Shown: positions 1-64,000 of the stretch, one piece after another
Numbering within the stretch: position 1 is the first letter of the stretch
How the letters are laid out: each line of letters starts with the position of its first letter
Source: Rhodospirillales bacterium
Lineage (GTDB): Bacteria; Pseudomonadota; Alphaproteobacteria; ATCC43930; CGMCC-115725
Assembly (NCBI GenBank): GCA_028288725.1
Contig: JAQGIC010000005.1
Span: forward strand, 1 to 64,000
DNA: 64,000 bases
Direction of reading: 5' to 3'
Translations under genes and position numbers: made by a program
Notes under the pieces: generated by a model
Database searches by the model: none
What the model was told of the DNA's origin: nothing
The model's input: the letters and a program-made list of their open reading frames with translations, nothing else

Positions 1-31
1 CTCGTCGGCAGGCCTCATGTCATCGCGCTTC
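1..31. repeat. Partial copy A of a dispersed palindromic element, cut by the window edge
   Basis: The stretch AGGCCTCATGTCATCGCGC (about 10-29) is identical to the right arm of the full copy at 57633-57749. The matching left arm would lie before the window start. It lies 3' of the minus-strand GIY-YIG gene, about 58 bases past that gene's stop, so here it does not abut a stop codon as the other copies do. Confidence 0.7.
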
Positions 32-88
32 AGCGCCGGGCACGGGTCAATTCGGCAGTGTGCCCCCAAAAAATGGGAGCGAGCCGCC

Positions 89-424
89 TTAAATCACGCT
101 CGCCTTTAGCGCCGCCCGCCAGTGGGCCAGGCGCTGCTTCGCCGTCGCCTGGCGGACGAAGGCCAGCGCCTCTTCGGGCAGCCGCTCCAGCTCTTCGAAT
201 ACGAAATTATCCGCGCCCAGGGCGTTCCAGGCTGCTTGCAGGCTGCGGTGCGGCGCCGTGCCCAGCTTCAATCCGAACCATAGGCGGTTCTGAATGGTGC
301 CGAGGTCCGGCGCCTGCCCGACCCAGGTCTCACCGGTCGACCCGCAGCGCACGGCATAGATGCCGGCGACCGCCTTGCGCTCCTTGTAGGCCGCGACCGC
401 GGCCTTTCTGTCGATGGTCTTCAT
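89..424 (-). CDS. GIY-YIG nuclease-like small protein
   Basis: A 111-residue protein with a GIY-YIG-like core: AGIYAVRCG near residues 20-28, then TWVGQAPDL about 12 residues later in place of the usual YVG/YIG strand, followed by an Arg-containing helix. GIY-YIG domains are usually metal-dependent phosphodiesterases. This one is a minimal single-domain protein, so activity and substrate are unknown. It is divergent from the DUF2239 gene at 527, with a shared 102-bp promoter region containing a perfect inverted repeat, which suggests the pair is co-regulated. The start codon has no strong Shine-Dalgarno sequence. A repair, defence or regulatory role cannot be chosen from sequence alone. Confidence 0.7.
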   Translation of the reverse strand: MKTIDRKAAVAAYKERKAVAGIYAVRCGSTGETWVGQAPDLGTIQNRLWFGLKLGTAPHRSLQAAWNALGADNFVFEELERLPEEALAFVRQATAKQRLAHWRAALKASVI

Positions 425-449
425 CGCCCGCCCCGCAGTTTCGAAGTCG

Positions 450-502
450 CTATTTATACCCGGATTGAATTGACTGCAATATTTTTATCCGGGTATAAAT
501 AG
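450..502. promoter_or_regulatory. Perfect 15-bp inverted repeat over a divergent promoter pair
   Basis: CTATTTATACCCGGA (450-464) and its exact reverse complement TCCGGGTATAAATAG (488-502) are separated by 23 bp. For the rightward gene, TTGACT (470-475) and TATAAA (494-499) form a sigma70-type promoter with an 18-bp spacer, so the right arm covers the -10 box. By symmetry the left arm carries TATAAA for the leftward gene. The arm centres are 38 bp apart, between 3.5 and 4 helical turns. This is probably a dimeric repressor operator or a pair of mirror-image promoters. No regulator gene is adjacent. Confidence 0.7.
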
Positions 503-526
503 TGCCGAACCCTGGAGAGCCGCCCG

Positions 527-1075
527 ATGTCAGACGCCCCGTCCTACACCGCCTTCGATGGCCACATGCTGCTCGCGACCGGCGCGCCGATCGACGTCGC
601 GCTCGCGGTAAAGGCGGCGATCGAGCGCGGCGCCGTCGGCCCCGTCCTCACATTCGACGATGCGACCGGCCGCGTCGTGGATCTGGACCTGCACGGCTCG
701 GCCCTGGATATCGCGGCGCGCCTCGGCGACCCGGTCCCGCGCGGGCGCGGGCGGCCCAAGCTGGGCGTGACACCCCGCGAGGTGACGCTGCTGCCGCGCC
801 ATTGGGATTGGCTGGCGGCGCAGCCCGGCGGCGCCTCGGTCACGCTGCGGCGCCTGATCGACGAGGCCCGACGCGCCGACGGCGGCCAAAGCCAAAGCCG
901 GGCCGCCCGTGAAACCGCTTACCGCTTCATGTCGGCGATGGCCGGCGACCTGCCCGGCTTCGAGGAGGCGACGCGGGCGCTGTTCGCCGGCGACCGGCAG
1001 CCCTTCGAGCAGCACTGCGCCGGCTGGCCGCCGGATCTGCGCGCCCATACGCTCAAGCTGGCCGGAACATTCTAG
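527..1075 (+). CDS. DUF2239 family protein
   Basis: A 182-residue soluble protein that matches my memory of the DUF2239 family. The N-terminus has YTAFDGHMLLATG, then FDDATGRVVDLDL near residues 42-54, then a basic GRGRPKLGV segment and PREVTLLPRHWDWL. The GRGRPKLGV stretch resembles an AT-hook-like basic motif, so nucleic-acid contact is possible but unproven. GGAG lies about nine bases before the ATG. Family function is unknown. It is divergent from the GIY-YIG gene behind a shared inverted-repeat promoter. Its TAG stop lies inside the conserved edge of palindromic element B. Confidence 0.8.
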   Translation: MSDAPSYTAFDGHMLLATGAPIDVALAVKAAIERGAVGPVLTFDDATGRVVDLDLHGSALDIAARLGDPVPRGRGRPKLGVTPREVTLLPRHWDWLAAQPGGASVTLRRLIDEARRADGGQSQSRAARETAYRFMSAMAGDLPGFEEATRALFAGDRQPFEQHCAGWPPDLRAHTLKLAGTF

Positions 1076-1172
1076 TGGGCGATTCAGACATGAAGCCTGC
1101 TCGACCTCATGTCTGAATATATATTGAGAGCCGGATGCGATCATGTCGAACCGACATGATCGCATCCGGTTA
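1071..1172. repeat. Copy B of the dispersed palindromic element
   Basis: There are two hairpins. ATTCAGACATGA (1082-1093) pairs with TCATGTCTGAAT (1107-1118). The arm 1131-1148, starting CCGGATGCGATC, pairs perfectly over 18 bp with 1152-1169 across a 3-nt loop. The edge TCTAGTGGGCGATTCAGACA is shared with copy D, and GAGCCGGATGCGATCATGTC is also shared with D, but the module order is inverted relative to C and D. The copy separates two convergent genes whose stop codons fall at its ends. It probably acts as a bidirectional terminator. Confidence 0.85.
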
Positions 1173-1643
1173 GCCGCGCTCGACCATCGTCCGTTCGATC
1201 GGCCGATCGCGGAACGAGGTTGCGGTCACGACCAGCGTGGTGGTGGAGCCGAAGGTAACGAGCTGGTCGATCACCTCCTGCAGATGAGGGATCGAGGCGG
1301 CAACCACGGTCAGGACGCCGCTGTCCTCGCCGGTCACGCGCCGGCAATCGATCACCTCGGGAATATGGGCGATCAGGCTGCCGAGCCGCCCGCAGATCTC
1401 GCCGGAGCAGCGCACGCGCACGACCGCGGTGATGCCGAGCCCGACCTTGGCCGGATCGATGATCGCCCGATATCCCTGGATCACGCCGGCCTCTTCCAGC
1501 CGCCGCACCCGCTCGGTCACGGCGGGCGGCGACAGGCCGACCAGGCGGCCAAGCTCTGCATAGCTCGCGCGGGCATCGCGCTGGAGCGCCTGCAGCAGGC
1601 GCCAGTCCAGCAGATCCAAGTCTACTTTCGAATCGATGGCCAT
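1170..1643 (-). CDS. Lrp/AsnC family transcriptional regulator
   Basis: About 157 residues. The N-terminal AsnC-type helix-turn-helix has LDWRLLQALQRDARASYAEL and LVGLSPPAVTERVRRLE, with GVIQGYRAI leading into the C-terminal RAM (ligand-binding) domain. Family members sense amino acids or related small molecules and bind as oligomers. The gene is divergent from an EamA exporter with 95 bp between them, the usual arrangement in which the regulator controls its neighbour, so an exported amino acid or metabolite is a reasonable ligand. An alternative ATG lies three codons upstream at 1652; I prefer the inner ATG because GAAAG sits nine bases before it. Confidence 0.88.
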   Translation of the reverse strand: MAIDSKVDLDLLDWRLLQALQRDARASYAELGRLVGLSPPAVTERVRRLEEAGVIQGYRAIIDPAKVGLGITAVVRVRCSGEICGRLGSLIAHIPEVIDCRRVTGEDSGVLTVVAASIPHLQEVIDQLVTFGSTTTLVVTATSFRDRPIERTMVERG

Positions 1644-1738
1644 TGCTCGCATCTTTCGTTAAACCCACGGAACGGGCTGAGGATATCCGTTGAACAGCCA
1701 TTCAAATAGCTTAATCCGCCTTCTATCGTTGGTGGATC

Positions 1739-2650
1739 ATGACGCTTCGCCCGAATGCCCTGACATTCCTCGCCGCCCTCGGCGCCCTGCTGGGCTGGTC
1801 CTCGTCGTTCGCCTGCATCAGCTACGGCCTGCAAAGTTTCAGCCCGGGAGAGCTGGCGCTGTTGCGCTTCCTGGTCGCGTCGCTGTGCTTCCTGCCCTCC
1901 ATCCTCGCGGGCCGCATCGCGGTACCGCCCCGGCGCGACTGGCCGATGGTGGCGCTGCTGGGCCTGATCGGCATCACGCTCTACCAGATCTGCCTGGGTA
2001 CCGCGGAGACCCGGATCTCCGCCGGGGCCGCGGCCGTCGTCATCGCGCTGGCACCCGGCGTCACCGCGGCGCTGGCCGCCTTGCGTCTGGGCGAGCGGCT
2101 GCAGGGCCGCGCCTGGGCCGGCCTCGCGGTCGCCTTTCTGGGCGCGATCCTGATCACGTTCGGGACCGGCACGGAAATCCGGTTCGAGCCGCTGGCGCTG
2201 CTGATGCTGGTCTGCGTCTTCGCGACCAGTCTCTATTTCGTGCTGCAGCGGCCGTTGATGGTCCGCATGCGGCCGATCGTCTTCACCGCCTGGAGCCTGA
2301 TCGCGGGCACCGTCGGCCTGCTGCCGTTCGGGCCCCATTTGCCCCAGGCGATCGCGGCGGCGCCTCCGGCGCAAATCCTGGCCATCGTCTATCTGGGCGT
2401 CGGGCCCAGTGCCGCCGGTTATGTGCTGTGGAATTTCGCCCTGTCGCGCGCGCCGGTCGGCCGGATCGCCAGTTTCATGTATCTGCAGCCGCTGATCGCG
2501 ACCCTGATCGCCTGGGTCTGGCTCGACCAGGCGCCGACCCTGATCATGCTGCTGGGCGGCGTGGCGGCGATCGGCGGCGTCTTGCTGGCCAATCTCGCCG
2601 GCACGACCGCAAAGGCGCCGATCGTCCAGCCGGTCCGGGAGTGCGGCTAG
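1739..2650 (+). CDS. EamA/DMT-family inner-membrane transporter
   Basis: A 303-residue, strongly hydrophobic protein with about ten predicted membrane helices in two EamA repeats. The first repeat begins LGALLGWSSSFACI and the second starts near LLMLVCVFATSLYFV. The family exports amino acids, nucleobases and other metabolites. GGTGG precedes the ATG. It is divergently transcribed from the Lrp/AsnC regulator, which probably controls it. The substrate cannot be assigned. Its TAG stop forms the first bases of palindromic element C. Confidence 0.85.
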   Translation: MTLRPNALTFLAALGALLGWSSSFACISYGLQSFSPGELALLRFLVASLCFLPSILAGRIAVPPRRDWPMVALLGLIGITLYQICLGTAETRISAGAAAVVIALAPGVTAALAALRLGERLQGRAWAGLAVAFLGAILITFGTGTEIRFEPLALLMLVCVFATSLYFVLQRPLMVRMRPIVFTAWSLIAGTVGLLPFGPHLPQAIAAAPPAQILAIVYLGVGPSAAGYVLWNFALSRAPVGRIASFMYLQPLIATLIAWVWLDQAPTLIMLLGGVAAIGGVLLANLAGTTAKAPIVQPVRECG

Positions 2651-2760
2651 AGACTGATCCGATCCAACCTGCTCGGTTGATCGGTGAATCAGTCTCTAAA
2701 TATTTGGCTGAGAGGGCGATTCAGATATGAGGCCGGGTCGGCCTCATATCATCGCGCTAG
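2647..2760. repeat. Copy C of the dispersed palindromic element
   Basis: The outer pair AGAGACTGAT (2649-2658) and ATCAGTCTCT (2688-2697) encloses an inner stem CCGATC..GATCGG. A second hairpin has GATATGAGGCC (2724-2734) and GGCCTCATATC (2740-2750) with a 5-nt loop. The copy aligns end to end with copy D, but several stem positions differ in both partners, for example GATATG/CATATC here and GACATG/CATGTC in D. It lies between the convergent EamA and gamma-carbonic-anhydrase genes, and both stop codons fall at its ends. Confidence 0.85.
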
Positions 2761-3281
2761 CCGATCTCGCTGCGATATTGCTGGGCGAGTGCGGCATAGC
2801 TGCGCGCCGTCCCGGCCATCATGGCGAAGTCCGTCTCGTCCAATTCCCTGATCATCTTGGCCGGCCGGCCGGCCCACAGCTCCCCGCGCTTCACGCGCTT
2901 GCCGGGCGTGACCAGCGCGCCGGCGGCGACGAAGGCCAGGCTTTCGACCACGCATTCGTCCATCACTGTCGCATGCATGCCGACGAAGGCCTGGTCCTCC
3001 AGCACGCAGCCATGGATCAGCGCCATATGGCCGATCGAGACGTCGTCGCCGATATAGGTGCCGGTCTTGGCGCGGGAGACATGGACGACGGTGCCGTCCT
3101 GGATATTGACCCGGGCTCCGACCCGGATCTCGTGCACGTCGCCGCGCAGGATGCAGCCGAACCAGATCGAGCTGCCGGCGCCGATCACGCTGTTGCCGAT
3201 GATCGTGGCATTGGGCGCGATGAAGGCGTCGGGCGCGATGGTCGGGCGAATACCCTGGAAGGGCAGCAGAAGGCCGGGCAT
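2757..3281 (-). CDS. Gamma carbonic anhydrase family protein
   Basis: A 174-residue protein with the left-handed beta-helix hexapeptide repeat pattern (IAPNATIIGNSVIGAGSSIW and on) and a C-terminal helix. Putative zinc ligands are His67 (TVVHV), His85 and His90 (IGHMALIHGC), as in the Cam/PaaY/YrdA group, which form trimers. Many members have weak or no carbonic anhydrase activity, so hydration of CO2 is only a family-level inference. It appears to be cytoplasmic and monocistronic. It is convergent with the EamA gene across element C. Confidence 0.9.
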   Translation of the reverse strand: MPGLLLPFQGIRPTIAPDAFIAPNATIIGNSVIGAGSSIWFGCILRGDVHEIRVGARVNIQDGTVVHVSRAKTGTYIGDDVSIGHMALIHGCVLEDQAFVGMHATVMDECVVESLAFVAAGALVTPGKRVKRGELWAGRPAKMIRELDETDFAMMAGTARSYAALAQQYRSEIG

Positions 3282-3321
3282 GAACTGATCCTTGCTAAAA
3301 TCTCGTCCCCCTTCGATGGAA

Positions 3322-3359
3322 CGGGGCGCGCTTCAGCGCAAGCCTGAAAACGCGCCCCG
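3322..3359 (-). terminator. Hairpin terminator downstream of the PA14 gene
   Basis: CGGGGCGCG (3322-3330) pairs with CGCGCCCCG (3351-3359), and inside it TTCAG pairs with CTGAA. It is placed just after the stop of the minus-strand PA14 gene and before the gamma carbonic anhydrase gene. The T-tract is poor. Confidence 0.6.
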
Positions 3360-3378
3360 CCCTCGATCGCTCGCTGCC

Positions 3379-5841
3379 TTACTTCGCGACCGTCACCACC
3401 AGCTTGGTGATGGTCGAGCCGCCGGCGACCAGGTTCTGGATGCGGATACCGTGCAATCCGGCCGGCAGGGTGCCGGTCCAGCTGCCGGTGCCGACCACGG
3501 CATTGTCGAGCAGGATCCGGATCGAGGCCGGCTTCGGCGAGTCCGTGGTCAAGGTGTATTTGCCGGCGGTCGCGACCGTGACGCTGAAGCCGACATAGTC
3601 GCCGACATTGACCATGACCCCGCTGGTATAGCCGGAGTGGGTGACCCCGTTGACGCCCAGCACCGAGAAGCTGCCGGGCACGTGGCCCGCGATGGCCTGG
3701 GTCGGCTTGACCGCGGCGTCCAGCGCCAGGATCGCCTGCATCTTCGGCGTGTTCTGTTCGTTGATCGTCGGGTTGGCCACGCCATAGGCGCTGGCGCCGG
3801 CGGCATTGAACACGAACGGCATGGTGCCGCCCAGCGTGAAGAACTGGGTGAGCGCCCGGACTGCGAGCGGCTCCGCCCCCGGATCGAGATTGGCTGCGAT
3901 TGCAGCACCCGTGCCGGTATCGCCGCCGACTTCGAACCCGCCCTCATAGCCCATGGCCTTCAGACCGAACGCGGTCGCCCATAGCGTGTCGCTGCCCGTC
4001 GCCGGCGTGTTGGTGCCGGACGCGAAGATCAACGCATTGGTACTCAAGCCTTCATGGTTCGGGTTGGTGTACCAGCCGCCGCCGCCGCCCCACAGGAAGT
4101 AATTGACCGGATGCGGCGTGGCGACATGCTGAACGCCATCGGCGTTGTTGTAGAAATCGTCGAGGAAGTTGAGGCCGACCGCCGCCGTCTGGTTCATGTT
4201 GCCGTATTGCCATTCGAACACCGGCCGGATGCGGGCCATCATGTACGAGCCCCAGACGTTGCGGAACAGGGTGCTGATTTCCATGATCCGCTTGGCGACG
4301 CGGCGGCGCTCCCAGACGTACCAGCGGCCGGATTTGTCATAGTCGAGCGGCGAGTTGCCGGCCGCGACCTCGGCCTGGGCCAGCGCGACGTTGCTGTTGA
4401 ACTGCGGAAAGCTCGTATTCCAGGTCTCGTTGGAATATTCGAGATAGACCTTGAGGTTGGCGTTGAGCGGCGGATAGGCCGGCGCCGCCTGCGGGCTGGT
4501 GTAGGGATTGACGCCGTCGCTGCCATAGGCCAGCAGCAGGGCCAGCTTGGTGACGAAATCGTCGCCGGCATAGGTCGGGATATTGATCCAGACGTCCTTG
4601 CCGGTCTCATTGGCGAGCCCCACCAGATATTCGAGCGAGCCGCCCTTGCCTTGCCAGCCATACCCACCGGTCGGCTGGTATTGGGTGGCATCGGTCGGCT
4701 TCACGCGGTCGGACCATTTGGTCGTGCGATTGCCGTTCGTCGCCAGGTAATCCATGAAGCGGATGCCGGTGAAATAGGACAGGAACGACTTGTATTGGGC
4801 GCTGAACATCTCGCCCGCGCCATGGGGCGTGGCCGAACCCGGCGCCAGCGGTCGCATGATATGCAGATTGGCGATGCCCGAGCCGGTCGCGGACGCCGCC
4901 GTCCGCTTGGTCTGGGCAAAGCCGATCGTCGCCGCGGCGGGTGCGCCATTGGTCACGATCCATTGCGCCGTGGTCGTGTTGGTGGCGGCGTTGTAGCCGA
5001 CGCCGAACGGCAGGGTGGCGCCGTAGGACACTCCGCCGACATTGAAGCTGCCGAACCCGGTCCAATCGACCAGCTTCGCCTCGCCATCGAAGCTGACTTG
5101 ATAGGTGCCGTTCATCTCGCGCCCGCTGGTCCAGAGCACCATGCTGGCATCGGCGAGCGGCCAGCCGTTCGCATCGACCGCGACGGCGTTGGTGTTCGAA
5201 TAGGCCGTGAACGGCTTCGACTGCTTGACCACGTCGGCGAAGATATTGCCCGGCTCGCCCGGCAGCACGGCGGAGCTGTTGATCCCGATCGGCGTCACCG
5301 GCTCGATAACCTGGAACGGAATGGTCGGGCTGGACCAGCCGAGTTGGAGCGCGCCGGACCGGCCGTGCTGCCAATAGTGCAGTTCGACGTCATAGGACTT
5401 ACCCGCGACCATCGCATAGGTCGATATGGCAGTCTTGTTAGCCGTCGCCCAGTCGGTGGTGAGCGTCGCCCAGGCGGTGGTTCCGGTCGGCCGGATATAG
5501 AGAGAAACCGAATCGTTGCTCTGGATCCGGAAGGTGTAGGTCTCGCTGGTCGTCGGGATGACCGTGCCGGTCCAGATGGCCGAGAAGTTCTGCCAGCCCG
5601 ACGTCGCAAATTCCGGGGAGGTCGAGCCGCCGGGGCCGATGCCGCTCCAGGTGAAGTCGATCCGCGCGTCGCGCCGCTGGAAACTCGCCGCGGCGACGCC
5701 GCTGACGCCCGCCTGATAGCTGCCGACGAAGCCGCCCCAGGCGACGCCCTGCGCGTCGGCCGAGGGCGGCGAACCCATCGCGCCGATGAGTCCTAACGAG
5801 ATAATGAGCGTGCTCGCCTTGACGCGATGTGTCCAAACCAT
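3379..5841 (-). CDS. Secreted PA14-domain protein with a glycoside-hydrolase-like TIM-barrel core
   Basis: About 820 residues. A hydrophobic signal segment (STLIISLGLIGAMG) is followed by SADAQG, a likely cleavage region. Residues of roughly 35-185 form a PA14-like beta domain (WSGIGPGG, TYTFRIQSNDSVSLYI, VELHYWQHG). The central part has barrel-like strands and VYLEYSNETWN, whose Asn-Glu pair resembles the acid/base motif of clan GH-A glycosidases. The C-terminal ~100 residues look like a carbohydrate-binding beta-sandwich (YTLTTDSPKPASIRILLDN). The inferred role is binding or cleaving an extracellular polysaccharide, with the substrate unknown. I chose the ATG at 5841 over a GTG three codons upstream because GGTGG precedes it. 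Confidence 0.65.
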   Translation of the reverse strand: MVWTHRVKASTLIISLGLIGAMGSPPSADAQGVAWGGFVGSYQAGVSGVAAASFQRRDARIDFTWSGIGPGGSTSPEFATSGWQNFSAIWTGTVIPTTSETYTFRIQSNDSVSLYIRPTGTTAWATLTTDWATANKTAISTYAMVAGKSYDVELHYWQHGRSGALQLGWSSPTIPFQVIEPVTPIGINSSAVLPGEPGNIFADVVKQSKPFTAYSNTNAVAVDANGWPLADASMVLWTSGREMNGTYQVSFDGEAKLVDWTGFGSFNVGGVSYGATLPFGVGYNAATNTTTAQWIVTNGAPAAATIGFAQTKRTAASATGSGIANLHIMRPLAPGSATPHGAGEMFSAQYKSFLSYFTGIRFMDYLATNGNRTTKWSDRVKPTDATQYQPTGGYGWQGKGGSLEYLVGLANETGKDVWINIPTYAGDDFVTKLALLLAYGSDGVNPYTSPQAAPAYPPLNANLKVYLEYSNETWNTSFPQFNSNVALAQAEVAAGNSPLDYDKSGRWYVWERRRVAKRIMEISTLFRNVWGSYMMARIRPVFEWQYGNMNQTAAVGLNFLDDFYNNADGVQHVATPHPVNYFLWGGGGGWYTNPNHEGLSTNALIFASGTNTPATGSDTLWATAFGLKAMGYEGGFEVGGDTGTGAAIAANLDPGAEPLAVRALTQFFTLGGTMPFVFNAAGASAYGVANPTINEQNTPKMQAILALDAAVKPTQAIAGHVPGSFSVLGVNGVTHSGYTSGVMVNVGDYVGFSVTVATAGKYTLTTDSPKPASIRILLDNAVVGTGSWTGTLPAGLHGIRIQNLVAGGSTITKLVVTVAK

Positions 5842-6188
5842 TGCCGCCACCAGCCTATTTCTGGAAGATCCAGCGCCGACGGCACAATGTTCTCAGATTC
5901 ATTCAAGCAACCTACGCGTCGCTGCCCAAACCATATCAAGTATCAATGTACCGTTCGATGCCGTTTACTCCGAAAACCTAGCGTCTCTTGAGTTAACAGA
6001 GTCTGAAATCAAAGCGAAAATCGAACGGCAGGCCGGTTTTATTAGTTAAAATGCGATGCGACCTTTTGGTGCAGATCCGCGGCAAAATGCATCGCAATAA
6101 TTGCATCGGCAAGTCCCGAAATGAGAAAAGCCGCCGGACCCCTGCTGGGATCCGGCGGCTTTCAGGTTCGGCCCGGTGAGGCCGAAAC
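5842..6188. other. AT-rich intergenic region between the PA14 gene and rpsI
   Basis: There is no supportable gene here. A short plus-strand open frame (5786-6049) starts inside the PA14 gene and has no recognisable domain or ribosome-binding site. The region is clearly more AT-rich than its flanks and must hold the promoter of the minus-strand PA14 gene. An inverted repeat TGCGATGC (6051-6058) and GCATCGCA (6088-6095) is present. The right end holds the rpsI terminator. Confidence 0.6.
6127..6162 (-). terminator. Rho-independent terminator of rplM-rpsI
   Basis: AGCCGCCGGA (6129-6138) pairs with TCCGGCGGCT (6151-6160). On the minus strand the stem is followed by TTTTCTC. It lies about 27 bases past the rpsI stop. 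Confidence 0.85.
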
Positions 6189-6710
6189 TTAGCGCTTCGA
6201 GAACTGGAAGCTGCGGCGGGCCTTGGCCTTACCGTACTTCTTACGCTCGACGACGCGGCTGTCGCGGGTCAGGAAGCCCTGAGCCTTCAACAGCGGCCGC
6301 AGCGACGGCTCGAAATAGGTCAGCGCCTTGGAGATGCCGTGGCGAACGGCACCGGCCTGGCCCGACAGACCGCCGCCGGCGACCGTGCACCAGACGTCGA
6401 ACTGGCTGACCCGATCGGTGATCGTGAAGGGCTGGGCCAGCAGCATCCGCAGCACGGGGCGTGCGAAATAGACCGGCGCTTCGCGACCGTTGATCAGGAA
6501 CTTGCCGGTGCCGCGCTTGATCCAGACGCGGGCGACCGCGTCCTTGCGCTTGCCGGTGGCGTAGGAGCGGCCGAGCTTGTCGATCTTCGGCTCGGCGGTG
6601 ATCGCACCGCCATGGGAGCCGACCTCGACATCGTCATCGACCGGCTGCGAACCGGCCTGGGCGCCCGTCAGGGCGGCCTTCAGCTGCGAGAGCTGGGTGA
6701 GATCCGACAT
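6189..6710 (-). CDS. rpsI: 30S ribosomal protein S9
   Basis: 173 residues. The S9 core begins at about residue 45 ([19 protein letters not shown]) and ends with the conserved basic tail [13 protein letters not shown], whose final Lys-Arg reaches the P-site tRNA. The 45-residue acidic N-terminal extension is common in alphaproteobacterial S9. The ATG at 6710 begins one base after the rplM stop (TGA-T-ATG), so translation is probably coupled. A TTG at 6719 is in frame but less likely. It follows rplM in the standard operon, and a strong terminator follows. Confidence 0.97.
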
Positions 6711-6711
6711 A

Positions 6712-7176
6712 TCAGGCAACTCGCTTGTTCTTCGGGTTCATCGCGGCGACGTCCAGCACAACCGGCTGCTGGGCCTCATGCGGATGAGCGGGACCGGCGT
6801 AGACACGCAGGTTGCTCATGATCTGGCGGCCGAGCGGGCCCCGGGGAACCATGCGTTCCACGGCCTTCTCGACGACGCGCTCCGGATGCTTGCCATCCAG
6901 GATCTGGCCCTTGGAACGGCCCTTGATGCCGCCCGGGAAACCGGTGTGCCAGTAGAAGATGTCGTCGCGGCGCTTGTTGCCGGTCAGATGGATCTTGTCG
7001 GCATTGATGACGACGATGTGATCGCCGCAATCCATATGGGGGGTATAGGTCGGCTTATGCTTGCCCCGGAGATGGTTGGCGATGATCGAAGCAAGCCGGC
7101 CGAGCACAAGCCCGTCGGCATCGATCAACGTCCAGCGCTTGTCCAGCTCGGACGGCTTGGCGGAATAGGTCTTCAT
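6712..7176 (-). CDS. rplM: 50S ribosomal protein L13
   Basis: 154 residues from [10 protein letters not shown], the normal L13 start with a short C-terminal extension. Conserved features are [32 protein letters not shown], and [26 protein letters not shown]. The open frame extends 15 codons upstream, but those residues are not L13-like. L13 binds 23S rRNA early in large-subunit assembly. It is first gene of the rplM-rpsI operon, with a good promoter match 64-92 bases upstream. Confidence 0.97.
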
Positions 7177-7239
7177 CGATCTCGACTCGAAAAAGGGCCA
7201 CGCGGCACATGCGACAGGCACATTCCGGGCGGAGGCCGT

Positions 7240-7268
7240 TGTCTAAGGGCGTGGACGGCTCAAGTCAA
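7240..7268 (-). promoter_or_regulatory. Putative sigma70 promoter for rplM-rpsI
   Basis: On the minus strand, TTGACT (7268-7263) and TAGACA (7245-7240) are separated by 17 bp, placed 64 to 92 bases before the rplM ATG. The -35 box is strong and the -10 box is weak. Confidence 0.45.
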
Positions 7269-7435
7269 CGTGAAAAAACGTCGGCAGAAGAAGGATATAG
7301 TGTGCGGTATTATAGTATGTTGGCATCATCCATTTGATTCCGTTGGGAAATATCCCGATTCCATCGCCTTCCCGCTCAGGATGGGTGAGTCACCTATGCT
7401 CGGAGCTCATGCGCCGAATTCGAACCGATCGGCCG

Positions 7436-7975
7436 CTAACCCCGCGCGAGCATCCGGGCGAGGACCCCGTCGCGCCAGACGAAGTGGTGGAACAGGGCGG
7501 CCGCGGCGTGGATGCCCGCCAGTGCCAGGATGATCCAGCCGATCGTGGCATGGACCTCCTGAATCTGGTCCGCCAGCGCATGGTTGCCCGGATCGAAGGC
7601 CGGTATGCGGACCAGGTTGAACAGGCTGTCGCCCCGGGTCCAGGTCAGTGCCAGACCGACCAGTACCATGGCCGCAAGCAGGCCGTAGAGACCCCAGTGG
7701 GTCGCCTTCGCGACCAGACCGAGGAAGCCGCTGTCGGCCAACGGCAGACGCCGGCCGCGGCTGCTCCGCCAGAGCACGCGTCCGATCAGCAGAACGGCGA
7801 GCAGCACGCCTAGCGATATGTGCGCCGAGCGCGCATCGATCCGAAGCGGGCCACTCGGAAACCAGTCGATGATCTGCGCGCCGAGCCATTGCTCGATCAC
7901 CAGGAAGGCGGTCACCCAATGAAGCAGGATCGTGGTGCCGTCGTATCGTTTCGCATTGGGGCTGACCGGCTGCAT
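7436..7975 (-). CDS. Cytochrome b561-type di-heme membrane protein
   Basis: 179 residues with four hydrophobic helices. Candidate heme ligands lie in LLHWVTAFLV, AHISLGVLLA, ATHWGLYGLL and GIHAAAALFHHFVWRDG. The C-terminal HHFVWRDGVLARM is the usual family ending. Prokaryotic b561 proteins pass electrons between ubiquinol and other acceptors in the inner membrane, and some oxidise superoxide. It is a single gene followed 3' by intergenic DNA. Its partner cannot be inferred from the decayed neighbourhood. Confidence 0.88.
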   Translation of the reverse strand: MQPVSPNAKRYDGTTILLHWVTAFLVIEQWLGAQIIDWFPSGPLRIDARSAHISLGVLLAVLLIGRVLWRSSRGRRLPLADSGFLGLVAKATHWGLYGLLAAMVLVGLALTWTRGDSLFNLVRIPAFDPGNHALADQIQEVHATIGWIILALAGIHAAAALFHHFVWRDGVLARMLARG

Positions 7976-8023
7976 GGTCCGAACTCCGAATAGATGATCT
8001 GTGGGATGGTTTCGCGGGCGGCG

Positions 8024-8221
8024 TCAGACCGCATGTCCGATCAAGGCGCCAATTCCAGTCGTCAGGCCCATGGCGAGCGCGCCCCAGAAGGTCACCCGAA
8101 TGGTCGGTCTGAGGATGTCGGCGCCGCCGGCATTGGCGCCGATCATGCCGAGAAAGGCAAGAAAGCCGAGAGATCCCGCCGCAACGAGCGGAATGAGCCA
8201 GGACGCGGGCGCGACGAACAC
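8024..8221 (-). pseudogene. C-terminal fragment of a VIT1/CCC1-type transporter
   Basis: The last 65 residues of a minus-strand frame contain ASWLIPLVAAGSLGFLAFLG and RVTFWGALAMGLTTGIGALI, which look like the last two helices of VIT1/CCC1 iron/manganese transporters. The reading frame upstream is out-of-frame, Arg-rich sequence with no family similarity. The rest of the gene (about 150 residues) is missing, so this is a relic. Confidence 0.55.
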
Positions 8222-8315
8222 CCTTCGGTAGCGCGATGTCCCGAGTGCCGGCCGAAAGGCGGGATGAAAGATAGCGTGGCTCCCGATTCGGGTGAAATTT
8301 CGCCTTTGGCGGGGC

Positions 8316-8421
8316 CTCGACCGGTCGACACAGCCAGGGTCAACCATCCGATGATGAAGGCGGTTCCGCCCAGCGGGGCCATCGCACCAGGCTTGCCGCC
8401 GATGGTGGCCGCGACGATCCG
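8316..8421 (-). pseudogene. C-terminal fragment resembling DUF423 membrane proteins
   Basis: A frame containing GGKPGAMAPLGGTAFIIGWL followed by TLAVS matches the terminal helix of DUF423 proteins (typically ..ITPLGGLAFIAGWL..). Only about 35 residues survive, and they overlap the C-terminal coding end of the neighbouring methyltransferase in a different frame. A small deletion-fusion event is the simplest explanation. Confidence 0.5.
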
Positions 8422-9107
8422 GTCCGCGCGCCGGCATCAAGGCTCATCGGGAGGCGTCGGCCGGGGGACGCATCGGGGATCGAGATCGTCGCGAAGAGGC
8501 CGTTGATTCCCCCGGCGACGCGGATATTGCTGACCGTGGCTTGATGACCGTCGAAGCCGCCGCGTCGCAGGACCGCGGTCAGTTCGGTCGCGCTGAACAG
8601 CCGATGGGTGTCCGGACCGGCGAATTTCCATCGCCGCATGGTCGACCTGTCGGTCGCATAGATCACGATCCGCCCGCCCGGCCGCAGCACCCGACGGATC
8701 TCCTGCAGCACGGCGGGCGCATCATGCCAGAAATAGATCACGTTGACTGCCAGCACCTTGTCGACCGAGGCATCGTCGAACGGCAAGCGGTCGAACGCCG
8801 CCTCGTAGAGCAAGACGCGCCCCGCGTCGATGGCGTGGCGATTTCTCTTCTGCGCCTGTTCCAGCATGACCGGCGACAGGTCCACGCCATAGACGAAGCC
8901 GGCCGGCGCGCGCGCCGCGAGCATGGCGATCGCGTGCCCGGGTCCGAAGCCCAGTTCCAGCACCGTGTCGGACGGCTGGACGCGAAGCGCCTCCACCGCC
9001 AGGCGATTGGGCTTATCGTTGACGAGACGCATCAGCCCGCCGGTAACATGACCGCCGAGGCCGCTCGGCTTCCGCAGCTGGCGCCCGATCGTCTGCCAGA
9101 GCGACAT
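8340..9107 (-). CDS. Class I SAM-dependent methyltransferase with an aberrant C-terminus
   Basis: Residues 1-205 are a complete Rossmann methyltransferase: motif I VLELGFGPGHAIAML, acidic motif II GVDLSPVMLEQAQ, then FDDASVDKVLAVNVIYFW and the post-motif VLRPGGRIVIYA. This resembles the UbiE/Coq5-like Methyltransf_11 group; the substrate is unknown. After GLFATISI the protein runs about 45 residues of low-complexity, Arg/Pro/Ser-rich sequence that coincides with a DUF423 relic in another frame. The native stop was therefore probably lost in a deletion and the enzyme may still work. It follows the TPR gene on the same strand with 27 bp between them. Confidence 0.75.
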   Translation of the reverse strand: MSLWQTIGRQLRKPSGLGGHVTGGLMRLVNDKPNRLAVEALRVQPSDTVLELGFGPGHAIAMLAARAPAGFVYGVDLSPVMLEQAQKRNRHAIDAGRVLLYEAAFDRLPFDDASVDKVLAVNVIYFWHDAPAVLQEIRRVLRPGGRIVIYATDRSTMRRWKFAGPDTHRLFSATELTAVLRRGGFDGHQATVSNIRVAGGINGLFATISIPDASPGRRLPMSLDAGARTGSSRPPSAASLVRWPRWAEPPSSSDG

Positions 9108-9134
9108 CCGGACGGCCCTAGAGACCGACGTCCT

Positions 9135-9806
9135 TCACCGTGCGGCCCTTTGATCGAGCTTAGCGAGCAGGTCCCGCACGTCAAGGCGACGCCCCGCGTC
9201 CCAAATCGGTCGACGGGGATTCGGCCTGGCTTCCAGCGCATGTTCGAGCACCGTCCTGGCCTTGGCATACTCGCCCTGCTCGATGAGGAAATCGCCGTAG
9301 AAATAGTTCGCATCCAGTCCGTTCGGGTCCATCGCGAGCGCTGCTTCGAGGAAGCCACGGGCCTTGCGGTCATTCCCGAACCCGATCGGAAATCCCGGAA
9401 CGTGGTAGTAGATCACGCCCAGACTCATCAGCACCGAGCCGTTGAGCGCGTAGGGATCGATCATCTGGGCTCTTTCGAACATTGTGCGCGCCTCACCGGC
9501 GAGGCCCAGCTGATCGAAGACGCTGGCCAAACCGGCCTCTTCGCTGGTGACGATGCCTTGCCACAGCAGCGGTTCGGCGCGGCCCGGATACCGGGCGACG
9601 ACCGTCGCCGCTTCCTTAGCCAGAGCCTCGATCTCCCGCAGCTGTTCGCCTTTGTCGGCGACCTGATAGACGATGTGGGCCCATTTATCGTCGAGGCGGC
9701 GGACATCCGTCTCCATGGCGCCAAGATCCACCGGCGCCGCGGCACCGCCGAGCCCGAAGCCGAGGGCAAGCAGGGCGATCAGATGCACTTTGCGTCGTGT
9801 GGTCAT
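9135..9806 (-). CDS. Periplasmic TPR-repeat protein
   Basis: 223 residues from the ATG preceded by GGAAA. The N-terminus (TTRRKVHLIALLALGFGLGG) is a signal peptide. TPR-like helical pairs follow: VVARYPGRAEPLLWQGIV, ARTMFERAQMIDPYALNGSV, ARGFLEAALAMDPNGLDANY, and AKARTVLEHALEARP. TPRs mediate protein-protein contact, and no enzymatic motif is visible. The frame is open 35 codons further upstream but without signal-like sequence. It lies between the truncated AMP-ligase and the methyltransferase on the same strand, so the three may form an operon. Confidence 0.7.
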   Translation of the reverse strand: MTTRRKVHLIALLALGFGLGGAAAPVDLGAMETDVRRLDDKWAHIVYQVADKGEQLREIEALAKEAATVVARYPGRAEPLLWQGIVTSEEAGLASVFDQLGLAGEARTMFERAQMIDPYALNGSVLMSLGVIYYHVPGFPIGFGNDRKARGFLEAALAMDPNGLDANYFYGDFLIEQGEYAKARTVLEHALEARPNPRRPIWDAGRRLDVRDLLAKLDQRAAR

Positions 9807-9907
9807 GATGGATGTTTCCGCTGAATTCATGGCGTGAAGAGCTTCCTCGCCTTTATGGTTTGGGTGCTGAGCACACGGTCGACCAGGTGAGGACGATCTT
9901 GCTGCCC

Positions 9908-10768
9908 TCAAGCCACATAGGCCTCGTCCGACCTGGGCGGGATGCTGCGGAACGCATCGGCGAGCAGGACGAACATCGTCGGCAATCCGATGCCCTGGTC
10001 GGTCAAGGCCGTCAGCAGACCGCGCAGGAGTTCCGGGTTCAGGATCGTGCTGGGTGCGGCATTCTCGGCAAGCGCCCCGGCGAGCATGTCGAAGTCGGGG
10101 GCGGAGGGCCGAGCCAGACCGAAGCTCGCCGGCGGCGGTACATGATAGCAGCCGCCGGCCAGCAGCGTCGGATACAGCCCGGCGACATTTTCCAGCAGAA
10201 TTGCCAGCGGCGGAACCGCGCGATGGGTGCCGGCATAGTCCTTACCGATCGCCTCGACGAGCGAAAGGGCGACCCGCTCCAATTCAGCTTGGGACAGACA
10301 GACGCCCTTCGGCTGATCGGTCGTTCCCAAGCTGAAGATGATTTTGGCGGTATCGGCCGGCAATGCCACCGGGACGGCATCTCGCGCTTGGAGGTAGAGA
10401 GCGCGACCGAGCAGCATGATCCGCTCGCAGCCGGCATCGTTCGGCGACGGCTGCTCCGTGATCAAAAGGACGGCGCCGGCCTGCGTCAGAGCTTGGTGCC
10501 GCTGTGCCTCGGTGAAAGCGACCGGAAGCGGCACCGACAGGCGCCCAAGCTTGGTCAGGGCGAGATCGAGCACGACCCAGCGCGGCGAATTTTCGAGACA
10601 GAAAGCGATCGGCCCCGGACCGATCTCCAAAAGGACGAGCTTCGTCGACAGCTTCACGACTTCTAGCCAGAGATCCAGGCAGGACAGCGGCGCCAAGCCG
10701 TCCGTCACCACAATATCGTTCGGCTGCCGACGCGCGCGCCGTACCAGCGTATCGAGGACCAAGCTCAT
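9908..10768 (-). pseudogene. Truncated AMP-dependent acyl-CoA synthetase/ligase (N-terminal half)
   Basis: 286 residues that match the N-terminal part of ANL-superfamily enzymes: LGIGPG-like early strand (LLEIGPGPIAFCLENS), ALTKLGRLSVPLPVAF, and the phosphate loop IIFSLGTTDQPKGVCLS, in which the usual TSGTTG is SLGTTD. Normal enzymes are about 500 or more residues and continue with the GGAPL, adenine-binding YGxTE and hinge motifs, all absent here. The stop is followed at once by the TPR gene. GGAGGG precedes the ATG, so the fragment may still be translated. It is probably a degraded gene, though a specialised shortened domain cannot be excluded. Confidence 0.65.
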
Positions 10769-10885
10769 CGGATACCCTCCGGTGTGGCGGGATGCAGCCG
10801 CGCGAACGGCCGTTTGTCAGAGGTCGTGTCGATCCATCGATCGCACGATGACATCGCGACAACGAGTCTGCCTGTGCGCCATGTA

Positions 10886-10899
10886 GAGTTGTGTGGAGA
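10886..10899 (+). repeat. Solo copy of GAGTTGTGTGGAGA
   Basis: This 14-bp sequence is identical to 12002-12015 and to the right end (inverted) of the hairpin element at 16258-16377. It lies in the 214-bp gap between the AMP-ligase start and the sterol-desaturase stop, which otherwise holds only G/C-rich sequence around 10950-10980 and presumably the AMP-ligase promoter. Confidence 0.6.
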
Positions 10900-10982
10900 G
10901 ATCCGTCGTATCGATGGAGCTTGGTTTCAGCGCTTACATGCGGCGCGAGGGGGGGGCGCCCGCGGGCGTCCCGCGGAAGCGC

Positions 10983-11861
10983 TCAGGCCGAGGGCACCGT
11001 CGGCGCCGTCTCCGACGTGATCAGAACACGGTCGAACAGGGAAGACGGGACGGCCCCCGGCAGTGGCGCGACGTTCCACGGCCAGATCGTCCGGGCCTGC
11101 TCCGCGGCCATATGAGTATCCAGGCCATAGACCGTATCTTCGGCGGCGAGTTCCAGGAAGGTTCCGAACAAGCGATCCCAGATGCTGAACACATCGCCGA
11201 AATTGCAGTTGGTCGCGGGACGCTCGAAGTGATGATGGGTCTGATGCAGGTTGGGCGTGATGAACAGCCACCCGAGGATACGCGCGGGTCGCGGCGGCAA
11301 GCGGAATGAGGTGTGGGACAGGATATTGACCGCAGTCTCGACCGCCTGACGCAAAAACAGCACCTCGAGCGACGCCCCGGTCAAGAGGACCCAGAGCATC
11401 AGGAAGGCGTTGCGGATCAAGGTCTCGCCCGGATGTTCGCGAACCGTCGTCGAGACGTCGAGCGCCTCGTCCGTGTGGTGGACGAGATGGAAGCGCCAGA
11501 AGCCGGGCACCTGATGCATCGAGAAATGATAGAGATAGTCCAGAAAATCGAGGACGACGAACATCACGCCATAGCGGATGAACGGGTTGTCGGCGTTCGG
11601 CAACAGCTGGACGACGCCCCAGTGATGTTCTTCCACCCAATGCGCCAGTGCCGCGCACAGCATCATCATCACGATCTGGATCGGAAGCGCCGGCGCGATG
11701 AACAAGGCGTTGAACAGCGTGTGACGCCATTTCGCCCGCAGCGATTTTGCCAGGACTGCGTGCTCGATCGACCACATCGAAATCATGATGATCGCGAAGA
11801 GAGCCAATTGGGTCGTCGAGGGATGTTCGATCAGAAACGCGAAGACGGCGGCTAAATCCAT
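10983..11861 (-). CDS. Sterol desaturase / fatty acid hydroxylase superfamily membrane protein
   Basis: 292 residues with four hydrophobic segments and the three di-iron histidine clusters of the family: HFSMH, HLVHH, and HQTHHH near residue 210. These oxygenases hydroxylate or desaturate sterols, fatty acids, carotenoids or ether lipids, using O2 at a diiron centre in the inner membrane. The truncated acyl-CoA-ligase-like gene downstream hints at a lipid substrate, though that partner looks broken. The organism also makes hopanoids (HpnH at 46.5 kb), so a hopanoid or fatty-acid substrate is possible but not shown. Confidence 0.85.
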   Translation of the reverse strand: MDLAAVFAFLIEHPSTTQLALFAIIMISMWSIEHAVLAKSLRAKWRHTLFNALFIAPALPIQIVMMMLCAALAHWVEEHHWGVVQLLPNADNPFIRYGVMFVVLDFLDYLYHFSMHQVPGFWRFHLVHHTDEALDVSTTVREHPGETLIRNAFLMLWVLLTGASLEVLFLRQAVETAVNILSHTSFRLPPRPARILGWLFITPNLHQTHHHFERPATNCNFGDVFSIWDRLFGTFLELAAEDTVYGLDTHMAAEQARTIWPWNVAPLPGAVPSSLFDRVLITSETAPTVPSA

Positions 11862-12001
11862 TTGGCTTTCGTGGTCCTGTCGCCGCTAGCGGTAACACAG
11901 TATGCGTCAGGCATCGAAGAGCGGCCAGACGCGCGATCGCGCTGGCGCGAAAAATCGAGGCGAGCGGATTTGATGGGACAAGTCTGGCAGATGCGATTGT
12001 C

Positions 12002-12015
12002 GAGTTGTGTGGAGA
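12002..12015 (+). repeat. Solo copy of GAGTTGTGTGGAGA
   Basis: An exact match to 10886-10899 and to the end of the 16258-16377 element. It lies 32 bases past the stop of the sensor kinase, in the 185-bp gap upstream of the sterol desaturase gene. Confidence 0.6.
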
Positions 12016-12046
12016 AGATGGCGGCCGATGTGGGGCTGGAGCGGGA

Positions 12047-13870
12047 TTATTCCTCGCGCAAAGCTGCCGCAATCTCGATTTGGACGATCAGTCCGCTCGG
12101 CTGATTGGCATGAGCGCCGACCGAACCGTTGTGGAGAGTCACCACTCGTTGGCAGATGGCCAGCCCGATACCGGCACCGCCGGTCTTGCGCGCCCTCGCT
12201 TGGTCGACGCGATAGAAGGGCTCGAACAGGTGGGCGAGTGCCTCCTCGGGCACGCCGGGCCCCTCGTCCCGGACCTCGATCACCGCGCGGCCGCCTGCCT
12301 TGTGCGAGAGCGTGATGACGACCGGCGTCTGTTCGGCCGTGTAGAAGATCGCGTTGCGCACGACATTCTCGATCGCCCGCCGCAACAGGTCGGCGTTGCC
12401 GTCGACCAGGATCGGCCGATCCGGCGCCTGCAGCACGAGGTCGGTCTCGCGGTGCGGCGCCTCGAAGACCGCATCCGCGACGATCTCCTCGACCAGCACG
12501 CCAAGATCGAGCGCCGCAAAGTCGACCGCCGCCGGAGCGCTGTCGAGACGCGCGAGCGTCAACAGCTCGCTGGCGAGCGCGGAGATGTTGCCGATCTCGC
12601 GTTCCATGCGATCGAACTGTTTGGAGGCGAGCCGGTCGGCCGACCGTCGGGCCAGGCCCAGGGCGACGTCGAGCCGGGCGAGCGGTGATTTGATCTCGTG
12701 CGAAATATCGCCGATCAGCCTGTGCTGGGCCTGGATCGCGGCCTCGAGCTCCTCGGTTCGGGCCGCGACCTTCGTTTCGAGCGTCTGGTTGAGGGCCTCG
12801 AGATCCCGGACGAACCGTTCCCGTTCCAGCGTCGCCTGCTGAAGATTCTCGGTCATCCGGTTGAATGAACGGGCGAGCGTGCCGAGCTCGTCGGAGGAGG
12901 AAACCGGAACGCGCGCGTCGAGCTTGTCCGTGTCGGCGATTTCGCGCACCACCCGCGTCAGCTCCATGACCGGAGCGGTGAGACGGTTGGACAGCCAACG
13001 GCCGAAGCCGACGATCGGGATCGCCAGCAGGGCGCCGAGCAGGACGAGCTGCACGCCGACCTGTCGCAATGACTGGGTCACCATCCCGGTTTCCCGCAGG
13101 GCCTGGACCTGCCATCGGCTGAACAGTCCGACCCTGGCCGTGGAACGACCGGCCAGAAGCGCGCCGGTGGCGACGACATCGCCGGGCGTGCCCTGGCTGA
13201 TCATCAGGCGCGCTTCGATCGACGGCGGATCGGCCGCCAGAATCCGCGGGGCGGCACCGGTCTCGACCAGGACCGTTCCGGTATCGCCGGGGAACAGCAA
13301 TGCCTCGATGCCGGACCACGGATAGGACAGGACCAGGGTGCCGATCCGGTAATCCTTCTCGAAATTGCCGAAAATCGGGATCTCCAGCGCGACGATCTGC
13401 CCGCCGGTCATCGGGTCCGCATGCTTGTCGAGCAGGACCAATCCGGTTTGCTCGGTGTGCCAGATGGGCGGAAGAAAAACCTCGGCAGCATCGGCGCGGG
13501 CGGCTCGTGAGATCGCAAGCAGCTTGCCGGCGGTATCGAAGGCATAGATGTCGCCGGTGAGACCGTAGAGCTGCTTCAGCTCTTCGAGAGTGCGGGTGAC
13601 GCGCTTGTCGATATCTCCGGACACGAGGTCATTCATCACCTCGAGCTCGGACCAGGCCGTCACGTCGGTCGCGAGCGCGTCCAGCACGTTCGTCAGCCGG
13701 TCGTACTTGAGTTCGGCCAGCTGATGCAGGGCGTTCGTGTTCGATTCGACGATCGAAGCCCGCACGCCGGAATAGACGACGATGGCGGTCGCGACATAGG
13801 TGACGAAATAGATCGCGACCAGCGATGCCAGGATTCGGCGCGGAATCGACCGGCTGAGGAAGCCGATCAT
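12047..13870 (-). CDS. Membrane-bound sensor histidine kinase
   Basis: 607 residues. An N-terminal membrane helix (ILASLVAIYFVTYVATAIVV), a ~240-residue periplasmic sensor region that may hold a dCache/CHASE-like fold, a second helix (VQLVLLGALLAIPIVGFG), a HAMP linker, a coiled coil, then HisKA with phosphoacceptor His391 in IGDISHEIKSPLARL. HATPase motifs are ENVVRNAIFY (N box), DEGPGVP (G1) and GGAGIGLAI (G2). It is the last gene of the operon RR, outer-membrane protein, binding protein, kinase, 24 bp after the binding protein, so that protein is a likely periplasmic co-sensor. The cognate regulator is surely the OmpR-type gene at 15404. Confidence 0.92.
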   Translation of the reverse strand: MIGFLSRSIPRRILASLVAIYFVTYVATAIVVYSGVRASIVESNTNALHQLAELKYDRLTNVLDALATDVTAWSELEVMNDLVSGDIDKRVTRTLEELKQLYGLTGDIYAFDTAGKLLAISRAARADAAEVFLPPIWHTEQTGLVLLDKHADPMTGGQIVALEIPIFGNFEKDYRIGTLVLSYPWSGIEALLFPGDTGTVLVETGAAPRILAADPPSIEARLMISQGTPGDVVATGALLAGRSTARVGLFSRWQVQALRETGMVTQSLRQVGVQLVLLGALLAIPIVGFGRWLSNRLTAPVMELTRVVREIADTDKLDARVPVSSSDELGTLARSFNRMTENLQQATLERERFVRDLEALNQTLETKVAARTEELEAAIQAQHRLIGDISHEIKSPLARLDVALGLARRSADRLASKQFDRMEREIGNISALASELLTLARLDSAPAAVDFAALDLGVLVEEIVADAVFEAPHRETDLVLQAPDRPILVDGNADLLRRAIENVVRNAIFYTAEQTPVVITLSHKAGGRAVIEVRDEGPGVPEEALAHLFEPFYRVDQARARKTGGAGIGLAICQRVVTLHNGSVGAHANQPSGLIVQIEIAAALREE

Positions 13871-13894
13871 CGGTCGTGGCCTCGGCCGCGGGGT

Positions 13895-14323
13895 TCAGGG
13901 CACATGGCTGAGCACCTTGACGCCATCGGCCGCCGTCGACGCGCTGATGTAGCCGATGGCGCCCGGAACCCGTCGGACGAAAGCCAGCATGGCCGGCTCC
14001 GATTCCTGCACCACCGGCGGCATCTTGCCTTGGAAATGCATCTCGTTCCAATAGGCCGCCAGGCTGGCATTGTCCTGCTTCAGCGCCTCCTCGGTGAATC
14101 TCGCCCGGATCTCGCTCGATGCCTCGCGATTGACCGGAACGATATGGCTGCCGTCGGGCCAGTTCGTGATGCGCAGGAGATAGATCGCCTCGATTTCCCG
14201 GAGCGTGAGGGGCGGTGCGAAGGTCACCGACGGGTTGGCGATGATCAGCAGGCCCTCGGCCCATGCCGGTCCCATCGGGGCGCACACGAACAGGATCGCG
14301 AGTACGGAAATGAGCCGGATCAT
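13895..14323 (-). CDS. Small periplasmic PstS-like substrate-binding protein
   Basis: 142 residues with a signal peptide (LISVLAILFVCAPMGPAWAEG). The mature part looks like one lobe of a PBP-like (PstS type) fold: LTLREIEAIYLLRITNWPDG, VPVNREASSEIRARF, FVRRVPGAIGYIS. No ABC permease or ATPase is nearby. It lies 8 bp after the outer-membrane protein and 24 bp before the kinase. I infer that it senses or ferries a ligand to the kinase rather than feeding a transporter. Phosphate is the best-known ligand of the family, but the short length leaves ligand identity open. Confidence 0.7.
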   Translation of the reverse strand: MIRLISVLAILFVCAPMGPAWAEGLLIIANPSVTFAPPLTLREIEAIYLLRITNWPDGSHIVPVNREASSEIRARFTEEALKQDNASLAAYWNEMHFQGKMPPVVQESEPAMLAFVRRVPGAIGYISASTAADGVKVLSHVP

Positions 14324-14331
14324 CGACCGGC

Positions 14332-15411
14332 TCAGAACAGGATCGACCAGGAGGCGAACAGCCCGGTCGGATTGACCGGCGGCCCGCCGATATTCTGCAG
14401 ATATTCGACCTTGATCGACATCGCGGGCACGGGATGGAATGCGACGCCCGCCAGCAGGTCATGGGAGACGGCGGCATAGTCCCGGCTCGAGAAGCCCTCG
14501 TACCAGGAATAGACCGACCATATGTCGTCGAGCGCATAGGAGCCGGCCAGATAGGCAGCGGCCTCGGCTCGGGGTTGATGGCCCGACGCCCCATCGCCGA
14601 GGAAGGAATAGGTCGCCTCCCCTTGCAGCGTGAGCTTGTCGATCGTGTATTTGAAGTCGAGACCGAACAGAGACTGGTTGATGTTCCGCGAATCCTGCGA
14701 TCTCTGGTACGAGAATCCGATCTGATCGAGCAGAGAGAGGGGTATGGTTAGGTGAAGGCCCTCGACCATCTTATATTGATCGAAGGTGATGCTGTTGGGC
14801 CGTTCGGAAAATTCGCGATCGGGCTGCCAATAGACCTCCAGGCCCGGATTGTCGCCATCGGGATCGGTGTAGATCAGGGAAGCGCCGGTGAGATATTCGC
14901 TGAAATTCCGGTAGGTCACCGCCGGCCGCACCGTCGTCAAGACGAGCGGCGCCCCGTGGATCACGTTCCAGGAGCCAACCGGGGTCAACATCTTGCCGAG
15001 GCGGAACGTCAGGCTATCGGTGAGCTCGAAGTCGTTATAGAGCCGTTCGAGCACGAAACTGCCGTCGCCATGATCGCTGCCGGACGGACCGGAATGGGTG
15101 AAATCCAGATGGGTCAGTTCGCCTTCGACGAAGGGGTTGAGCCAGCGGTTCACATGACCGGTGACAAAGAGGCTGAAATCCTCCAGGGAGACGGTCTTGC
15201 GGCCTTCATCCGGCGCAGCGAGGGTGATTTCGCCGTAGCCGGCGAAATTGAACGGACCCACGGTATAGCCGTGCCCCAGCTCGTAGCCGCTGTCGGCCTT
15301 GGCCGACCGCGTCGGCAGGCAAGCGGAAATCGCGGCGGCGAAAAGCAGGGTCGGCAGCCCATAAGCGCGAGGGCCGGCGCGTCGGCGAGGCCCCGCCTCG
15401 CGTTTACTCAT
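14332..15411 (-). CDS. Outer-membrane beta-barrel protein (porin-like)
   Basis: 359 residues from an ATG that overlaps the response-regulator stop (ATGAGTAA), a typical coupled start. The frame is open 46 codons further but that part lies inside the regulator gene. A signal sequence (LPTLLFAAAISACLPTRSAKA) precedes many alternating amphipathic strands, for example SLEDFSLFVTGHVN, FRLGKMLTPVGSW, LLAGVAFHPV and SIKVEYLQ. The protein ends in Phe (GLFASWSILF), the usual outer-membrane barrel signal. Together with the binding protein and kinase it probably forms an uptake-and-sensing unit. The substrate is unknown. Confidence 0.75.
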   Translation of the reverse strand: MSKREAGPRRRAGPRAYGLPTLLFAAAISACLPTRSAKADSGYELGHGYTVGPFNFAGYGEITLAAPDEGRKTVSLEDFSLFVTGHVNRWLNPFVEGELTHLDFTHSGPSGSDHGDGSFVLERLYNDFELTDSLTFRLGKMLTPVGSWNVIHGAPLVLTTVRPAVTYRNFSEYLTGASLIYTDPDGDNPGLEVYWQPDREFSERPNSITFDQYKMVEGLHLTIPLSLLDQIGFSYQRSQDSRNINQSLFGLDFKYTIDKLTLQGEATYSFLGDGASGHQPRAEAAAYLAGSYALDDIWSVYSWYEGFSSRDYAAVSHDLLAGVAFHPVPAMSIKVEYLQNIGGPPVNPTGLFASWSILF

Positions 15412-16111
15412 CCGCCGTGCCCGGGAGCGGGGGAAGCGCATAGAGATAGCCGACATTGCGCACTGTCTTGATCCGATCGTCCATGTCGGTGCCGGGGCCC
15501 AGCTTCCGCCGGACCTTGCTGACCAGCGTATCGACGTTTCGGTCGGCATTGGCCTGATGTTTGCGGCCGAACGCGGCGGCCGACAGTTCGTCCCGGGTGA
15601 CGATCTGGCCGGCGTTCCGCAACAAATATTGCAGCAGATTGAACTCCGCGGTCGTGAGATCGAGCCGCTGCTCGCCGGCCCAGGCGTTTCGCGATGCCGG
15701 ATTCAGGCGGATTTCGCCCACGGCGAGTTCGCCGATCGGCTTCTCCTTCGTCGGGGACATGCGGCGCAGCACCGCCCGAATTCGCGCCACGAGTTCGCGT
15801 GGGTTCACCGGTTTCGAGACATAATCGTCGGCGCCGATTTCCAGTCCGACGATCCGGTCGACGTCGCCGTCGCGCGCCGTCAGCATGATCACCGGGATGT
15901 CCGAGCGTTGCCGCAGCTGCTTCAGGACCTCGAATCCCGACACGGCCGGAAGCATGACGTCGAGCACGACTAGATCCTTGGTTTCCAGATTGACCCGCAG
16001 ACAGGATACACCGTCATGCAGCGTCTCGACGGCAAAGCCCTCGGGTTCGAGGAATTCGCGAAGCAGTTCGGTAAGCTCGACATCATCGTCGACAATCAAG
16101 ACGCGATACAC
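15404..16111 (-). CDS. OmpR-family response regulator
   Basis: 235 residues. The receiver domain has acidic pocket Asp8-Asp9, phosphoacceptor Asp51 in LVVLDVMLP, the switch Thr in IMLTARDGD and the conserved Lys in YVSKPVNP. A winged-helix DNA-binding domain follows from about residue 135 (LDLTTAEFNLLQYLLRN, VDTLVSKVRRKLG, VRNVGYLYALP). It is the first gene of the four-gene operon and overlaps the outer-membrane gene by 8 bp, so autoregulation of the operon is likely. Confidence 0.93.
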   Translation of the reverse strand: MYRVLIVDDDVELTELLREFLEPEGFAVETLHDGVSCLRVNLETKDLVVLDVMLPAVSGFEVLKQLRQRSDIPVIMLTARDGDVDRIVGLEIGADDYVSKPVNPRELVARIRAVLRRMSPTKEKPIGELAVGEIRLNPASRNAWAGEQRLDLTTAEFNLLQYLLRNAGQIVTRDELSAAAFGRKHQANADRNVDTLVSKVRRKLGPGTDMDDRIKTVRNVGYLYALPPLPGTADE

Positions 16112-16257
16112 GCTGCACCTGCTTTGAGGGGACCCGGAGCAAGGCGTCGATGCCCGCCTTACCTTCGTATCACGTCTCGGTAGGCGACGGATAAGGCGAC
16201 GCGGGCGGATGCGGCCCTACCGACCTGCCATAAGGTGTTTATGCCGGCGGGATTTTT

Positions 16258-16377
16258 GGAGTTGCATGGAGAAAGACGGAGCTGGGCGCGGTTGAACCGG
16301 GCGAAAGGTCAGCGCAGCCTTTGGCCCGGCCCCGTCCGGGCGCTCTATCCTCGTCGCGCGCATCTCCACACAACTCC
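16258..16377. repeat. 120-bp element with terminal inverted repeats and long hairpin potential
   Basis: GGAGTTGCATGGAGA (16258-16272) pairs with TCTCCACACAACTCC (16363-16377), with 13 of 15 positions complementary. Inside it, GACG..CGTC and CCGGGC-G-AAAGG..CCTTTG-GCCCGG can fold into one long imperfect stem. Two solo copies of the end sequence lie at 10886 and 12002. It may be a miniature inverted-repeat element or a structured RNA. It occupies the 291-bp gap between the response-regulator promoter side and the small membrane gene. Confidence 0.6.
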
Positions 16378-16402
16378 AGGAGCGGAGCCGCGACGCGGCG
16401 GC

Positions 16403-16594
16403 TTAGTCGAGCAACTCGGGCTTGGGGATACCGTAGGCGCCGAGACGGTAGTTTCGCTCCATCCGGCTGGCGCAGGCGAGGCAGACGGCGATCGACAGCA
16501 GGATCGATCCGGCATTGCCGGCGAGCGCGCTGGCGACGATCAGGCACCCGGCCCCGGCCAGGATGCCGCGCAGCGCACGGGTCTCGAGATCCAT
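16403..16594 (-). CDS. Small membrane protein of unknown function
   Basis: 63 residues with a hydrophobic stretch (ILAGAGCLIVASALAGNAGS and on to LLSIAVCLACA) that forms one or two membrane helices, followed by a short basic and polar tail. GGAGGA lies eight bases before the ATG, which supports real translation despite the small size. It is divergent from the ureohydrolase gene with about 170 bp between them. No family is recognised. Confidence 0.6.
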   Translation of the reverse strand: MDLETRALRGILAGAGCLIVASALAGNAGSILLSIAVCLACASRMERNYRLGAYGIPKPELLD

Positions 16595-16767
16595 TGTCCG
16601 TTCCTCCGTCGATGCGGGAGGGCAGAAAAATGCCGCCGCCTCTTCAAACCTCGCGCGCTCGGCTTCAGTTCCGTCGCGACCGGCGCGCGAAGCTTGTCAC
16701 CGCCGGCCCAAAATCTGCCAGTATCTCTCCGGCTTGGCCGCGCGCGGCGTAACGGATGGGGGTTGGC

Positions 16768-17754
16768 ATGATCAAGAAGATCAAACGGTATCCGGAGCTG
16801 GCCGACCCGCAATTGCGACCCCGCTATTCGGGCATCGCGACCTTCTTCCGTCTCCCGCTGGCGGAGCAAGCCGCCGGCGTCGACATCGGCATCATCGGGG
16901 TTCCGTTCGACGGCGGCGTGACCAACCGGACCGGCGCGCGCCACGGGCCGCGCGGCGTGCGCGAGCAATCCACCCTGATTCGCCGCTTCAATCAGGCGAC
17001 CGGCGTCGGGCCGTTCGATCTGGTCGCCGTGGCCGATCTTGGCGATGCCTGGCTGGAGCAACCCTACGAGTTGGTCGGCGCCTTGAACGAGATCCAGGCG
17101 TTCTTCGCCCAGGTCCATGCAGCCGGAACCGTGCCGCTGTCGGTCGGCGGGGATCATTCGATCTCGCTGCCGATCCTGCGGGCGATCGCCCAGGACGGGC
17201 CGGTCGGCATGGTTCACATCGATGCCCATTGCGACACGGGCGATGATTATCTGGGCTCGCGCTTCCATCACGGCGCGCCGTTCCGCCGCGCGGTCGAGGA
17301 AGGCCTGCTCGATCCGGCCCGGGTCATTCAGATCGGCATCCGCGGGTCGGTGAACCATCCCGACATGTGGAAGTTCAGCCACGATGCCGGCATGCGGGTC
17401 GTCTATATGGAGGAATTCACCGATAAGGGCTGGCGCTGGGCGGCCGAGGAAGCGCGCCGGATCGTCGGCACCGGCCGCACATATCTGTCGTTCGACATCG
17501 ACAGTCTCGATCCGGTCTACGCGCCGGGGACCGGCACGCCCGAAGCCGGCGGCCTTACCATGGTCGAGGCGCAACGGCTGGTCCGGGCCTTGGCCGGCAT
17601 CGACTTCATCGGCGGCGACGTCGTCGAGGTCTCGCCGCCGTTCGATTCCTCCGGGCTTACCGCCCAGAACGCGGCCACGATCCTGTTCGAAAGCCTGTGC
17701 ATCCTGGCACCGGCCGCGGCCAAACGCAAAGGAACGGCGGCCGCCCCCGGCTGA
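16768..17754 (+). CDS. Ureohydrolase (agmatinase / guanidino-acid hydrolase family)
   Basis: 328 residues from the ATG preceded by GGGGG; a second ATG four codons upstream is less likely. The binuclear Mn site is intact: GGDHSISLP, the cluster HIDAHCDTGDD, and SFDIDSLDPVYAPGTGTPE. These enzymes release urea from agmatine, guanidinobutyrate, guanidinopropionate or similar compounds. Substrate cannot be fixed because no arginine decarboxylase is nearby. The gene precedes an HpaB-type monooxygenase, RidA and DUF1028 genes on the same strand, suggesting catabolism of a guanidino compound or nitrogen scavenging rather than polyamine synthesis. Confidence 0.85.
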   Translation: MIKKIKRYPELADPQLRPRYSGIATFFRLPLAEQAAGVDIGIIGVPFDGGVTNRTGARHGPRGVREQSTLIRRFNQATGVGPFDLVAVADLGDAWLEQPYELVGALNEIQAFFAQVHAAGTVPLSVGGDHSISLPILRAIAQDGPVGMVHIDAHCDTGDDYLGSRFHHGAPFRRAVEEGLLDPARVIQIGIRGSVNHPDMWKFSHDAGMRVVYMEEFTDKGWRWAAEEARRIVGTGRTYLSFDIDSLDPVYAPGTGTPEAGGLTMVEAQRLVRALAGIDFIGGDVVEVSPPFDSSGLTAQNAATILFESLCILAPAAAKRKGTAAAPG

Positions 17755-17858
17755 TCCGACTGCCTCGGAAAAACAAAAACCAAAGCAGAAGAAACGGATA
17801 TTTTCCTTACGCCATCGATCGAGCGACCCTGCCGGCATAGCAAACGCGAGGAGCCATC

Positions 17859-19370
17859 ATGATCCGCACAGGGGCCGAATATCGGGAGGCGATCCGCGAC
17901 GGGCGCGCGGTCTACATCGCGGGCGAGCGGGTCAAGGACGTTACGACCCATCCGATGTTCAAGCCGCTCGTCGATATCCGGGCGCAGATCTACGACATGC
18001 AGCATGCGCCCGCGTCCCGTGCCGTGATGAGCCACCAGCAGGACGGCGAGACCAACGCCGTCGGCAACAAGCTGCCCTTCATCCAGGCGGATTGGTGGGA
18101 CAAGCGCCGGGCGACGGACATGGTGCTGGAAGCGGTCGGCGGCATCGTCACCCGCGTCGGCGACGAGACGGTGGGCGAGATGTGGTCCCTGTTCGACGGC
18201 CAGGACGTGCTGAACGAGGTCGATCCGCAATTCTCCAAGAACATCCGCGACCATATCGACAAGGTGCTCCGCACCGACCCGTTCCATGTCTCGGCCAACA
18301 CCGATCCGAAGGGCGATCGCTCCAAGCCGCCGCAGGAGCAGGACCCGGACATGCTGCTGCATGTCGTCAAGGAAACGGATGCCGGGCTCATCGTGCGCGG
18401 CGCCAAATACGAAACGGCCGCTGCCTATGCCGACCAGGCCTTCACCAAGCCGACCATCGCCAACTGGGGCAACGAGGCCTATTCCGACTATGCGGTGGGC
18501 TTCATCTGCGATCTGGGCTCGCCGAACCTGAAGTTCATCTGCCGCACCGGCTTTGCCGGCCGCGCGCCGGCCGAGGATTACCCGCTGTCCAACCGCTTCG
18601 ACGAGGTCGACACGCTGGTCATCTTCGACAATGTGCTGATCCCCTGGGAAAACGTGCTGTTCTACCGGCACACCAAGGCGGCGAGCTTCATCCGCGCGAC
18701 GCTGCATCGCTATTCCGCCTTCGCCTTCGTCCAGCGCAATCTGAAGCTCGCCGACATGATGATCGGCGCCGCCCTGTTCAACGTGCGCCAGACCGGCCTC
18801 GACAAGCAGCAGGCGGTGCAGGAAAAGCTGGCCCAGCTTGCGGTCTATCGCGAGGGCATCAACGCGCATCTGACGGCGTCGATCACGCTGGCCGAGCGCA
18901 GCCCGGGTGGGTTGATGATGCCGAACCAGTCGCTGCTCTATACCGGCCGCGTGCTGGCCTGCTCCCAGCTTCACGAGATGATGCATATCGCGCGCGAGCT
19001 GTGCGGCGGCCAGATCTGTGTGACGCCGGACAAGGCGGCGTTCGAGGCAGCCGAGACCAAGCCCTGGCTCGACAAGTTCTATTCGGTCAACGACGACTGG
19101 GTGGCCGAGGACCGGCGCAAGCTGCTGGCCTTCGCCCGCGACCTGCTGAACTCGGACTATGCCGGCCATCGCCTGACCTTTCAGCTGTTCGCCCAATCGG
19201 CGCCCTTCGCCCATCTGGCCGCGGTCTACCGCAATTTCGACTGGGACGGGCCGCTCGATTTCGTCAGGAAATCGGCCGGGCTGTCCGACAAGGTCATGAG
19301 TCCGACGGCGCGCCTGCCGGGCGACCGCGCGGTCAATCAGTGGTTCGGCCCCGACGAGACGAAAGCATGA
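17859..19370 (+). CDS. HpaB-family FADH2-dependent monooxygenase large component
   Basis: 503 residues, the usual length for the 4-hydroxyphenylacetate 3-hydroxylase family. The N-terminal domain starts RTGAEYREAIRDGRAVYIAG; a middle flavin region has GNEAYSDYAVGFIC and FDEVDTLVIFDNVLIPW; the C-terminal helical domain has QLHEMMHIARELCGGQICV. Family members hydroxylate phenols with reduced FAD supplied by a separate reductase (HpaC), and some related proteins are 4-hydroxybutyryl-CoA dehydratases. The iron-sulfur cysteine pattern of that dehydratase is not evident, so a monooxygenase is favoured. No reductase gene is nearby. The substrate is unknown. Confidence 0.82.
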   Translation: MIRTGAEYREAIRDGRAVYIAGERVKDVTTHPMFKPLVDIRAQIYDMQHAPASRAVMSHQQDGETNAVGNKLPFIQADWWDKRRATDMVLEAVGGIVTRVGDETVGEMWSLFDGQDVLNEVDPQFSKNIRDHIDKVLRTDPFHVSANTDPKGDRSKPPQEQDPDMLLHVVKETDAGLIVRGAKYETAAAYADQAFTKPTIANWGNEAYSDYAVGFICDLGSPNLKFICRTGFAGRAPAEDYPLSNRFDEVDTLVIFDNVLIPWENVLFYRHTKAASFIRATLHRYSAFAFVQRNLKLADMMIGAALFNVRQTGLDKQQAVQEKLAQLAVYREGINAHLTASITLAERSPGGLMMPNQSLLYTGRVLACSQLHEMMHIARELCGGQICVTPDKAAFEAAETKPWLDKFYSVNDDWVAEDRRKLLAFARDLLNSDYAGHRLTFQLFAQSAPFAHLAAVYRNFDWDGPLDFVRKSAGLSDKVMSPTARLPGDRAVNQWFGPDETKA

Positions 19371-19453
19371 GCGCCACGGCAGTCGAGACGCCTGCTCCGG
19401 ATTTGCGCCGACGCTCCCTCGCCGGCATCGCGCTGGAGACTGCCCGCGCTTAA
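19367..19453 (+). other. 28-codon open frame coupled to the HpaB stop (ATGA)
   Basis: The frame starts at the ATGA that closes the monooxygenase gene and encodes MSATAVETPAPDLRRRSLAG plus eight more residues before TAA. No family is recognised. It could be a remnant of a deleted downstream gene, such as the missing flavin reductase, or chance. The coupled start is the only support. Confidence 0.25.
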
Positions 19454-19487
19454 ATCCCGCCCGCGATTTTTCGGAAAGCATCGTCCC

Positions 19488-19901
19488 ATGGTCCACACCC
19501 GCATCCGCAAGTTCAACACCAAGGACACCTATCCGGAGCAGAAGCTCGACAACGACCTGTGCCAGACCGTCGTCGCCCGGGGCACGATGGTGTTCGTCCG
19601 CGGCCAGATCGGACAGGATCTGGATACGCGCGAGAGCGTCGCGATCGGCGATGCCGCCGGCCAGACCGAGCAGGCCATGGCCAATATCAAAATGCTGCTG
19701 GAAGAAGCCGGCTCGGCGCTGGAGCACATCTGCAAGATCACGATCTACATTATCGATCCGCGCTATCGCGAGCCGGTGTACCGCACCATCGGAAAATGGC
19801 TGAAAGGGGTCTATCCCGTGTCGACCGGTATCGTCGTGTCCGCCCTCGCCCGCCCCGAATGGCTGGTCGAGGTCGATGTCACCGCCGTCATCCCGGATTA
19901 G
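19488..19901 (+). CDS. RidA/YjgF/YER057c/UK114 family protein
   Basis: 137 residues, a single RidA fold. VRGQIGQDLDT, AIGDAAGQTEQAMANIK and LEHICKITIYIIDPRYREPV match the family, whose members hydrolyse reactive enamines/imines or act as amidohydrolases as trimers in the cytosol. The Arg expected near the end of the active-site strand is not obvious (ITIYIIDPR holds the likely one). It is placed between HpaB and DUF1028 genes, so it probably deaminates or detoxifies an intermediate of that pathway. Confidence 0.87.
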   Translation: MVHTRIRKFNTKDTYPEQKLDNDLCQTVVARGTMVFVRGQIGQDLDTRESVAIGDAAGQTEQAMANIKMLLEEAGSALEHICKITIYIIDPRYREPVYRTIGKWLKGVYPVSTGIVVSALARPEWLVEVDVTAVIPD

Positions 19902-19906
19902 CCGCC

Positions 19907-20581
19907 ATGACCTTTTCCATTTCGGCGCGCTGCCCTGAGACCGGCATGTTCGGCCTGGCAATCTCGTCGTCATCGCCCGCGGTCGCGGCGCGGTGCGCCC
20001 ATGCCCGCGCCGGCGTCGGCGTCGTCGCCACCCAGAACATCACCGATCCATCGCTGGGCCCCCTCGGCCTCGACCTGATGGCGCGGGGCGCCAGCGCGGG
20101 CCAAGCGCTGGATATCCTGGTCGCGACCCGTCCCCATATCGACTATCGACAGTTGGTCCTGGTCGATAGCGCCGGGCGCACGGCCGTGTTTTCGGGCAGC
20201 CGGACCCTGGGCGTCCATGCGGTCGCGCAAGGCGACGGCGTCGCGGCCGCCGGCAACCTGTTGGCCGATGGGGCCGTGCCGCAGGCGATGATCGATGACT
20301 TTCTCGCCGCCGGCGGCCCGTTGGGAGGCCGCCTGCTCCGTGCGATGCGGGCAGCCCTGGCGGCGGGCGGCGAAGCGGGGCCGGTGCATTCGGCCGGGCT
20401 GCTCCTCGTCCGCGACGTCGCCTGGCCCGTCGCGGACCTCCGGGTCGATTGGGACGAGGGCGATCCGATCGGGGCGCTGGAACGGCTGTGGGCGATCTAC
20501 GCGCCCCAGCTCGACGCCTATGTCGCGCGCGCCCTCGACCCGTCGGACGCGCCCAGCTATGGCGTGCCCGGCAACCAGTAG
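19907..20581 (+). CDS. DUF1028 family protein
   Basis: 224 residues from an ATG five bases after the RidA stop. MTFSISARCPETGMFGLAIS is the conserved DUF1028 start, and ARAGVGVVATQNITDPSLG and AVAQGDGVAAAGNLL follow. The fold is Ntn-hydrolase-like, but the function is not established. Members often sit beside RidA and ureohydrolase-type genes, which supports an amide or peptide-like hydrolase step in a nitrogen-scavenging pathway. Translation is probably coupled to RidA. Confidence 0.85.
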   Translation: MTFSISARCPETGMFGLAISSSSPAVAARCAHARAGVGVVATQNITDPSLGPLGLDLMARGASAGQALDILVATRPHIDYRQLVLVDSAGRTAVFSGSRTLGVHAVAQGDGVAAAGNLLADGAVPQAMIDDFLAAGGPLGGRLLRAMRAALAAGGEAGPVHSAGLLLVRDVAWPVADLRVDWDEGDPIGALERLWAIYAPQLDAYVARALDPSDAPSYGVPGNQ

Positions 20582-20586
20582 CCCCG

Positions 20587-20715
20587 ATGCGCTATACCTT
20601 CCGCCAGCTCGAATATCTCATCGCCGCCGGCGAGACATCTGTCGCTGACCTCGGCCGGCCGCTCCCTGCTCAGGGAAGCCAAGCGGGTCATCGAGCAGAT
20701 CAAGGGTACGTTCCC
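20587..20715 (+). pseudogene. Remnant of a LysR-family regulator
   Basis: ATG at 20587 begins MRYTFRQLEYLIAAGET, the classic LysR N-terminus. Within a few codons the frame breaks. In another frame LSLTSAGRSLLREAKRVIEQ and IKGTF, the dimer-helix region of LysR proteins, follow after a loss of about 35-40 codons of the helix-turn-helix. No effector domain remains. The relic follows the ureohydrolase/HpaB/RidA/DUF1028 cluster, whose regulator it may have been. The rest of the 328-bp gap up to 20909 holds nothing recognisable. Confidence 0.65.
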
Positions 20716-20909
20716 GGTATGGTCGCGCCCGGCTCCGATCGCCGCGTGCGCAAGCAGCAGGGCGGTTCGCAGGTCAGGCGCCGCCGTGATCCAACTGCTT
20801 CACCAGCCGCTTGGGGGCACCAGCCGATAGCTCCCGTCGATCCAGGCCGAAGCATGCCGATGGGCAATGGCTCGTCCGGCGCGAAGCGGGCCGTTGCCCA
20901 GATCATTCG

Positions 20910-22262
20910 TCATGCGAAGAATACCAGCGACAGGATCCCGAACACCGGCAACAGCAACAGGCCGGCGATGGCGAAATATCCCACGAAATTCGGCATTTTC
21001 ACGCCCTGCTCCTCGGCGATGGCGCGGATCATCAGGTTCGGCGCGTTGCCGATATAAGTGAGCCCGCCCATGAACACGGCCCCGGCGGAGATCGCCTCGA
21101 GCGTGGCGGCGCCGGTCGTCATCAGCCTGTCGGCATCGCCGCCGGCCGCATTGAAGAAGATCAGGTAGGTCGGCGCATTGTCGAGGAAGCTCGACAGCAG
21201 CCCGGTCACCCAGAAATAGGCGAGATTGTTGGGCCCGCCGGCGCGCTCGACCAAGTGGACGACCGGCCCCAGCGCGCCCCCCGTGCCGGCCGACAGGATG
21301 GCCATGACCGGCACGATGGTCAGGAAGATGCCGCAGAACAGCTTGGCCACTTCCAGCACCGGCTCCCAGGTGAAGGCGTTGCGGGTGCGGATCGCGCGCG
21401 GCGTCACCCACCAGGACAAGCCGATCACCGCCAGCAGGATCGCCTCGCGGGCGAGATTCTCGATCGTGACCTCGACCCCGCCGACCGACAGGGTCGGCGC
21501 CGGATGCCACAGGCCGCTCAACAGCACCGCACCGATCACGCCGCCGATCAGCAGAAAATTGAAGTGGCCGTCGATGGTCAGCTTGCGTTTGAACTCGATC
21601 GCCGTCACGGCCTTGCCCTCGCGCCGGTAGAGCACGAAATCGACCAACAGATAGAGCAGCAGCAGCAGGCCCACCGCCAACACCGTCGGCAGCAGCAGCA
21701 CCCGCGTCGTCCAGAAGAAATCGACGCCGTTCAGAAAACCCAGGAACAGCGGCGGATCGCCGAGCGGCGACAGGGCGCCGCCGACATTGCCGACCAGGAT
21801 GATGAAGAAGATGACGACATGGGTCCGGTACTTGCGGGCGGCATTGGCGCGCAGCAGCGGGCGGATCAGCAGCATGGCCGCCCCGGTCGTGCCGATCCCG
21901 CTCGCCAGCACCGTGCCGACCGCCAGCAGCCCGACGTTCATCCACGGCGAACCGGACAGCTTGCCGCCGATCTCGATGCCGCCGGCGACGACATAGAGTG
22001 CCGTCACCAGCAGGATGAACGGCAGATATTCGGTCAATGCCACCAGCAGGATCTCGTGCAGCGCCAGCGCCGGACCGAACATGATCGCGAACGGCACCAG
22101 GAACAGCGCCGCCCAGCCGGCCGCGATCTTGCCGTAGTGACGATGCCAGAAGCCGGCGGCGACCAGGGGCATGAGCGCCACGGACAGCAGCAGGCCGGCG
22201 AAAGGCAGGCACCAGAGGAGCGCCAGGCTGGCGCCGTCGAAATGAGGAACGGGATCGGCCAA
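20910..22262 (-). CDS. Sodium:proton antiporter of the NhaD/ArsB-like ion transporter superfamily
   Basis: 450 residues, about 11-12 membrane helices. Conserved stretches include GTTGAAMLLIRPLLRANA, NVGGALSPLGDPPLFLGFL, SSFLDNAPTYLIFFN and GGLTYIGNAPNLMIRAI. These match the antiporter family that exchanges Na+ and H+ across the inner membrane. The first codon is TTG with AAGG seven bases before it. It stands alone between the LysR relic and the PAP2 gene, divergent from PAP2 with about 200 bp between them. Confidence 0.88.
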   Translation of the reverse strand: MADPVPHFDGASLALLWCLPFAGLLLSVALMPLVAAGFWHRHYGKIAAGWAALFLVPFAIMFGPALALHEILLVALTEYLPFILLVTALYVVAGGIEIGGKLSGSPWMNVGLLAVGTVLASGIGTTGAAMLLIRPLLRANAARKYRTHVVIFFIILVGNVGGALSPLGDPPLFLGFLNGVDFFWTTRVLLLPTVLAVGLLLLLYLLVDFVLYRREGKAVTAIEFKRKLTIDGHFNFLLIGGVIGAVLLSGLWHPAPTLSVGGVEVTIENLAREAILLAVIGLSWWVTPRAIRTRNAFTWEPVLEVAKLFCGIFLTIVPVMAILSAGTGGALGPVVHLVERAGGPNNLAYFWVTGLLSSFLDNAPTYLIFFNAAGGDADRLMTTGAATLEAISAGAVFMGGLTYIGNAPNLMIRAIAEEQGVKMPNFVGYFAIAGLLLLPVFGILSLVFFA

Positions 22263-22465
22263 ATTGCAACCTTGAAGCGGATGGGAGGTGGCGCCGGCAG
22301 AGAGTGGCGTGCCGCGACCAGAGCGTGCAAGCCGGAAAGGACCGGTTGTGGATTCTCGCCGCGAATTCGCCTACATTGCAGCGCAACATCCGTATACCCA
22401 TCTGCTGGGCAATCGCGCTATCCTGTGCCGCCTATCCTCCCGCTTTCGGACACCCATCGCCGATT

Positions 22466-23080
22466 ATGACGCCCTGGCAGCTCATCACCGACTTCGGCGA
22501 CAGCGCCGTGATGCTGCCGGCCGCCGCGACGATCGCGCTCTGGCTCGCCGCCGGCGGCGCCTGGCGGGCCATGATCGTCTGGTTGGTCGATTTCGGGCTC
22601 GGTGCCGCCTCGGTCATCGGCACCAAGATCGCGTTCCTCGGTTGGGGCATCGGCAGTGCCTGGCTGAATTTCACCGGCATCAGCGGCCATACCATGCTGA
22701 CGACTTCGGTCACGCTCACGGCGATCCATCTGCTGTCGCGCGGCGTGGCCCAGCGCCACCGGCTGGCGCTGATGGCGATCGGCCTGGCCGGCGCGCTCGC
22801 CGTCGGCATCTCGCGCCTGGCGCTCGACGCCCATTCCATTTCCGAGGTTTGTTCCGGCCTCATCATCGGCGGGCTGGTCGCCGGCGGTTTCGTGCTGGCA
22901 TCGCGCCGGCTGGCCGCGCCCGATCTGGCGCCCGGCCTCATGATCGCGTCCCTTGCCATCATCTGCATCGCGATGCACGGCCAGCAGGCCGGCGCCCAAG
23001 ACTTCATCGAGCGCCTGGCGCTGTATCTTTCAGGCCATGGCGAGACCTACACGCGGGCGGTCTACGCCGGGATCGCGTAG
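22466..23080 (+). CDS. PAP2-superfamily membrane phosphatase
   Basis: 204 residues with five or six hydrophobic helices. Phosphatase motif parts are ISGHTMLTTS (the SGH core) and ISRLALDAHSISEVCSG (the SR..H..D-type core, with Glu in place of the usual Asp). The upstream motif K..RP is not clear. The family removes phosphates from lipid or polyprenyl pyrophosphates at the periplasmic membrane face. The frame is open 54 codons upstream, but the MTPWQLITDFG start fits the family. Its 3' end overlaps the thioesterase stop by 19 bp. Confidence 0.75.
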   Translation: MTPWQLITDFGDSAVMLPAAATIALWLAAGGAWRAMIVWLVDFGLGAASVIGTKIAFLGWGIGSAWLNFTGISGHTMLTTSVTLTAIHLLSRGVAQRHRLALMAIGLAGALAVGISRLALDAHSISEVCSGLIIGGLVAGGFVLASRRLAAPDLAPGLMIASLAIICIAMHGQQAGAQDFIERLALYLSGHGETYTRAVYAGIA

Positions 23081-23487
23081 GTCGCGACCACATGGGCGAG
23101 CATATCCGGGTCGCCCTCCGAGAATAGTTCGACCTCGCCCACCGCCAGTTTCCGACCGACCTTCAGCATGCGCGCCTCGGCGATCAGCGGCGACGGCTTC
23201 GGCCGGCGCAGGAAGTTGATCGACAGGTTCGACGTGACCGCACCCGGCACCGGACCGATCGCCCCCAGCAGGGCCGCGAAGATGGCGACGTCGGCCAGGC
23301 CCATCTGAATCGGCCCGTTGATCGTGCCGCCCGGCCGGATGAAGCCGGCATCGAAGCCCAGCCGCAGCGTTGCCCGCCCATGATGGATCGCGATGGTCTG
23401 CATCTTCCAGGCGGCCGCCATCGGCAGGCTTTCTTCGACGATGCGCTCGAACTCGGCGATGGTGATGCGCGATGGCTGCTCGGACAT
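23062..23487 (-). CDS. PaaI-type hotdog-fold thioesterase
   Basis: 141 residues from MSEQPSRITIAEF; the longer frame upstream runs into non-family sequence. Hotdog features are ATLRLGFDAGFIRPGGTING (with the usual G-x-ingG-type turn), PIQMGLADVAIFAALLGAIG, and the SINFLRRPKPSPLIAEARML strand. Family members cleave acyl-CoA or aryl-CoA thioesters. It is convergent with and overlapping PAP2. An enoyl-CoA hydratase gene starts 313 bp away in the opposite direction, so a shared fatty or aromatic acyl-CoA theme is possible. Confidence 0.82.
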   Translation of the reverse strand: MSEQPSRITIAEFERIVEESLPMAAAWKMQTIAIHHGRATLRLGFDAGFIRPGGTINGPIQMGLADVAIFAALLGAIGPVPGAVTSNLSINFLRRPKPSPLIAEARMLKVGRKLAVGEVELFSEGDPDMLAHVVATYAIPA

Positions 23488-23799
23488 AGGGTCTGCTCTC
23501 CCGTTCGTTTTCCCACAACAAAGCGCGAGGGCGCCCACCATCGTCAAGCATGGATCAAATGGTTCTGTTGTATCCCATATGGAATCATTGGTTGGATCGA
23601 TGCCGGCGCCGTGGACAGCCAGGGCAAACGGGGCGGCTCCGACATCGACCTGTGGCGCGCTGATCTCGCTCAGATGTTGCCGATCTGGAGCGATTTCTTA
23701 TCGCTTGGATCAATCGAGCCAAACGGAAAGCGCTCTGGCGGCACCGGCCCGATTGGGTCAAACTCGCGCTCTGTTAGAGACGACGAGCGAGGCCCAAAC
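23488..23799. other. 312-bp intergenic region between the thioesterase and enoyl-CoA hydratase genes
   Basis: There is no supportable gene here. The open frame on the plus strand across this region is an upstream extension of the enoyl-CoA hydratase frame and has no family similarity. A locally AT-rich patch around 23550-23600 contains the palindrome CCATATGG and is the best place for the divergent promoters. Confidence 0.55.
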
Positions 23800-24585
23800 A
23801 TGGCCGATCCTTCCGCCATTCTGTTGCGCGACGATGTCGACGGCATCGCGACCCTGACCCTGAACCGTCCGGACCAGCGCAACGCGCTGTCGATCGGCCT
23901 GATGACGGCGCTGGAAACCCAGCTGGACGCCATTGCCGAGGATCCGTCGGTCAAGGTCGTCGTCATCGCCGCTGCCGGCCCCGCCTTCTGCGCCGGCCAT
24001 GACCTGCGCGAGGTTCGGGCCGACCGGCGGCGCGAGGCCTATGAGGCGCTGTTCGCCCAATGCTCGCGCCTGATGCTGAAGCTCGTTCGCCTGCCCAAGC
24101 CGGTGATCGCGCGCGTCCATGGCGTCGCCACCGCCGCCGGGTGCCAGCTGGTCGCGAGCTGCGATCTGGCGGTCGCGGCGGACAGCGCCCGATTCGCGAC
24201 GCCGGGCGTCAATATCGGCCTGTTCTGCTCGACCCCGATGGTCGCGTTGAGCCGCGCGGTCCCGCGCAAGCAAGCGATGGAGATGCTGCTGACCGGCGAT
24301 CTCGTTCCGGCCGAGCGGGCCCGCGAGATCGGCCTGATAAACCGGGTCGTGCCGGCGGCCGAGTTGGCAGCGGCGACGCTGGAACTCGCCCGGCAGATCG
24401 CGTCGAAAAGCCCGCTCACGCTGGCGATCGGCAAGGAAGCCTTCTATGCCCAGGTCGAGCTGGACCTGGAGGCGGCCTACGCCTATGCCAGCGGCGTGAT
24501 GACGCGCAACATGCTGGCGCGCGACGCGGGCGAAGGCATCGACGCCTTCCTGGCCAAGCGTGCGCCCGAATGGACCGGCGAATGA
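23800..24585 (+). CDS. Enoyl-CoA hydratase/isomerase family protein
   Basis: 261 residues from MADPSAILLRDD, with GAGCGAGG upstream. Crotonase motifs are LNRPDQRNALSIGLM, the oxyanion-hole strand FCAGHDLREV, and the second oxyanion GVATAAGCQLVASCDLAVAA. The family hydrates or isomerises acyl-CoAs. One expected catalytic Glu position lies in FATPGVNIGLFCST, where no Glu is present, so hydratase activity is doubtful; this resembles ECHDC3-type proteins. The stop overlaps the next ATG (ATGA), so translation is coupled to the CoA-binding gene. Confidence 0.85.
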   Translation: MADPSAILLRDDVDGIATLTLNRPDQRNALSIGLMTALETQLDAIAEDPSVKVVVIAAAGPAFCAGHDLREVRADRRREAYEALFAQCSRLMLKLVRLPKPVIARVHGVATAAGCQLVASCDLAVAADSARFATPGVNIGLFCSTPMVALSRAVPRKQAMEMLLTGDLVPAERAREIGLINRVVPAAELAAATLELARQIASKSPLTLAIGKEAFYAQVELDLEAAYAYASGVMTRNMLARDAGEGIDAFLAKRAPEWTGE

Positions 24586-25076
24586 GTGAACCCGTGAACC
24601 ACGACAGCTATAGCGACGACTATCTGCGCGGCGTGCTGCGTCGGACCAAGACCATCGCCATGGTCGGCGCCAGCCCGAACTGGAACCGGCCCAGCTATTT
24701 CGTGATGAAATATCTGCAGGCGAAGGGCTTCCGGGTCATCCCGGTCAACCCGCGCGCGGTGGGCGAGGAGATCCTGGGGGAGCCGGTCATGGCCTCGCTT
24801 GCCGATGTGCCCGTGCCGGTCGATCTGGTCGATGTGTTCCGGGCCAGCGATGCCGCCCCGGCGATCGTCGAAGAGGCGATCGGGATCGGCGCCAAGGCGG
24901 TCTGGATGCAGATCGGCGTGCGCCATGACGAAGCCGCCGCCCGCGCCGAGGCGGCCGGGCTGGATGTGGTGATGAACCGCTGCCCCAAGATCGAGTATTC
25001 CCGCCTGTGCGGCGAACTCGGCTGGAGCGGGGTCAATACCGGCATCATCTCCAGCCGCCGGCGCAAGCAGGTCTAG
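24582..25076 (+). CDS. CoA-binding-domain (YccU-like) protein
   Basis: 164 residues, a single Rossmann CoA-binding domain: KTIAMVGASPNWNRPSYFVM, GFRVIPVNPRAVGEEILGEP, VDLVDVFRASDAAPAIVEEA, KAVWMQIGV and a terminal NRCPKIEY segment. The family binds CoA and may regulate or carry acyl groups; its function is unsettled. It overlaps the enoyl-CoA hydratase stop by four bases, and a MetY gene follows further on, an association often seen with this family. Confidence 0.87.
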   Translation: MSEPVNHDSYSDDYLRGVLRRTKTIAMVGASPNWNRPSYFVMKYLQAKGFRVIPVNPRAVGEEILGEPVMASLADVPVPVDLVDVFRASDAAPAIVEEAIGIGAKAVWMQIGVRHDEAAARAEAAGLDVVMNRCPKIEYSRLCGELGWSGVNTGIISSRRRKQV

Positions 25077-25200
25077 CCCTTTCGCTCCGCAGCAAGGCTG
25101 ACATGAGGCAATAGCAGCTTGGAATTCCGCTCCGGCATGTAAATTGCTGCACTGCAATATACGGATCGCTCCGAGGATCCGAAAGATTGGGTGCAGCACC

Positions 25201-25623
25201 ATGACCAGCAAACCGAACCCGGGGTCCGCCAGCCGTTTCGCCGCTTTCTGCGCGGCACACCAGGCCGAATGCAGCCAGATGGTGCGGGGGCTGCTGGTCG
25301 GCAGCGCCATCGTCCTGGCGCTGGTCGCCTTCATGATGCGCGCGCTCAACGCCCATCCCCTGCCGGAAGTGTCGGCCGACCTGATCGGCAGCGCCGCCTA
25401 TGGCGGCTTCGACGCCATGGCCTGGCCCGGCATCGCCACCACGACCGAGCAACCGCCGCTCGACGCCGATGCGATCGTCAGCGGCATGCTGCTGGCCATT
25501 ACGCTGATCACCGGCGCCTTCGCCAGCATCGGCTTCCTGGTCGATTGCACGCTGCGCGCCGGAGCAATTGCCTACCGTTTGAGCACCGGTCGCAAGCTGC
25601 CGGAGGCGGAGGGCGGGGATTAA
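25201..25623 (+). CDS. Putative small membrane protein
   Basis: 140 residues from MTSKPNPGSA. Two strong hydrophobic helices are present: LLVGSAIVLALVAFMMRAL near residues 30-48, and a second (GMLLAITLITGAFASIGFL) near 98-116, with a ~50-residue loop between them. No domain is recognised. The Shine-Dalgarno site is weak. It lies between the CoA-binding and metY genes on the same strand. A frame 19 codons longer exists but does not look coding. Confidence 0.55.
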   Translation: MTSKPNPGSASRFAAFCAAHQAECSQMVRGLLVGSAIVLALVAFMMRALNAHPLPEVSADLIGSAAYGGFDAMAWPGIATTTEQPPLDADAIVSGMLLAITLITGAFASIGFLVDCTLRAGAIAYRLSTGRKLPEAEGGD

Positions 25624-25674
25624 GGTCGCCAGCGAACTTCGCGTAAGGGGTCGAATCAGCGCTATTCTTTGCGG

Positions 25675-25699
25675 GCGAGCCGGGTAAACTCCGGCTCGC
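25675..25699 (+). terminator. Strong hairpin between the membrane protein and metY
   Basis: GCGAGCCGG (25675-25683) pairs with CCGGCTCGC (25691-25699) across a 7-nt loop and is followed by TTCGTCTTTG. It is probably a terminator for the upstream gene or an attenuator for metY, whose ATG is 35 bases away. Confidence 0.55.
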
Positions 25700-25733
25700 T
25701 TCGTCTTTGACGCGCTGGCAGAGGACCGACCCC

Positions 25734-27032
25734 ATGACCAAGCCGCCCGCCTACGGGTTTGAGACCCTGGCCGTTCATGCCGGCACGCCCCCCGACGCCA
25801 CGACCGGCGCCCGCGCCATGCCGATCTATCAGACGACGGCCTATGTGTTCGAGGATGTCGACCAGGCCGCCTCGCTGTTTAATCTGCAAAGCTATGGCTA
25901 CATCTATTCGCGCCTGACCAACCCGACCGTGGCGGCGCTGGAAGAGCGCATGGCGACATTGGAGGGCGGCCGCGGTGCTGTCTGTTGCGCGTCAGGCCAT
26001 GCCGCCCAACTGCTCGCTTTTTTCGGCTTCATGACGCCCGGGGCCTCGTTCCTGGCGTCCAACCGGCTCTATGGCGGATCCATCACCCAGTTCGGCCGCA
26101 GCTTCACCAAATTCGGCTGGAACGCTAAATTCGTCGACCAGACCGATCCGGACAATTTCAAGCGTGCGCTGGACGAGGCCGAGGATTGCCGGGCGATCTT
26201 CGTCGAAAGCCTGGCCAACCCGGGCGGCGTGGTGACCGATCTGGAAGCGGTCGCGCGGATCGCCCAGGATGCCGGCATCCTGTTCATCGTCGACAACACC
26301 ATGGCATCGCCCTACCTCTGCCGGCCGATCGAGCATGGCGCCGATCTGGTGGTGCATTCGACCACCAAGTTCCTGGGCGGCCACGGCCAGGCCATGGGCG
26401 GCTGCGTCGTCGATTCCGGCAAGTTCGATTGGTCGCAAAGCGCCAAATACGCGACGCTGGCCGAACCGGAGCCGGCCTATCACGGTCTGCGTTTCCAGGA
26501 GACGTTCGGCGACCTCGCCTTCACCGTCCATGGCCATGCGGTCGGCTTGCGCGATCTCGGCCCGGCCATGGCGCCGATGAACGCGTTCCTGACCCTGACC
26601 GGCATCGAGACCCTGGCGCTGCGCATGGAGCGTCACGTCGCCAATGCCGAGGCCGTCGCGCGTTTCCTGGCCGAGCATCCGGCCGTCGACTGGGTGTCCT
26701 ATGCCGGCCTGCCGTCGAGCCCCTATCACGCGCTCGCCAAGCGCTACCTGCCGAAGGGCGCGGGCTCGGTCTTCACCATCGGCCTGAAGGGCGGCTACGA
26801 GGCCGGCATCAAGCTGGTCGAGGGGGTCGAGCTGTTCTCCCATCTCGCCAATATCGGCGATACCAAGTCGCTGATTCTGCATCCGGCCTCGACAACGCAC
26901 CGGCAATTGACCGAGGCTCAACAGATTGCCGCCGGCGCCGGCCCCGAGGTCGTGCGCCTGTCGATCGGCATCGAACAACGCGAGGATCTGATCCGCGATC
27001 TGGATCAGGCGCTCGCCAAGACGGTGGTCTGA
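25734..27032 (+). CDS. metY: O-acetylhomoserine sulfhydrylase (MetY type)
   Basis: 432 residues, the MetY length (MetB and MetC are shorter). Motifs are the N-terminus FETLAVHAGTPPD, YIYSRLTNPTVAALEERMA, VESLANPGG, FIVDNTMASPYL, the PLP lysine Lys212 in HSTTKFLGGHG, and the C-terminal ILHPASTTHRQL. It is a PLP enzyme that makes homocysteine (or methionine) from O-acetylhomoserine and sulfide or methanethiol. The ATG at 25734 has GAGG nine bases before it. It is followed by the FAH gene after four bases, a probable operon. Confidence 0.9.
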   Translation: MTKPPAYGFETLAVHAGTPPDATTGARAMPIYQTTAYVFEDVDQAASLFNLQSYGYIYSRLTNPTVAALEERMATLEGGRGAVCCASGHAAQLLAFFGFMTPGASFLASNRLYGGSITQFGRSFTKFGWNAKFVDQTDPDNFKRALDEAEDCRAIFVESLANPGGVVTDLEAVARIAQDAGILFIVDNTMASPYLCRPIEHGADLVVHSTTKFLGGHGQAMGGCVVDSGKFDWSQSAKYATLAEPEPAYHGLRFQETFGDLAFTVHGHAVGLRDLGPAMAPMNAFLTLTGIETLALRMERHVANAEAVARFLAEHPAVDWVSYAGLPSSPYHALAKRYLPKGAGSVFTIGLKGGYEAGIKLVEGVELFSHLANIGDTKSLILHPASTTHRQLTEAQQIAAGAGPEVVRLSIGIEQREDLIRDLDQALAKTVV

Positions 27033-27036
27033 CGCC

Positions 27037-27804
27037 ATGACGCTCTGGGTGCGCTTTTCGCAAGGTCACATCGTAGGCTTCGGCACGCTCGCGGGCGACC
27101 AAATCGCCGAGCACCAGGGTCTGATGCTCGACGGCTCTGCCCCGACCGGCCGCCGCATCCCGCTGGCCGAGGTCACGCTCCTCACGCCCACGGTGCCGAC
27201 CAAATTTATCGGCCTGTGGAACAATTTTCATGCTTCGGCGGCGAAGAACGGCAACGCGATCCCGGCCGAGCCGCTGTATTTCCTGAAAGGACCCAATTCC
27301 TTTCATCCGACCGGGGCGCCGATCCGCGTGCCGCCGAAATACGAGGGCAAGATCCTCTATGAGGGCGAGTTGGGCATCGTCATCGGCCGCTCCCTGTTCG
27401 ACGTGGACGAGGACGAGGCCGAAGCCGGCATCTTCGGCTATACCTGCGTCAACGACGTGACGGCCCTCGACGTGCTGCGCCGGGACCCGAGCTTCGTGCA
27501 ATGGACCCGGGCCAAGAGCTTCGACACGTTCGGCATTTTCGGGCCCGCCATCGCGACCGGGCTCGATCCGGCGACCCTCACGATCCGGACGTTGGTCGAC
27601 GGCCGCGAGCGCCAGAACTATGCGGCCAGCGACATGATTTTCCAGCCCAAGCAGATCGTCAGCCTGATCTCGCGCGATATGACGCTGGAGCCCGGCGACA
27701 TCATCGCCTGCGGCACGTCGCTCGGCGCCGGACCGATGCGGCCCGGCGCCGAAGTCGAGGTCGTGATCGAGGGCATCGGCATCCTCGCCAACCGGCTTGC
27801 CTAA
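27037..27804 (+). CDS. Fumarylacetoacetate hydrolase (FAH) family protein
   Basis: 255 residues. The metal-binding motif is in GKILYEGELGIVIGR (the E-x-E pair) with the Asp partner in YTCVNDVTALDV, followed by KSFDTFGIFGPAIA and GTSLGAGPMRPGAEVEVVIE near the end. Family members cleave or decarboxylate beta-diketo or 2-hydroxyhepta-2,4-diene-dioate type compounds using Mg or Mn. It starts four bases after metY, so it is probably co-transcribed. The substrate is not determinable. Confidence 0.87.
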   Translation: MTLWVRFSQGHIVGFGTLAGDQIAEHQGLMLDGSAPTGRRIPLAEVTLLTPTVPTKFIGLWNNFHASAAKNGNAIPAEPLYFLKGPNSFHPTGAPIRVPPKYEGKILYEGELGIVIGRSLFDVDEDEAEAGIFGYTCVNDVTALDVLRRDPSFVQWTRAKSFDTFGIFGPAIATGLDPATLTIRTLVDGRERQNYAASDMIFQPKQIVSLISRDMTLEPGDIIACGTSLGAGPMRPGAEVEVVIEGIGILANRLA

Positions 27805-27807
27805 GGC

Positions 27808-27957
27808 ACTGTTGACGAATAACTGCTTCAACTTTCTTGTCGTCATTCCCGCGGAGGCGGGAATCCAGAGTGGCAGAGATCCATCGCTTGCTCTGGATTC
27901 CCGCTTTCGCGGGAATGACGAAACAGAAGCAATGACGCACTTATTTTTGGACAACCC
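27808..27957. repeat. REP/MITE-like palindrome of the ATTCCCGC..GCGGGAAT type
   Basis: CGTCATTCCCGC (27841-27852) and GCGGGAATGACG (27909-27920) are outer inverted arms; inside them GCGGGAATCCAGAG pairs with CTCTGGATTCCCGC. Such repeats are widespread in proteobacteria. Weakly similar ends (GTTGACGAATAA at about 27812 and, inverted, GTTGTCCAAAAATAA near 27955) suggest a miniature mobile element of ~150 bp. It lies between convergent genes. A 79-residue open frame over it is spurious. Confidence 0.75.
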
Positions 27958-28812
27958 CTAAGCGGTCCGGAACACCAGGACCAGCCCCACGAGGATCGCC
28001 GCCATGCCGGCGAGGCTCAAGGGCGCCATCGGATTGCCGAGGAAGGCGTAATCCATCGCCGCCGTCACCGCCGGCACGAGATAGAACAGGCTGGTGACAT
28101 TGACCAGGTTGCCGGCCTGGATCAGCCGGTAGAACAGCAGCGTGGCCCCGACCGAGATCACCAATCCCATCCAGCCCAGTTCGAGCAGGAACGCGCCGGT
28201 GAGATCGAAGCCGAACGGCTCGAACGGCAGGCAGGCCACGCACAGGACCAGGCTGACGCCATATTGCAGCGGCAGCAGCGTCGCCGGCGCCTGCTTCACG
28301 CCCTTCTGCAGGATGGCGCCGATGGTCATGCAGCCGAGCGCCGCCAGCGCGAAGCCGATGCCCAGGACCGACAGGCGCGCCTGGCCGATGCTCTGATAGA
28401 CGACCAGCACCAGCCCCGCGAGCGCCAGGCCCAGCCCCAGAACACGCATCCCGGAAAAGCGCCGCTCCAGCAGCACGAGCGTCAGGATCGGCTGCACGCC
28501 CAGCACGGTCGCCAGCACGCCCGGCGTCACCCCGTGATGCAGCGCCAGGATGTAGCAGATCGAATAGCTGCCGATCAGCAGGGCGCCCGTCGCGGCGACC
28601 CGACCGCGTGTGCCCTTGGCCGGCAGCCACTGCCGACGGGCGAGGCCGATCGCCAGCAGCACCGCGAACGCGAGGCCGAAGCGCAGGATCAGAAACGCCA
28701 GCGGCGTCGCATGCCCGAGCCCCAGCTTGGCCGCGATGGCACCGCTGCTCCACAGCAGCACGAACAGGCTCGTCGAGCCGAAAGCGGTCAAAGCCGCCTT
28801 GTCGATTTTCAT
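27958..28812 (-). CDS. EamA/DMT-family transporter
   Basis: 284 residues with about ten helices in two EamA repeats. The first has FVLLWSSGAIAAKLGLGHAT, and the second YGVSLVLCVACLPFEPFGF and GATLLFYRLIQAGNL. Probably an inner-membrane metabolite exporter or uptake permease; the substrate is unknown. The TAG stop abuts the repeat at 27808-27957. It is monocistronic, with the start near 28812 and an ordinary ~320-bp gap before putA's 3' end. Confidence 0.85.
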   Translation of the reverse strand: MKIDKAALTAFGSTSLFVLLWSSGAIAAKLGLGHATPLAFLILRFGLAFAVLLAIGLARRQWLPAKGTRGRVAATGALLIGSYSICYILALHHGVTPGVLATVLGVQPILTLVLLERRFSGMRVLGLGLALAGLVLVVYQSIGQARLSVLGIGFALAALGCMTIGAILQKGVKQAPATLLPLQYGVSLVLCVACLPFEPFGFDLTGAFLLELGWMGLVISVGATLLFYRLIQAGNLVNVTSLFYLVPAVTAAMDYAFLGNPMAPLSLAGMAAILVGLVLVFRTA

Positions 28813-29131
28813 CAGATTTCCCCGTCGGGAGATAGTCAGGACTCCAGCCGCGCGTCGGCGCGGGGGATCACATCAGCCGGAGTGCGTCAGGAAACTTGGC
28901 TATCAGCCAAGCACGGCCGCGGGAGGCGGCGGCGCGACAGGGGGCGCGGCGATCGACCGGAGAATGCGCGCAATGGGGGTCATGATTTCGGCCGATCGTT
29001 TTTGGTTCGTCCGGGAGCTTCGGATGTGCGGCAGGCTTTGTCAACCGAGTGACGGCAACACCCTCACCCCGGCCCTTGTATCTAGGCATCGGCACTGAAT
29101 TGTGATGAGAAACGGGTGAGGGGCGTGCCCC
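28813..29131. other. 319-bp region between the EamA gene and the putA stop
   Basis: There is no convincing gene; a 75-codon minus-strand frame (28868-29095) lacks a ribosome-binding site and domain. An inverted repeat CCCTCACCC (29061-29069) and GGGTGAGGG (29114-29122) just past the putA stop may act as its terminator. The left part must hold the EamA promoter. Confidence 0.5.
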
Positions 29132-32100
29132 CTACCCGATCGTCATCAGACTGGCATTGCCGCCGGCGGCCGCCGTGTTCGTGCTGATCGAGCGTTCGGC
29201 GACCAGCCATTCCAGCGGGTAATCCTCGGTGCCGTCGGCCAGCGCGTCGCGGTCGATGCCATAGACCGGCACGATCGGGCCGGCCAGTGCCGCCGCCTGC
29301 TGGTTGACCGATTTCAGCGCGTCGCTGTCGCCCTCGAACAGCACGGCGGCGATCGGGCCGGCCGCGGTCCAGTCCTCGGCGGACGAGACCCAGCCCTTGA
29401 GCGGCGCCGGCAGGCGCGCCACCAGTTGCTTCAGGCCGGGCGACACCTGCACCAGCACCTTGTTGCCGGTCGCGAGCGCGGCACCGATCTGCAGCAGCAG
29501 GCCGGGCTCGGTCTGGGCCAGACAGGCGATCGTGCCCCGCGGCTGGATCACATAGGTGTTGCGCTCGCCGACCGGGCCGGCCAGATCCTTCACCGTGCCG
29601 GCAAGCGAGACCGCCAGATAGCGCCCGCAACGCTCGGCGGCGGCGGTGTGCCCTTGCGCCGTCAGCCAACTGCGATAGGCGACGGCCACGGCCGGCGGCG
29701 CGCCGGCATCCTCGGCCGGCAGGTGGCCGCCGGGGCGGGCCGCCAGCAGGCGCGACAGATAGAGCGGGCCGCCGGCCTTGGGCCCCGTGCCCGACAGCCC
29801 GTGGCCGCCGAACGGCTGCACGCCGACGACCGCGCCGATCAGGTTGCGGTTCACATAGATGTTGCCGGCGCCGATCTTCTCGGTTACCCGCACGATGGTC
29901 TCGTCGATGCGGGTATGGACGCCGAAGGTCAGGCCGTAGCCGGCCGCGTTGATCTCGTCCAGCAGCTGGTCCAGCCGGTCGCGCTTGTAGCGCACGACAT
30001 GCAGCACGGGCCCGAACACCTCGCGCTTCAACTCGGTGAAGCTGTCGAGCTCGATCAGGGTCGGCGCGACGAAGGTGCCGTGCTTGGTCGCCGCCGGCAG
30101 CGGCAGCTCCTCGACCTTGCGGCCCTTCGCCTTGAGGGCCGCGACATGCTTCAGGATGCCGACCTTGGCCTCCTGGCTGATGACCGGACCGACATCGACC
30201 GCGAGCCGGTCGGGATTGCCCACGACCAGCTCGGCCATGGCGCCCTTGAGCATGGTCAGCACCCGGTCGGCTGCCTCTTCCTGCAAGCACAGCACGCGCA
30301 GCGCCGAGCAGCGCTGGCCGGCGCTGTCGAACGCGCTCATCAGCACGTCGCCCACGACCTGTTCCGGGAGCGCCGAGCTATCGACGATCAGCGCGTTCTG
30401 GCCGCCGGTCTCGGCGATCAGCGGGATGGGCTTGCCCTCGGGGCTCAGGCGTTCCGACAGGGTCTTCTGGATGAGCCGCGCCACCTCGGTCGAGCCGGTG
30501 AACATCACCGCCCGGCCGCGCGGATCGGCCACCAGGCGCGCACCGACGTCGCCGGCGCCCGGCAAGAGCTGCACCGCCCCTTCCGGCACGCCGGCCTCCC
30601 GCAGCAGCTGGATCGCGACCGCGGCAATCAGCGGCGTTTCCTCCGCGGGCTTCGCCAGGACGGGATTGCCCGCTGCCAGCGCGGCCGCAACCTGACCGGT
30701 GAAGATCGCCAGCGGAAAATTCCACGGGCTGATGCAGACCACGGGGCCGAGCGGGCGATGGCTGTCGTTCGAGAAGGACGCTTCGACCTGATGGGCGTAA
30801 TAGCGCAGGAAATCGACCGCCTCGCGCACCTCGGCGATGGCGTTCGGCAGCGACTTTCCGGCCTCGCGCACGATCAGGCCCAGGAGCTGCGGCATCCGCG
30901 TCTCCATCAGGTCGGCCGCGCGCTTCAGGCAACCGGCGCGCTCGTCCGGCGGGGTCGATTGCCAGATCGGCGCGGCCGCGACCGCATGGGCCATGGCGGC
31001 ATCGACCTGGTTGGCCGAGGCTTCGATCACCATGCCGACCAGATCGCGATGGTTGGCCGGATTGCGCACCTCGCGCGCCGGCCCGTCCTGCGGCCCGTCG
31101 GCCAAGAGCGGCATCGCCCGATAGGCGGTATCGCCGCTCGACAGCAAGGCGGCCGACAGCGAGGCCAGACGCTGTTCGTTCGCGAGGTCCAGGCCGGCGG
31201 AGTTCGGCCGCTCCGCGCCGAACAGATCGCGCGGCAGGGCGATCTTGGCATGGGTGGCGCCGACCGGCTCGACCGCCTTGGCCTGCTCGATCGGGTCGGC
31301 GATCATCTCCTCGATCGAGATGCTCTCGTCGGCGATGCGGTTGACGAACGAGGTGTTGGCGCCATTCTCCAGCAGGCGGCGGACCAGATAGGCCAACAAG
31401 GTCTCGTGCGTGCCGACCGGCGCATAGATGCGGCACGGGCGGTTCAGCTTGCCTGGGCCCACGACCTCCTCATACAGCGGCTCGCCCATGCCATGCAGGC
31501 ACTGGAACTCGTATTGACCGGCGTAGTAGTTGCCGCCCGCCATGGCATGGATCGTCGCGAGCGTATGGCCGTTGTGGGTGGCGAATTGCGGGAAGACCGC
31601 GTCCGGCACCGCCAGCAGCTTGCGCGCGCAGGCGAGGTAGGACACATCGGTGTGGATCTTGCGGGTGAAGACCGGGAAGCCCTCCAGCCCATCCTGCTGG
31701 GCGCGCTTGATCTCGCTGTCCCAATAGGCGCCCTTGACCAGGCGGACCATCAGCCGATGGCCGCTGCGCCGCGCCAGGTCGATGATGTAGTCGAGCACGA
31801 AGGGCGCGCGCTTCTGATAGGCCTGGACGACGAAGCCGATGCCGTTCCAGCCCGCCAGTTCCGGCGCGAAGCACAAGGCCTCCAAGAGATCGAGCGACAG
31901 CTCCAGCCGGTCCGCCTCCTCCGCATCGATATTGATGCCGATATCGTAGCTGCGGCCGAGCATGACCAGCGCCTTCAGGCGCGGCAGCAGCTCGCCCATG
32001 ACCCGGTCGGCTTGCGCGCGGGAATAGCGCGGGTGGAGCGCCGACAGCTTGATCGAGATGCCCGGCCCCTCGTAGATGCCGCGCCGCGCCGCCGCCTTGC

Positions 32101-33019
32101 CGATGGCGTGGATCGCCTGCTCATAGTCGGCGTAATAGCGCTCGGCATCGCGCGCCGTCGTCGCCGCCTCGCCCAGCATGTCATAGGAATAGCGGAAGCC
32201 CTTTGCCTCCAGCTTACGACTGTTGGCGAGCGCTTCCGAGATGGTCTGGCCGGTGACGAACTGCTCGCCCATCATGCGCATGGCGATATCGACGCCCTTG
32301 CGAATGAGCGGCTCGCCGCCCTTGCCGATCAGGCGCGTCAGCGCCGAGGACAGGCCCGATTCGCTGGATGTCGTGGTCAGGCGCCCGGTCACGACCAGGC
32401 CCCAGGTCGCGGCATTGACGAACAGGGACGGGCTGTTGCCGACATGGGAATGCCAGTCGCCGACGCTGATCTTGTCGCGGATCAGCGCATCGCGCGTGGC
32501 CCGGTCGGGAATGCGCAGCAGCGCCTCGGCCAGGCACATGAGGGCGACGCCCTCCTGGCTCGACAGCGAATATTCATGGATCAGGCCTTCGACGCCGCCG
32601 CCCCGGCGCTTGCCGCGCAATGCCTCGACCAGCTTGCGCGCCAATTGCCGACCCTGTTCGGCGACCGGCGCCGGCAGGGTCGCCTCGCTGATCAGCAGCG
32701 GCAGGCATTCCGGCTCCGGCCGGCGATAGGCCGCCGTGATCTTGGCGCGCAGCACGGTCTGCGGCTGGACGTTCTGGGCGAATTCCAGGAAAGGCTGGGC
32801 GCCCGCCTCATGATCCACGATGCCGTCGAGCGCGTCGGCCGCATGGGCGCCCTCGCCCACGACCGACGCCAGATCGTCGCCACGCTCGACCCTTTCGAGA
32901 ATGGTCACGATCGATTGCTTGATCAGCCAATGGGGCGTGCGCCCCAGGCGTTCGGCGGCTTTCTTGAGGCGGTTGCGCAGATCCTCGTCGATTTTCACGC
33001 CAATCGTGGTCGTCGCCAT
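29132..33019 (-). CDS. putA: Trifunctional PutA: proline dehydrogenase / P5C dehydrogenase / repressor
   Basis: 1295 residues from MATTTIGVKID. Residues 1-45 are the ribbon-helix-helix DNA-binding domain: TTTIGVKID carries Thr5, Gly7 and Lys9, the positions that contact DNA in E. coli PutA, followed by RTPHWLIKQ. Next is the FAD-dependent PRODH barrel (about 200-560: GISIKLSALHPRYS, HRLMVRLVKGAYWD, ATHNGHTLA), then the ALDH domain (ETGGQNALIVD, catalytic Cys904 in SAGQRCSAL) and a C-terminal ALDH-like lid domain. It oxidises proline to glutamate at the membrane and should repress its own gene when proline is scarce. Three GGGTTGC operator-like repeats lie 44-97 bp upstream. A 33-codon upstream extension is not family-like. 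Confidence 0.97.
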   Translation of the reverse strand: MATTTIGVKIDEDLRNRLKKAAERLGRTPHWLIKQSIVTILERVERGDDLASVVGEGAHAADALDGIVDHEAGAQPFLEFAQNVQPQTVLRAKITAAYRRPEPECLPLLISEATLPAPVAEQGRQLARKLVEALRGKRRGGGVEGLIHEYSLSSQEGVALMCLAEALLRIPDRATRDALIRDKISVGDWHSHVGNSPSLFVNAATWGLVVTGRLTTTSSESGLSSALTRLIGKGGEPLIRKGVDIAMRMMGEQFVTGQTISEALANSRKLEAKGFRYSYDMLGEAATTARDAERYYADYEQAIHAIGKAAARRGIYEGPGISIKLSALHPRYSRAQADRVMGELLPRLKALVMLGRSYDIGINIDAEEADRLELSLDLLEALCFAPELAGWNGIGFVVQAYQKRAPFVLDYIIDLARRSGHRLMVRLVKGAYWDSEIKRAQQDGLEGFPVFTRKIHTDVSYLACARKLLAVPDAVFPQFATHNGHTLATIHAMAGGNYYAGQYEFQCLHGMGEPLYEEVVGPGKLNRPCRIYAPVGTHETLLAYLVRRLLENGANTSFVNRIADESISIEEMIADPIEQAKAVEPVGATHAKIALPRDLFGAERPNSAGLDLANEQRLASLSAALLSSGDTAYRAMPLLADGPQDGPAREVRNPANHRDLVGMVIEASANQVDAAMAHAVAAAPIWQSTPPDERAGCLKRAADLMETRMPQLLGLIVREAGKSLPNAIAEVREAVDFLRYYAHQVEASFSNDSHRPLGPVVCISPWNFPLAIFTGQVAAALAAGNPVLAKPAEETPLIAAVAIQLLREAGVPEGAVQLLPGAGDVGARLVADPRGRAVMFTGSTEVARLIQKTLSERLSPEGKPIPLIAETGGQNALIVDSSALPEQVVGDVLMSAFDSAGQRCSALRVLCLQEEAADRVLTMLKGAMAELVVGNPDRLAVDVGPVISQEAKVGILKHVAALKAKGRKVEELPLPAATKHGTFVAPTLIELDSFTELKREVFGPVLHVVRYKRDRLDQLLDEINAAGYGLTFGVHTRIDETIVRVTEKIGAGNIYVNRNLIGAVVGVQPFGGHGLSGTGPKAGGPLYLSRLLAARPGGHLPAEDAGAPPAVAVAYRSWLTAQGHTAAAERCGRYLAVSLAGTVKDLAGPVGERNTYVIQPRGTIACLAQTEPGLLLQIGAALATGNKVLVQVSPGLKQLVARLPAPLKGWVSSAEDWTAAGPIAAVLFEGDSDALKSVNQQAAALAGPIVPVYGIDRDALADGTEDYPLEWLVAERSISTNTAAAGGNASLMTIG

Positions 33020-33062
33020 GGATCGCCTCGCACCGGAGCATCGGGAAACGGGGCCGCCAGGT

Positions 33063-33116
33063 GCAACCCGCTCACACAAGAGTAGCGCAACCCGCTTCCG
33101 ATGAAAAGCGCAACCC
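33063..33116 (-). promoter_or_regulatory. Triple GGGTTGC operator-like array upstream of putA
   Basis: On the putA strand GGGTTGC occurs at 33116-33110, 33093-33087 and 33069-33063, followed by G or A. The core equals GTTGC(G/A), close to GTTGCA, the known E. coli PutA operator core. Spacing is 23 and 24 bp, about two turns. The same motif recurs upstream of livH (63499-63584). Confidence 0.5.
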
Positions 33117-33165
33117 ACTTCAATTCGTCACCCCCAAGCGCATTCGCGGGACGACGAGGGAGGCC

Positions 33166-34065
33166 TTATTCGACGCCCGGGGGATAGCACGAGATCTCGA
33201 CAAGGTTCTGATCCGGATCGCGGAAATAGACCGACTGCATGGGCCCGAGCGCGCCCGGCCGCTCGACCGGGCCCAGCTCGATCGCCACGCCCGCGGCGGC
33301 CAATCGTTCCTGGATCGTAACGAGCGAGACGTTCGAGATCAGACAGAAATCGCCGGCGCCGGGCGTGGGATGCAGCGCGCGCGGCGACCATTCCCGGCCG
33401 TGGGTGTGCAGATTGATCTTGTGCCGGCCGAACCGGATGGCGCGGCGCGCGCCCGGGCCCTTGATCACGCTCACCCCGATCGCGGCGACGTAGAAGGCGC
33501 AGGTCGCCTCCACATCGGCCACGGTCAGCACGAAATGATCGATGCGGTCGATCAGGTGCTGATCGACCGTCCGCGTTCCGGCGCGCGCCATGCCGTCATG
33601 GGGGCCCATCGGCCGCGCCGGCGCATCGGTCCAGCCATCCTTGCGCGTCGCCTGATGCTCCGGATTGAGCGGATAGAGGATACGGTTCTCGGGCTTGGCC
33701 GGCTCGCCGACCACCAGCAGCCGCACGTCGCGGTCGCTGTTGTTGAGGAAACAGTGCGATTGCCCGGTGCCCGCCGGAAATCCGACCGCGTCGCCCGGCA
33801 CCAGCGGATGGAGCACGCCGTCGAGCCAGACGTCGGGATAGCCCTCGATCACATAGACGAATTCCTGCTCGGCACTCTCGGCATGCGGAAAGGAGGTGCG
33901 CCGTCCGGGCGGCACCAACTCGTGATGGATGCCCAGCCGGGTCAGGCCGAAGTGCCGCGCGAACGGGCTGTCGATGCTCAGCAGTTCGTCGCTGCCGGGG
34001 TAATGGGCATCATCCGGAACCTGGATCTCGGAATAATGGCGAATGCAATCGGGGCGATCGGTCAT
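33166..34065 (-). CDS. Cupin-VOC (glyoxalase) fusion protein
   Basis: About 299 residues from MTDRPDCIRHYSE. The N-terminal ~150 residues are a cupin: LGIHHELVPPGRRTSFPHAE, EQEFVYVIEG and GTGQSHCFL carry His and Glu residues of the usual metal site. The C-terminal ~130 residues are a VOC domain (IDHFVLTVADVEATCAFYV, INLHTHGREW, SVYFRDPDQNLVEISCY) with His and Glu metal ligands. Both folds bind metals and often act as dioxygenases, isomerases or lyases. The fusion suggests sequential or regulated action on one ligand; the substrate is unknown. It is the minus-strand gene upstream of putA, its 3' end facing the putA operator region. Confidence 0.75.
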   Translation of the reverse strand: MTDRPDCIRHYSEIQVPDDAHYPGSDELLSIDSPFARHFGLTRLGIHHELVPPGRRTSFPHAESAEQEFVYVIEGYPDVWLDGVLHPLVPGDAVGFPAGTGQSHCFLNNSDRDVRLLVVGEPAKPENRILYPLNPEHQATRKDGWTDAPARPMGPHDGMARAGTRTVDQHLIDRIDHFVLTVADVEATCAFYVAAIGVSVIKGPGARRAIRFGRHKINLHTHGREWSPRALHPTPGAGDFCLISNVSLVTIQERLAAAGVAIELGPVERPGALGPMQSVYFRDPDQNLVEISCYPPGVE

Positions 34066-34185
34066 GGGACCGATGATCGCGCCAAAGCGCTGCGCCGCCA
34101 AGAGGAGGATCGGAAAAATTTGCGGCGTCCGGGCCGGCCCCTGGATCACCGCACCAGGGGCCGGGCCCGACCATCGAGGGGATGA

Positions 34186-34749
34186 TCAGGGCGTGGCGTT
34201 CTTCATCGTGCCCTCGACGACGCGCGACAGATCGCCGTCGGTGATCCGGCGGAACGTCACCTTGATGCCGTCCTCGGTCAGCTGCCGCTTCGTGCTCATG
34301 ATGGTTTCCGCGCCCTTTGCATCGACCGTCAGAACGTCGACGACCAAGGTACTGCCGACGACATGGGCCCAACCGCACCCCTTCCGCTTGGTGAGATCGG
34401 TGCACGCCTTCTGGGCCGCCCAGCGCCCCGTCGTGCCGATCGGCTCGAACACCTGATGCACCGCGGTGGCGCCGGTCGGCTCGGCGACGACCCGCGTCTC
34501 CTTGTCGGACATCGTCGTCATCAGGGAGTTGCGCACCTCGAAGCCGTTGGCGCCGACCTTCTTGATCTCGACCTCGATATTTCGGTCCATCGCCTTGGGC
34601 GTGTCGGCCACATAGTCGGTGACGGTGCCGGTACCGACCCAATGGCCGAAAAAGCGGCTGTCGATCGAGGCGGCGTTGGCCGCACCGGCGGAGCTCAGCA
34701 GGATGATGCTTGCGGCGGCAATACGGAAGAAGCAGGCAAAGGGTTTCAT
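34186..34749 (-). CDS. Secreted protein of unknown function
   Basis: 187 residues with a clear signal peptide (FRIAAASIILLSSAGAANAA). The mature part is rich in beta-strand patterns (FFGHWVGTGTVTDYV, RNIEVEIKKVGANGFEV, STLVVDVLTVDAKGAE) with lipocalin- or DUF-like spacing, but no family is recognised. Two Cys (KACTDLTKRKGCGW) could form a disulfide in the periplasm. It is a single gene with 120 bp before the cupin-VOC gene downstream. Confidence 0.6.
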   Translation of the reverse strand: MKPFACFFRIAAASIILLSSAGAANAASIDSRFFGHWVGTGTVTDYVADTPKAMDRNIEVEIKKVGANGFEVRNSLMTTMSDKETRVVAEPTGATAVHQVFEPIGTTGRWAAQKACTDLTKRKGCGWAHVVGSTLVVDVLTVDAKGAETIMSTKRQLTEDGIKVTFRRITDGDLSRVVEGTMKNATP

Positions 34750-34920
34750 CCAAATTCTCCATAGGGACGGCCCATCCGTCCTCACAGCGAAACCGTGTTT
34801 CGTGCATCAAGGAATTTGGCGGAATCCCACTGGCTTGCGATGTGTCCGCGCTCACAGGCGAAGTGCCCGGGCCGCCGCCTCCGGCGGCGAGGCGCCGGCG
34901 AATAGGCCGCTGGTGCCAAC

Positions 34921-34953
34921 AAAAAAGGGCCCCCGGTTTCCCGTGAAGCCCTT
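34921..34953 (-). terminator. Rho-independent terminator of tRNA-Pro
   Basis: AAGGGC and GCCCTT (outer ends 34925-34930 and 34948-34953) form the stem. On the minus strand the stem is followed by TTTTTTGTTGG. Confidence 0.65.
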
Positions 34954-34968
34954 GATCGGATTTTTCGG

Positions 34969-35045
34969 TGGTCGGGCAAGCGGGATTCGAACCCACGACC
35001 CCCAGTCCCCCAGACTGATGCGCTACCAGGCTGCGCTATTGCCCG
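34969..35045 (-). tRNA. tRNA-Pro, anticodon GGG, CCA encoded
   Basis: 77 nt on the minus strand. The acceptor stem is CGGGCAA/TTGCCCG followed by ACCA. D-arm AGCCTGGTA sits between GCGC arms. The anticodon stem TCAGT/ACTGG encloses loop CTGGGGG, giving anticodon GGG. The T-arm is GTGGG-TTCGAAT-CCCGC. A T-rich terminator follows at 34921-34953. Confidence 0.97.
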
Positions 35046-35187
35046 ACTTACCGAATGCCGCACGCCCGAACGGGCGACGGCGGGGCGGAATATAGGTGCC
35101 GCCGGGCGGCCGATGCAACCAGCATCTTCTCGCGGGGCCGCCGGACCGCTATGCAGAAGGGAGAGGTGCCCCATTTGGAGTGACGGT

Positions 35188-35943
35188 GTGAGGGAAATTG
35201 TTCTGGCCGTCGCGACCTCGCTGGCTTTGGTGCTGTGGGAGCTTGCGTTTCAGCTGATCATCACGACCGGCCATTGGCAGCCGTCCGAGCTGGAGCTCTA
35301 TGCCGGCGACAAGGTCGGCTTCGCCCTGCTGCTGGCGGTGGCGCTGACCTTCGCCCGGCGCTGGCGCCGCAGCGGCTTCACCGGGCCTGTGGCGTTCGGT
35401 CACTGGTGGATGCTGTGGCCGATCTGGCTCGACGCGCTGGTCCCGCTCAGCCAGGGCCTGGCCGAGGATGGCTGGCGCTACCTGGCGGGCTGGGGCGCGG
35501 TCAGCCTGGCCGTGGGCTTCGGCGAGGAGGGCCTGTTTCGCGGCCTCGTCATGGATCGGCTGGGTCTGGACCGGCCGCGCCGATCGATCCTGCTCTCGGC
35601 GCTGCTGTTCGGCGCGATCCATCTGGCCGGCCTGCTATCGCCGATCGACTATCGGCTGGTGCTGGCCCAGGCGGCGAGCGTGGTCGGGCTGGGCGTCATC
35701 CTGGGTGCGGTCCGGGTGCGCACCGGTTCGATCTGGCCCGGCGTCATCGTCCATGCCGTGCTGGATTTCTGCGGCATCGCCGCCGGCGGCGGCGTGGTCG
35801 AGGCGATGCAATATTCCGAAGACGCGCTCTATTCGATGCTGGGCGCCGGGGCCTTGGCGCTGGCCTGGGGCGTGGCCTTGTGCTGGCGCCTGCCCGCTCC
35901 ACGGCCCGGCCTGCCGCTCAGCGTCGCGCCAGCAGCGCCCTGA
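35188..35943 (+). CDS. CPBP-family intramembrane metalloprotease
   Basis: 251 residues from a GTG with GGAG seven bases before it; the longer ATG frame at 35113 encodes Arg-rich sequence. About seven or eight helices. CPBP (Abi) motifs are [12 protein letters not shown] (EE..R), [11 protein letters not shown] (motif with His) and VIVHAVLDF (H...D). These resemble the Rce1-type glutamate/His active site used to cleave CAAX-like or bacteriocin-related peptides in membranes. The substrate is unknown. It is convergent with and overlaps the MerR gene by 26 bp. Confidence 0.87.
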
Positions 35944-36415
35944 TCGCTTCCAGTTCGATCAGCAGGTCGGCCAGAACCTCGCGCGTGGTCGCATCGAGCG
36001 CGCGGCGTCGGGCGGGCTTCGGTTCCGGCGCCGGTTCGGGCTCGTCCGGCGGTATAAGGTCGGCGTCGAGCTCTTCCAGGCCCAGCGGCAGCGCCATCTC
36101 TTCATAGGCCGGCCCGGCGCCGGCCTTGAGCGCGCCCTCGCGCAGCAGCCGCTGCACGCCCTTGATGGTATAGCCTTCCTGATAGAGCAGCTTCGCCACC
36201 TTGCGCAGCAGCTCGACATCCTCAGGCCGGTAATAGCGCCGCCCGCCGCCACGTTTCAGCGGGCGGATCTGCGGAAACTTGGTTTCCCAGAAGCGCAGGA
36301 CATGCTGCGGCACGTCCAGCTCGTCGGCGACCTCGCTGATCGTCCGAAAGGCCGTGGCCGATTTGACCGCCCGGCGCGCCGGCTCGTCGCCGTCGATGCG
36401 CACGGGGTCGGGCAT
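35918..36415 (-). CDS. MerR-family transcriptional regulator
   Basis: 165 residues. The winged helix-turn-helix ([20 protein letters not shown] followed by [10 protein letters not shown], then [18 protein letters not shown]) lies at about residues 20-90. It is followed by a long Pro/Glu/Arg-rich linker and a short Leu-rich C-terminal helix. The effector domain is absent, as in the short MerR proteins that sit immediately after ihfA in many alphaproteobacteria. It starts five bases past the ihfA stop, so it is probably in the same transcript. The target genes are not evident. Confidence 0.88.
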
Positions 36416-36420
36416 GGTGT

Positions 36421-36750
36421 TCAGGCCTTCCGGCCGGGCTTGCCGGCGGCCTTGCCGAGCGTCGTATTGATCTGGTCCTTGAGCACATGGCTCGCCCGGA
36501 ACACCAGAACATGGCGCGGCTCGATCGGCACTTCCTCGCCGGTCTTGGGATTGCGGCCGACCCGCTCGCCCTTCTGGCGGACGGCGAAGCTGCCGAAGGA
36601 CGATATCTTGACCATCTCGCCGCGCGACAGCGCGTCCGAGATTTCGCCCAGCACCGTTTCGACCAGATCGGCCGACTCATTCCGCGACAGACCGACCTCT
36701 TGATAGACGGCTTCGCTCAACTGGGCACGCGTGACGGTACCGCCGGTCAT
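36421..36750 (-). CDS. ihfA: Integration host factor alpha subunit
   Basis: 109 residues. [20 protein letters not shown] leads to the HU/IHF fold; the beta-arm sequence [20 protein letters not shown], with conserved Asn-Pro intercalation residues, and [20 protein letters not shown] are IHF-alpha features. It bends DNA as a heterodimer with IhfB in recombination, replication and sigma54 promoters. It is flanked by fabH upstream and a MerR gene downstream, the common alphaproteobacterial order. Confidence 0.96.
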
Positions 36751-36783
36751 GGCTCAGGCCCTCCAGACGTTGTCCGAACAGCA

Positions 36784-36812
36784 AGCCTAATGACGAAACC
36801 CTGCAACGTCAA
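36784..36812 (-). promoter_or_regulatory. Putative sigma70 promoter for ihfA
   Basis: On the minus strand TTGACG (36812-36807), a 17-bp spacer and TAGGCT (36789-36784) lie 34-62 bp before the ihfA ATG. The -10 box is weak (three of six matches). Confidence 0.35.
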
Positions 36813-36859
36813 AGGTATAGCGGTGAGTTTTTCGGGGCGCGGGGCTATTTCCCCGGCGG

Positions 36860-37822
36860 CTACCAGCGGATCAGCGCCGAGCCCCAGGTGAAGCCGCCGC
36901 CCATGGCTTCGAGCAGCACCAGTTCGCCGCGCTTGATGCGCCCGTCATGGACCGCTTCGGCCAGCGCCAGCGGGATTGACGCCGCCGAGGTATTCGCATG
37001 GCGGTCGACCGTGACCACGACATGGGCCGCGTCGAGACCCAGCTTCTTGCCGACGCCGTCGATGATGCGCTTGTTGGCCTGGTGCGGCACGAGCCAGTCG
37101 ATGTCCCGCGCGGTCAGCTGCTGGGCCGACAGCGCTTCCTCGACCACTTCCGCCAGGCGCTGCACCGCATGGACGAAGACCTTGCGGCCTTCCATGCGCA
37201 GATGGCCGACGGTGCCGGTCGAGGACGGGCCGCCGTCGACGTAGAGCAGATCGTAATTGTCGCCGTCGGAATGCAGATGGGTCGACAGAATGCCGCGCTC
37301 AGAGGCTTCCTCGCCGCGCAGCACGACCGCGCCGGCGCCGTCGCCGAACAGCACGCAGGTCTGGCGATCGGTCCAGTCGAGAATGCGCGAGAAGGTCTCG
37401 GCGCCGATCACGACCGCGGTCTTGACCTGACCGGACTTGATGAAATTATCCGCGACGCCCAGCGCGTAGACGAAGCCGGAACAGACCGCTTGGACGTCGA
37501 AGGCGAAGCCGCGGGCCATGCCCAGCTTATGCTGCACCCGGGTCGCGGTCGCGGGGAAGGTATTGTCGGGCGTCGCCGTCGCGACGATGACCAGATCGAT
37601 CTCGTCGACCCCGATGCCGGCGTGGGCGACGGCGTCGCGCGCGGCCGCCAGCGCCAGGTCCGAGGTGAACTCGCCCTCGGCCGCGACATGGCGCTGCTTG
37701 ATGCCGGTGCGCTGGACGATCCATTCGTCCGTCGTGTCGACGCGGGTCGCCAACTCTTCGTTGGTGACGATGCGCCGGGGCAGGTAAGCGCCGCAACCGA
37801 GAACGACTGAACGCAGGGGCAT
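36860..37822 (-). CDS. fabH: 3-oxoacyl-ACP synthase III (KASIII)
   Basis: 320 residues. Catalytic triad: Cys114 in [13 protein letters not shown], His in [12 protein letters not shown] and Asn in [16 protein letters not shown]; the C-terminus is [13 protein letters not shown]. It condenses acetyl-CoA (or branched starters) with malonyl-ACP to begin fatty acid synthesis. It lies 12 bp downstream of plsX in the rpmF-plsX-fabH cluster that links ribosomal and lipid synthesis. Length is normal and all catalytic residues are present. Confidence 0.97.
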
Positions 37823-37834
37823 GATCTCTCGAGG

Positions 37835-38881
37835 CTAGACGGTCGCGGTCTGCGGAGGATTTTCGGGCCCACGCAGCACGGCCAGTTCTTCACGGATCTG
37901 ATCGAGGAAGCCGTTGACCTGCAGGTCGACCGCCACGCCGATCGCGTTGGCGAAGCCGACCGCGTCGGACCCGCCATGGCTCTTGACCACAATACCATTG
38001 AGGCCGAGCAGCATGGCGCCATTGTACCGCCGGGGGTCAAGCCGGTCGCGCATCTTGTTCAGGGCAGGCCGCGCGAACAGATAGCCGATCTGGGCCAGGG
38101 GCGAGCTTTTGAAGGCGGAGCGGGTGAAGCTGGAGAAGAGCTTGACCACCCCCTCCATCGCCTTCAGCGCGATATTGCCGCTGAAGCCGTCGGTCACGAT
38201 GACGTCGACCGTGCCCGCCGCGATATCATTGCCCTCGACGAAGCCGTGATAGGTGATGCCGGGAATGCCGGCCTTCAGACGGAGTGCGGCCTCGCGCACC
38301 GCGTCATTGCCCTTCATCTCTTCCGAGCCGACGTTCAGCAGGCCGATGGTCGGATTGACCAGGCCCAGCACGGCGCGCGCGAACGCGTCGCCCATCAGGG
38401 CGAACTGGACGAGATTCTCGGCGTCGCATTCGATGTTGGCGCCGAGGTCGAGCAGCACGGTCTCGCCGCGCATGGTCGGCAGGAACTGGGCGATGGCCGG
38501 ACGTGAAATCCCCGGCAGCATCTTCAGCACCATCTTGGCCATGACCATCAGCGCGCCGGTATTGCCGGCCGACACGATGCAATCGGCCTTGCCCTCGGCA
38601 ACCGCGTCGATCGCCAGGCGCATGCTGGAACGCCGCCCGCCGCGAAGCGCCGCCGCCGGCTTCGCCGCGCCGGTAATGATGTCTTCCGCGTGCATGACGG
38701 TGGAGGCCGCCTTCACGCGCGGCAGCTTCTCCAGTAGCGGATTGATCCGCGACGCGTCCCCGTACAGCAGGAAACGGACCTGCGGAAACCGCACCAAGGC
38801 GATCTCCGCACCCTTCAACACCATGTCCGGCGCTTGATCGCCGCCCATGACGTCGAGAGCGATGGTGAGTTCCTTGCTCAA
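37835..38881 (-). CDS. plsX: Phosphate acyltransferase PlsX
   Basis: 348 residues from a TTG codon giving MSKELTIALDVMGGDQAPD. The frame is open 79 codons further upstream, but this covers rpmF in another frame and is not family-like. Conserved features: IALDVMGGDQAP, DCIVSAGNTGALM, LLDLGANIECDAENLVQFA, VTDGFSGNIALK and LGLNGIVVKSHGGSDA. It converts acyl-ACP to acyl-phosphate for PlsY in phospholipid synthesis, peripheral to the inner membrane. It lies 26 bp after rpmF and is followed by fabH. Confidence 0.95.
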   Translation of the reverse strand: MSKELTIALDVMGGDQAPDMVLKGAEIALVRFPQVRFLLYGDASRINPLLEKLPRVKAASTVMHAEDIITGAAKPAAALRGGRRSSMRLAIDAVAEGKADCIVSAGNTGALMVMAKMVLKMLPGISRPAIAQFLPTMRGETVLLDLGANIECDAENLVQFALMGDAFARAVLGLVNPTIGLLNVGSEEMKGNDAVREAALRLKAGIPGITYHGFVEGNDIAAGTVDVIVTDGFSGNIALKAMEGVVKLFSSFTRSAFKSSPLAQIGYLFARPALNKMRDRLDPRRYNGAMLLGLNGIVVKSHGGSDAVGFANAIGVAVDLQVNGFLDQIREELAVLRGPENPPQTATV

Positions 38882-38907
38882 GACAGGTAGACCGGCCTCA
38901 GCTTGGA

Positions 38908-39090
38908 TCAGACTGCTTCGGCAACGGTAACTTCGCGACCGTCGTACTGGCCGCAGGAGCCGCAGATGTGATGCGGGCGCTTCAGCTCGCCGCAATTCGA
39001 GCATTCGGCATACACGCTCGGCGAGAGCGCATCGTGCGAACGACGCATGTTGCGGCGCGACTTGGAGGTCTTTTTCTTCGGAACGGCCAT
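38908..39090 (-). CDS. rpmF: 50S ribosomal protein L32
   Basis: 60 residues, a full-length L32: [20 protein letters not shown] at the start and four zinc-type cysteines Cys30, Cys33, Cys43 and Cys46 (CSNC..CGSC). It belongs to the zinc-containing (C+) L32 type. It is the usual neighbour of the DUF177 gene upstream and plsX downstream, forming the conserved DUF177-rpmF-plsX-fabH unit. Confidence 0.96.
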
Positions 39091-39175
39091 CGTAACGAAC
39101 TCGTAAAGTTAAGGGCACCGCCGGACGGCCGGCGGTATCTATACAAAAACGCCTGTTCCCGCAACCGCGGAAACA

Positions 39176-39745
39176 TCAGCTCTGCTTTTTGAGCACCGCC
39201 AAGGCGTCAAAGGGATTTCGTCGCGCCATCGGGGCACCGGCTTCGTCGTCTTCGATCACATCGGCCTCAGCCGACAGGATCGAGGATTGGGCGCCCACGG
39301 ACCGAGGATAGGGATCCATGGCGACCGACAATTGTTGCGCGACTGCCTCGCCAATGTCAATCGAATCACCTATGAGCGGCTCGATGATCTCATCTTCCGG
39401 ATTGTCTAGGGCCATCTGGTCCGCGGTCGCCTCATCGACATCCGCCCGGTAGATCAGCGTGAAGACATCGGTAATCCGCGCCGGCACCGGGTCGGTCGTG
39501 AAGATGCAGGCCTGGATGAGGTCGGCCTCGATCTGGCCGTCGAACCGAATGGCATCGCCCGGCTCGCGCTTCAGGGTCACCGTCGCTTCGAAGCGGTCGA
39601 GCGAGATCAGTTCGAACCGCCGCGCCAGCGCCGCCCGCTCGCCCGCGTTCGCCACCAACCGGTAGGTCGACGGCTTGAAGCTCAGACGCGAGGCCGAGAT
39701 CGGGTGCGAAAATTCCGGCGGTGAGGTCTGGTCGGCGGCGGTCAT
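39176..39745 (-). CDS. DUF177 / YceD family protein
   Basis: 189 residues. FSHPISASRLS at the N-terminus, IEADLIQACIFTTDPVPARI with the single Cys of the usual C-x-x-C region, and the acidic C-terminal PEDEIIEPLIGDSIDIGEAV all match DUF177. The family is needed for normal 23S rRNA accumulation in bacteria and plants. It ends in DALAVLKKQS, close to the family's typical tail. It sits directly upstream of rpmF (85 bp) and after the UQCC chaperone gene, the normal place for this family. Confidence 0.88.
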   Translation of the reverse strand: MTAADQTSPPEFSHPISASRLSFKPSTYRLVANAGERAALARRFELISLDRFEATVTLKREPGDAIRFDGQIEADLIQACIFTTDPVPARITDVFTLIYRADVDEATADQMALDNPEDEIIEPLIGDSIDIGEAVAQQLSVAMDPYPRSVGAQSSILSAEADVIEDDEAGAPMARRNPFDALAVLKKQS

Positions 39746-39847
39746 GGCGCGCTCTCGGCAGCAGCTTGGACGAATGAGACGCTATAGATCGTGCGTCCGG
39801 GCCCGCGCGTCGAGAGAAATCCTCGCAAGGGCCGTATGCGGCGCACG

Positions 39848-40390
39848 TTAAAGCGGGCCGAACGTGACCGTGCCGCCGATGATCGCGGCGGCGTCCTGAC
39901 CCGCGAGCCGTTCCGCCTGGCGCCGCATATAGGCCACCATGAAAGCCAGATCCTCATCGCGCGGCGCGGCGGTGCCATAGAGATTGCGCCGCAATGCCAA
40001 GGCCAGGTCGCCGGTGCCGGCCGAACCATCCTGGCTGGCCAAGCCATCCTGATAGGCCCGGGTGCGGCCGGCGAGGCCTTCGGCCATGCGCTTGACCTGC
40101 TTGCCGACGGAGAGGTCGCCAGTGCCCATTTCGCGCAAGGCCCGGTCCATGTCGCCGAACAGCACGTCGTAGAGCATCTGGCTGAACTTCTGCGCCTCCG
40201 GCAGCGACCGCAGACGGTGCAGGACCAGAAAGGCGTGCAGGATGATCATCTCGAACCGGCCGTCGAGCGTGTCGGGCACGCCATGGTCGGCATAGAACGG
40301 CACCAGGCGAGCCTGATCCACCGCCGCTCGATGGACGGCGGCGGCGGCGATCTTCTCGGGCGGATGACCGAATAGGCGGGCGAATGCCAT
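39848..40390 (-). CDS. Ubiquinol-cytochrome c chaperone family protein
   Basis: 180 residues from MAFARLFGHP. The family region has VPFYADHGVPDTLDGRFEMI, LHAFLVLHRL, FSQMLYDVLFGDMDRALREM and GTGDLSVGKQVKRMAEGLAG, which match the UQCC1/CBP3 fold that helps assemble the bc1 complex cytochrome b. Upstream residues before this ATG are not family-like. It is the first gene of the run leading through DUF177, rpmF, plsX and fabH, and is divergent from bamE by 88 bp. Confidence 0.88.
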   Translation of the reverse strand: MAFARLFGHPPEKIAAAAVHRAAVDQARLVPFYADHGVPDTLDGRFEMIILHAFLVLHRLRSLPEAQKFSQMLYDVLFGDMDRALREMGTGDLSVGKQVKRMAEGLAGRTRAYQDGLASQDGSAGTGDLALALRRNLYGTAAPRDEDLAFMVAYMRRQAERLAGQDAAAIIGGTVTFGPL

Positions 40391-40478
40391 GGGACCTCGG
40401 ATTTCATGCGCGATCGGACGCTTTGGCCCATCGCGGGAATTGACAGGTGGGTATCGGAACGGGCACCTATTGCCGCAA

Positions 40479-40994
40479 ATGGCCGCTGATATACAGAACT
40501 TCATTCACCGCCGCCGTCACGCCTCGCGTGGGGTCTGGCTTGCATTGGCCGCAGCGGCGCCGCTGGCGCTCGCCGCGTGCAGCCCTGCGCAGGAGCTGCG
40601 CGGCAATCTGCCCGACCCCGCGGTGATCGCGCAGATCGTGCCGGGCAAGACCACCAAGGTCGAGGTCACCCACCTGATGGGCTCGCCGTCGAACATCAGC
40701 ACGTTCGACACCGGCACTTGGTATTACATCGCCCGCCGCTCGGTGCGCGACGCCCTGTCCGCGCCGCAGCTGGTCGGCCAGACCGTCTATGTCGTCCAGT
40801 TCGACGACGCCGGCGTGGTCAAGTCGTTCCAGCAGCAGGACAACAACAACACCGAAGTCGCCATGGTCCCGCGCACGACGCCCGCCTCGGGCAAGGAGCT
40901 GTCGATGATCGAACAGCTGCTCGGCAACTTCGGCAAATTCAGCAGCTCCGACGAGAAAAAGAAGACCGGCGGCGGCGGCGGCGGGGGCTACTAG
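40479..40994 (+). CDS. bamE: Outer-membrane assembly lipoprotein BamE
   Basis: 171 residues from the ATG at 40479. The signal peptide ends in a lipobox-like LALAAC, making a lipoprotein. The SmpA/OmlA domain follows: IVPGKTTKVEVTHLMGSPSN, STFDTGTWYYIARRS, QTVYVVQFDDAGVVKSF. It is part of the BAM complex that inserts beta-barrel proteins into the outer membrane. The Gly-rich C-terminal tail (KKTGGGGGGGY) is an alphaproteobacterial variation. It is divergent from the UQCC gene, as is usual in this group. Confidence 0.93.
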   Translation: MAADIQNFIHRRRHASRGVWLALAAAAPLALAACSPAQELRGNLPDPAVIAQIVPGKTTKVEVTHLMGSPSNISTFDTGTWYYIARRSVRDALSAPQLVGQTVYVVQFDDAGVVKSFQQQDNNNTEVAMVPRTTPASGKELSMIEQLLGNFGKFSSSDEKKKTGGGGGGGY

Positions 40995-41032
40995 CGCCTC
41001 GCCTTGGGGCGTTTGACGAAAAGGAGCCGGCT

Positions 41033-41614
41033 GTGGCGCCGTCCACGATCGCCGCGATGGTCACCGCACAAGCTTGCCGAGCCTTGGCCGACTACTGGAG
41101 TGCTCTTCGTCCGCCCGGCGGCCTTCCGCGCCGGGCGCAGGTCGATCCCGGCGCGATCCCGCTCCTGCTGCCCTCTCTCTACATTCTCGGCATTACCGAC
41201 GCCGGCGTCATCATCCGCTTGGCGGGCACGGCGCTGCGCCAGCTCTACGGTATCGAAATGACCGGCCGGAACATGCTGGACGGGGTAGCCCCGGAGCATC
41301 GGGCGGCGCGGCTCTGGCGCACGCTGCACGCCGCCGACCATCCTTGCGGCATGTATCTCCTGCGCAGTCACCGCTATGCCAGCGGCGCCACCGACAATGT
41401 CGAAAGCATCTTCCTGCCGCTGATTGTGGAGGAACCCGCCGATGGGCTGCGGGCGCAGCAATTCATCGGCATCGCCGCTTCCAAATCCGATCGGCGCTGG
41501 ATCGCCGGGGAAGAGCGCGGCGCCCTGATGACCCCGCATGTGTTCCGCTTTCTGGATGTCGGCTTCGGCATCCCGCCGACGATCCATCCGCCCGCCGAAT
41601 CGGCAGAAGCATAG
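41033..41614 (+). CDS. PAS-domain protein (PAS_5 type)
   Basis: 193 residues from GTG with AGGAG six bases before it. A PAS-like core spans LALADYWSAL-like helix through LLPSLYILGITDAGVIIRLA, ALRQLYGIEMTGRNMLDGVA, and LPLIVEEPADGLRAQQFIGI. No output domain is present. These single-domain PAS_5 proteins are widespread in Rhodospirillales and probably sense redox, light or small ligands. It lies 38 bp after bamE and eight bases before the MFS gene on the same strand, so co-transcription with the latter is likely. Confidence 0.7.
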   Translation: MAPSTIAAMVTAQACRALADYWSALRPPGGLPRRAQVDPGAIPLLLPSLYILGITDAGVIIRLAGTALRQLYGIEMTGRNMLDGVAPEHRAARLWRTLHAADHPCGMYLLRSHRYASGATDNVESIFLPLIVEEPADGLRAQQFIGIAASKSDRRWIAGEERGALMTPHVFRFLDVGFGIPPTIHPPAESAEA

Positions 41615-41621
41615 GCGGCCG

Positions 41622-42785
41622 ATGCGCTGGTGGATTCTCGCCGTTCTGTTCCTGGCCCGAACCTGCATGGCGCTGGAGTTCCAGGTGCTGGGTGCGGTGG
41701 CCCCGCTCGCCAGCCCGGCGCTGGGTCTCGATCATGCCGCCATGGGCCAGTTGCTCGGTCTGTACTGGCTGCCCGGCATCTTTCTGGCGCTGCCGGCCGG
41801 TCTCTTGGGCCAGCGCTTCGGCCTGAAGCGGCTGGGGTTGGCCAGCCTTGCCCTGATGGCGCTCGGCGGCCTGCTGTTGTCGGCCAGCTGGAACTATCCG
41901 ACGGCGGCTGCCGCCCGTCTGGTCGAGGGCGCCGGCAACGCGATCCTGAGCGTCATGATCTCGGCCATGGTCGCGGCCTGGTTCCGCGAGCGGGAATTGT
42001 CGACCGCCATGGCGATCGTGTTCGACAGCTGGCAATTCGGTCTCGCGGCGGCGCTCGTCACGTTTCCGCCGATCGCGGAATGGAGCTCCTGGCAGGGCGC
42101 CATTCTGGCCGCGACGCTGTTCTGCCTGATGGCCGGTCTGCTGGTCGCCGCGGTCTATCGCACGCCGGCGACCGGCGACGCTCCCCCGACCGCCCGCCTG
42201 CCGGACCGCGCGAAGCTGCTGGGCCGCGCCGGCATGATCCCGACGCTGGCCGCCTTGGTCTGGACGACCTACAACGTCGGCCAGATCATCTTCCTGACCT
42301 ATGCGCCGCCCTTGCTGGCCGGACGCGGTCTGCCGCTGGCCGAAGGCGCGCGCATCGTCAGCCTCAGCGTCTGGGTCGCCATGGTCACCATGCCGCTGGG
42401 CGGCGTCCTGACCGACCGCAGCCGGAACCCGCTGCATCTGGTCGTGTTCGGTGCAGCCGGCTCCGGCCTCGCGGGGATCCTGTTCGCCCTGGGTTTCGCG
42501 CCGACGCTCACCTGCCTCGCCATGGGCGTCTTCATCGGCCTGCCGGCCGGCGGCATCCTGGCGCTGCCGACCAGCGCCGTTGCGCGCGAGGACGTCACCT
42601 GGTCGCTCGGCTGGTTCATGGCGGTCTATTATGTGCTGGTCACGCTCAGCCAGTTCCTGGCCGGCTATATCCGGGAATTCACCAGCGACCAGACGGCCGT
42701 CTTGTTCGGCGCCGGCCTGATCCTGGCGACCGTCCCCTGCCTGATCCCGATCCGCCTGCTGCAACGACGTCCCCTGCCCGCCTGA
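41622..42785 (+). CDS. Major facilitator superfamily (MFS) transporter
   Basis: 387 residues from MRWWILAVLFLART, with the upstream in-frame extension lying inside the PAS gene. About twelve helices. The loop LLGQRFGLKRLGLASLA and ARLVEGAGNAILSVMISAMV match the MFS motif-A region and helix 4. The N-terminal half is better conserved; the C-terminal half has GGVLTDRSRNPLHLV. The substrate is unknown. It is followed by an SDR gene after 19 bp, so the two may be co-expressed. Confidence 0.85.
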   Translation: MRWWILAVLFLARTCMALEFQVLGAVAPLASPALGLDHAAMGQLLGLYWLPGIFLALPAGLLGQRFGLKRLGLASLALMALGGLLLSASWNYPTAAAARLVEGAGNAILSVMISAMVAAWFRERELSTAMAIVFDSWQFGLAAALVTFPPIAEWSSWQGAILAATLFCLMAGLLVAAVYRTPATGDAPPTARLPDRAKLLGRAGMIPTLAALVWTTYNVGQIIFLTYAPPLLAGRGLPLAEGARIVSLSVWVAMVTMPLGGVLTDRSRNPLHLVVFGAAGSGLAGILFALGFAPTLTCLAMGVFIGLPAGGILALPTSAVAREDVTWSLGWFMAVYYVLVTLSQFLAGYIREFTSDQTAVLFGAGLILATVPCLIPIRLLQRRPLPA

Positions 42786-42804
42786 AACCAACCGGAGTTC
42801 TCCG

Positions 42805-43488
42805 ATGCCCCTGCCCCGTCCCGGAACCCTGATCGTGACCGGCGCCAGCCGCGGCATCGGCGCCGCGGTTGCGGTGCTGGCCGGGCGGCAGGGTTGGCGC
42901 GTCGCGGTCAATTACGCGCGCGACCTGCCCGCGGCCCTGACGGTCGTGGCGACTATTCGCGAGGCCGGCGGCATGGCCGAGGCGATCCAGGGCGACATCA
43001 GCCGCGAGGCCGACATCCTGAACCTGTTCCGGACGGCAGAGGCGATCCTCGGTCCGCTGGGCGGGCTGGTCAACAATGCCGGCATCACCGGCGGCTTCGC
43101 GCGGATCGACCAGTTGGACGCCGGGCCGCTGGCCCAGGTGCTGGCGGTGAATGTTGCGGGCCCCATCCTGTGCGCCCGGGAGGCGGTCAGGCGGCTGTCG
43201 ACCCGCCATGACGGCAAGGGCGGCGCCATCGTCAATATCTCGTCGCTGGCCGCGCGGACCGGCGGTGCCGGAGAATGGGTGCATTACGCCCCGGTGGCGC
43301 CGGGCCTGATCGAGACAGATCTTCACGCGGCCAATGGTGCCCCCGACCGGCCGAAACGCATGGCGTCCTCGATCCCGATGAAGCGCGCGGGCACGGCGAG
43401 CGAGGTGGCGGAGGGCGTCATCTGGCTGCTGTCGCCGGCCGCGTCCTATACGACCGGCACGATCCTGGAGATCGGCGGCGGACGCTGA
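42805..43488 (+). CDS. SDR-family oxidoreductase lacking the catalytic Lys region
   Basis: 227 residues. The N-terminal NAD(P) motif is TGASRGIGAAVAVLAG, and LVNNAGITG, NISSLAARTG and the C-terminal GGG-like ending are present. Around the active site, HYA is followed at once by PVAPGLIETDLH. Normal proteins read YAxSKGA... followed by about 30 residues, then VRPGLIxTD. So the catalytic Tyr is kept, but Lys and the following helix are missing in a clean in-frame deletion. The length is 20-25 residues under the family norm. It is probably inactive as a dehydrogenase. It lies downstream of the MFS gene. Confidence 0.8.
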   Translation: MPLPRPGTLIVTGASRGIGAAVAVLAGRQGWRVAVNYARDLPAALTVVATIREAGGMAEAIQGDISREADILNLFRTAEAILGPLGGLVNNAGITGGFARIDQLDAGPLAQVLAVNVAGPILCAREAVRRLSTRHDGKGGAIVNISSLAARTGGAGEWVHYAPVAPGLIETDLHAANGAPDRPKRMASSIPMKRAGTASEVAEGVIWLLSPAASYTTGTILEIGGGR

Positions 43489-43495
43489 AACAGCA

Positions 43496-43525
43496 ACGGC
43501 CCCCGGAGTCGCCTCCGGGGGCCGT
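43496..43525. terminator. Bidirectional hairpin between the SDR and hppA
   Basis: ACGGCCCCCGGAG (43496-43508) pairs perfectly with CTCCGGGGGCCGT (43513-43525) over 13 bp with a 4-nt loop, between convergent genes. No long T-run follows on either side, so factor-assisted or weak intrinsic termination is expected. Confidence 0.75.
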
Positions 43526-43542
43526 GCGTCGTTACGGCTGGG

Positions 43543-45639
43543 TCAGTGGTGTGCGCCCGCCAGGATGGCGAGCAGCAACAGGGCCACGATGTTGATGATC
43601 TTGATCATCGGATTGACCGCCGGACCGGCCGTATCCTTGTAGGGATCGCCGACCGTGTCGCCGGTCACCGCAGCCTTGTGGGCGTCGGAGCCCTTGCCGC
43701 CGTGATGGCCTTCCTCGATGTACTTCTTGGCATTGTCCCAGGCGCCGCCACCCGACGTCATCGAGATGGCGACGAACAGGCCGGTGACGATGGTGCCGAG
43801 CAGCATGGCGCCCAACGCGCTGAACGCCTCGCTCTGGCCCGCGACCAGGTCGATCACGAAATAGAGCACGACCGGCGCCAGCACCGGCAGCAGCGAGGGC
43901 ACCAGCATCTCGCCGATCGCCGCCTTGGTCAGCAGATCGACCGCCTTGCCGTAGTCGGGCTTGGCGGTGCCTTCCATGATGCCGGGGATTTCCTTGAATT
44001 GGCGACGGACCTCGACCACGACGGAGCCCGCCGCGCGGCCGACCGCCGTCATGCCCATGCTGCCGAACAGGTAGGGCAGCAGGCCGCCGATGAACAGGCC
44101 GATGACGACATAGGGATTCTGCAGCGCGAAGCTGACCGCGAGGTTCGGGAAGTAGGTCTTCAGATCCTCGGTATAGGCCGCGAACAGCACGAGCGAGGCC
44201 AGGCCCGCCGAACCGATCGCATAGCCCTTGGTCACCGCCTTGGTCGTGTTGCCGACCGCGTCGAGCGCGTCGGTCGTCTTGCGCACGTCCTTGGGCAGGT
44301 CGGCCATTTCGGCGATGCCGCCGGCATTGTCCGTAACCGGGCCATAGGCATCGAGCGCCACGATCATGCCGGCCAGCGCCAGCATGGTGGTGGCCGCGAA
44401 GGCGATGCCGTAGAGGCCGGCCGTCACATAGGCGACGATGATGCCGGCCGAGATGACCAGCACCGGCAACGCCGTCGATTCCATCGAGATCGCGAGACCC
44501 TGGATCACGTTGGTGCCGTGACCCGTGGTCGAGGATTTGGCGATCGAGCGGACCGGCCGGTAATTCGTCGCCGTGTAATATTCGGTGATGACGACGATGA
44601 GGCCGGTGACGGCGAGGCCGACCAGCGAGCAGACGAACAGATCCTTGCCGGTAATGGCTAATCCGGCCGTGGTCGTGAGCGCATTGCCGAAGCCGACCTG
44701 GTCGCTGATCACATAGGCGATGAGGGCCGCCGACAGCACGCCGGTCGCCACCAGGCCCTTGTAGAGCGCGGCCATGATGTTCTGGCTGCCGCCCAGGCGC
44801 ACGAAATAGGTGCCGACGACCGAGGCGACGATGCAGACCGCGCCGACCAGCAGCGGCAACAGCATGACCGTGTCGCGCGCGGCGCCGGTGAAGAAGATGA
44901 AGCCCAGCAGCATGGTCGCGACCACGGTCACGACATAGGTTTCGAACAGATCCGCCGCCATGCCGGCGCAATCGCCGACATTGTCGCCGACATTGTCGGC
45001 AATGACGGCCGGATTGCGCGGATCATCCTCGGGGATGCCCGCCTCGACCTTGCCGACCAGATCGGCACCGACATCGGCGCCCTTGGTGAAGATGCCGCCG
45101 CCCAGGCGCGCGAAGATCGAGATCAGCGAGGCGCCGAACGACAGGCCCAACAGCGCTTCCAGCACCGAGCGCAGATCCGCGTCCGGCACGATGCTGCGGA
45201 GCACGAAGTAATAGATCGCAACGCCGAGCAATCCCAATCCCACCACGAGCATGCCGGTGATGGCGCCCGCCTTGAACGCGACCGCGAGGCCGGCGGCGAG
45301 GCCGCTGCGCGAAGCCTGGGCCGTGCGCACATTGGCGCGGACCGAAACATTCATGCCGATATAGCCGGCGATGCCCGAAAGGGCGGCACCGATGATGAAA
45401 CCGATCGCGACCTTGAGTCCGAGGGTCACGCCCAGGATGATGCAGATGACGACGCCGACGATAGCGATCGTGCGATACTGGCGGTTGAGGTAGGCGCGCG
45501 CGCCTTCCTGAATAGCGGCGGCGATCTCCTGCATGCGGGCGTTGCCCGCATCGGTCGCCAGCACCTGCCGTCCGGCGATCAGGCCGTAGAGCAAAGCGAT
45601 TGCACCGCAAACGATAATGATCCAATTCGTCATGACCAT
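43543..45639 (-). CDS. hppA: K+-independent membrane H+-translocating pyrophosphatase
   Basis: 698 residues, about 16 helices. Motifs include [59 protein letters not shown] and the C-terminal [19 protein letters not shown]. The Lys in GNTTKAV marks the K+-independent class. It uses pyrophosphate to pump protons across the inner membrane. The ATG at 45639 has AGAGG nine bases before it; a second ATG two codons later also exists. Two 14-16 bp dyads lie about 190-240 bp upstream. Confidence 0.96.
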
Positions 45640-45829
45640 GCCGCGAAGCCTCTTATTCGTTGTTTTGGAGGGCACCGGCCGGCGGAACGAGGCGGCCGTA
45701 GCGCATACAGGCAAGCAGACCAACTAGTTGTCCATACCAGAAGGGCTAAGGCGGCACAATGACCGTACGGAAACACCCCCGCCTTTACTGCGCTCGCCAA
45801 ACAACGGCGCTGAATTTCAGAAAGGTTTA

Positions 45830-45876
45830 TTTCGCAGGTGCGAAAACTCCGGCGCGCCGATCTTCGCACATGCGAG
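45830..45876. promoter_or_regulatory. Two helically phased dyads upstream of hppA
   Basis: TTTCGCAGGTGCGAAA (45830-45845) is a perfect 7-bp dyad with a 2-bp spacer. TTCGCACATGCGAG (45863-45876) is a second near-perfect copy. The centres are 32 bp apart, about three turns, suggesting cooperative binding of a dimeric regulator. The site lies 191-237 bp before hppA. Confidence 0.45.
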
Positions 45877-45927
45877 TTTGCCGCGGACGTGTGACAAACA
45901 TGCGGACGCGTCGAAACCGGTCGGTCG

Positions 45928-46365
45928 CTAGCGGCCGTGCGAGCGCTCGCCGATACCGAGCAGCAGAACGGATTTGACGGTTCCCGGCCCGACGATGTCG
46001 GTCGTGACCTTGAGCAGCTTGGACTTGATTTCATCGCCCTGGATCGCGGGCGCGTCGATCGCGCGCGAATCCCACATTTCCGAGCAGGTGACCAGAAACG
46101 CGTCCTGCAGACGGCGCTTAAACGGATCGAGCGCCGCCTCGATCTTGCCGGGCTCCAGCTCCAGGTTAATCAGGATCTGGACTTCCTTCTGGATCTTGTT
46201 GTTGGCGCCGATCACCGTGAATGAGACCGACGGTATCTTCACGAAGACGGGTCCGTCCGCAGGCGCGCCGCCACCCTCGGCGGCCCGCGCAGGCGCATTC
46301 GGCGCCGCGGTCCCGAGGGCGGCGACGGCGATGATCAGAACGAGGCGGCGAATCAGGCGATCCAT
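45928..46365 (-). CDS. Secreted protein of unknown function (faint FliL-like pattern)
   Basis: 145 residues with a signal peptide (LVLIIAVAALGTAAPNAPARA). The mature part includes VFVKIPSVSFTVIG, EVQILINLELEPGKIEAALD and KSVLLLGIGERS, a strand-helix pattern with weak resemblance to FliL-type proteins, but I cannot assign the family. It is upstream of hppA on the same strand, and GGAG lies about 11 bases before the ATG. No flagellar genes are nearby, so a flagellar role is unlikely. Confidence 0.5.
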   Translation of the reverse strand: MDRLIRRLVLIIAVAALGTAAPNAPARAAEGGGAPADGPVFVKIPSVSFTVIGANNKIQKEVQILINLELEPGKIEAALDPFKRRLQDAFLVTCSEMWDSRAIDAPAIQGDEIKSKLLKVTTDIVGPGTVKSVLLLGIGERSHGR

Positions 46366-46481
46366 CGGCGCAGCTACTCCGGGGGCAAATCGGCAATCCC
46401 GCTTCGATACCCCAGGAATACTGACCAGATGGTTTAGATCGGACGCCCGGTCGGTCGAGACCGGGCGTTACGAGGCTTCGA

Positions 46482-47627
46482 CTACTCGGCGGCGTCGTGC
46501 GCCATTTCCTTGGGCTTATGCGCCATCTCGGCCATCTTTTCTTCGACATGGCGCGAGAAGACGAATTCGGCCGGACGCTGATTCTCCAGCGAGATCTCCG
46601 GCGCCATCGGGCCGTCGGTCTTGACGCCGCGAATCGCCACCAGAGCGGCCTTCAGCGGATGCTTGATCGTGTCGGTGACCGAACTCGCCTCGTAACCCGA
46701 ATGGACCATGCAATCGGCGCATTTTTCATAATTGCCGGTGCCGTAGGCGTCCCAGTCGGTGGTCTCCATCAATTCCTTGTAGGTCTTGGTGTAGCCCTCG
46801 CCGAGCAGGTAGCACGGGCGCTGCCAGCCGAACACGGTGCGCGCCGGATTGCCCCAGGGCGTGCAATGATAGGTCTGATTGCCGGCCAGGAAATCGAGGA
46901 ACAGGGGCGACAGGTTGAAGCCCCACTTCTTGCCGCCGTCGCCGCGCTTCAGGATGTCGCGGAACAGCTGCTTCGTCTTGGTCCGGTTGAGGAAATGGTC
47001 CTTGTCCGGCGCGCGCTCATAGGCATAGCCCGGCGAGACCATGATGCCGTCGATCTTCATCGCCTCGACATCGTCGAAGAAGGCCGCAACCTTCTCCGGC
47101 TCCGCGCCGTCGAACAGGGTGGTGTTGATGGTGACGCGGAAGCCCTTGGCCTTCGCCGCCTTGATCGCGGCCACGGCCTTCACGTAGACGCCTTCCTGAC
47201 TGACCGCATGATCATGCTCTTCCAGGCCGCCGTCGAGATGGATCGACAGCGTCAGGTAGGGGCTGGGCGTGTACTGGTCGAGCTTCTTCTCGAGCAGCAG
47301 GGCGTTCGTGCACAGATAGACGAACTTCTTGCGGGCAACCATGCCCCGGACGATCTCGGGCATGTCGCGATGCAGCAGCGGCTCGCCGCCGGCGATCGAC
47401 ACGACCGGTGCGCCGCATTCGTCGACGGCGCCGAGGCATTCCTCGACCGACAGGCGCTGATTCAGGATCGGATCGGGATAGTCGATCTTGCCGCAGCCGT
47501 TGCAGGCCAGATTGCAGCGAAACAGCGGCTCCAACATGAGCACAAGCGGATATCGCTTATTGCGCATAAGGTGCTGCTTCACGACGTAGCTACCAACCTT
47601 CACGGTCTGCAAGAGCGATATGCCCAC
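46482..47627 (-). CDS. hpnH: Radical SAM protein HpnH, adenosyl-hopene transferase
   Basis: 381 residues. The radical-SAM cluster Cys38-X3-Cys42-X2-Cys45 is in FRCNLACNGCGK, with SIAGGEPLLHRDMPEIV next. A C-terminal SPASM-like Cys region has YEKCADCMVHSGYEAS. HpnH adds an adenosyl group to diploptene to make adenosylhopane, the first step of extended hopanoid (bacteriohopanepolyol) synthesis. It is divergent from a TetR gene with 148 bp between them, and is not beside other hopanoid genes. Confidence 0.93.
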   Translation of the reverse strand: MGISLLQTVKVGSYVVKQHLMRNKRYPLVLMLEPLFRCNLACNGCGKIDYPDPILNQRLSVEECLGAVDECGAPVVSIAGGEPLLHRDMPEIVRGMVARKKFVYLCTNALLLEKKLDQYTPSPYLTLSIHLDGGLEEHDHAVSQEGVYVKAVAAIKAAKAKGFRVTINTTLFDGAEPEKVAAFFDDVEAMKIDGIMVSPGYAYERAPDKDHFLNRTKTKQLFRDILKRGDGGKKWGFNLSPLFLDFLAGNQTYHCTPWGNPARTVFGWQRPCYLLGEGYTKTYKELMETTDWDAYGTGNYEKCADCMVHSGYEASSVTDTIKHPLKAALVAIRGVKTDGPMAPEISLENQRPAEFVFSRHVEEKMAEMAHKPKEMAHDAAE

Positions 47628-47775
47628 CGGGGACCTCCTCGTTTCGGGCCCCGATCATATAAGATCATTTCCGGGGCAGGACGCCATCACGAACGCGATG
47701 TCGTATTCGCGTTTTTGCACAGCGATATGGTTTCTGTCAATTGCGGTCCACGCGTTGCAACGATATAGGAAGCGC

Positions 47776-48450
47776 ATGGCCAGGGTTAAAGCAGATCAAA
47801 ATACCGCGAGCGACGGCACCGATGTCCGCATGGTCGGTGCCCGGCGCAGCCCGTCGCAGGAGCGAAGCCAGGAAACCGTGCAGCGGATCTTCGCGGCCGC
47901 CTCCCGTCTGCTCGGCCGCGGCGTTCCGCTGGAGGACGTGACCACCGGCATGATCGCCGGCGAGGCCGAGGTCTCGGTCGGCGCGCTCTATCGCTTTTTC
48001 CCCGATAAACAAGCGATCGTCGATGCCATCGCCGCGCGGCACCTGGAGGATTTCCAGGGCCTGCTGATCCAGGGCCTGATGTTCACGCCGCCCGAGGATG
48101 GACCGGCCCTGCTGGGCGCGGTGATCGACGCCTTCGTGGCGTTCCTGGACGACCGGCCGGATTTCAAGACGATCGCCTATGGCGGCCGCTACGTCAGCTC
48201 CGCCGCGCGGGAAGGCCATTCCCGGCCGGAAGGCGGCCTCGCCGGCATGGTCAAGGGCTTCCTGGTCGACGGGCTGGGCATCGAATCGACGCCGGAACTC
48301 GATCTGCGCCTGCGCATCGTCACCGAAGCCGGCGATCGCCTGCTGGCCCATGCGCTGGACCAGCCGACCGTGGAGGAACGCGACCGGGTCGTGGGCGAGA
48401 TGAAGAAGCTGCTGGGCGGCTATTTCTTCGCGGATAGCGAAGAGGACTAA
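47776..48450 (+). CDS. TetR-family transcriptional regulator
   Basis: 224 residues from MARVKADQNTASDG. The DNA-binding domain spans about residues 35-80 (ETVQRIFAAASRLLGRG, VTTGMIAGEAEVSVGALYRF, FPDKQAIVDAIA). A ligand-binding helical domain follows, including AFVAFLDDRPDFKTIAYGG. It is divergent from hpnH, with a direct repeat GATCAT spaced by 10 bp near 47655 in the hpnH 5' region. It is a candidate regulator of hpnH or itself; the ligand is unknown. Confidence 0.87.
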   Translation: MARVKADQNTASDGTDVRMVGARRSPSQERSQETVQRIFAAASRLLGRGVPLEDVTTGMIAGEAEVSVGALYRFFPDKQAIVDAIAARHLEDFQGLLIQGLMFTPPEDGPALLGAVIDAFVAFLDDRPDFKTIAYGGRYVSSAAREGHSRPEGGLAGMVKGFLVDGLGIESTPELDLRLRIVTEAGDRLLAHALDQPTVEERDRVVGEMKKLLGGYFFADSEED

Positions 48451-48461
48451 GGTCCGGCCCA

Positions 48462-48941
48462 TCAGCAGCCGGACAGCATCAACTCCATCATCGGCGCGTC
48501 GTTGGCCGCGCGCTCGAAGCCGGCGCGTGCGTAAAGCGGCTCGCCATCTTCCGACGTAAAGAGCCATAACCGGCCGATGCCACGCTCGCGCGCATCCGCC
48601 TTCACCGCATCCAATAAGCCGGCGGCAATGCCGCGACGGCGGTGCGCCGCCAGGGTCAGGACATTCGAGACATAGCCTTCGAGCCCGCCGGGATTCTGCA
48701 GGTTCGGCAGCTTCTGGAACAAGATCAGCGCGGCATGGGCGATAATCCGGCCCTGTTCTTCCGCGACCCAGAATGCGATCGGGCTGGATCCGGCCAGGTG
48801 CGTGCCGAAGAAGCGGCGAGTCGCATCGACGAAGTCATCCGGGATCGGTCGATCGGGGTGCGATGCGCTCACGAAGTCGAGGCGCAGGCGGGTCAGCGCC
48901 CCGCTGTCGGCGGGCACGGCACGACGAACGATCGGCGCCAT
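48462..48941 (-). CDS. GNAT-family N-acetyltransferase
   Basis: 159 residues. The acetyl-CoA site pattern is AHRRRGIAAGLLDAV (Q/R-x-x-G-x-G/A) preceded by YVSNVLTLA, and the C-terminal GIGRLWLFTSEDGEPLYARA is the typical strand-helix. The substrate is unknown. It begins right where thiL ends (48941/48942), and its stop is 12 bp from the TetR stop, convergent. The close contact with thiL indicates co-transcription, though a thiamine-related role is only a guess. Confidence 0.88.
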   Translation of the reverse strand: MAPIVRRAVPADSGALTRLRLDFVSASHPDRPIPDDFVDATRRFFGTHLAGSSPIAFWVAEEQGRIIAHAALILFQKLPNLQNPGGLEGYVSNVLTLAAHRRRGIAAGLLDAVKADARERGIGRLWLFTSEDGEPLYARAGFERAANDAPMMELMLSGC

Positions 48942-49946
48942 CTAGAAATGCCGCCAGCCGACGCCGTCGAGCACGATGTCCGATCCCGCGGCATCCAGCA
49001 CACGCACGCCCTGCCCCGCCTCGATCCGGCCGATCGCCGTGACCGGCACGCCGGACGCCTTCGCCGCCGCTAGAATTTGGGCCTGGCGGTCCGGCGAGGC
49101 CGTGAACAGCAGTTCGTAATCATCGCCGCCGGTGAGTACCGTCGCGAGTCGATCCGGCAATCGCGCGGCCGCGACGGACAGCGGCACCCGCGCCGCCTCG
49201 ACCACGCCGGCGACGCCGGAGAGGGTGCAGATATGGCCGAGATCGCCGACCAGCCCGTCGGAAACATCCATCATGGCGCTGGCCAGGCCGGAGAGCAGCG
49301 ATCCGAGCACGACGCGCGGGCGCGGCAGGCGGTAGCGGTCGGCGAGAAAGGCGACATCGGCCGGACCCAGCACCCCGTCGAGCTTGCCCTGCGCCGCCTC
49401 CAACCCCAGGGCGCCATCGCCGATCGTGCCGGACACGAACACCAGGTCGCCGGGGCAGGCGCCGCCGCGCCGCACCTCCGCTCCGACGTCGATACGGCCG
49501 AAGGCGGTCAAGGTCAGGGTGATCGGGCCCGGCGTCGAAACCGAGTCGCCGCCCATCAGCGCGATGCCGAATTCGGCCTGATCTTGTGCCAGACCGGCGG
49601 CAAAGCCCGCCAGCCAATCGTCGCCCCGGGATTTCGGCAGCGCCGTCGTCAGGAAATATCCCACGGGCCGGGCCGCCATGGCGGCGAGGTCGGACAGATT
49701 GACCCGGACCAGCTTGCGGGCGACGAGGTCGGGCGGATCGCTGCCAAGAAAATGCACACCCTCGACCATGGCATCGACGGTCACGACCAGACGCTCGGCC
49801 AAGGGGCAATCGATCAGTGCCGCATCGTCGGTGAGGCCCAGCGCCCCGGGCGCGCCGGATGCCAGCGGCGCGAAGAACCGGGCGATCCGGCCGAACTCGC
49901 CCAAGGTGGCAGGCTTGTCGGCTTTGAGTTCATCCGAATCCGACAT
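48942..49946 (-). CDS. thiL: Thiamine-monophosphate kinase
   Basis: 334 residues from the second ATG (MSDSDELKADK), chosen because AGGCAGG lies five bases upstream. Conserved features are LTDDAALIDCPLAERLVVTV, VDAMVEGVHF, RVNLSDLAAMAARPVGYFL, ALMGGDSVSTPGPITLTLTA, and MDVSDGLVGDLGHI. It phosphorylates thiamine monophosphate to thiamine pyrophosphate. It normally follows nusB directly in alphaproteobacteria; here an AT-rich gene (50020-50970) is inserted between them. Confidence 0.95.
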   Translation of the reverse strand: MSDSDELKADKPATLGEFGRIARFFAPLASGAPGALGLTDDAALIDCPLAERLVVTVDAMVEGVHFLGSDPPDLVARKLVRVNLSDLAAMAARPVGYFLTTALPKSRGDDWLAGFAAGLAQDQAEFGIALMGGDSVSTPGPITLTLTAFGRIDVGAEVRRGGACPGDLVFVSGTIGDGALGLEAAQGKLDGVLGPADVAFLADRYRLPRPRVVLGSLLSGLASAMMDVSDGLVGDLGHICTLSGVAGVVEAARVPLSVAAARLPDRLATVLTGGDDYELLFTASPDRQAQILAAAKASGVPVTAIGRIEAGQGVRVLDAAGSDIVLDGVGWRHF

Positions 49947-50019
49947 GTTGACCTGCCTAGTCATGCGAGCCTCCGATAGAGAAACTCCTCGGAATTATTA
50001 AAAATCGCCTGTCTATTAT

Positions 50020-50970
50020 CTAGGATCTCTCGTAGCTTTTAACCAATAACGGCTGCGCTCGAGCAAGATCATCAAGATTACGCATCGTAACCTCAAGATC
50101 TCCGTTTCCAAAATGCCCGATATTGGTGACATCTCGCGTAAACCCATCGCTTAACTCGACGGTTTTTGGGTCTATTTTTAGAAAAACGGTAACTTTGCTC
50201 GCTTGCGGGAAAACCTCAACGCATGCAAAATTCTTTATCCTCTTAAAAGCAAAATAGTTAACGAGCTGCTTTGACTGCACGTCGCCGCCCAAGCTAAGCA
50301 GAAATGCTTTCAAAACTTCATAGAGATCTTTGATATTTTCAGGGGCCTGACTTAGTCTATAACCGGCATCATTCGACAAATATGGATTGGATGTATTCAC
50401 CTTGGCAGAAGTTGCTTTCTGCGTCCTTTCGGAAACCGGCTGAATACTTGAAATCGTAGCGACTGCGGTCGAGGCATTGACCAGTTCCAAAAGAAGTAGG
50501 TCATCTCCATAGTGACGGTAGCGCAACAGCTCGATATTTCGATTAATTTGTTTTACGGCGTGCTGATCGTAATTTGTGAAATCACCCGCGATACAGAGCA
50601 GTCGCGGAGACGACCATTCCACAGACTTAGCAATATCGCCGCCAAGAGCTTCCAGGACCATCCACTGAAATTCCTTACGATGGTCCAACAGCCAATCAAG
50701 ATAAAATAGTCCTTGATTTATAACATTCTCGTTTACCGCTCTTTTGTATTCGATGATAACAGGGCAACCGTTTTCATCAATACCAAGAGTATCGATCCGA
50801 CCTCCATGCACCCTTCCCGTCGAATGCTCGCTGGCGAGAAAGCGCACGCCAAGCAGATCTTCCAGATTTTGCTCGACCATCGTTTGGAGTGACTTCTCGA
50901 TCTGCGAGGAACGCCCCGGCAGTTCGGTGACCTTGCCCGAAGTAAACCTAAAGAGCTTGATGTCACTCAT
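50020..50970 (-). CDS. DUF5655-domain protein with PD-(D/E)XK-like N-terminal domain; foreign base composition
   Basis: 316 residues. Residues around 50-75 (RIDTLGIDENGCPVIIEYKR) carry the D..E-x-K pattern of restriction-like nucleases, in the DUF91/NucS-like manner. The C-terminal ~95 residues (FAFKRIKNFACVEVFPQASK, EVTMRNLDDLARAQPLLVKS) match DUF5655. The gene is much more AT-rich than its neighbours and uses A/T-ending codons. It splits the conserved nusB-thiL pair without visible repeats at its ends, so recent transfer is likely. A role in DNA cleavage or defence is an inference; no methylase or partner is present. Confidence 0.75.
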   Translation of the reverse strand: MSDIKLFRFTSGKVTELPGRSSQIEKSLQTMVEQNLEDLLGVRFLASEHSTGRVHGGRIDTLGIDENGCPVIIEYKRAVNENVINQGLFYLDWLLDHRKEFQWMVLEALGGDIAKSVEWSSPRLLCIAGDFTNYDQHAVKQINRNIELLRYRHYGDDLLLLELVNASTAVATISSIQPVSERTQKATSAKVNTSNPYLSNDAGYRLSQAPENIKDLYEVLKAFLLSLGGDVQSKQLVNYFAFKRIKNFACVEVFPQASKVTVFLKIDPKTVELSDGFTRDVTNIGHFGNGDLEVTMRNLDDLARAQPLLVKSYERS

Positions 50971-50980
50971 GGCCGGACGG

Positions 50981-51463
50981 TCAGCTCCACTCGGTCGGGC
51001 GCAGCTGGCGGCCCAGCTTGTCGAGCACGCCGTTGATCAGGCCCGGCTCCTTGCCGGCGAAGAACGCGTGCGCGATGTCGACATATTCGGTGATGACGAC
51101 CTTGACCGGCACATCGATCCGATGGGCCAGCTCGAAACTGGCCACGCGCAGGATCGCGCGCAGGATCATTTCCAGCCGCTCAAGCGGCCAATCGGCGGCC
51201 AGCACCGGGATGATGAGGCCATCCAGCTCGGCCCGATGCGCGACCGTGCCCTGGACCAGTTCCTCGAACAGGGTTGCGTCGGCCGGGAGAAACGTATCGC
51301 CGTCGATCTCCTGACCCAGGCGATGCTTGACATACTCCACCACGACGACGTTCGGGGCGATGTCGGTCATTTCGACCTGGTAGAGCGCCTGCACCGCGCC
51401 CAGGCGCGAGGCGCTGCGCTTGTTGCCCGACTTCGCCGCGCGGGGCTTCTTGACCTCTTCCAT
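50981..51463 (-). CDS. nusB: Transcription antitermination protein NusB
   Basis: 160 residues. SKNKRSASRLGAVQALYQVE-type N-terminus (MEEVKKPRAAKSGN then ASRLGAVQALYQVEMT), LERLEMILRAILRVASFEL and VVITEYVDIAHAFFAGKEPG match NusB. It binds boxA RNA with S10 for rRNA antitermination. The start overlaps the ribH stop by one base (TAATG), so translation is coupled. A foreign gene follows at 50970. Confidence 0.96.
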   Translation of the reverse strand: MEEVKKPRAAKSGNKRSASRLGAVQALYQVEMTDIAPNVVVVEYVKHRLGQEIDGDTFLPADATLFEELVQGTVAHRAELDGLIIPVLAADWPLERLEMILRAILRVASFELAHRIDVPVKVVITEYVDIAHAFFAGKEPGLINGVLDKLGRQLRPTEWS

Positions 51464-51921
51464 TATTCGATCGCCGCGAAACGGGCTTTGACCGCGACCA
51501 TGGCCAGGCAGGCCTCGGCGACTTCCCGGCCCTTGTTCTTGTCCGACCGGCGGGCGCGCGCCCAGGCCTGATCGTCGTTCTCGGCCGTGAAGATGCCATA
51601 GCCGATGGCGAGCCCGTCGCGCACCGCCAGATCCTGCAGCGCCTCGGTTGCGGCTTCGCTGACCAGATCGAAATGGGTCGTCTCGCCACGGATCACGAAG
51701 CCCAACGCGCAAAAGCCGTCATAGGGGCATTCGCTCTCGTCGTCGCGGAACAGGCCCGCGGCATGGGCGATCGCGGCCGGCACCTCGAAGGCGCCGGGCA
51801 CGGCCAGGATCTCGTGGGTGGCGCCCGCGGCGTCCAGCGCTTCGATGACACCGGCGCGCAGCTCGGCGGCGAGCTCGGCGTAGTACGGCGCCTCGACGAT
51901 CAGGATATGGGGCTTGCTCAT
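51463..51921 (-). CDS. ribH: 6,7-dimethyl-8-ribityllumazine synthase
   Basis: 152 residues. The lumazine synthase core is present: VPGAFEVPAAIAHAAGL, ALGFVIRGETTHFDLVSEAA (catalytic His of GxTxHf), GLAIGYGIFTAENDDQAW and the C-terminal KGREVAEACLAMVAVKARF. It condenses the pyrimidine product of RibD with 3,4-dihydroxybutanone phosphate from RibBA. The C-terminal coding end overlaps nusB by one base, and its start overlaps the ribBA stop by four. Confidence 0.96.
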   Translation of the reverse strand: MSKPHILIVEAPYYAELAAELRAGVIEALDAAGATHEILAVPGAFEVPAAIAHAAGLFRDDESECPYDGFCALGFVIRGETTHFDLVSEAATEALQDLAVRDGLAIGYGIFTAENDDQAWARARRSDKNKGREVAEACLAMVAVKARFAAIE

Positions 51922-53039
51922 GACTTCACTTTCGGCAACGGAATCGATTTCTGGTCGGCGATGGTCAGGCCGTAGCCCTCCAGACCGACCACGGTCTTTC
52001 TGGTATTGGACAGCAGCACCATCTGCTGGATCCCAAGGTCGAGCAGGATCTGGGCGCCGATGCCGTAGTCGCGCAGTTCCGAGGTGGGCTTGCCCTGGCC
52101 GAGCCGCGCCTTGACCTGGTCGGACAGCGCCGTCGGGCTGGGCTCGCGGATCAGGACGATCACGCCGCGGCCGGCCTCGTCGATCATGCGCATGGCGCCT
52201 TCGAGCTCGCTGCCGCGACCGGATAGGCCGCAGCCCAGCACGTCATCCAGCAGGTTGAGTGCGTGCATGCGCACCAGCACGGGTTCGCCGGATGCGACAT
52301 CGCCCTTCACCAGCGCCAGGTGCTCGGAATAATTCAGCTGATTGAGATAGACGAACACCTTGAAGCGACCGCCGAACTTGCTGTCGATCTCGCTTTCCAG
52401 CGAGCGCTCGATCGTGCGTTCGTGCCGGCGGCGATAGGCGATCAGGTCGGCGATCGTGCCGATCTTCAGGCCGTGATGCTGGGCGAAGGCGATCAGATCG
52501 GCCCGGCGCGCCATGGTGCCGTCGTCGTTCATGATCTCGCAGATCACGCCCGACGCATTGAGACCGGCCAGCCGCGCGATATCGACCGCGGCCTCGGTAT
52601 GGCCGGTGCGCACCAGCACGCCGCCGTCGCGCGCCATCAGCGGGAAGATATGCCCGGGCGTCACCAGATCGGCAGCCCCTTTGGTCGGGTCGATCGCGAC
52701 CGCGACGGTGCGCGCGCGGTCGGGCGCCGAGATGCCGGTCGTCACGCCGTCCTTGGCTTCGATCGACACGGTGAAGGCGGTCTGCAGGCGCGAGCTGTTG
52801 TGCTGCGGCATCAGGGGCAGCTTCAGCTCTTCGACCCGCTGGCGCGGCAAGGCCAGGCAGATCAGGCCGCGGCCGAACCTGGCCATGAAATTGATGACCT
52901 CCGGCGTCGCCATCTGGGCCGGAATGACCAGATCGCCCTCATTCTCGCGATCCTCGTCGTCGACCAGGATGAACATGCGCCCGTTGCGCGCGTCCTCGAT
53001 GATGTCGGCGATCGGCGAAACGATCTCGGTAAAGCTCAT
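51918..53039 (-). CDS. ribBA: RibBA with intact DHBP synthase and degenerate GTP cyclohydrolase II domain
   Basis: 373 residues from [20 protein letters not shown]. Domain 1 (about 1-205) is DHBP synthase: [35 protein letters not shown] and other conserved segments are intact. Domain 2 (about 210-373) resembles GTP cyclohydrolase II, but [20 protein letters not shown] replaces the zinc motif: none of the three Cys ligands is at its usual place. So only the dihydroxybutanone step is likely active (the RibBX state seen in other proteobacteria). Another GTP cyclohydrolase II must exist elsewhere. Confidence 0.92.
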
Positions 53040-53629
53040 GGCAGGTCCTTGCCCAGCAGGCGCGCGACATAGCGGGCCAGCATGTCGACCTCGAGATTGA
53101 CCTCCTGGCCGAGCGATGCCTCGCCGAACGTCGTCCATTGCTGGGTATGCGGGATCACGTTGACGCCGAAGCGGATGCCGTCGACCTCGTTCACCGTCAG
53201 CGACACGCCATCGATCGCGATCGAGCCCTTGCGGGCGATGAGCCGTTCGAGCGCCGCCGGCACTTCGATGGTGAAGCGCACGGAATCCCGTTCCGGCCGG
53301 CGCTCGACGATCCGCCCCAAGCCGTCGACATGGCCCGACACGATATGGCCGCCCAGCTCGTCGCCGACCTTGAGCGCCGTCTCCAGATTGATCCGCGTGC
53401 CGACCTGCCAATGTTTGATCGTCGTCAGGCCCAGCGTTTCGGCCGAAACCTGGACATCGAACCAGCCGGGGCCGGTCTGGATCACGGTCAGGCACACGCC
53501 GGAATGGGCGATCGACGCGCCGAGCGCGATCGACGCGGTGTCGTAGCGCGTTTCGATGCGATAGCGGGGGTCGCCGTCCGGCTCGATCGCCAGGACACGG
53601 CCGACGTCGGTGATGATGCCAGTGAACAT
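53036..53629 (-). CDS. ribE: Riboflavin synthase (alpha chain)
   Basis: 197 residues from [13 protein letters not shown]. It has the two tandem lumazine-protein beta-barrels with repeated motifs: [11 protein letters not shown] and [30 protein letters not shown] is the catalytic/trimerisation turn. It dismutates two 6,7-dimethyl-8-ribityllumazines to riboflavin. The stop overlaps the ribBA start (ATGA). The upstream frame belongs to ribD and is out of frame. Confidence 0.96.
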
Positions 53630-53642
53630 GATGGGGCAGAAC

Positions 53643-54740
53643 CTAGGCGTTGAGGGCGAAGGTTTCCAGCAGATCTTGGCCCAGGCGCATGACCGACAAG
53701 CGGGTGCCCAATGCCTGTTCGGCAAGGCGGTCGGTCCCGAACGGCTTGACCGCGTCCATTCCGTCGCCGCCGATCAGGCCCGGCGAGCGGAACCAGGCCA
53801 GCCGATCGACCAGCTTCGCCCGCAAGAGCGAGGCCGCGAGCGTCGCCCCGCCTTCGACCAGAATGCGCGTCAGCCCGCGCCGCGCGAGGGCCGCCAGCGC
53901 CATGTGAAGATCGACATTGCCGTCGCTATCGCGCGGTGCCTCGATCAGGTCCACGCCGCAATCGCGAAACGCCTGCGCGCGCAGCGGGTCGCCCCCGGCA
54001 TGGGTCACGATCACCGTCGGTATCCGGGCGGCGGCGATGACCAGCTTCGCGGTCAGCGGCGTGCGCAGCCGGCCGTCGACGACGATCCTGAGCGGCGGCG
54101 GATCGCCCAGCCCCGGCAGACGCACCGTCAGTTCCGGATCGTCGGCCAACACGGTGCCGCTGCCGACCATCACGGCATCATGCTGCCGGCGCAGCATATG
54201 GCCGAGGCCGCGGGCCGCCGGCCCCGTGATCCATTGGCTCTCGCCGGTATGGGTCGCGATCTTGCCGTCGAGCGTGGTCGCGAGCTTGAGCGTGACGAGC
54301 GGCAGGCCGCGCTCGATCCGCTTCAGAAAGCCCGCGTTTAGGTGCCGCGCCTGCTCGGCGCCGACACCGACCTCGACCAGGACGCCGGCGGCGCTCAGCC
54401 GCGCCAGCCCACGCCCGGCGACGCGAGGGTCCGGATCCTCGATCGCGACCACGATCCGGGATACGCCCGCCGCGATCAACGCGTCGGCGCAGGGGGGCGT
54501 CGAGCCGTGATGGGCGCAGGGTTCGAGCGTGACATAGGCGGTAGCACCCGCCGCTGCGGCACCGGCCCGGCGTAGCGCCTCGGTCTCGGCATGGGGGCGG
54601 CCGCCCGGCTGGGTCCAGCCGCGCCCGACCACGATACCGTCGCGCACCAGGATGCAGCCAACCGCGGGATTGGGCGCGACCCGGCCGAGACCACGGCTGG
54701 CGAGCGCCAGCGCGGACCTCATATGGCCTTGATCGTCCAC
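53643..54740 (-). CDS. ribD: Bifunctional riboflavin deaminase/reductase RibD
   Basis: 365 residues. N-terminal deaminase domain: zinc motif HAETEAL with Glu as proton shuttle and PCAHHGSTPPCADAL (PC..HHG...C). C-terminal reductase domain begins near 150: TLKLATTLDGKIATHTGESQ and ITGPAARGLGHMLRRQHDAV, then RILVEGGATLAASLL. It performs two steps of the pyrimidine branch of riboflavin synthesis. It starts eight bp after the nrdR stop and precedes ribE by 13 bp. Confidence 0.96.
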   Translation of the reverse strand: MDDQGHMRSALALASRGLGRVAPNPAVGCILVRDGIVVGRGWTQPGGRPHAETEALRRAGAAAAGATAYVTLEPCAHHGSTPPCADALIAAGVSRIVVAIEDPDPRVAGRGLARLSAAGVLVEVGVGAEQARHLNAGFLKRIERGLPLVTLKLATTLDGKIATHTGESQWITGPAARGLGHMLRRQHDAVMVGSGTVLADDPELTVRLPGLGDPPPLRIVVDGRLRTPLTAKLVIAAARIPTVIVTHAGGDPLRAQAFRDCGVDLIEAPRDSDGNVDLHMALAALARRGLTRILVEGGATLAASLLRAKLVDRLAWFRSPGLIGGDGMDAVKPFGTDRLAEQALGTRLSVMRLGQDLLETFALNA

Positions 54741-54747
54741 CCGGAAA

Positions 54748-55209
54748 TTACTCGGGCTCTTCCGCCGGAAAGCGTCCGACGAATTCGCCGAAGTCCTTCG
54801 CCTCGCGGAAATCGCGATAGACGCTGGCGAAGCGGATGTAGGCGACCTGATCCAGGTTGGCGAGCGCCTCCATGATCAGCGAGCCGATCGTCTCGGTCGG
54901 CACATCGGACTCGCCCGAGCTTTCGAGCTGGCGAACGATCGAGTTGATGACCCGCTCGACCCGCTCGCCCTCGACCGGGCGTTTGCGCAGCGAGATGTAG
55001 ATCGAGCGCGCGAGCTTGTCGCGATCGAACGGCTCGCGCTGGCCGGTCTTCTTGACGACGGTCAGTTCGCGCAGCTGAACGCGCTCGAAGGTGGTGAAGC
55101 GCGCGGCGCAATTGGTGCAGAAGCGTCGGCGACGGATCGCGGAGCGATCGTCGGTCGGCCGCGAGTCCTTAACCTGGGTATCGTCGAAGCCGCAAAATGG
55201 ACAGCGCAT
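54748..55209 (-). CDS. nrdR: Transcriptional repressor NrdR
   Basis: 153 residues from [10 protein letters not shown]. Zinc ribbon Cys3, Cys6, Cys31 and Cys34; ATP-cone domain with [40 protein letters not shown]. NrdR senses ATP/dATP and represses ribonucleotide reductase genes by binding NrdR boxes. Upstream residues of the longer frame are not family-like. It sits between glyA (upstream) and ribD, the order seen in many alphaproteobacteria. Confidence 0.95.
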
Positions 55210-55256
55210 CCGGTTCCCACCCCTTCCGGCCCGCGTTGAACCCACGGACCTTCATG

Positions 55257-55293
55257 TAAAAAGCCGTCCATCACTCCCCAAGCGATGGACGGC
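55257..55293 (-). terminator. Rho-independent terminator after glyA
   Basis: GCCGTCCATC (55263-55272) pairs with GATGGACGGC (55284-55293), 10-bp stem and 11-nt loop; on the minus strand TTTTT follows. It lies between the glyA stop at 55301 and nrdR, so nrdR needs readthrough or its own promoter. Confidence 0.8.
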
Positions 55294-55300
55294 CCGATGT

Positions 55301-56614
55301 TCAGCCAAGCGTCGAGTAGATCGGGAAGCGTTTGCACAAGGCTTCGACCTGCTCGCGGGCCTTGGCCTCCGCCCCGTCGTTCTCGGCGCTGTTGCTGGCG
55401 GCCAGACCGTCGAGCACATCGCCGATCAGATTGCCGATCTCCTGCCATTCGGTCGGTCCGAAGCCGCGGGTGGTGCCGGCCGGCGTGCCGAGCCGGACGC
55501 CCGAAGTCACCATCGGCTTTTCCGGATCGAACGGGATGCCGTTCTTGTTGCAGGTGATGAAGGCGCGACCGAGGCTCTTCTCGGCGTCGCGGCCGTTGAG
55601 GCGTTTCGGCCTGAGATCGACCAGCATCAGATGGGTGTCCGTCCCGCCCGACACGATGGCGAGGCCGCGGCCGACCAGCGTCTCGGCCAGAATCTTGGCA
55701 TTGTTCACCACCGCCTGGGCATAGGCCTTGAAGTCGGGGCGGAGCGCCTCGCCGAACGCGACGGCCTTGGCGGCGATGACATGCATCAGCGGGCCGCCCT
55801 GCAGGCCGGGGAACACGGCCGAATTGATCTTCTTGCCCAGATCTTCGTCGTTCGACAGGACCATGCCGCCCCGCGGGCCGCGCAGCGTCTTGTGGGTCGT
55901 GGTCGTGACGATATGGGCATGCGGCAGCGGGCTCGGCAGCACACCGCCGGCAACCAACCCTGCGAAATGCGCCATATCGACCATGAAATAGGCCCCGATC
56001 TCGTCGGCGATCGCGCGGAAGCGCGCGAAGTCGATGATGCGGGGATAGGCCGAGCCGCCGGCGATGATCAGGCGCGGCTTGTGCTCCAGCGCCAGCTTGC
56101 GCACGTCGTCATAATCGATCAGATGCGTGTCGGGCCTGACGCCATAGGGCACCGCCTTGAACCATTTGCCCGACTGGTTGACCGGCGCGCCGTGGGTCAA
56201 ATGACCGCCGGCCGCCAGCGACATGCCGAGGATCGTGTCGCCCGGCTGCAGCAGCGCCATGAACACCGCCTGGTTCGCCTGCGCGCCGGAATGGGGCTGC
56301 ACATTGGCGAACTTGCAATCGAACAGGCGCTTGGCCCGCTCGATCGCCAGCGTCTCGGCCACATCGACATATTCGCAGCCGCCGTAGTAGCGCTTGCCGG
56401 GATAGCCTTCGGCATATTTGTTGGTCAGCACCGACCCCTGCGCTTCGAGCACGGCGCGCGAAACGATGTTCTCCGACGCGATCAGTTCGATCTCGTGCCG
56501 CTGACGACCCAACTCATCGGTGATGCTGCCGAACAGTTCCGGATCGGCCTCGGCCAGACCGGCGGTGAAGAAGGCATCCGGGTGTCCACCGGCGGCGAGC
56601 TTTTGCAGGGTCAT
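55301..56614 (-). CDS. glyA: Serine hydroxymethyltransferase
   Basis: 437 residues. Motifs are [60 protein letters not shown] and PLP lysine Lys242 in [16 protein letters not shown]. It interconverts serine and glycine, loading one-carbon units on tetrahydrofolate in the cytoplasm. It is first of the nrdR/riboflavin block but followed by its own terminator. No gcvTHP glycine-cleavage genes and no glycine riboswitch are visible. Confidence 0.97.
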
Positions 56615-57072
56615 GTAATCGAGCCTTCGCTTAGAGCGCCATCGAGCCCGCGCTCATCGGCGGAAATCGAGGCGTTGGGGGGCGGGTCCGGCTCAGTCGA
56701 ACAGCCGCCCCGGCCAGTCGACTGACAGGACGGTTGGATACCACATGTTGAGGAACCCGGGTAGTGCGCCCCAAGAAGCGGGGATGCGCTCTCAGCACAT
56801 GACCGAATTTCCGCCGATTGCCCAGTCGTCGCGAAGCGACGGCCGCCCCACAACCATCATTCGCCCTCCCTGAGCGCTTCGTATCTTGCAGAACTGTCTA
56901 ATCCATTGATCGGCACTTCAGATATTCGCTACAGACGCAACTGAGTTCGCTGCTTCGATTGGTTGAGCAAATCAAGACACCTTGAACTTCACTCGAAGCA
57001 TCTGTTGACAGCAAGAAATCGCTCTGCAACTATGCTTTAATATAAGAATTTTTTACGGGAAGCGCACGTCAC
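56615..57072. other. 458-bp divergent promoter region of glyA and mucR
   Basis: No supportable gene; an 80-codon minus-strand frame (56611-56853) lacks a ribosome-binding site and domain. The right part (56880-57060) is AT-rich, with TTGACA at 57004-57009 and AT-rich -10-like sequence (AACTAT at about 57027) for mucR. MucR-type proteins bind AT-rich DNA, so autoregulation here is plausible. The left part holds the glyA promoter. Confidence 0.55.
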
Positions 57073-57519
57073 ATGGAGAAGCCGATGGAAAAGGCCACGG
57101 AAGATGGGCTGATGCGGATGACTGCGGACGTCGTTGCCGCTTACGTCAGCAACAATACTTTGCCGACGATTCAGCTGCCCGAAGTGATCAACGCCGTCTA
57201 CCACTCGCTTCGCGGGCTGGATGGCGCCCCACCAGAACTCAAGGCTGAGCCGGCAAAGCCAGCCGTGCCGATCAAGAAGTCGATCACGCCGGACTATCTG
57301 GTCTGCCTTGAAGATGGCAAGAAATTGAAGATGCTCAAGCGGCATCTGCGCTCAACCTATAATATGACGCCGGACGAGTATCGCTCGAAATGGGGTTTGC
57401 CGCCGGATTATCCGATGGTCGCCCCCAACTATGCCGCGCAACGGTCGGCCTTCGCCAAAGAAATCGGCCTTGGCCGCGGCGCCGGCCGCACGTCGGGCCG
57501 CCGCGCCACGAAGAAATAA
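57073..57519 (+). CDS. MucR/Ros-family regulator with altered zinc-finger ligands
   Basis: 148 residues. The N-terminal helix (MRMTADVVAAYVSNN) mediates oligomerisation in MucR. The Ros/MucR zinc-finger region reads YLVCLEDGKKLKMLKRHLRS with TYNMTPDEYR next: Cys78, Asp81 and His91 are present, but the second His is Thr95. The basic tail GAGRTSGRRATKK is typical. It is a nucleoid-like regulator of exopolysaccharide, motility and cell-cycle genes in alphaproteobacteria. A zinc-free variant of the finger is known in the MucR/Ml group. A terminator follows at 57541. Confidence 0.88.
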   Translation: MEKPMEKATEDGLMRMTADVVAAYVSNNTLPTIQLPEVINAVYHSLRGLDGAPPELKAEPAKPAVPIKKSITPDYLVCLEDGKKLKMLKRHLRSTYNMTPDEYRSKWGLPPDYPMVAPNYAAQRSAFAKEIGLGRGAGRTSGRRATKK

Positions 57520-57540
57520 CGCAGCCTCATCCAAGAATAA

Positions 57541-57570
57541 GGCCCGGCGGATCGCTCCGCCGGGCCTTTT
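57541..57570 (+). terminator. Rho-independent terminator of mucR
   Basis: GGCCCGGCGGA (57541-57551) pairs with TCCGCCGGGCC (57556-57566) and is followed by TTTTGTCTTTTT. Confidence 0.9.
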
Positions 57571-57632
57571 GTCTTTTTCCGATCGTTCAAACCGGCTCCC
57601 CCGCGACGAATCGCCGGGGAGCCTTATCCGAA

Positions 57633-57749
57633 TTAGAGCCGGATGCGATCATGTCCGCTCGACATGATCGCTGAATCCGTCTCTAAACATATGATCTAGT
57701 GGGCGATTCAGACATGAGGCCGAGCAGGCCTCATGTCATCGCGCACTAG
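57633..57749. repeat. Copy D, the most complete dispersed palindromic element
   Basis: Module 1: TTAGAGCCGGATGCGATC to TCTCTAA with inner hairpin GCGATCATGTC (57645-57655) and GACATGATCGC (57661-57671). Module 2: GACATGAGGCC (57711-57721) and GGCCTCATGTC (57727-57737) with flanking GGGCGATTCA. It lies between convergent mucR and livJ; the livJ stop codon CTA (TAG on minus) lies at the right end. Confidence 0.9.
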
Positions 57750-58861
57750 CCGTTCAGCTCGCCATACTTGCCGTCGTGCCACTGCCAGACGACGAAATCG
57801 CTCTCGCTGATATCGCCCTTGGCATCATACTTGATCGGGCCGATCACCGTGTCGAACGAGTTGGCATGCAGGGCCTTCACCAGGTCCGGCAGCTTGATCG
57901 ACTTGGCCTTCTCGGCCGCTGCGGCGAACACCTGAACCGCGGCGTAGGTGTAGAGCGTGTAGCCTTCCGGCTCGTAGCCGGTCTTCTTGAACTCGTCGAC
58001 GATCGCCTTGGCGCTCGCCTTCTTCTGCGGATCCGACGCGAAGGTGAACAGCGTGCCTTCGCCCGACGGGCCGGTGATGCCCCAGAACTCGGTCGTCGGC
58101 AGCGCGTCGCCCGAGATCATCTGCGCCTTCAGGCCCTGCTCACGCGCCTGACGAACCAGCAGGCCCGCTTCGGTCTGGTAGCCGCCGAAATAGAGCGCTT
58201 CGACATTGGCTTGCTTAAGCTTGGAAATAAGGGCGGTGAAGTCCTTGTCGCCGGCCGTAATTGACTCATGCACGGCTTCCTTCAGGCCGCCGGCATTGAT
58301 CGTCTTCGTGGTCTCGTCGGCCAGGCCCTTGCCGTAGGCGGACTTGTCGTCGATGACCGCGACCGCCTTGCCCTTGTAGTGCGACAGCAGATACTTGCCG
58401 GCGACCAGACCCTGCTGATCGTCACGACCGCAGGTCCGGTAGACGTTGTCCCACTTCTTCTTGGCGGCATCTTCGGTCAGCGCCGGGTTGGTCGACGCCG
58501 GCGTGATCTGCAGGATGCCCGATTCGTTATAGACGGCCGAGGCCGGGATCGACGAGCCCGAGCAGAAATGGCCGGCCACGAAGACCACGCCCTTCGACGC
58601 GAGCTGGTTGGCGACGGCGACCGCTTGCTTCGGATCGCACGCATCGTCACCGACCGTCAGCACCAGCTTCTGGCCGAGCACGCCGCCCTTGGCATTGATA
58701 TCGGCAACAGCCTGCTCGGCGCCCTTCTTCAGCTGTTCGCCGAAGGCGGCATTCGAACCGGTAATCGGGCCGACCGTCGCGATCTGGATATCGGCTTTGG
58801 CGACACCGGCCGTCAAGGCCAGGGCGCTGACGGCCGCCAGCAACGTAAGATTTTTCCGCAT
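57746..58861 (-). CDS. livJ: Periplasmic branched-chain-amino-acid (or related) binding protein LivJ
   Basis: 371 residues from MRKNLTLLAAVSALAL. The signal peptide ends in AGVAKA. Type I periplasmic-binding fold: IQIATVGPITGSNAAFGEQL, GVVFVAGHFCSGSSIPASAV, DDKSAYGKGLADET and YTLYTYAAVQVFA. It captures amino acids for the LivHMGF ABC transporter upstream. The ligand could be leucine, isoleucine, valine or another amino acid, such as proline. It lies 183 bp after the DUF6867 gene. Its stop codon lies at the end of element D. Confidence 0.92.
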   Translation of the reverse strand: MRKNLTLLAAVSALALTAGVAKADIQIATVGPITGSNAAFGEQLKKGAEQAVADINAKGGVLGQKLVLTVGDDACDPKQAVAVANQLASKGVVFVAGHFCSGSSIPASAVYNESGILQITPASTNPALTEDAAKKKWDNVYRTCGRDDQQGLVAGKYLLSHYKGKAVAVIDDKSAYGKGLADETTKTINAGGLKEAVHESITAGDKDFTALISKLKQANVEALYFGGYQTEAGLLVRQAREQGLKAQMISGDALPTTEFWGITGPSGEGTLFTFASDPQKKASAKAIVDEFKKTGYEPEGYTLYTYAAVQVFAAAAEKAKSIKLPDLVKALHANSFDTVIGPIKYDAKGDISESDFVVWQWHDGKYGELNG

Positions 58862-59044
58862 AGTGGAGAACTCCCTGTCAGAAGATTTGACTCGCCCGAT
58901 CGGGTTATCGTTTCCGTCGGTGGCGAGCCCCCTAATACCCACGCCCGCTTTGTCCCCATGCCGGCGTAGGCAACGCACATGCGCGAATCGCTTGAGCTCT
59001 ATCAAAGCAAGCTCAACCGTCCGTACGCAAGTCCCCCGTCAACC

Positions 59045-59400
59045 CTATCGATCGCGCCAGGCGAAAGGCCCGGCCCGTTCGTAGAGCCACGGGTATTGAT
59101 TGACCATCTTGCGGGCCTGGGTGGCCCGGAAGGCCATGATGCTGAAGCCCAGCAGAATGACGGCGGTCACGACATAGCCGAGCGGCGACAGCAGGCTGCC
59201 GCCGAACAGCGCGAAGTCGAAGAAGCGGTTGCCGGCGGCCATCAGCAGGCTGTAGGGCACCAGGTGCCACATCGGCCGCCAGGTCTGGGCCAGCGCCTGC
59301 CCCGTCATAAAGGCGGCCCAGCCGAACAGGATGAGCGTCGCGCAGATGAAGACCCAGAGACTGGTCCCGAGGACCGCCATGACGAGATCGATGCCGGACA

Positions 59401-59401
<1 letters not shown>
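59045..59401 (-). CDS. Small membrane protein of the liv operon (DUF6867-like)
   Basis: 118 residues with three or four helices (IDLVMAVLGTSLWVFICATL, ILFGWAAFMTGQALAQT, GYVVTAVILLGFSIMAF). The C-terminal PWLYERAGPFAWRDR is a conserved polar tail. The stop of livF and the start of this gene share one base, so it is translationally coupled to the transporter. I recognise it as DUF6867-like from its place in Liv operons of alphaproteobacteria; function unknown, perhaps assembly or modulation of the permease. Confidence 0.7.
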
Positions 59402-60116
<715 letters not shown>

Positions 60117-60120
<4 letters not shown>

Positions 60121-60989
60121 GGCTGCATCCCCACATCGGCGGCGATTTCCGGCGGCAGGTCCTCGTCCTCATCCTCGCCCAGATAGGCCTTGATCACGTT
60201 TTCGTCGTTGCGCACGTCGTAGGGCGCGCCGTCCGAAATCTTGCGGCCGTAGTCCAGCACCACGACATGATCGGAAATCTTCATGACCACGCTCATGTCA
60301 TGCTCGATCAGCAGCACGCCGATGCCCTGATCGGTGCGGATCGACAGCAGCAGATCGTTGAGCTCGCCCGATTCCTTCGGATTGAGGCCCGCCGCCGGCT
60401 CGTCGAGGCACAGCAAGCGGGGCTTCGTGCACATGGCGCGCGCGATTTCCAGCCGGCGCTGGGCGCCGTAGGGCAGGCTCGACGCCGGATTGTCGGCCCG
60501 TTCATAGAGGCCGGTCTTGTGCAGCCAGAACTTGGCAAGCTCGATCGCCTCCTTCTCGGCCGACCGGTAGCGCGGCAGTCCGAGCAGCCCCGCGATCGAG
60601 AACATCGAGGCGTTCATCAGGTGATTGTGCTGCGCCACGATCAGATTTTCGAACACGGTCATGCCCGAGAACAGCCGGATGTTCTGAAAGGTGCGCGCGA
60701 CGCCCGCGAGGCGGGTGATACGGAACCCCTCCATCTGCTCCAGCAGATAGTCCTGGCCCTCGCGCTTCATGGTGATCCGGCCGACCGTCGGCTTATAGAA
60801 GCCGGTCAGGCAATTGAACACGGTGGTCTTGCCGGCACCATTCGGGCCGATCAGCGCGGTGATGTCGCGCTCGTGCGCGGTGAACGAGAGATCGTCGATC
60901 GCGACCAGACCGCCGAAGCGCATGGTCAGATGCTCGACCGTCAGCAGGGCCGGCTTGCCCACCGGCGCGTAATTGTCGAGTTGGCTCAT
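60117..60989 (-). CDS. livG: Liv-type ABC transporter ATPase LivG
   Basis: 290 residues. Walker A GPNGAGKTTVFNCLTG, the family's VARTFQNIRLFSGMTVFENL, signature LPYGAQRRLEIARAM, Walker B LLCLDEPAAGLNP and LIEHDMSVVMKISDHVVVLD. The C-terminal acidic tail (EDEDEDLPPEI) is longer than usual. It overlaps livM by four bases. It is paired with LivF in the ATPase dimer. Confidence 0.96.
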
Positions 60990-62358
60990 GGCAGCTCTCC
61001 CGTCGAGGCCGCAAGGCCGTCATTGGGAACAAGGCTCTCCTTCGGCCCGTCGGAGCCATGCAGCAGGATCGAGGGTTGGCGATGGGCGAGCAGCCCGCGC
61101 GGCCGGACCAGCATGATCACGACCATGGCACCGCCGTAGATCAGCGGCCGATAGAGCGCGATATCGCCCAGGAACGAGAACCAGCGGCCGGCCTCGTTCA
61201 GCGACACCAGCATGATCGCGGCCAGCACCACGCCCAGCTGGCTGCCCATGCCCCCCAGCACGACGATGGCGAGGATGGTCGCCGATTCGGTGAAGGTGAA
61301 GCTTTCCGGACTGATGAAGCCCAGGCGGGTCGCGAAGAAGGATCCGGCGAAGCCCGCGAACATGGCACCGATGGCAAAGGCCGACAGCTTGATGTTGGTC
61401 GCGTTGATGCCGATCGCCCGGCAGGCGATCTCGTCCTCGCGAAGCGCTTCCCACGCCCGGCCGACCGGCAGCCGGCGCATCCGGATCGTGAAGAAGTTGG
61501 TCAGGAGCGCCAGCGCCAGGATGACGAAATACAGGAAGATGAAGCGCTGGCTGGGCGAGAATTCCAGCCCGAAGAACTCGGCGAAGGTCGGGCCGGTCGC
61601 GGAATGCGCGGCGAAGGGCAAGCCGAACAGGGTCGGCCGGGGAATGCCGCCGATGCCGTTCGGGCCGTTCGTGACATTCTGCCAGTTCAGCAGCACGAGC
61701 CGGATGATCTCGCCGAAGCCGAGCGTCACGATCGCCAGATAGTCGCCGCGCAGGCGCAGGACCGGAAATCCCAGCACCACGCCGAATGCCGCGGCGAACA
61801 GCCCGGCGAGCGGCAGACAGGCCCAGAAACCCAGCCCGACATTGGTCGCGAGCAACGCCACCGTGTAGGCGCCGACCGCATAGAACGCGACATAGCCGAG
61901 ATCGAGCAGCCCCGCGAGGCCGACCACGATGTTGAGGCCCCAGCCGAGCATGACGTAGATCAGCACGTTGGTGCCGAAATCGATCAGGTAGTTCGAGGTG
62001 ACGAACGGCAGCAGCACGGCGATGACGAGCCCGACCGCGCCGATCTTCGTGCCATTGCGGGCGACCGCGGCCGCGAACCGGTCCATGGCGCTCGGACCGG
62101 CCTTCTTCTGCTCGCCCGGCTTTACCGCGCGGCGTGCCATGAACAGGCTCATGACCAGCCGGCCGACGAAGGCAAGGCCGACCAGCCAGGCGACCGTGTC
62201 GAAATGCCGGGTGACGATCAGCGAACCGCCGGATTCGTCGGTCTTGAGCCCGACGGTCGGAATGGTCAGGACCAGGACGACAACCGCCGTTGCGAGCGCG
62301 CTCAGGAACGCGCCCGACAGGCCTTCGCGGGGCAGCGCCGCGGTTTTGAAGCCGGCCA

Positions 62359-62359
<1 letters not shown>
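60986..62359 (-). CDS. livM: Liv-type ABC transporter permease LivM
   Basis: 457 residues, longer than LivH. About eight to ten helices. Features: VGLAGLLDLGYVAFYAVGAY, LRGDYLAIVTLGFGEIIRLV, WEALREDEIACRAIGINATN (EAA loop contacting the ATPase) and AGSFFATRLGFISPESFTFT. The first ~115 residues (LATAVVVLVLTIPTVGLKTD, the ARRAVKPGEQKKAGPS loop) are an extra N-terminal region common in alphaproteobacterial LivM. The start overlaps the livH stop. Confidence 0.95.
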
Positions 62360-63276
<917 letters not shown>

Positions 63277-63498
63277 CCCCCGGACGCGCCAAGTTCAGGC
63301 CGCAGGCACGAGCAAGGGAGACCGCCGGAATTACCCGACAGATCGCCTCCCACGCACCTTTCAAAGCCCCTGTTTTGTGCCATGGACGCCTGGTTATCCA
63401 GGTCGCCACGACATCATTCGTAATTGGCAAAGTAACGGGCGGTGCTGTCGGCGGCAAGCTCCTTCGGAAGGGCCGTTTTCCCGGACCAAAACGGTGTG

Positions 63499-63584
63499 GC
63501 AACATTGTCGCAACCCGATAGGCGCAACCCGATTATTGTTTCTTCCGAAACTTATCGCAACCTAATATTTGCGAGGCGCAACCC
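63499..63584 (-). promoter_or_regulatory. Array of GGGTTGC-type repeats upstream of the liv operon
   Basis: On the liv strand GGGTTGC occurs at 63516-63510, 63530-63524 and 63584-63578, AGGTTGC at 63563-63557, and TGTTGC at 63504-63499. The same core GTTGC(G/A) is repeated before putA. This region is the only intergenic space (392 bp, 63277-63668) before livH. It is partly AT-rich. Confidence 0.5.
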
Positions 63585-63614
63585 TCGCCCCGACCGCCAT
63601 ATCTTTCGGTCGAC

Positions 63615-63646
63615 AAGAAGGCGGCGCACCGGGGTGCGCCGCCTGT
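63615..63646 (-). terminator. Hairpin terminator after the DUF2312 gene
   Basis: AGGCGGCGCACC (63619-63630) pairs with GGTGCGCCGCCT (63633-63644), a 12-bp stem with a 2-nt loop, placed just after the DUF2312 stop. A T-rich stretch (TTCTTGTC) follows on the minus strand. Confidence 0.75.
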
Positions 63647-63668
63647 CCTGGACGAACCGCCCTGCGGC

Positions 63669-63983
63669 CTATTCCTCGTCGACTTCCGGCAGCATGCCCA
63701 ACGCACGCATATAGACCTCGAGCATCGTCTCTTCCTCGTCCAACTCGTTGCGGTCGCGCTTCCGGATCGAGATGATCTTGCGGATGATCTTGGTGTCGAA
63801 GCCGTTGCCCTTGGCCTCGGCGAACACGTCCTTGATGTCCTCGGCCAGCGCCTTCTTCTCTTCTTCCAGCCGCTCGATGCGATCGATGATCGCGCGCAGC
63901 TGTTCGCCGGCGATGCCGCCGACATCGGCCGGACGCGGCGTTGGGGTGGCGCTGGTCTTCGGCGCCTCGTCGAAATCGTCCAT
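63669..63983 (-). CDS. DUF2312 (UPF0335) family protein
   Basis: 104 residues. [20 protein letters not shown] through [20 protein letters not shown], then [20 protein letters not shown] and YMRALGML match the family. A long coiled-coil helix spans about residues 25-60. The family is found in alphaproteobacteria; it resembles GapR, the chromosome-associated protein that binds overtwisted AT-rich DNA, so a DNA-topology role is plausible. The protein here has a longer acidic N-terminal lead. A terminator follows. Confidence 0.92.
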
Positions 63984-64000
63984 GGTCGTCGCTGCCTCTT

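Follow-up and report, generated by a model that had tools for sequence, protein, structure and literature searches.

Ribbon-helix-helix (RHH) repressors such as MetJ, CopG, and ParD/VapB bind short palindromic boxes in multiples, are built from a beta-strand and two helices, and regulate themselves. In arrangements of the TetR/TetA or MarR style, a self-controlled repressor and a divergent effector share one operator region. Here we describe a locus with likenesses to both. It lies in a window of 64,000 nucleotides, which is the whole stretch of DNA that we analysed, from contig JAQGIC010000005.1 of a Rhodospirillales bacterium. Our comparisons make it very probable that DUF2239, one of the two proteins encoded at this locus, regulates genes, a role in which it had not been recognised before. 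More specifically, we think it likely that DUF2239 is an autoregulatory transcription factor that has its own operator and represses itself and a few partner genes. A literature search on DUF2239, COG3644, and the operator motif found nothing relevant.

The gene for a small GIY-YIG domain protein (111 amino acids; positions 89-424, minus strand) and the gene for DUF2239 (182 amino acids; 527-1075, plus strand) are divergent, and the 102 bp between them hold a perfect inverted repeat. The initial annotation of this DNA had described a 15-bp repeat. The repeat is real and perfect, but its arms are 16 bp each (450-465 and 487-502), 100% complementary and 21 bp apart, and they are not featureless. 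Each arm holds a 10-bp near-palindrome, TAYCCGGRTA, whose CCGG cores are 29 bp apart; the core in the left arm, or operator site 1, is TACCCGGATT at 457-466, with its motif kept in relatives, and the core in the right arm, or site 2, is TATCCGGGTA at 486-495. Among the window's perfect repeats with a loop of up to 60 bp, this one ranks second in length, and six shuffled versions of the window contained no perfect short-loop repeat of more than 13 bp. The arms frame a TTGACT and overlap both -10 boxes, just as the initial annotation had it. On the minus strand, a -10-like TATAAA for the GIY-YIG gene lies within the left arm (453-458). On the plus strand, TTGACT (470-475) and the TATAAA that overlaps site 2 (494-499), with a spacer of 18 bp, are likely the -35 and -10 boxes of the DUF2239 promoter. 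(A sigma-70 scan missed this promoter because the scan demands a T at position 6 of the -10 box.)

Downstream of DUF2239 there are two palindromes and then a convergent gene for a Lrp-type regulator. The palindromes, at 1082-1118 (12 bp arms) and 1131-1169 (18 bp arms, 3-nt loop), are likely a terminator or a dispersed element. Elsewhere in the window, an intergenic region at 27840-27921 has nested 14-bp inverted repeats (GTCATTCCCGCGGAGGCGGGAATCCAGAG ... CTCTGGATTCCCGCTTTCGCGGGAATGAC) that look like a dispersed palindromic or MITE-like element, in a single copy in the window.

Both the gene pair and the repeat are conserved in relatives. Starting from relatives of the GIY-YIG protein at 37 loci, we searched 38 genomes for DUF2239: the genome of the window, its sister species, and 36 genomes reached through GIY-YIG loci. 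DUF2239 was present in 36 of the 38, mostly as the divergent neighbour of GIY-YIG, and in the sister species as well the GIY-YIG orthologue adjoins DUF2239. Caulobacter vibrioides also carries DUF2239. An independent draw of 385 alphaproteobacterial genomes contained DUF2239 in 27, the GIY-YIG family in 18, and both in 16 (P = 2e-19, Fisher exact test), and 14 of the 28 DUF2239 loci in this draw had a divergent GIY-YIG neighbour. So, the adjacency is conserved, and the idea in the initial annotation of a divergent pair under one shared operator over both -10 boxes is borne out. Co-occurrence is not obligate: 16 of the 27 genomes with DUF2239 have the GIY-YIG gene, and two genomes have GIY-YIG and no DUF2239.

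Nearly every DUF2239 gene has two TAYCCGGRTA sites upstream, mostly 28-29 bp apart. In the typical operator, TTGAC lies between the sites, site 1 is just upstream of the -35 box (in nearly all loci), and site 2 lies over the -10 box; in an alignment of 39 operators, the TTG of the -35 box is invariant. The operator's sequence, its spacing, and its position relative to the start codon are kept across phyla. We propose that DUF2239 binds both sites, one flanking its own -35 box and one overlapping its own -10 box, with each near-palindrome probably occupied by a single dimer. In the window, the two sites would also cover the divergent GIY-YIG promoter, so that DUF2239 would repress both genes, and a signal, possibly detected through the protein's N- or C-terminal domain, would release the repression. 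That DUF2239 represses rather than activates is something we infer purely from where the sites lie. DUF2239 might instead be an activator, or it might repress GIY-YIG only and not itself. Activators also use positions just upstream of the -35 box, such as that of site 1. However, site 2 overlaps the -10 box, and with a -35 box (TTGAC) so near to consensus, an activator should not be needed, so we consider these readings unlikely.

If DUF2239 is the regulator, rather than just a target, then the operator should go wherever DUF2239 goes, and for the most part it does. As training data for weight matrices we took 19 loci from our initial set (L016-L052 together with the window), almost every one of them beside GIY-YIG, and we scored other DUF2239 upstream regions against a cut-off at the 99.9% quantile of shuffled upstream regions. 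Of these held-out regions, 31 of 35 scored above the cut-off, including 21 of the 23 without a GIY-YIG neighbour, among them loci from Deinococcota, Bacillota, and Burkholderiales. The other four (L091, L099, L103, and L152) were under the threshold, some with just one clear site. The operator occurs with DUF2239 where GIY-YIG is not a neighbour, and it extends to further phyla and classes, in Deinococcus, Paenibacillus, Burkholderia, Cupriavidus, Comamonas, and Eleftheria, while Acinetobacter has a divergent form. Ten contigs from IMG/VR that are classed as viral (L140-L149) also encode DUF2239, and in several of them just one TAYCCGGRTA site is present; they may represent host sequence or genes that viruses really do carry.

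We also built an operator model, R1, from 39 sequences, and ran it against the 385 genomes. Strong sites (E ≤ 1e-5) were found in 19 of the 27 genomes with DUF2239 and in 0 of the 358 without it (P = 3e-26, Fisher exact test). At E ≤ 0.01, the 358 genomes had 6 weak matches, where about 4 are expected. Because some of the sequences behind R1 and the Fisher table come from the tested genomes themselves, what is informative is the zero among the other genomes and the near lack of further sites within genomes; neither this zero (0 of 358) nor the held-out test has that fault. Most genomes have their operator only, or mainly, at DUF2239. This is also true of the genome of the window: R1 matches at 452-500 (47.6 bits, E = 7.4e-12) and at no other place.

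Other candidate sites in this genome were set aside. An operator-like TATCCGGATATAAATA (L005, G000:C65:12224-12239) precedes a VapB-like/PIN-like gene pair and scores as a lone site; it was taken either as a chance match or as the antitoxin's own operator. (A repeated ATATCCGAATATCCG sequence is found near it.) For a site at C126:942, no gene was seen at a suitable distance. A search of 60 genomes for the exact double-CCGG pattern gave mostly chance matches in coding DNA, not above the control, and R1 was used instead.

The operator also occurs at GIY-YIG genes whose genomes encode DUF2239 somewhere else. We found such unlinked targets in Nitrospirillum (L037 and L041), Azospirillum sp. B4 (L039), a genome from the Sphingomonadales (L038), and two other genomes (L250 in G129 and L260 in G118). 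On the DUF2239 side of the pairs in Nitrospirillum and Azospirillum sp. B4 (L063, L066, and L067), there is at least one site each, and in the Sphingomonadales genome, too, both genes carry the operator. No operator was found upstream of GIY-YIG genes in genomes that lack DUF2239 (L049, L053, L261, and the broken L262). In other words, the repeat is conserved, but not as an element of the two-gene pair, as the initial annotation had viewed it: it follows DUF2239, with or without GIY-YIG. Because the operator is found with DUF2239 across phyla, whether or not GIY-YIG is nearby, and is missing from genomes that lack this gene, DUF2239 itself is the strongest candidate for the regulator, and direct binding of the operator by DUF2239 is what these comparisons suggest.

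The initial annotation proposed a dimeric repressor encoded elsewhere, with DUF2239 as merely one of its targets. A repressor is probably right, and the symmetrical operator that covers both promoters agrees with this proposal, as does the lack of any recognised DNA-binding domain in DUF2239 in Pfam. Its "elsewhere" is hard to square with an operator that accompanies DUF2239 in three phyla, on chromosomes as well as on plasmids, has no strong match in the 358 genomes without DUF2239, and in most genomes has DUF2239 as its only or main place. A foreign regulator would need to travel along unseen each time, and we give this explanation little credence. (A third regulator that constantly travels with DUF2239 is a slim possibility.) We found nothing that points to induction by stress or DNA damage, which had also been suggested.

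Can DUF2239 bind DNA? The protein matches PF09998 over its full length (E = 4.9e-75; 251.8 bits, with a cut-off of 25). In alignments, its most conserved stretch is RGRPKLGVxxREVTLLPRHW(D/E)WLxxQxGGASxxLR(R/K)LV. This begins with the AT-hook-like segment that the initial annotation had correctly picked out, RGRP at residues 74-77 (746-757, plus strand), whose GRP is invariant (alignments A1 and A2). Residues 84-117 (776-877, plus strand) are a candidate DNA-binding segment, given their conservation, the AlphaFold2 model, and a model of the fragment. In the AlphaFold2 prediction (mean pLDDT of 86.6), REVTLLP is extended and is followed by helices at 90-97 and 102-117; the N- and C-terminal parts are well predicted, and pLDDT is below 50 around residues 75-83. 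These are monomer models, and the strands of an RHH would pair only in a dimer. From these models, it is plausible that residues 84-117 form an RHH unit behind the AT-hook-like RGRP. This order of segments would fit the operator, with an RHH dimer on each palindrome and with RGRP inserted into the minor groove where the flanks are A/T-rich.

Searches for similarity to known RHH proteins were negative. No RHH family was among the Pfam matches of 18 DUF2239 fragments at E ≤ 10, and neither Foldseek nor VIA-align found a match to the RHH fold for full-length or fragment models. Aligning DUF2239 to local RHH_1 proteins with hhalign gave a score of 13.1, which is not clearly above the null (95th percentile of 12.3 and maximum of 15.5). 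A likeness of the N-terminal part to the Shewanella peptidase 3NJF (E = 0.43) was taken as chance. In Acinetobacter, the segment reads REITLQKKHW and the operator reads ACCCTGATA/ACCCCGATA, so both differ, as would be expected of a segment that recognises the CCGG core (a single example).

The other protein of the pair appears to have the fold that it was named for. The GIY-YIG open reading frame had no match in Pfam on its own, but the family profile matches the catalytic domain of I-TevI (E = 1.2e-7 for PDB 1LN0 and 1.8e-7 for 1MK0), so the name is right. The likeness extends over about 85 residues and includes the GIY...W(V/I)G motifs. Unlike I-TevI, the window's protein has no DNA-binding tail, and the aligned counterparts of I-TevI's catalytic R27 and metal-binding E75 are I44 and L99, non-conserved hydrophobic positions that are not Arg or Glu in the family. 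Instead, the family conserves R47, E77, E80, and W102. Nuclease activity is doubtful because the family does not keep R27 and E75 where they would align, and the residues that it does conserve suggest a divergent or non-catalytic role. A library of defence systems gave only weak GIY-YIG/homing endonuclease matches at the locus.

Two small genes, one encoding a nuclease-like fold and the other an autoregulated partner that resembles a DNA-binding protein, could also make up a toxin-antitoxin-like module, with the GIY-YIG protein as toxin and DUF2239 as antitoxin. We consider this very unlikely: besides the missing catalytic residues, the genes are divergent, half of the DUF2239 loci in the even sample lack a nearby GIY-YIG, some pairs are unlinked, and GIY-YIG persists without DUF2239 (L049 and L261). 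As for the repeat being a chance or structural palindrome with no regulatory function, perfect palindromes do mark terminators as well (such as the one at 1131-1169), but this is refuted by the conservation of sequence, spacing, and start-codon position across phyla, and we give it virtually no chance.

If DUF2239 is an autoregulatory repressor, then its other targets may hint at its role. Additional operators precede a gene for an alpha/beta hydrolase in Phyllobacterium (L219) and in three congeneric genomes (L220-L222, Tistrella); the hydrolase's position in one of the genomes (G336:C2) is the same as in the Tistrella mobilis record NC_017957.2. At 54-58% identity, a member of this hydrolase family is encoded by the last gene of a Paenibacillus plasmid operon, DUF2239-DUF1330-hydrolase, and in Novosphingobium, Mangrovicella, and others the family adjoins DUF2239 or GIY-YIG. 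The middle gene of this operon encodes a protein that we call DUF1330-like from the plasmid annotation only; it has no match in Pfam at E ≤ 0.001. Across 72,556 plasmid records it appears three times, always directly after DUF2239, and in the sister species, too, a DUF1330-like gene follows DUF2239 (L016 in G014). The Paenibacillus operon, with its esterase-like last gene (L151, NZ_LC597664.1 49308-51358), adjoins tet(L), and its plasmid is mobilizable.

The hydrolase resembles EstT/EstX macrolide esterases by profile. Its best E value against the NCBIfam models for macrolide esterases is 9e-58 (2e-44 for the EstT model and 6e-32 for EstX), and it matches the solved structure of EstT with E = 2e-38. 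However, its best score of 195.9 bits is below the equivalog cut-off of 420, and because all of its scores are far below curated cut-offs, we view it as a relative of these enzymes and not a member. The best explanation is that the GIY-YIG protein, the DUF1330-like protein, and the Est-like alpha/beta hydrolase are a small set of targets and putative effectors of DUF2239, which would control them in operons or in trans. A bolder idea, which we hold only tentatively and which may well be wrong, is that DUF2239 proteins form a new ligand-sensing repressor family that spread horizontally over several phyla, that their small regulon serves to detoxify, or to respond to, one particular ester or lactone compound, and that the degenerate GIY-YIG protein acts without the usual active site.

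Overall, a widespread protein family would gain a testable function together with its DNA target, and a first regulon would bring in three further gene families about which little is known, one of them related to antibiotic esterases. It also appears that comparative genomics alone can link an operator to its regulator. Like MetJ, CopG, ParD, and VapB, DUF2239 has multiple short palindromes over promoter elements, a modelled order of an extended segment and two helices, and predicted autoregulation. It differs from them in having no detectable match to an RHH profile, a helix A shorter by roughly one turn, additional domains at the N and C termini, and the RGRP segment. As in systems of the TetR/TetA or MarR style, the regulator and a divergent effector have a common operator region, but DUF2239 belongs to neither family, its targets are also in trans, and the effectors vary between genomes.
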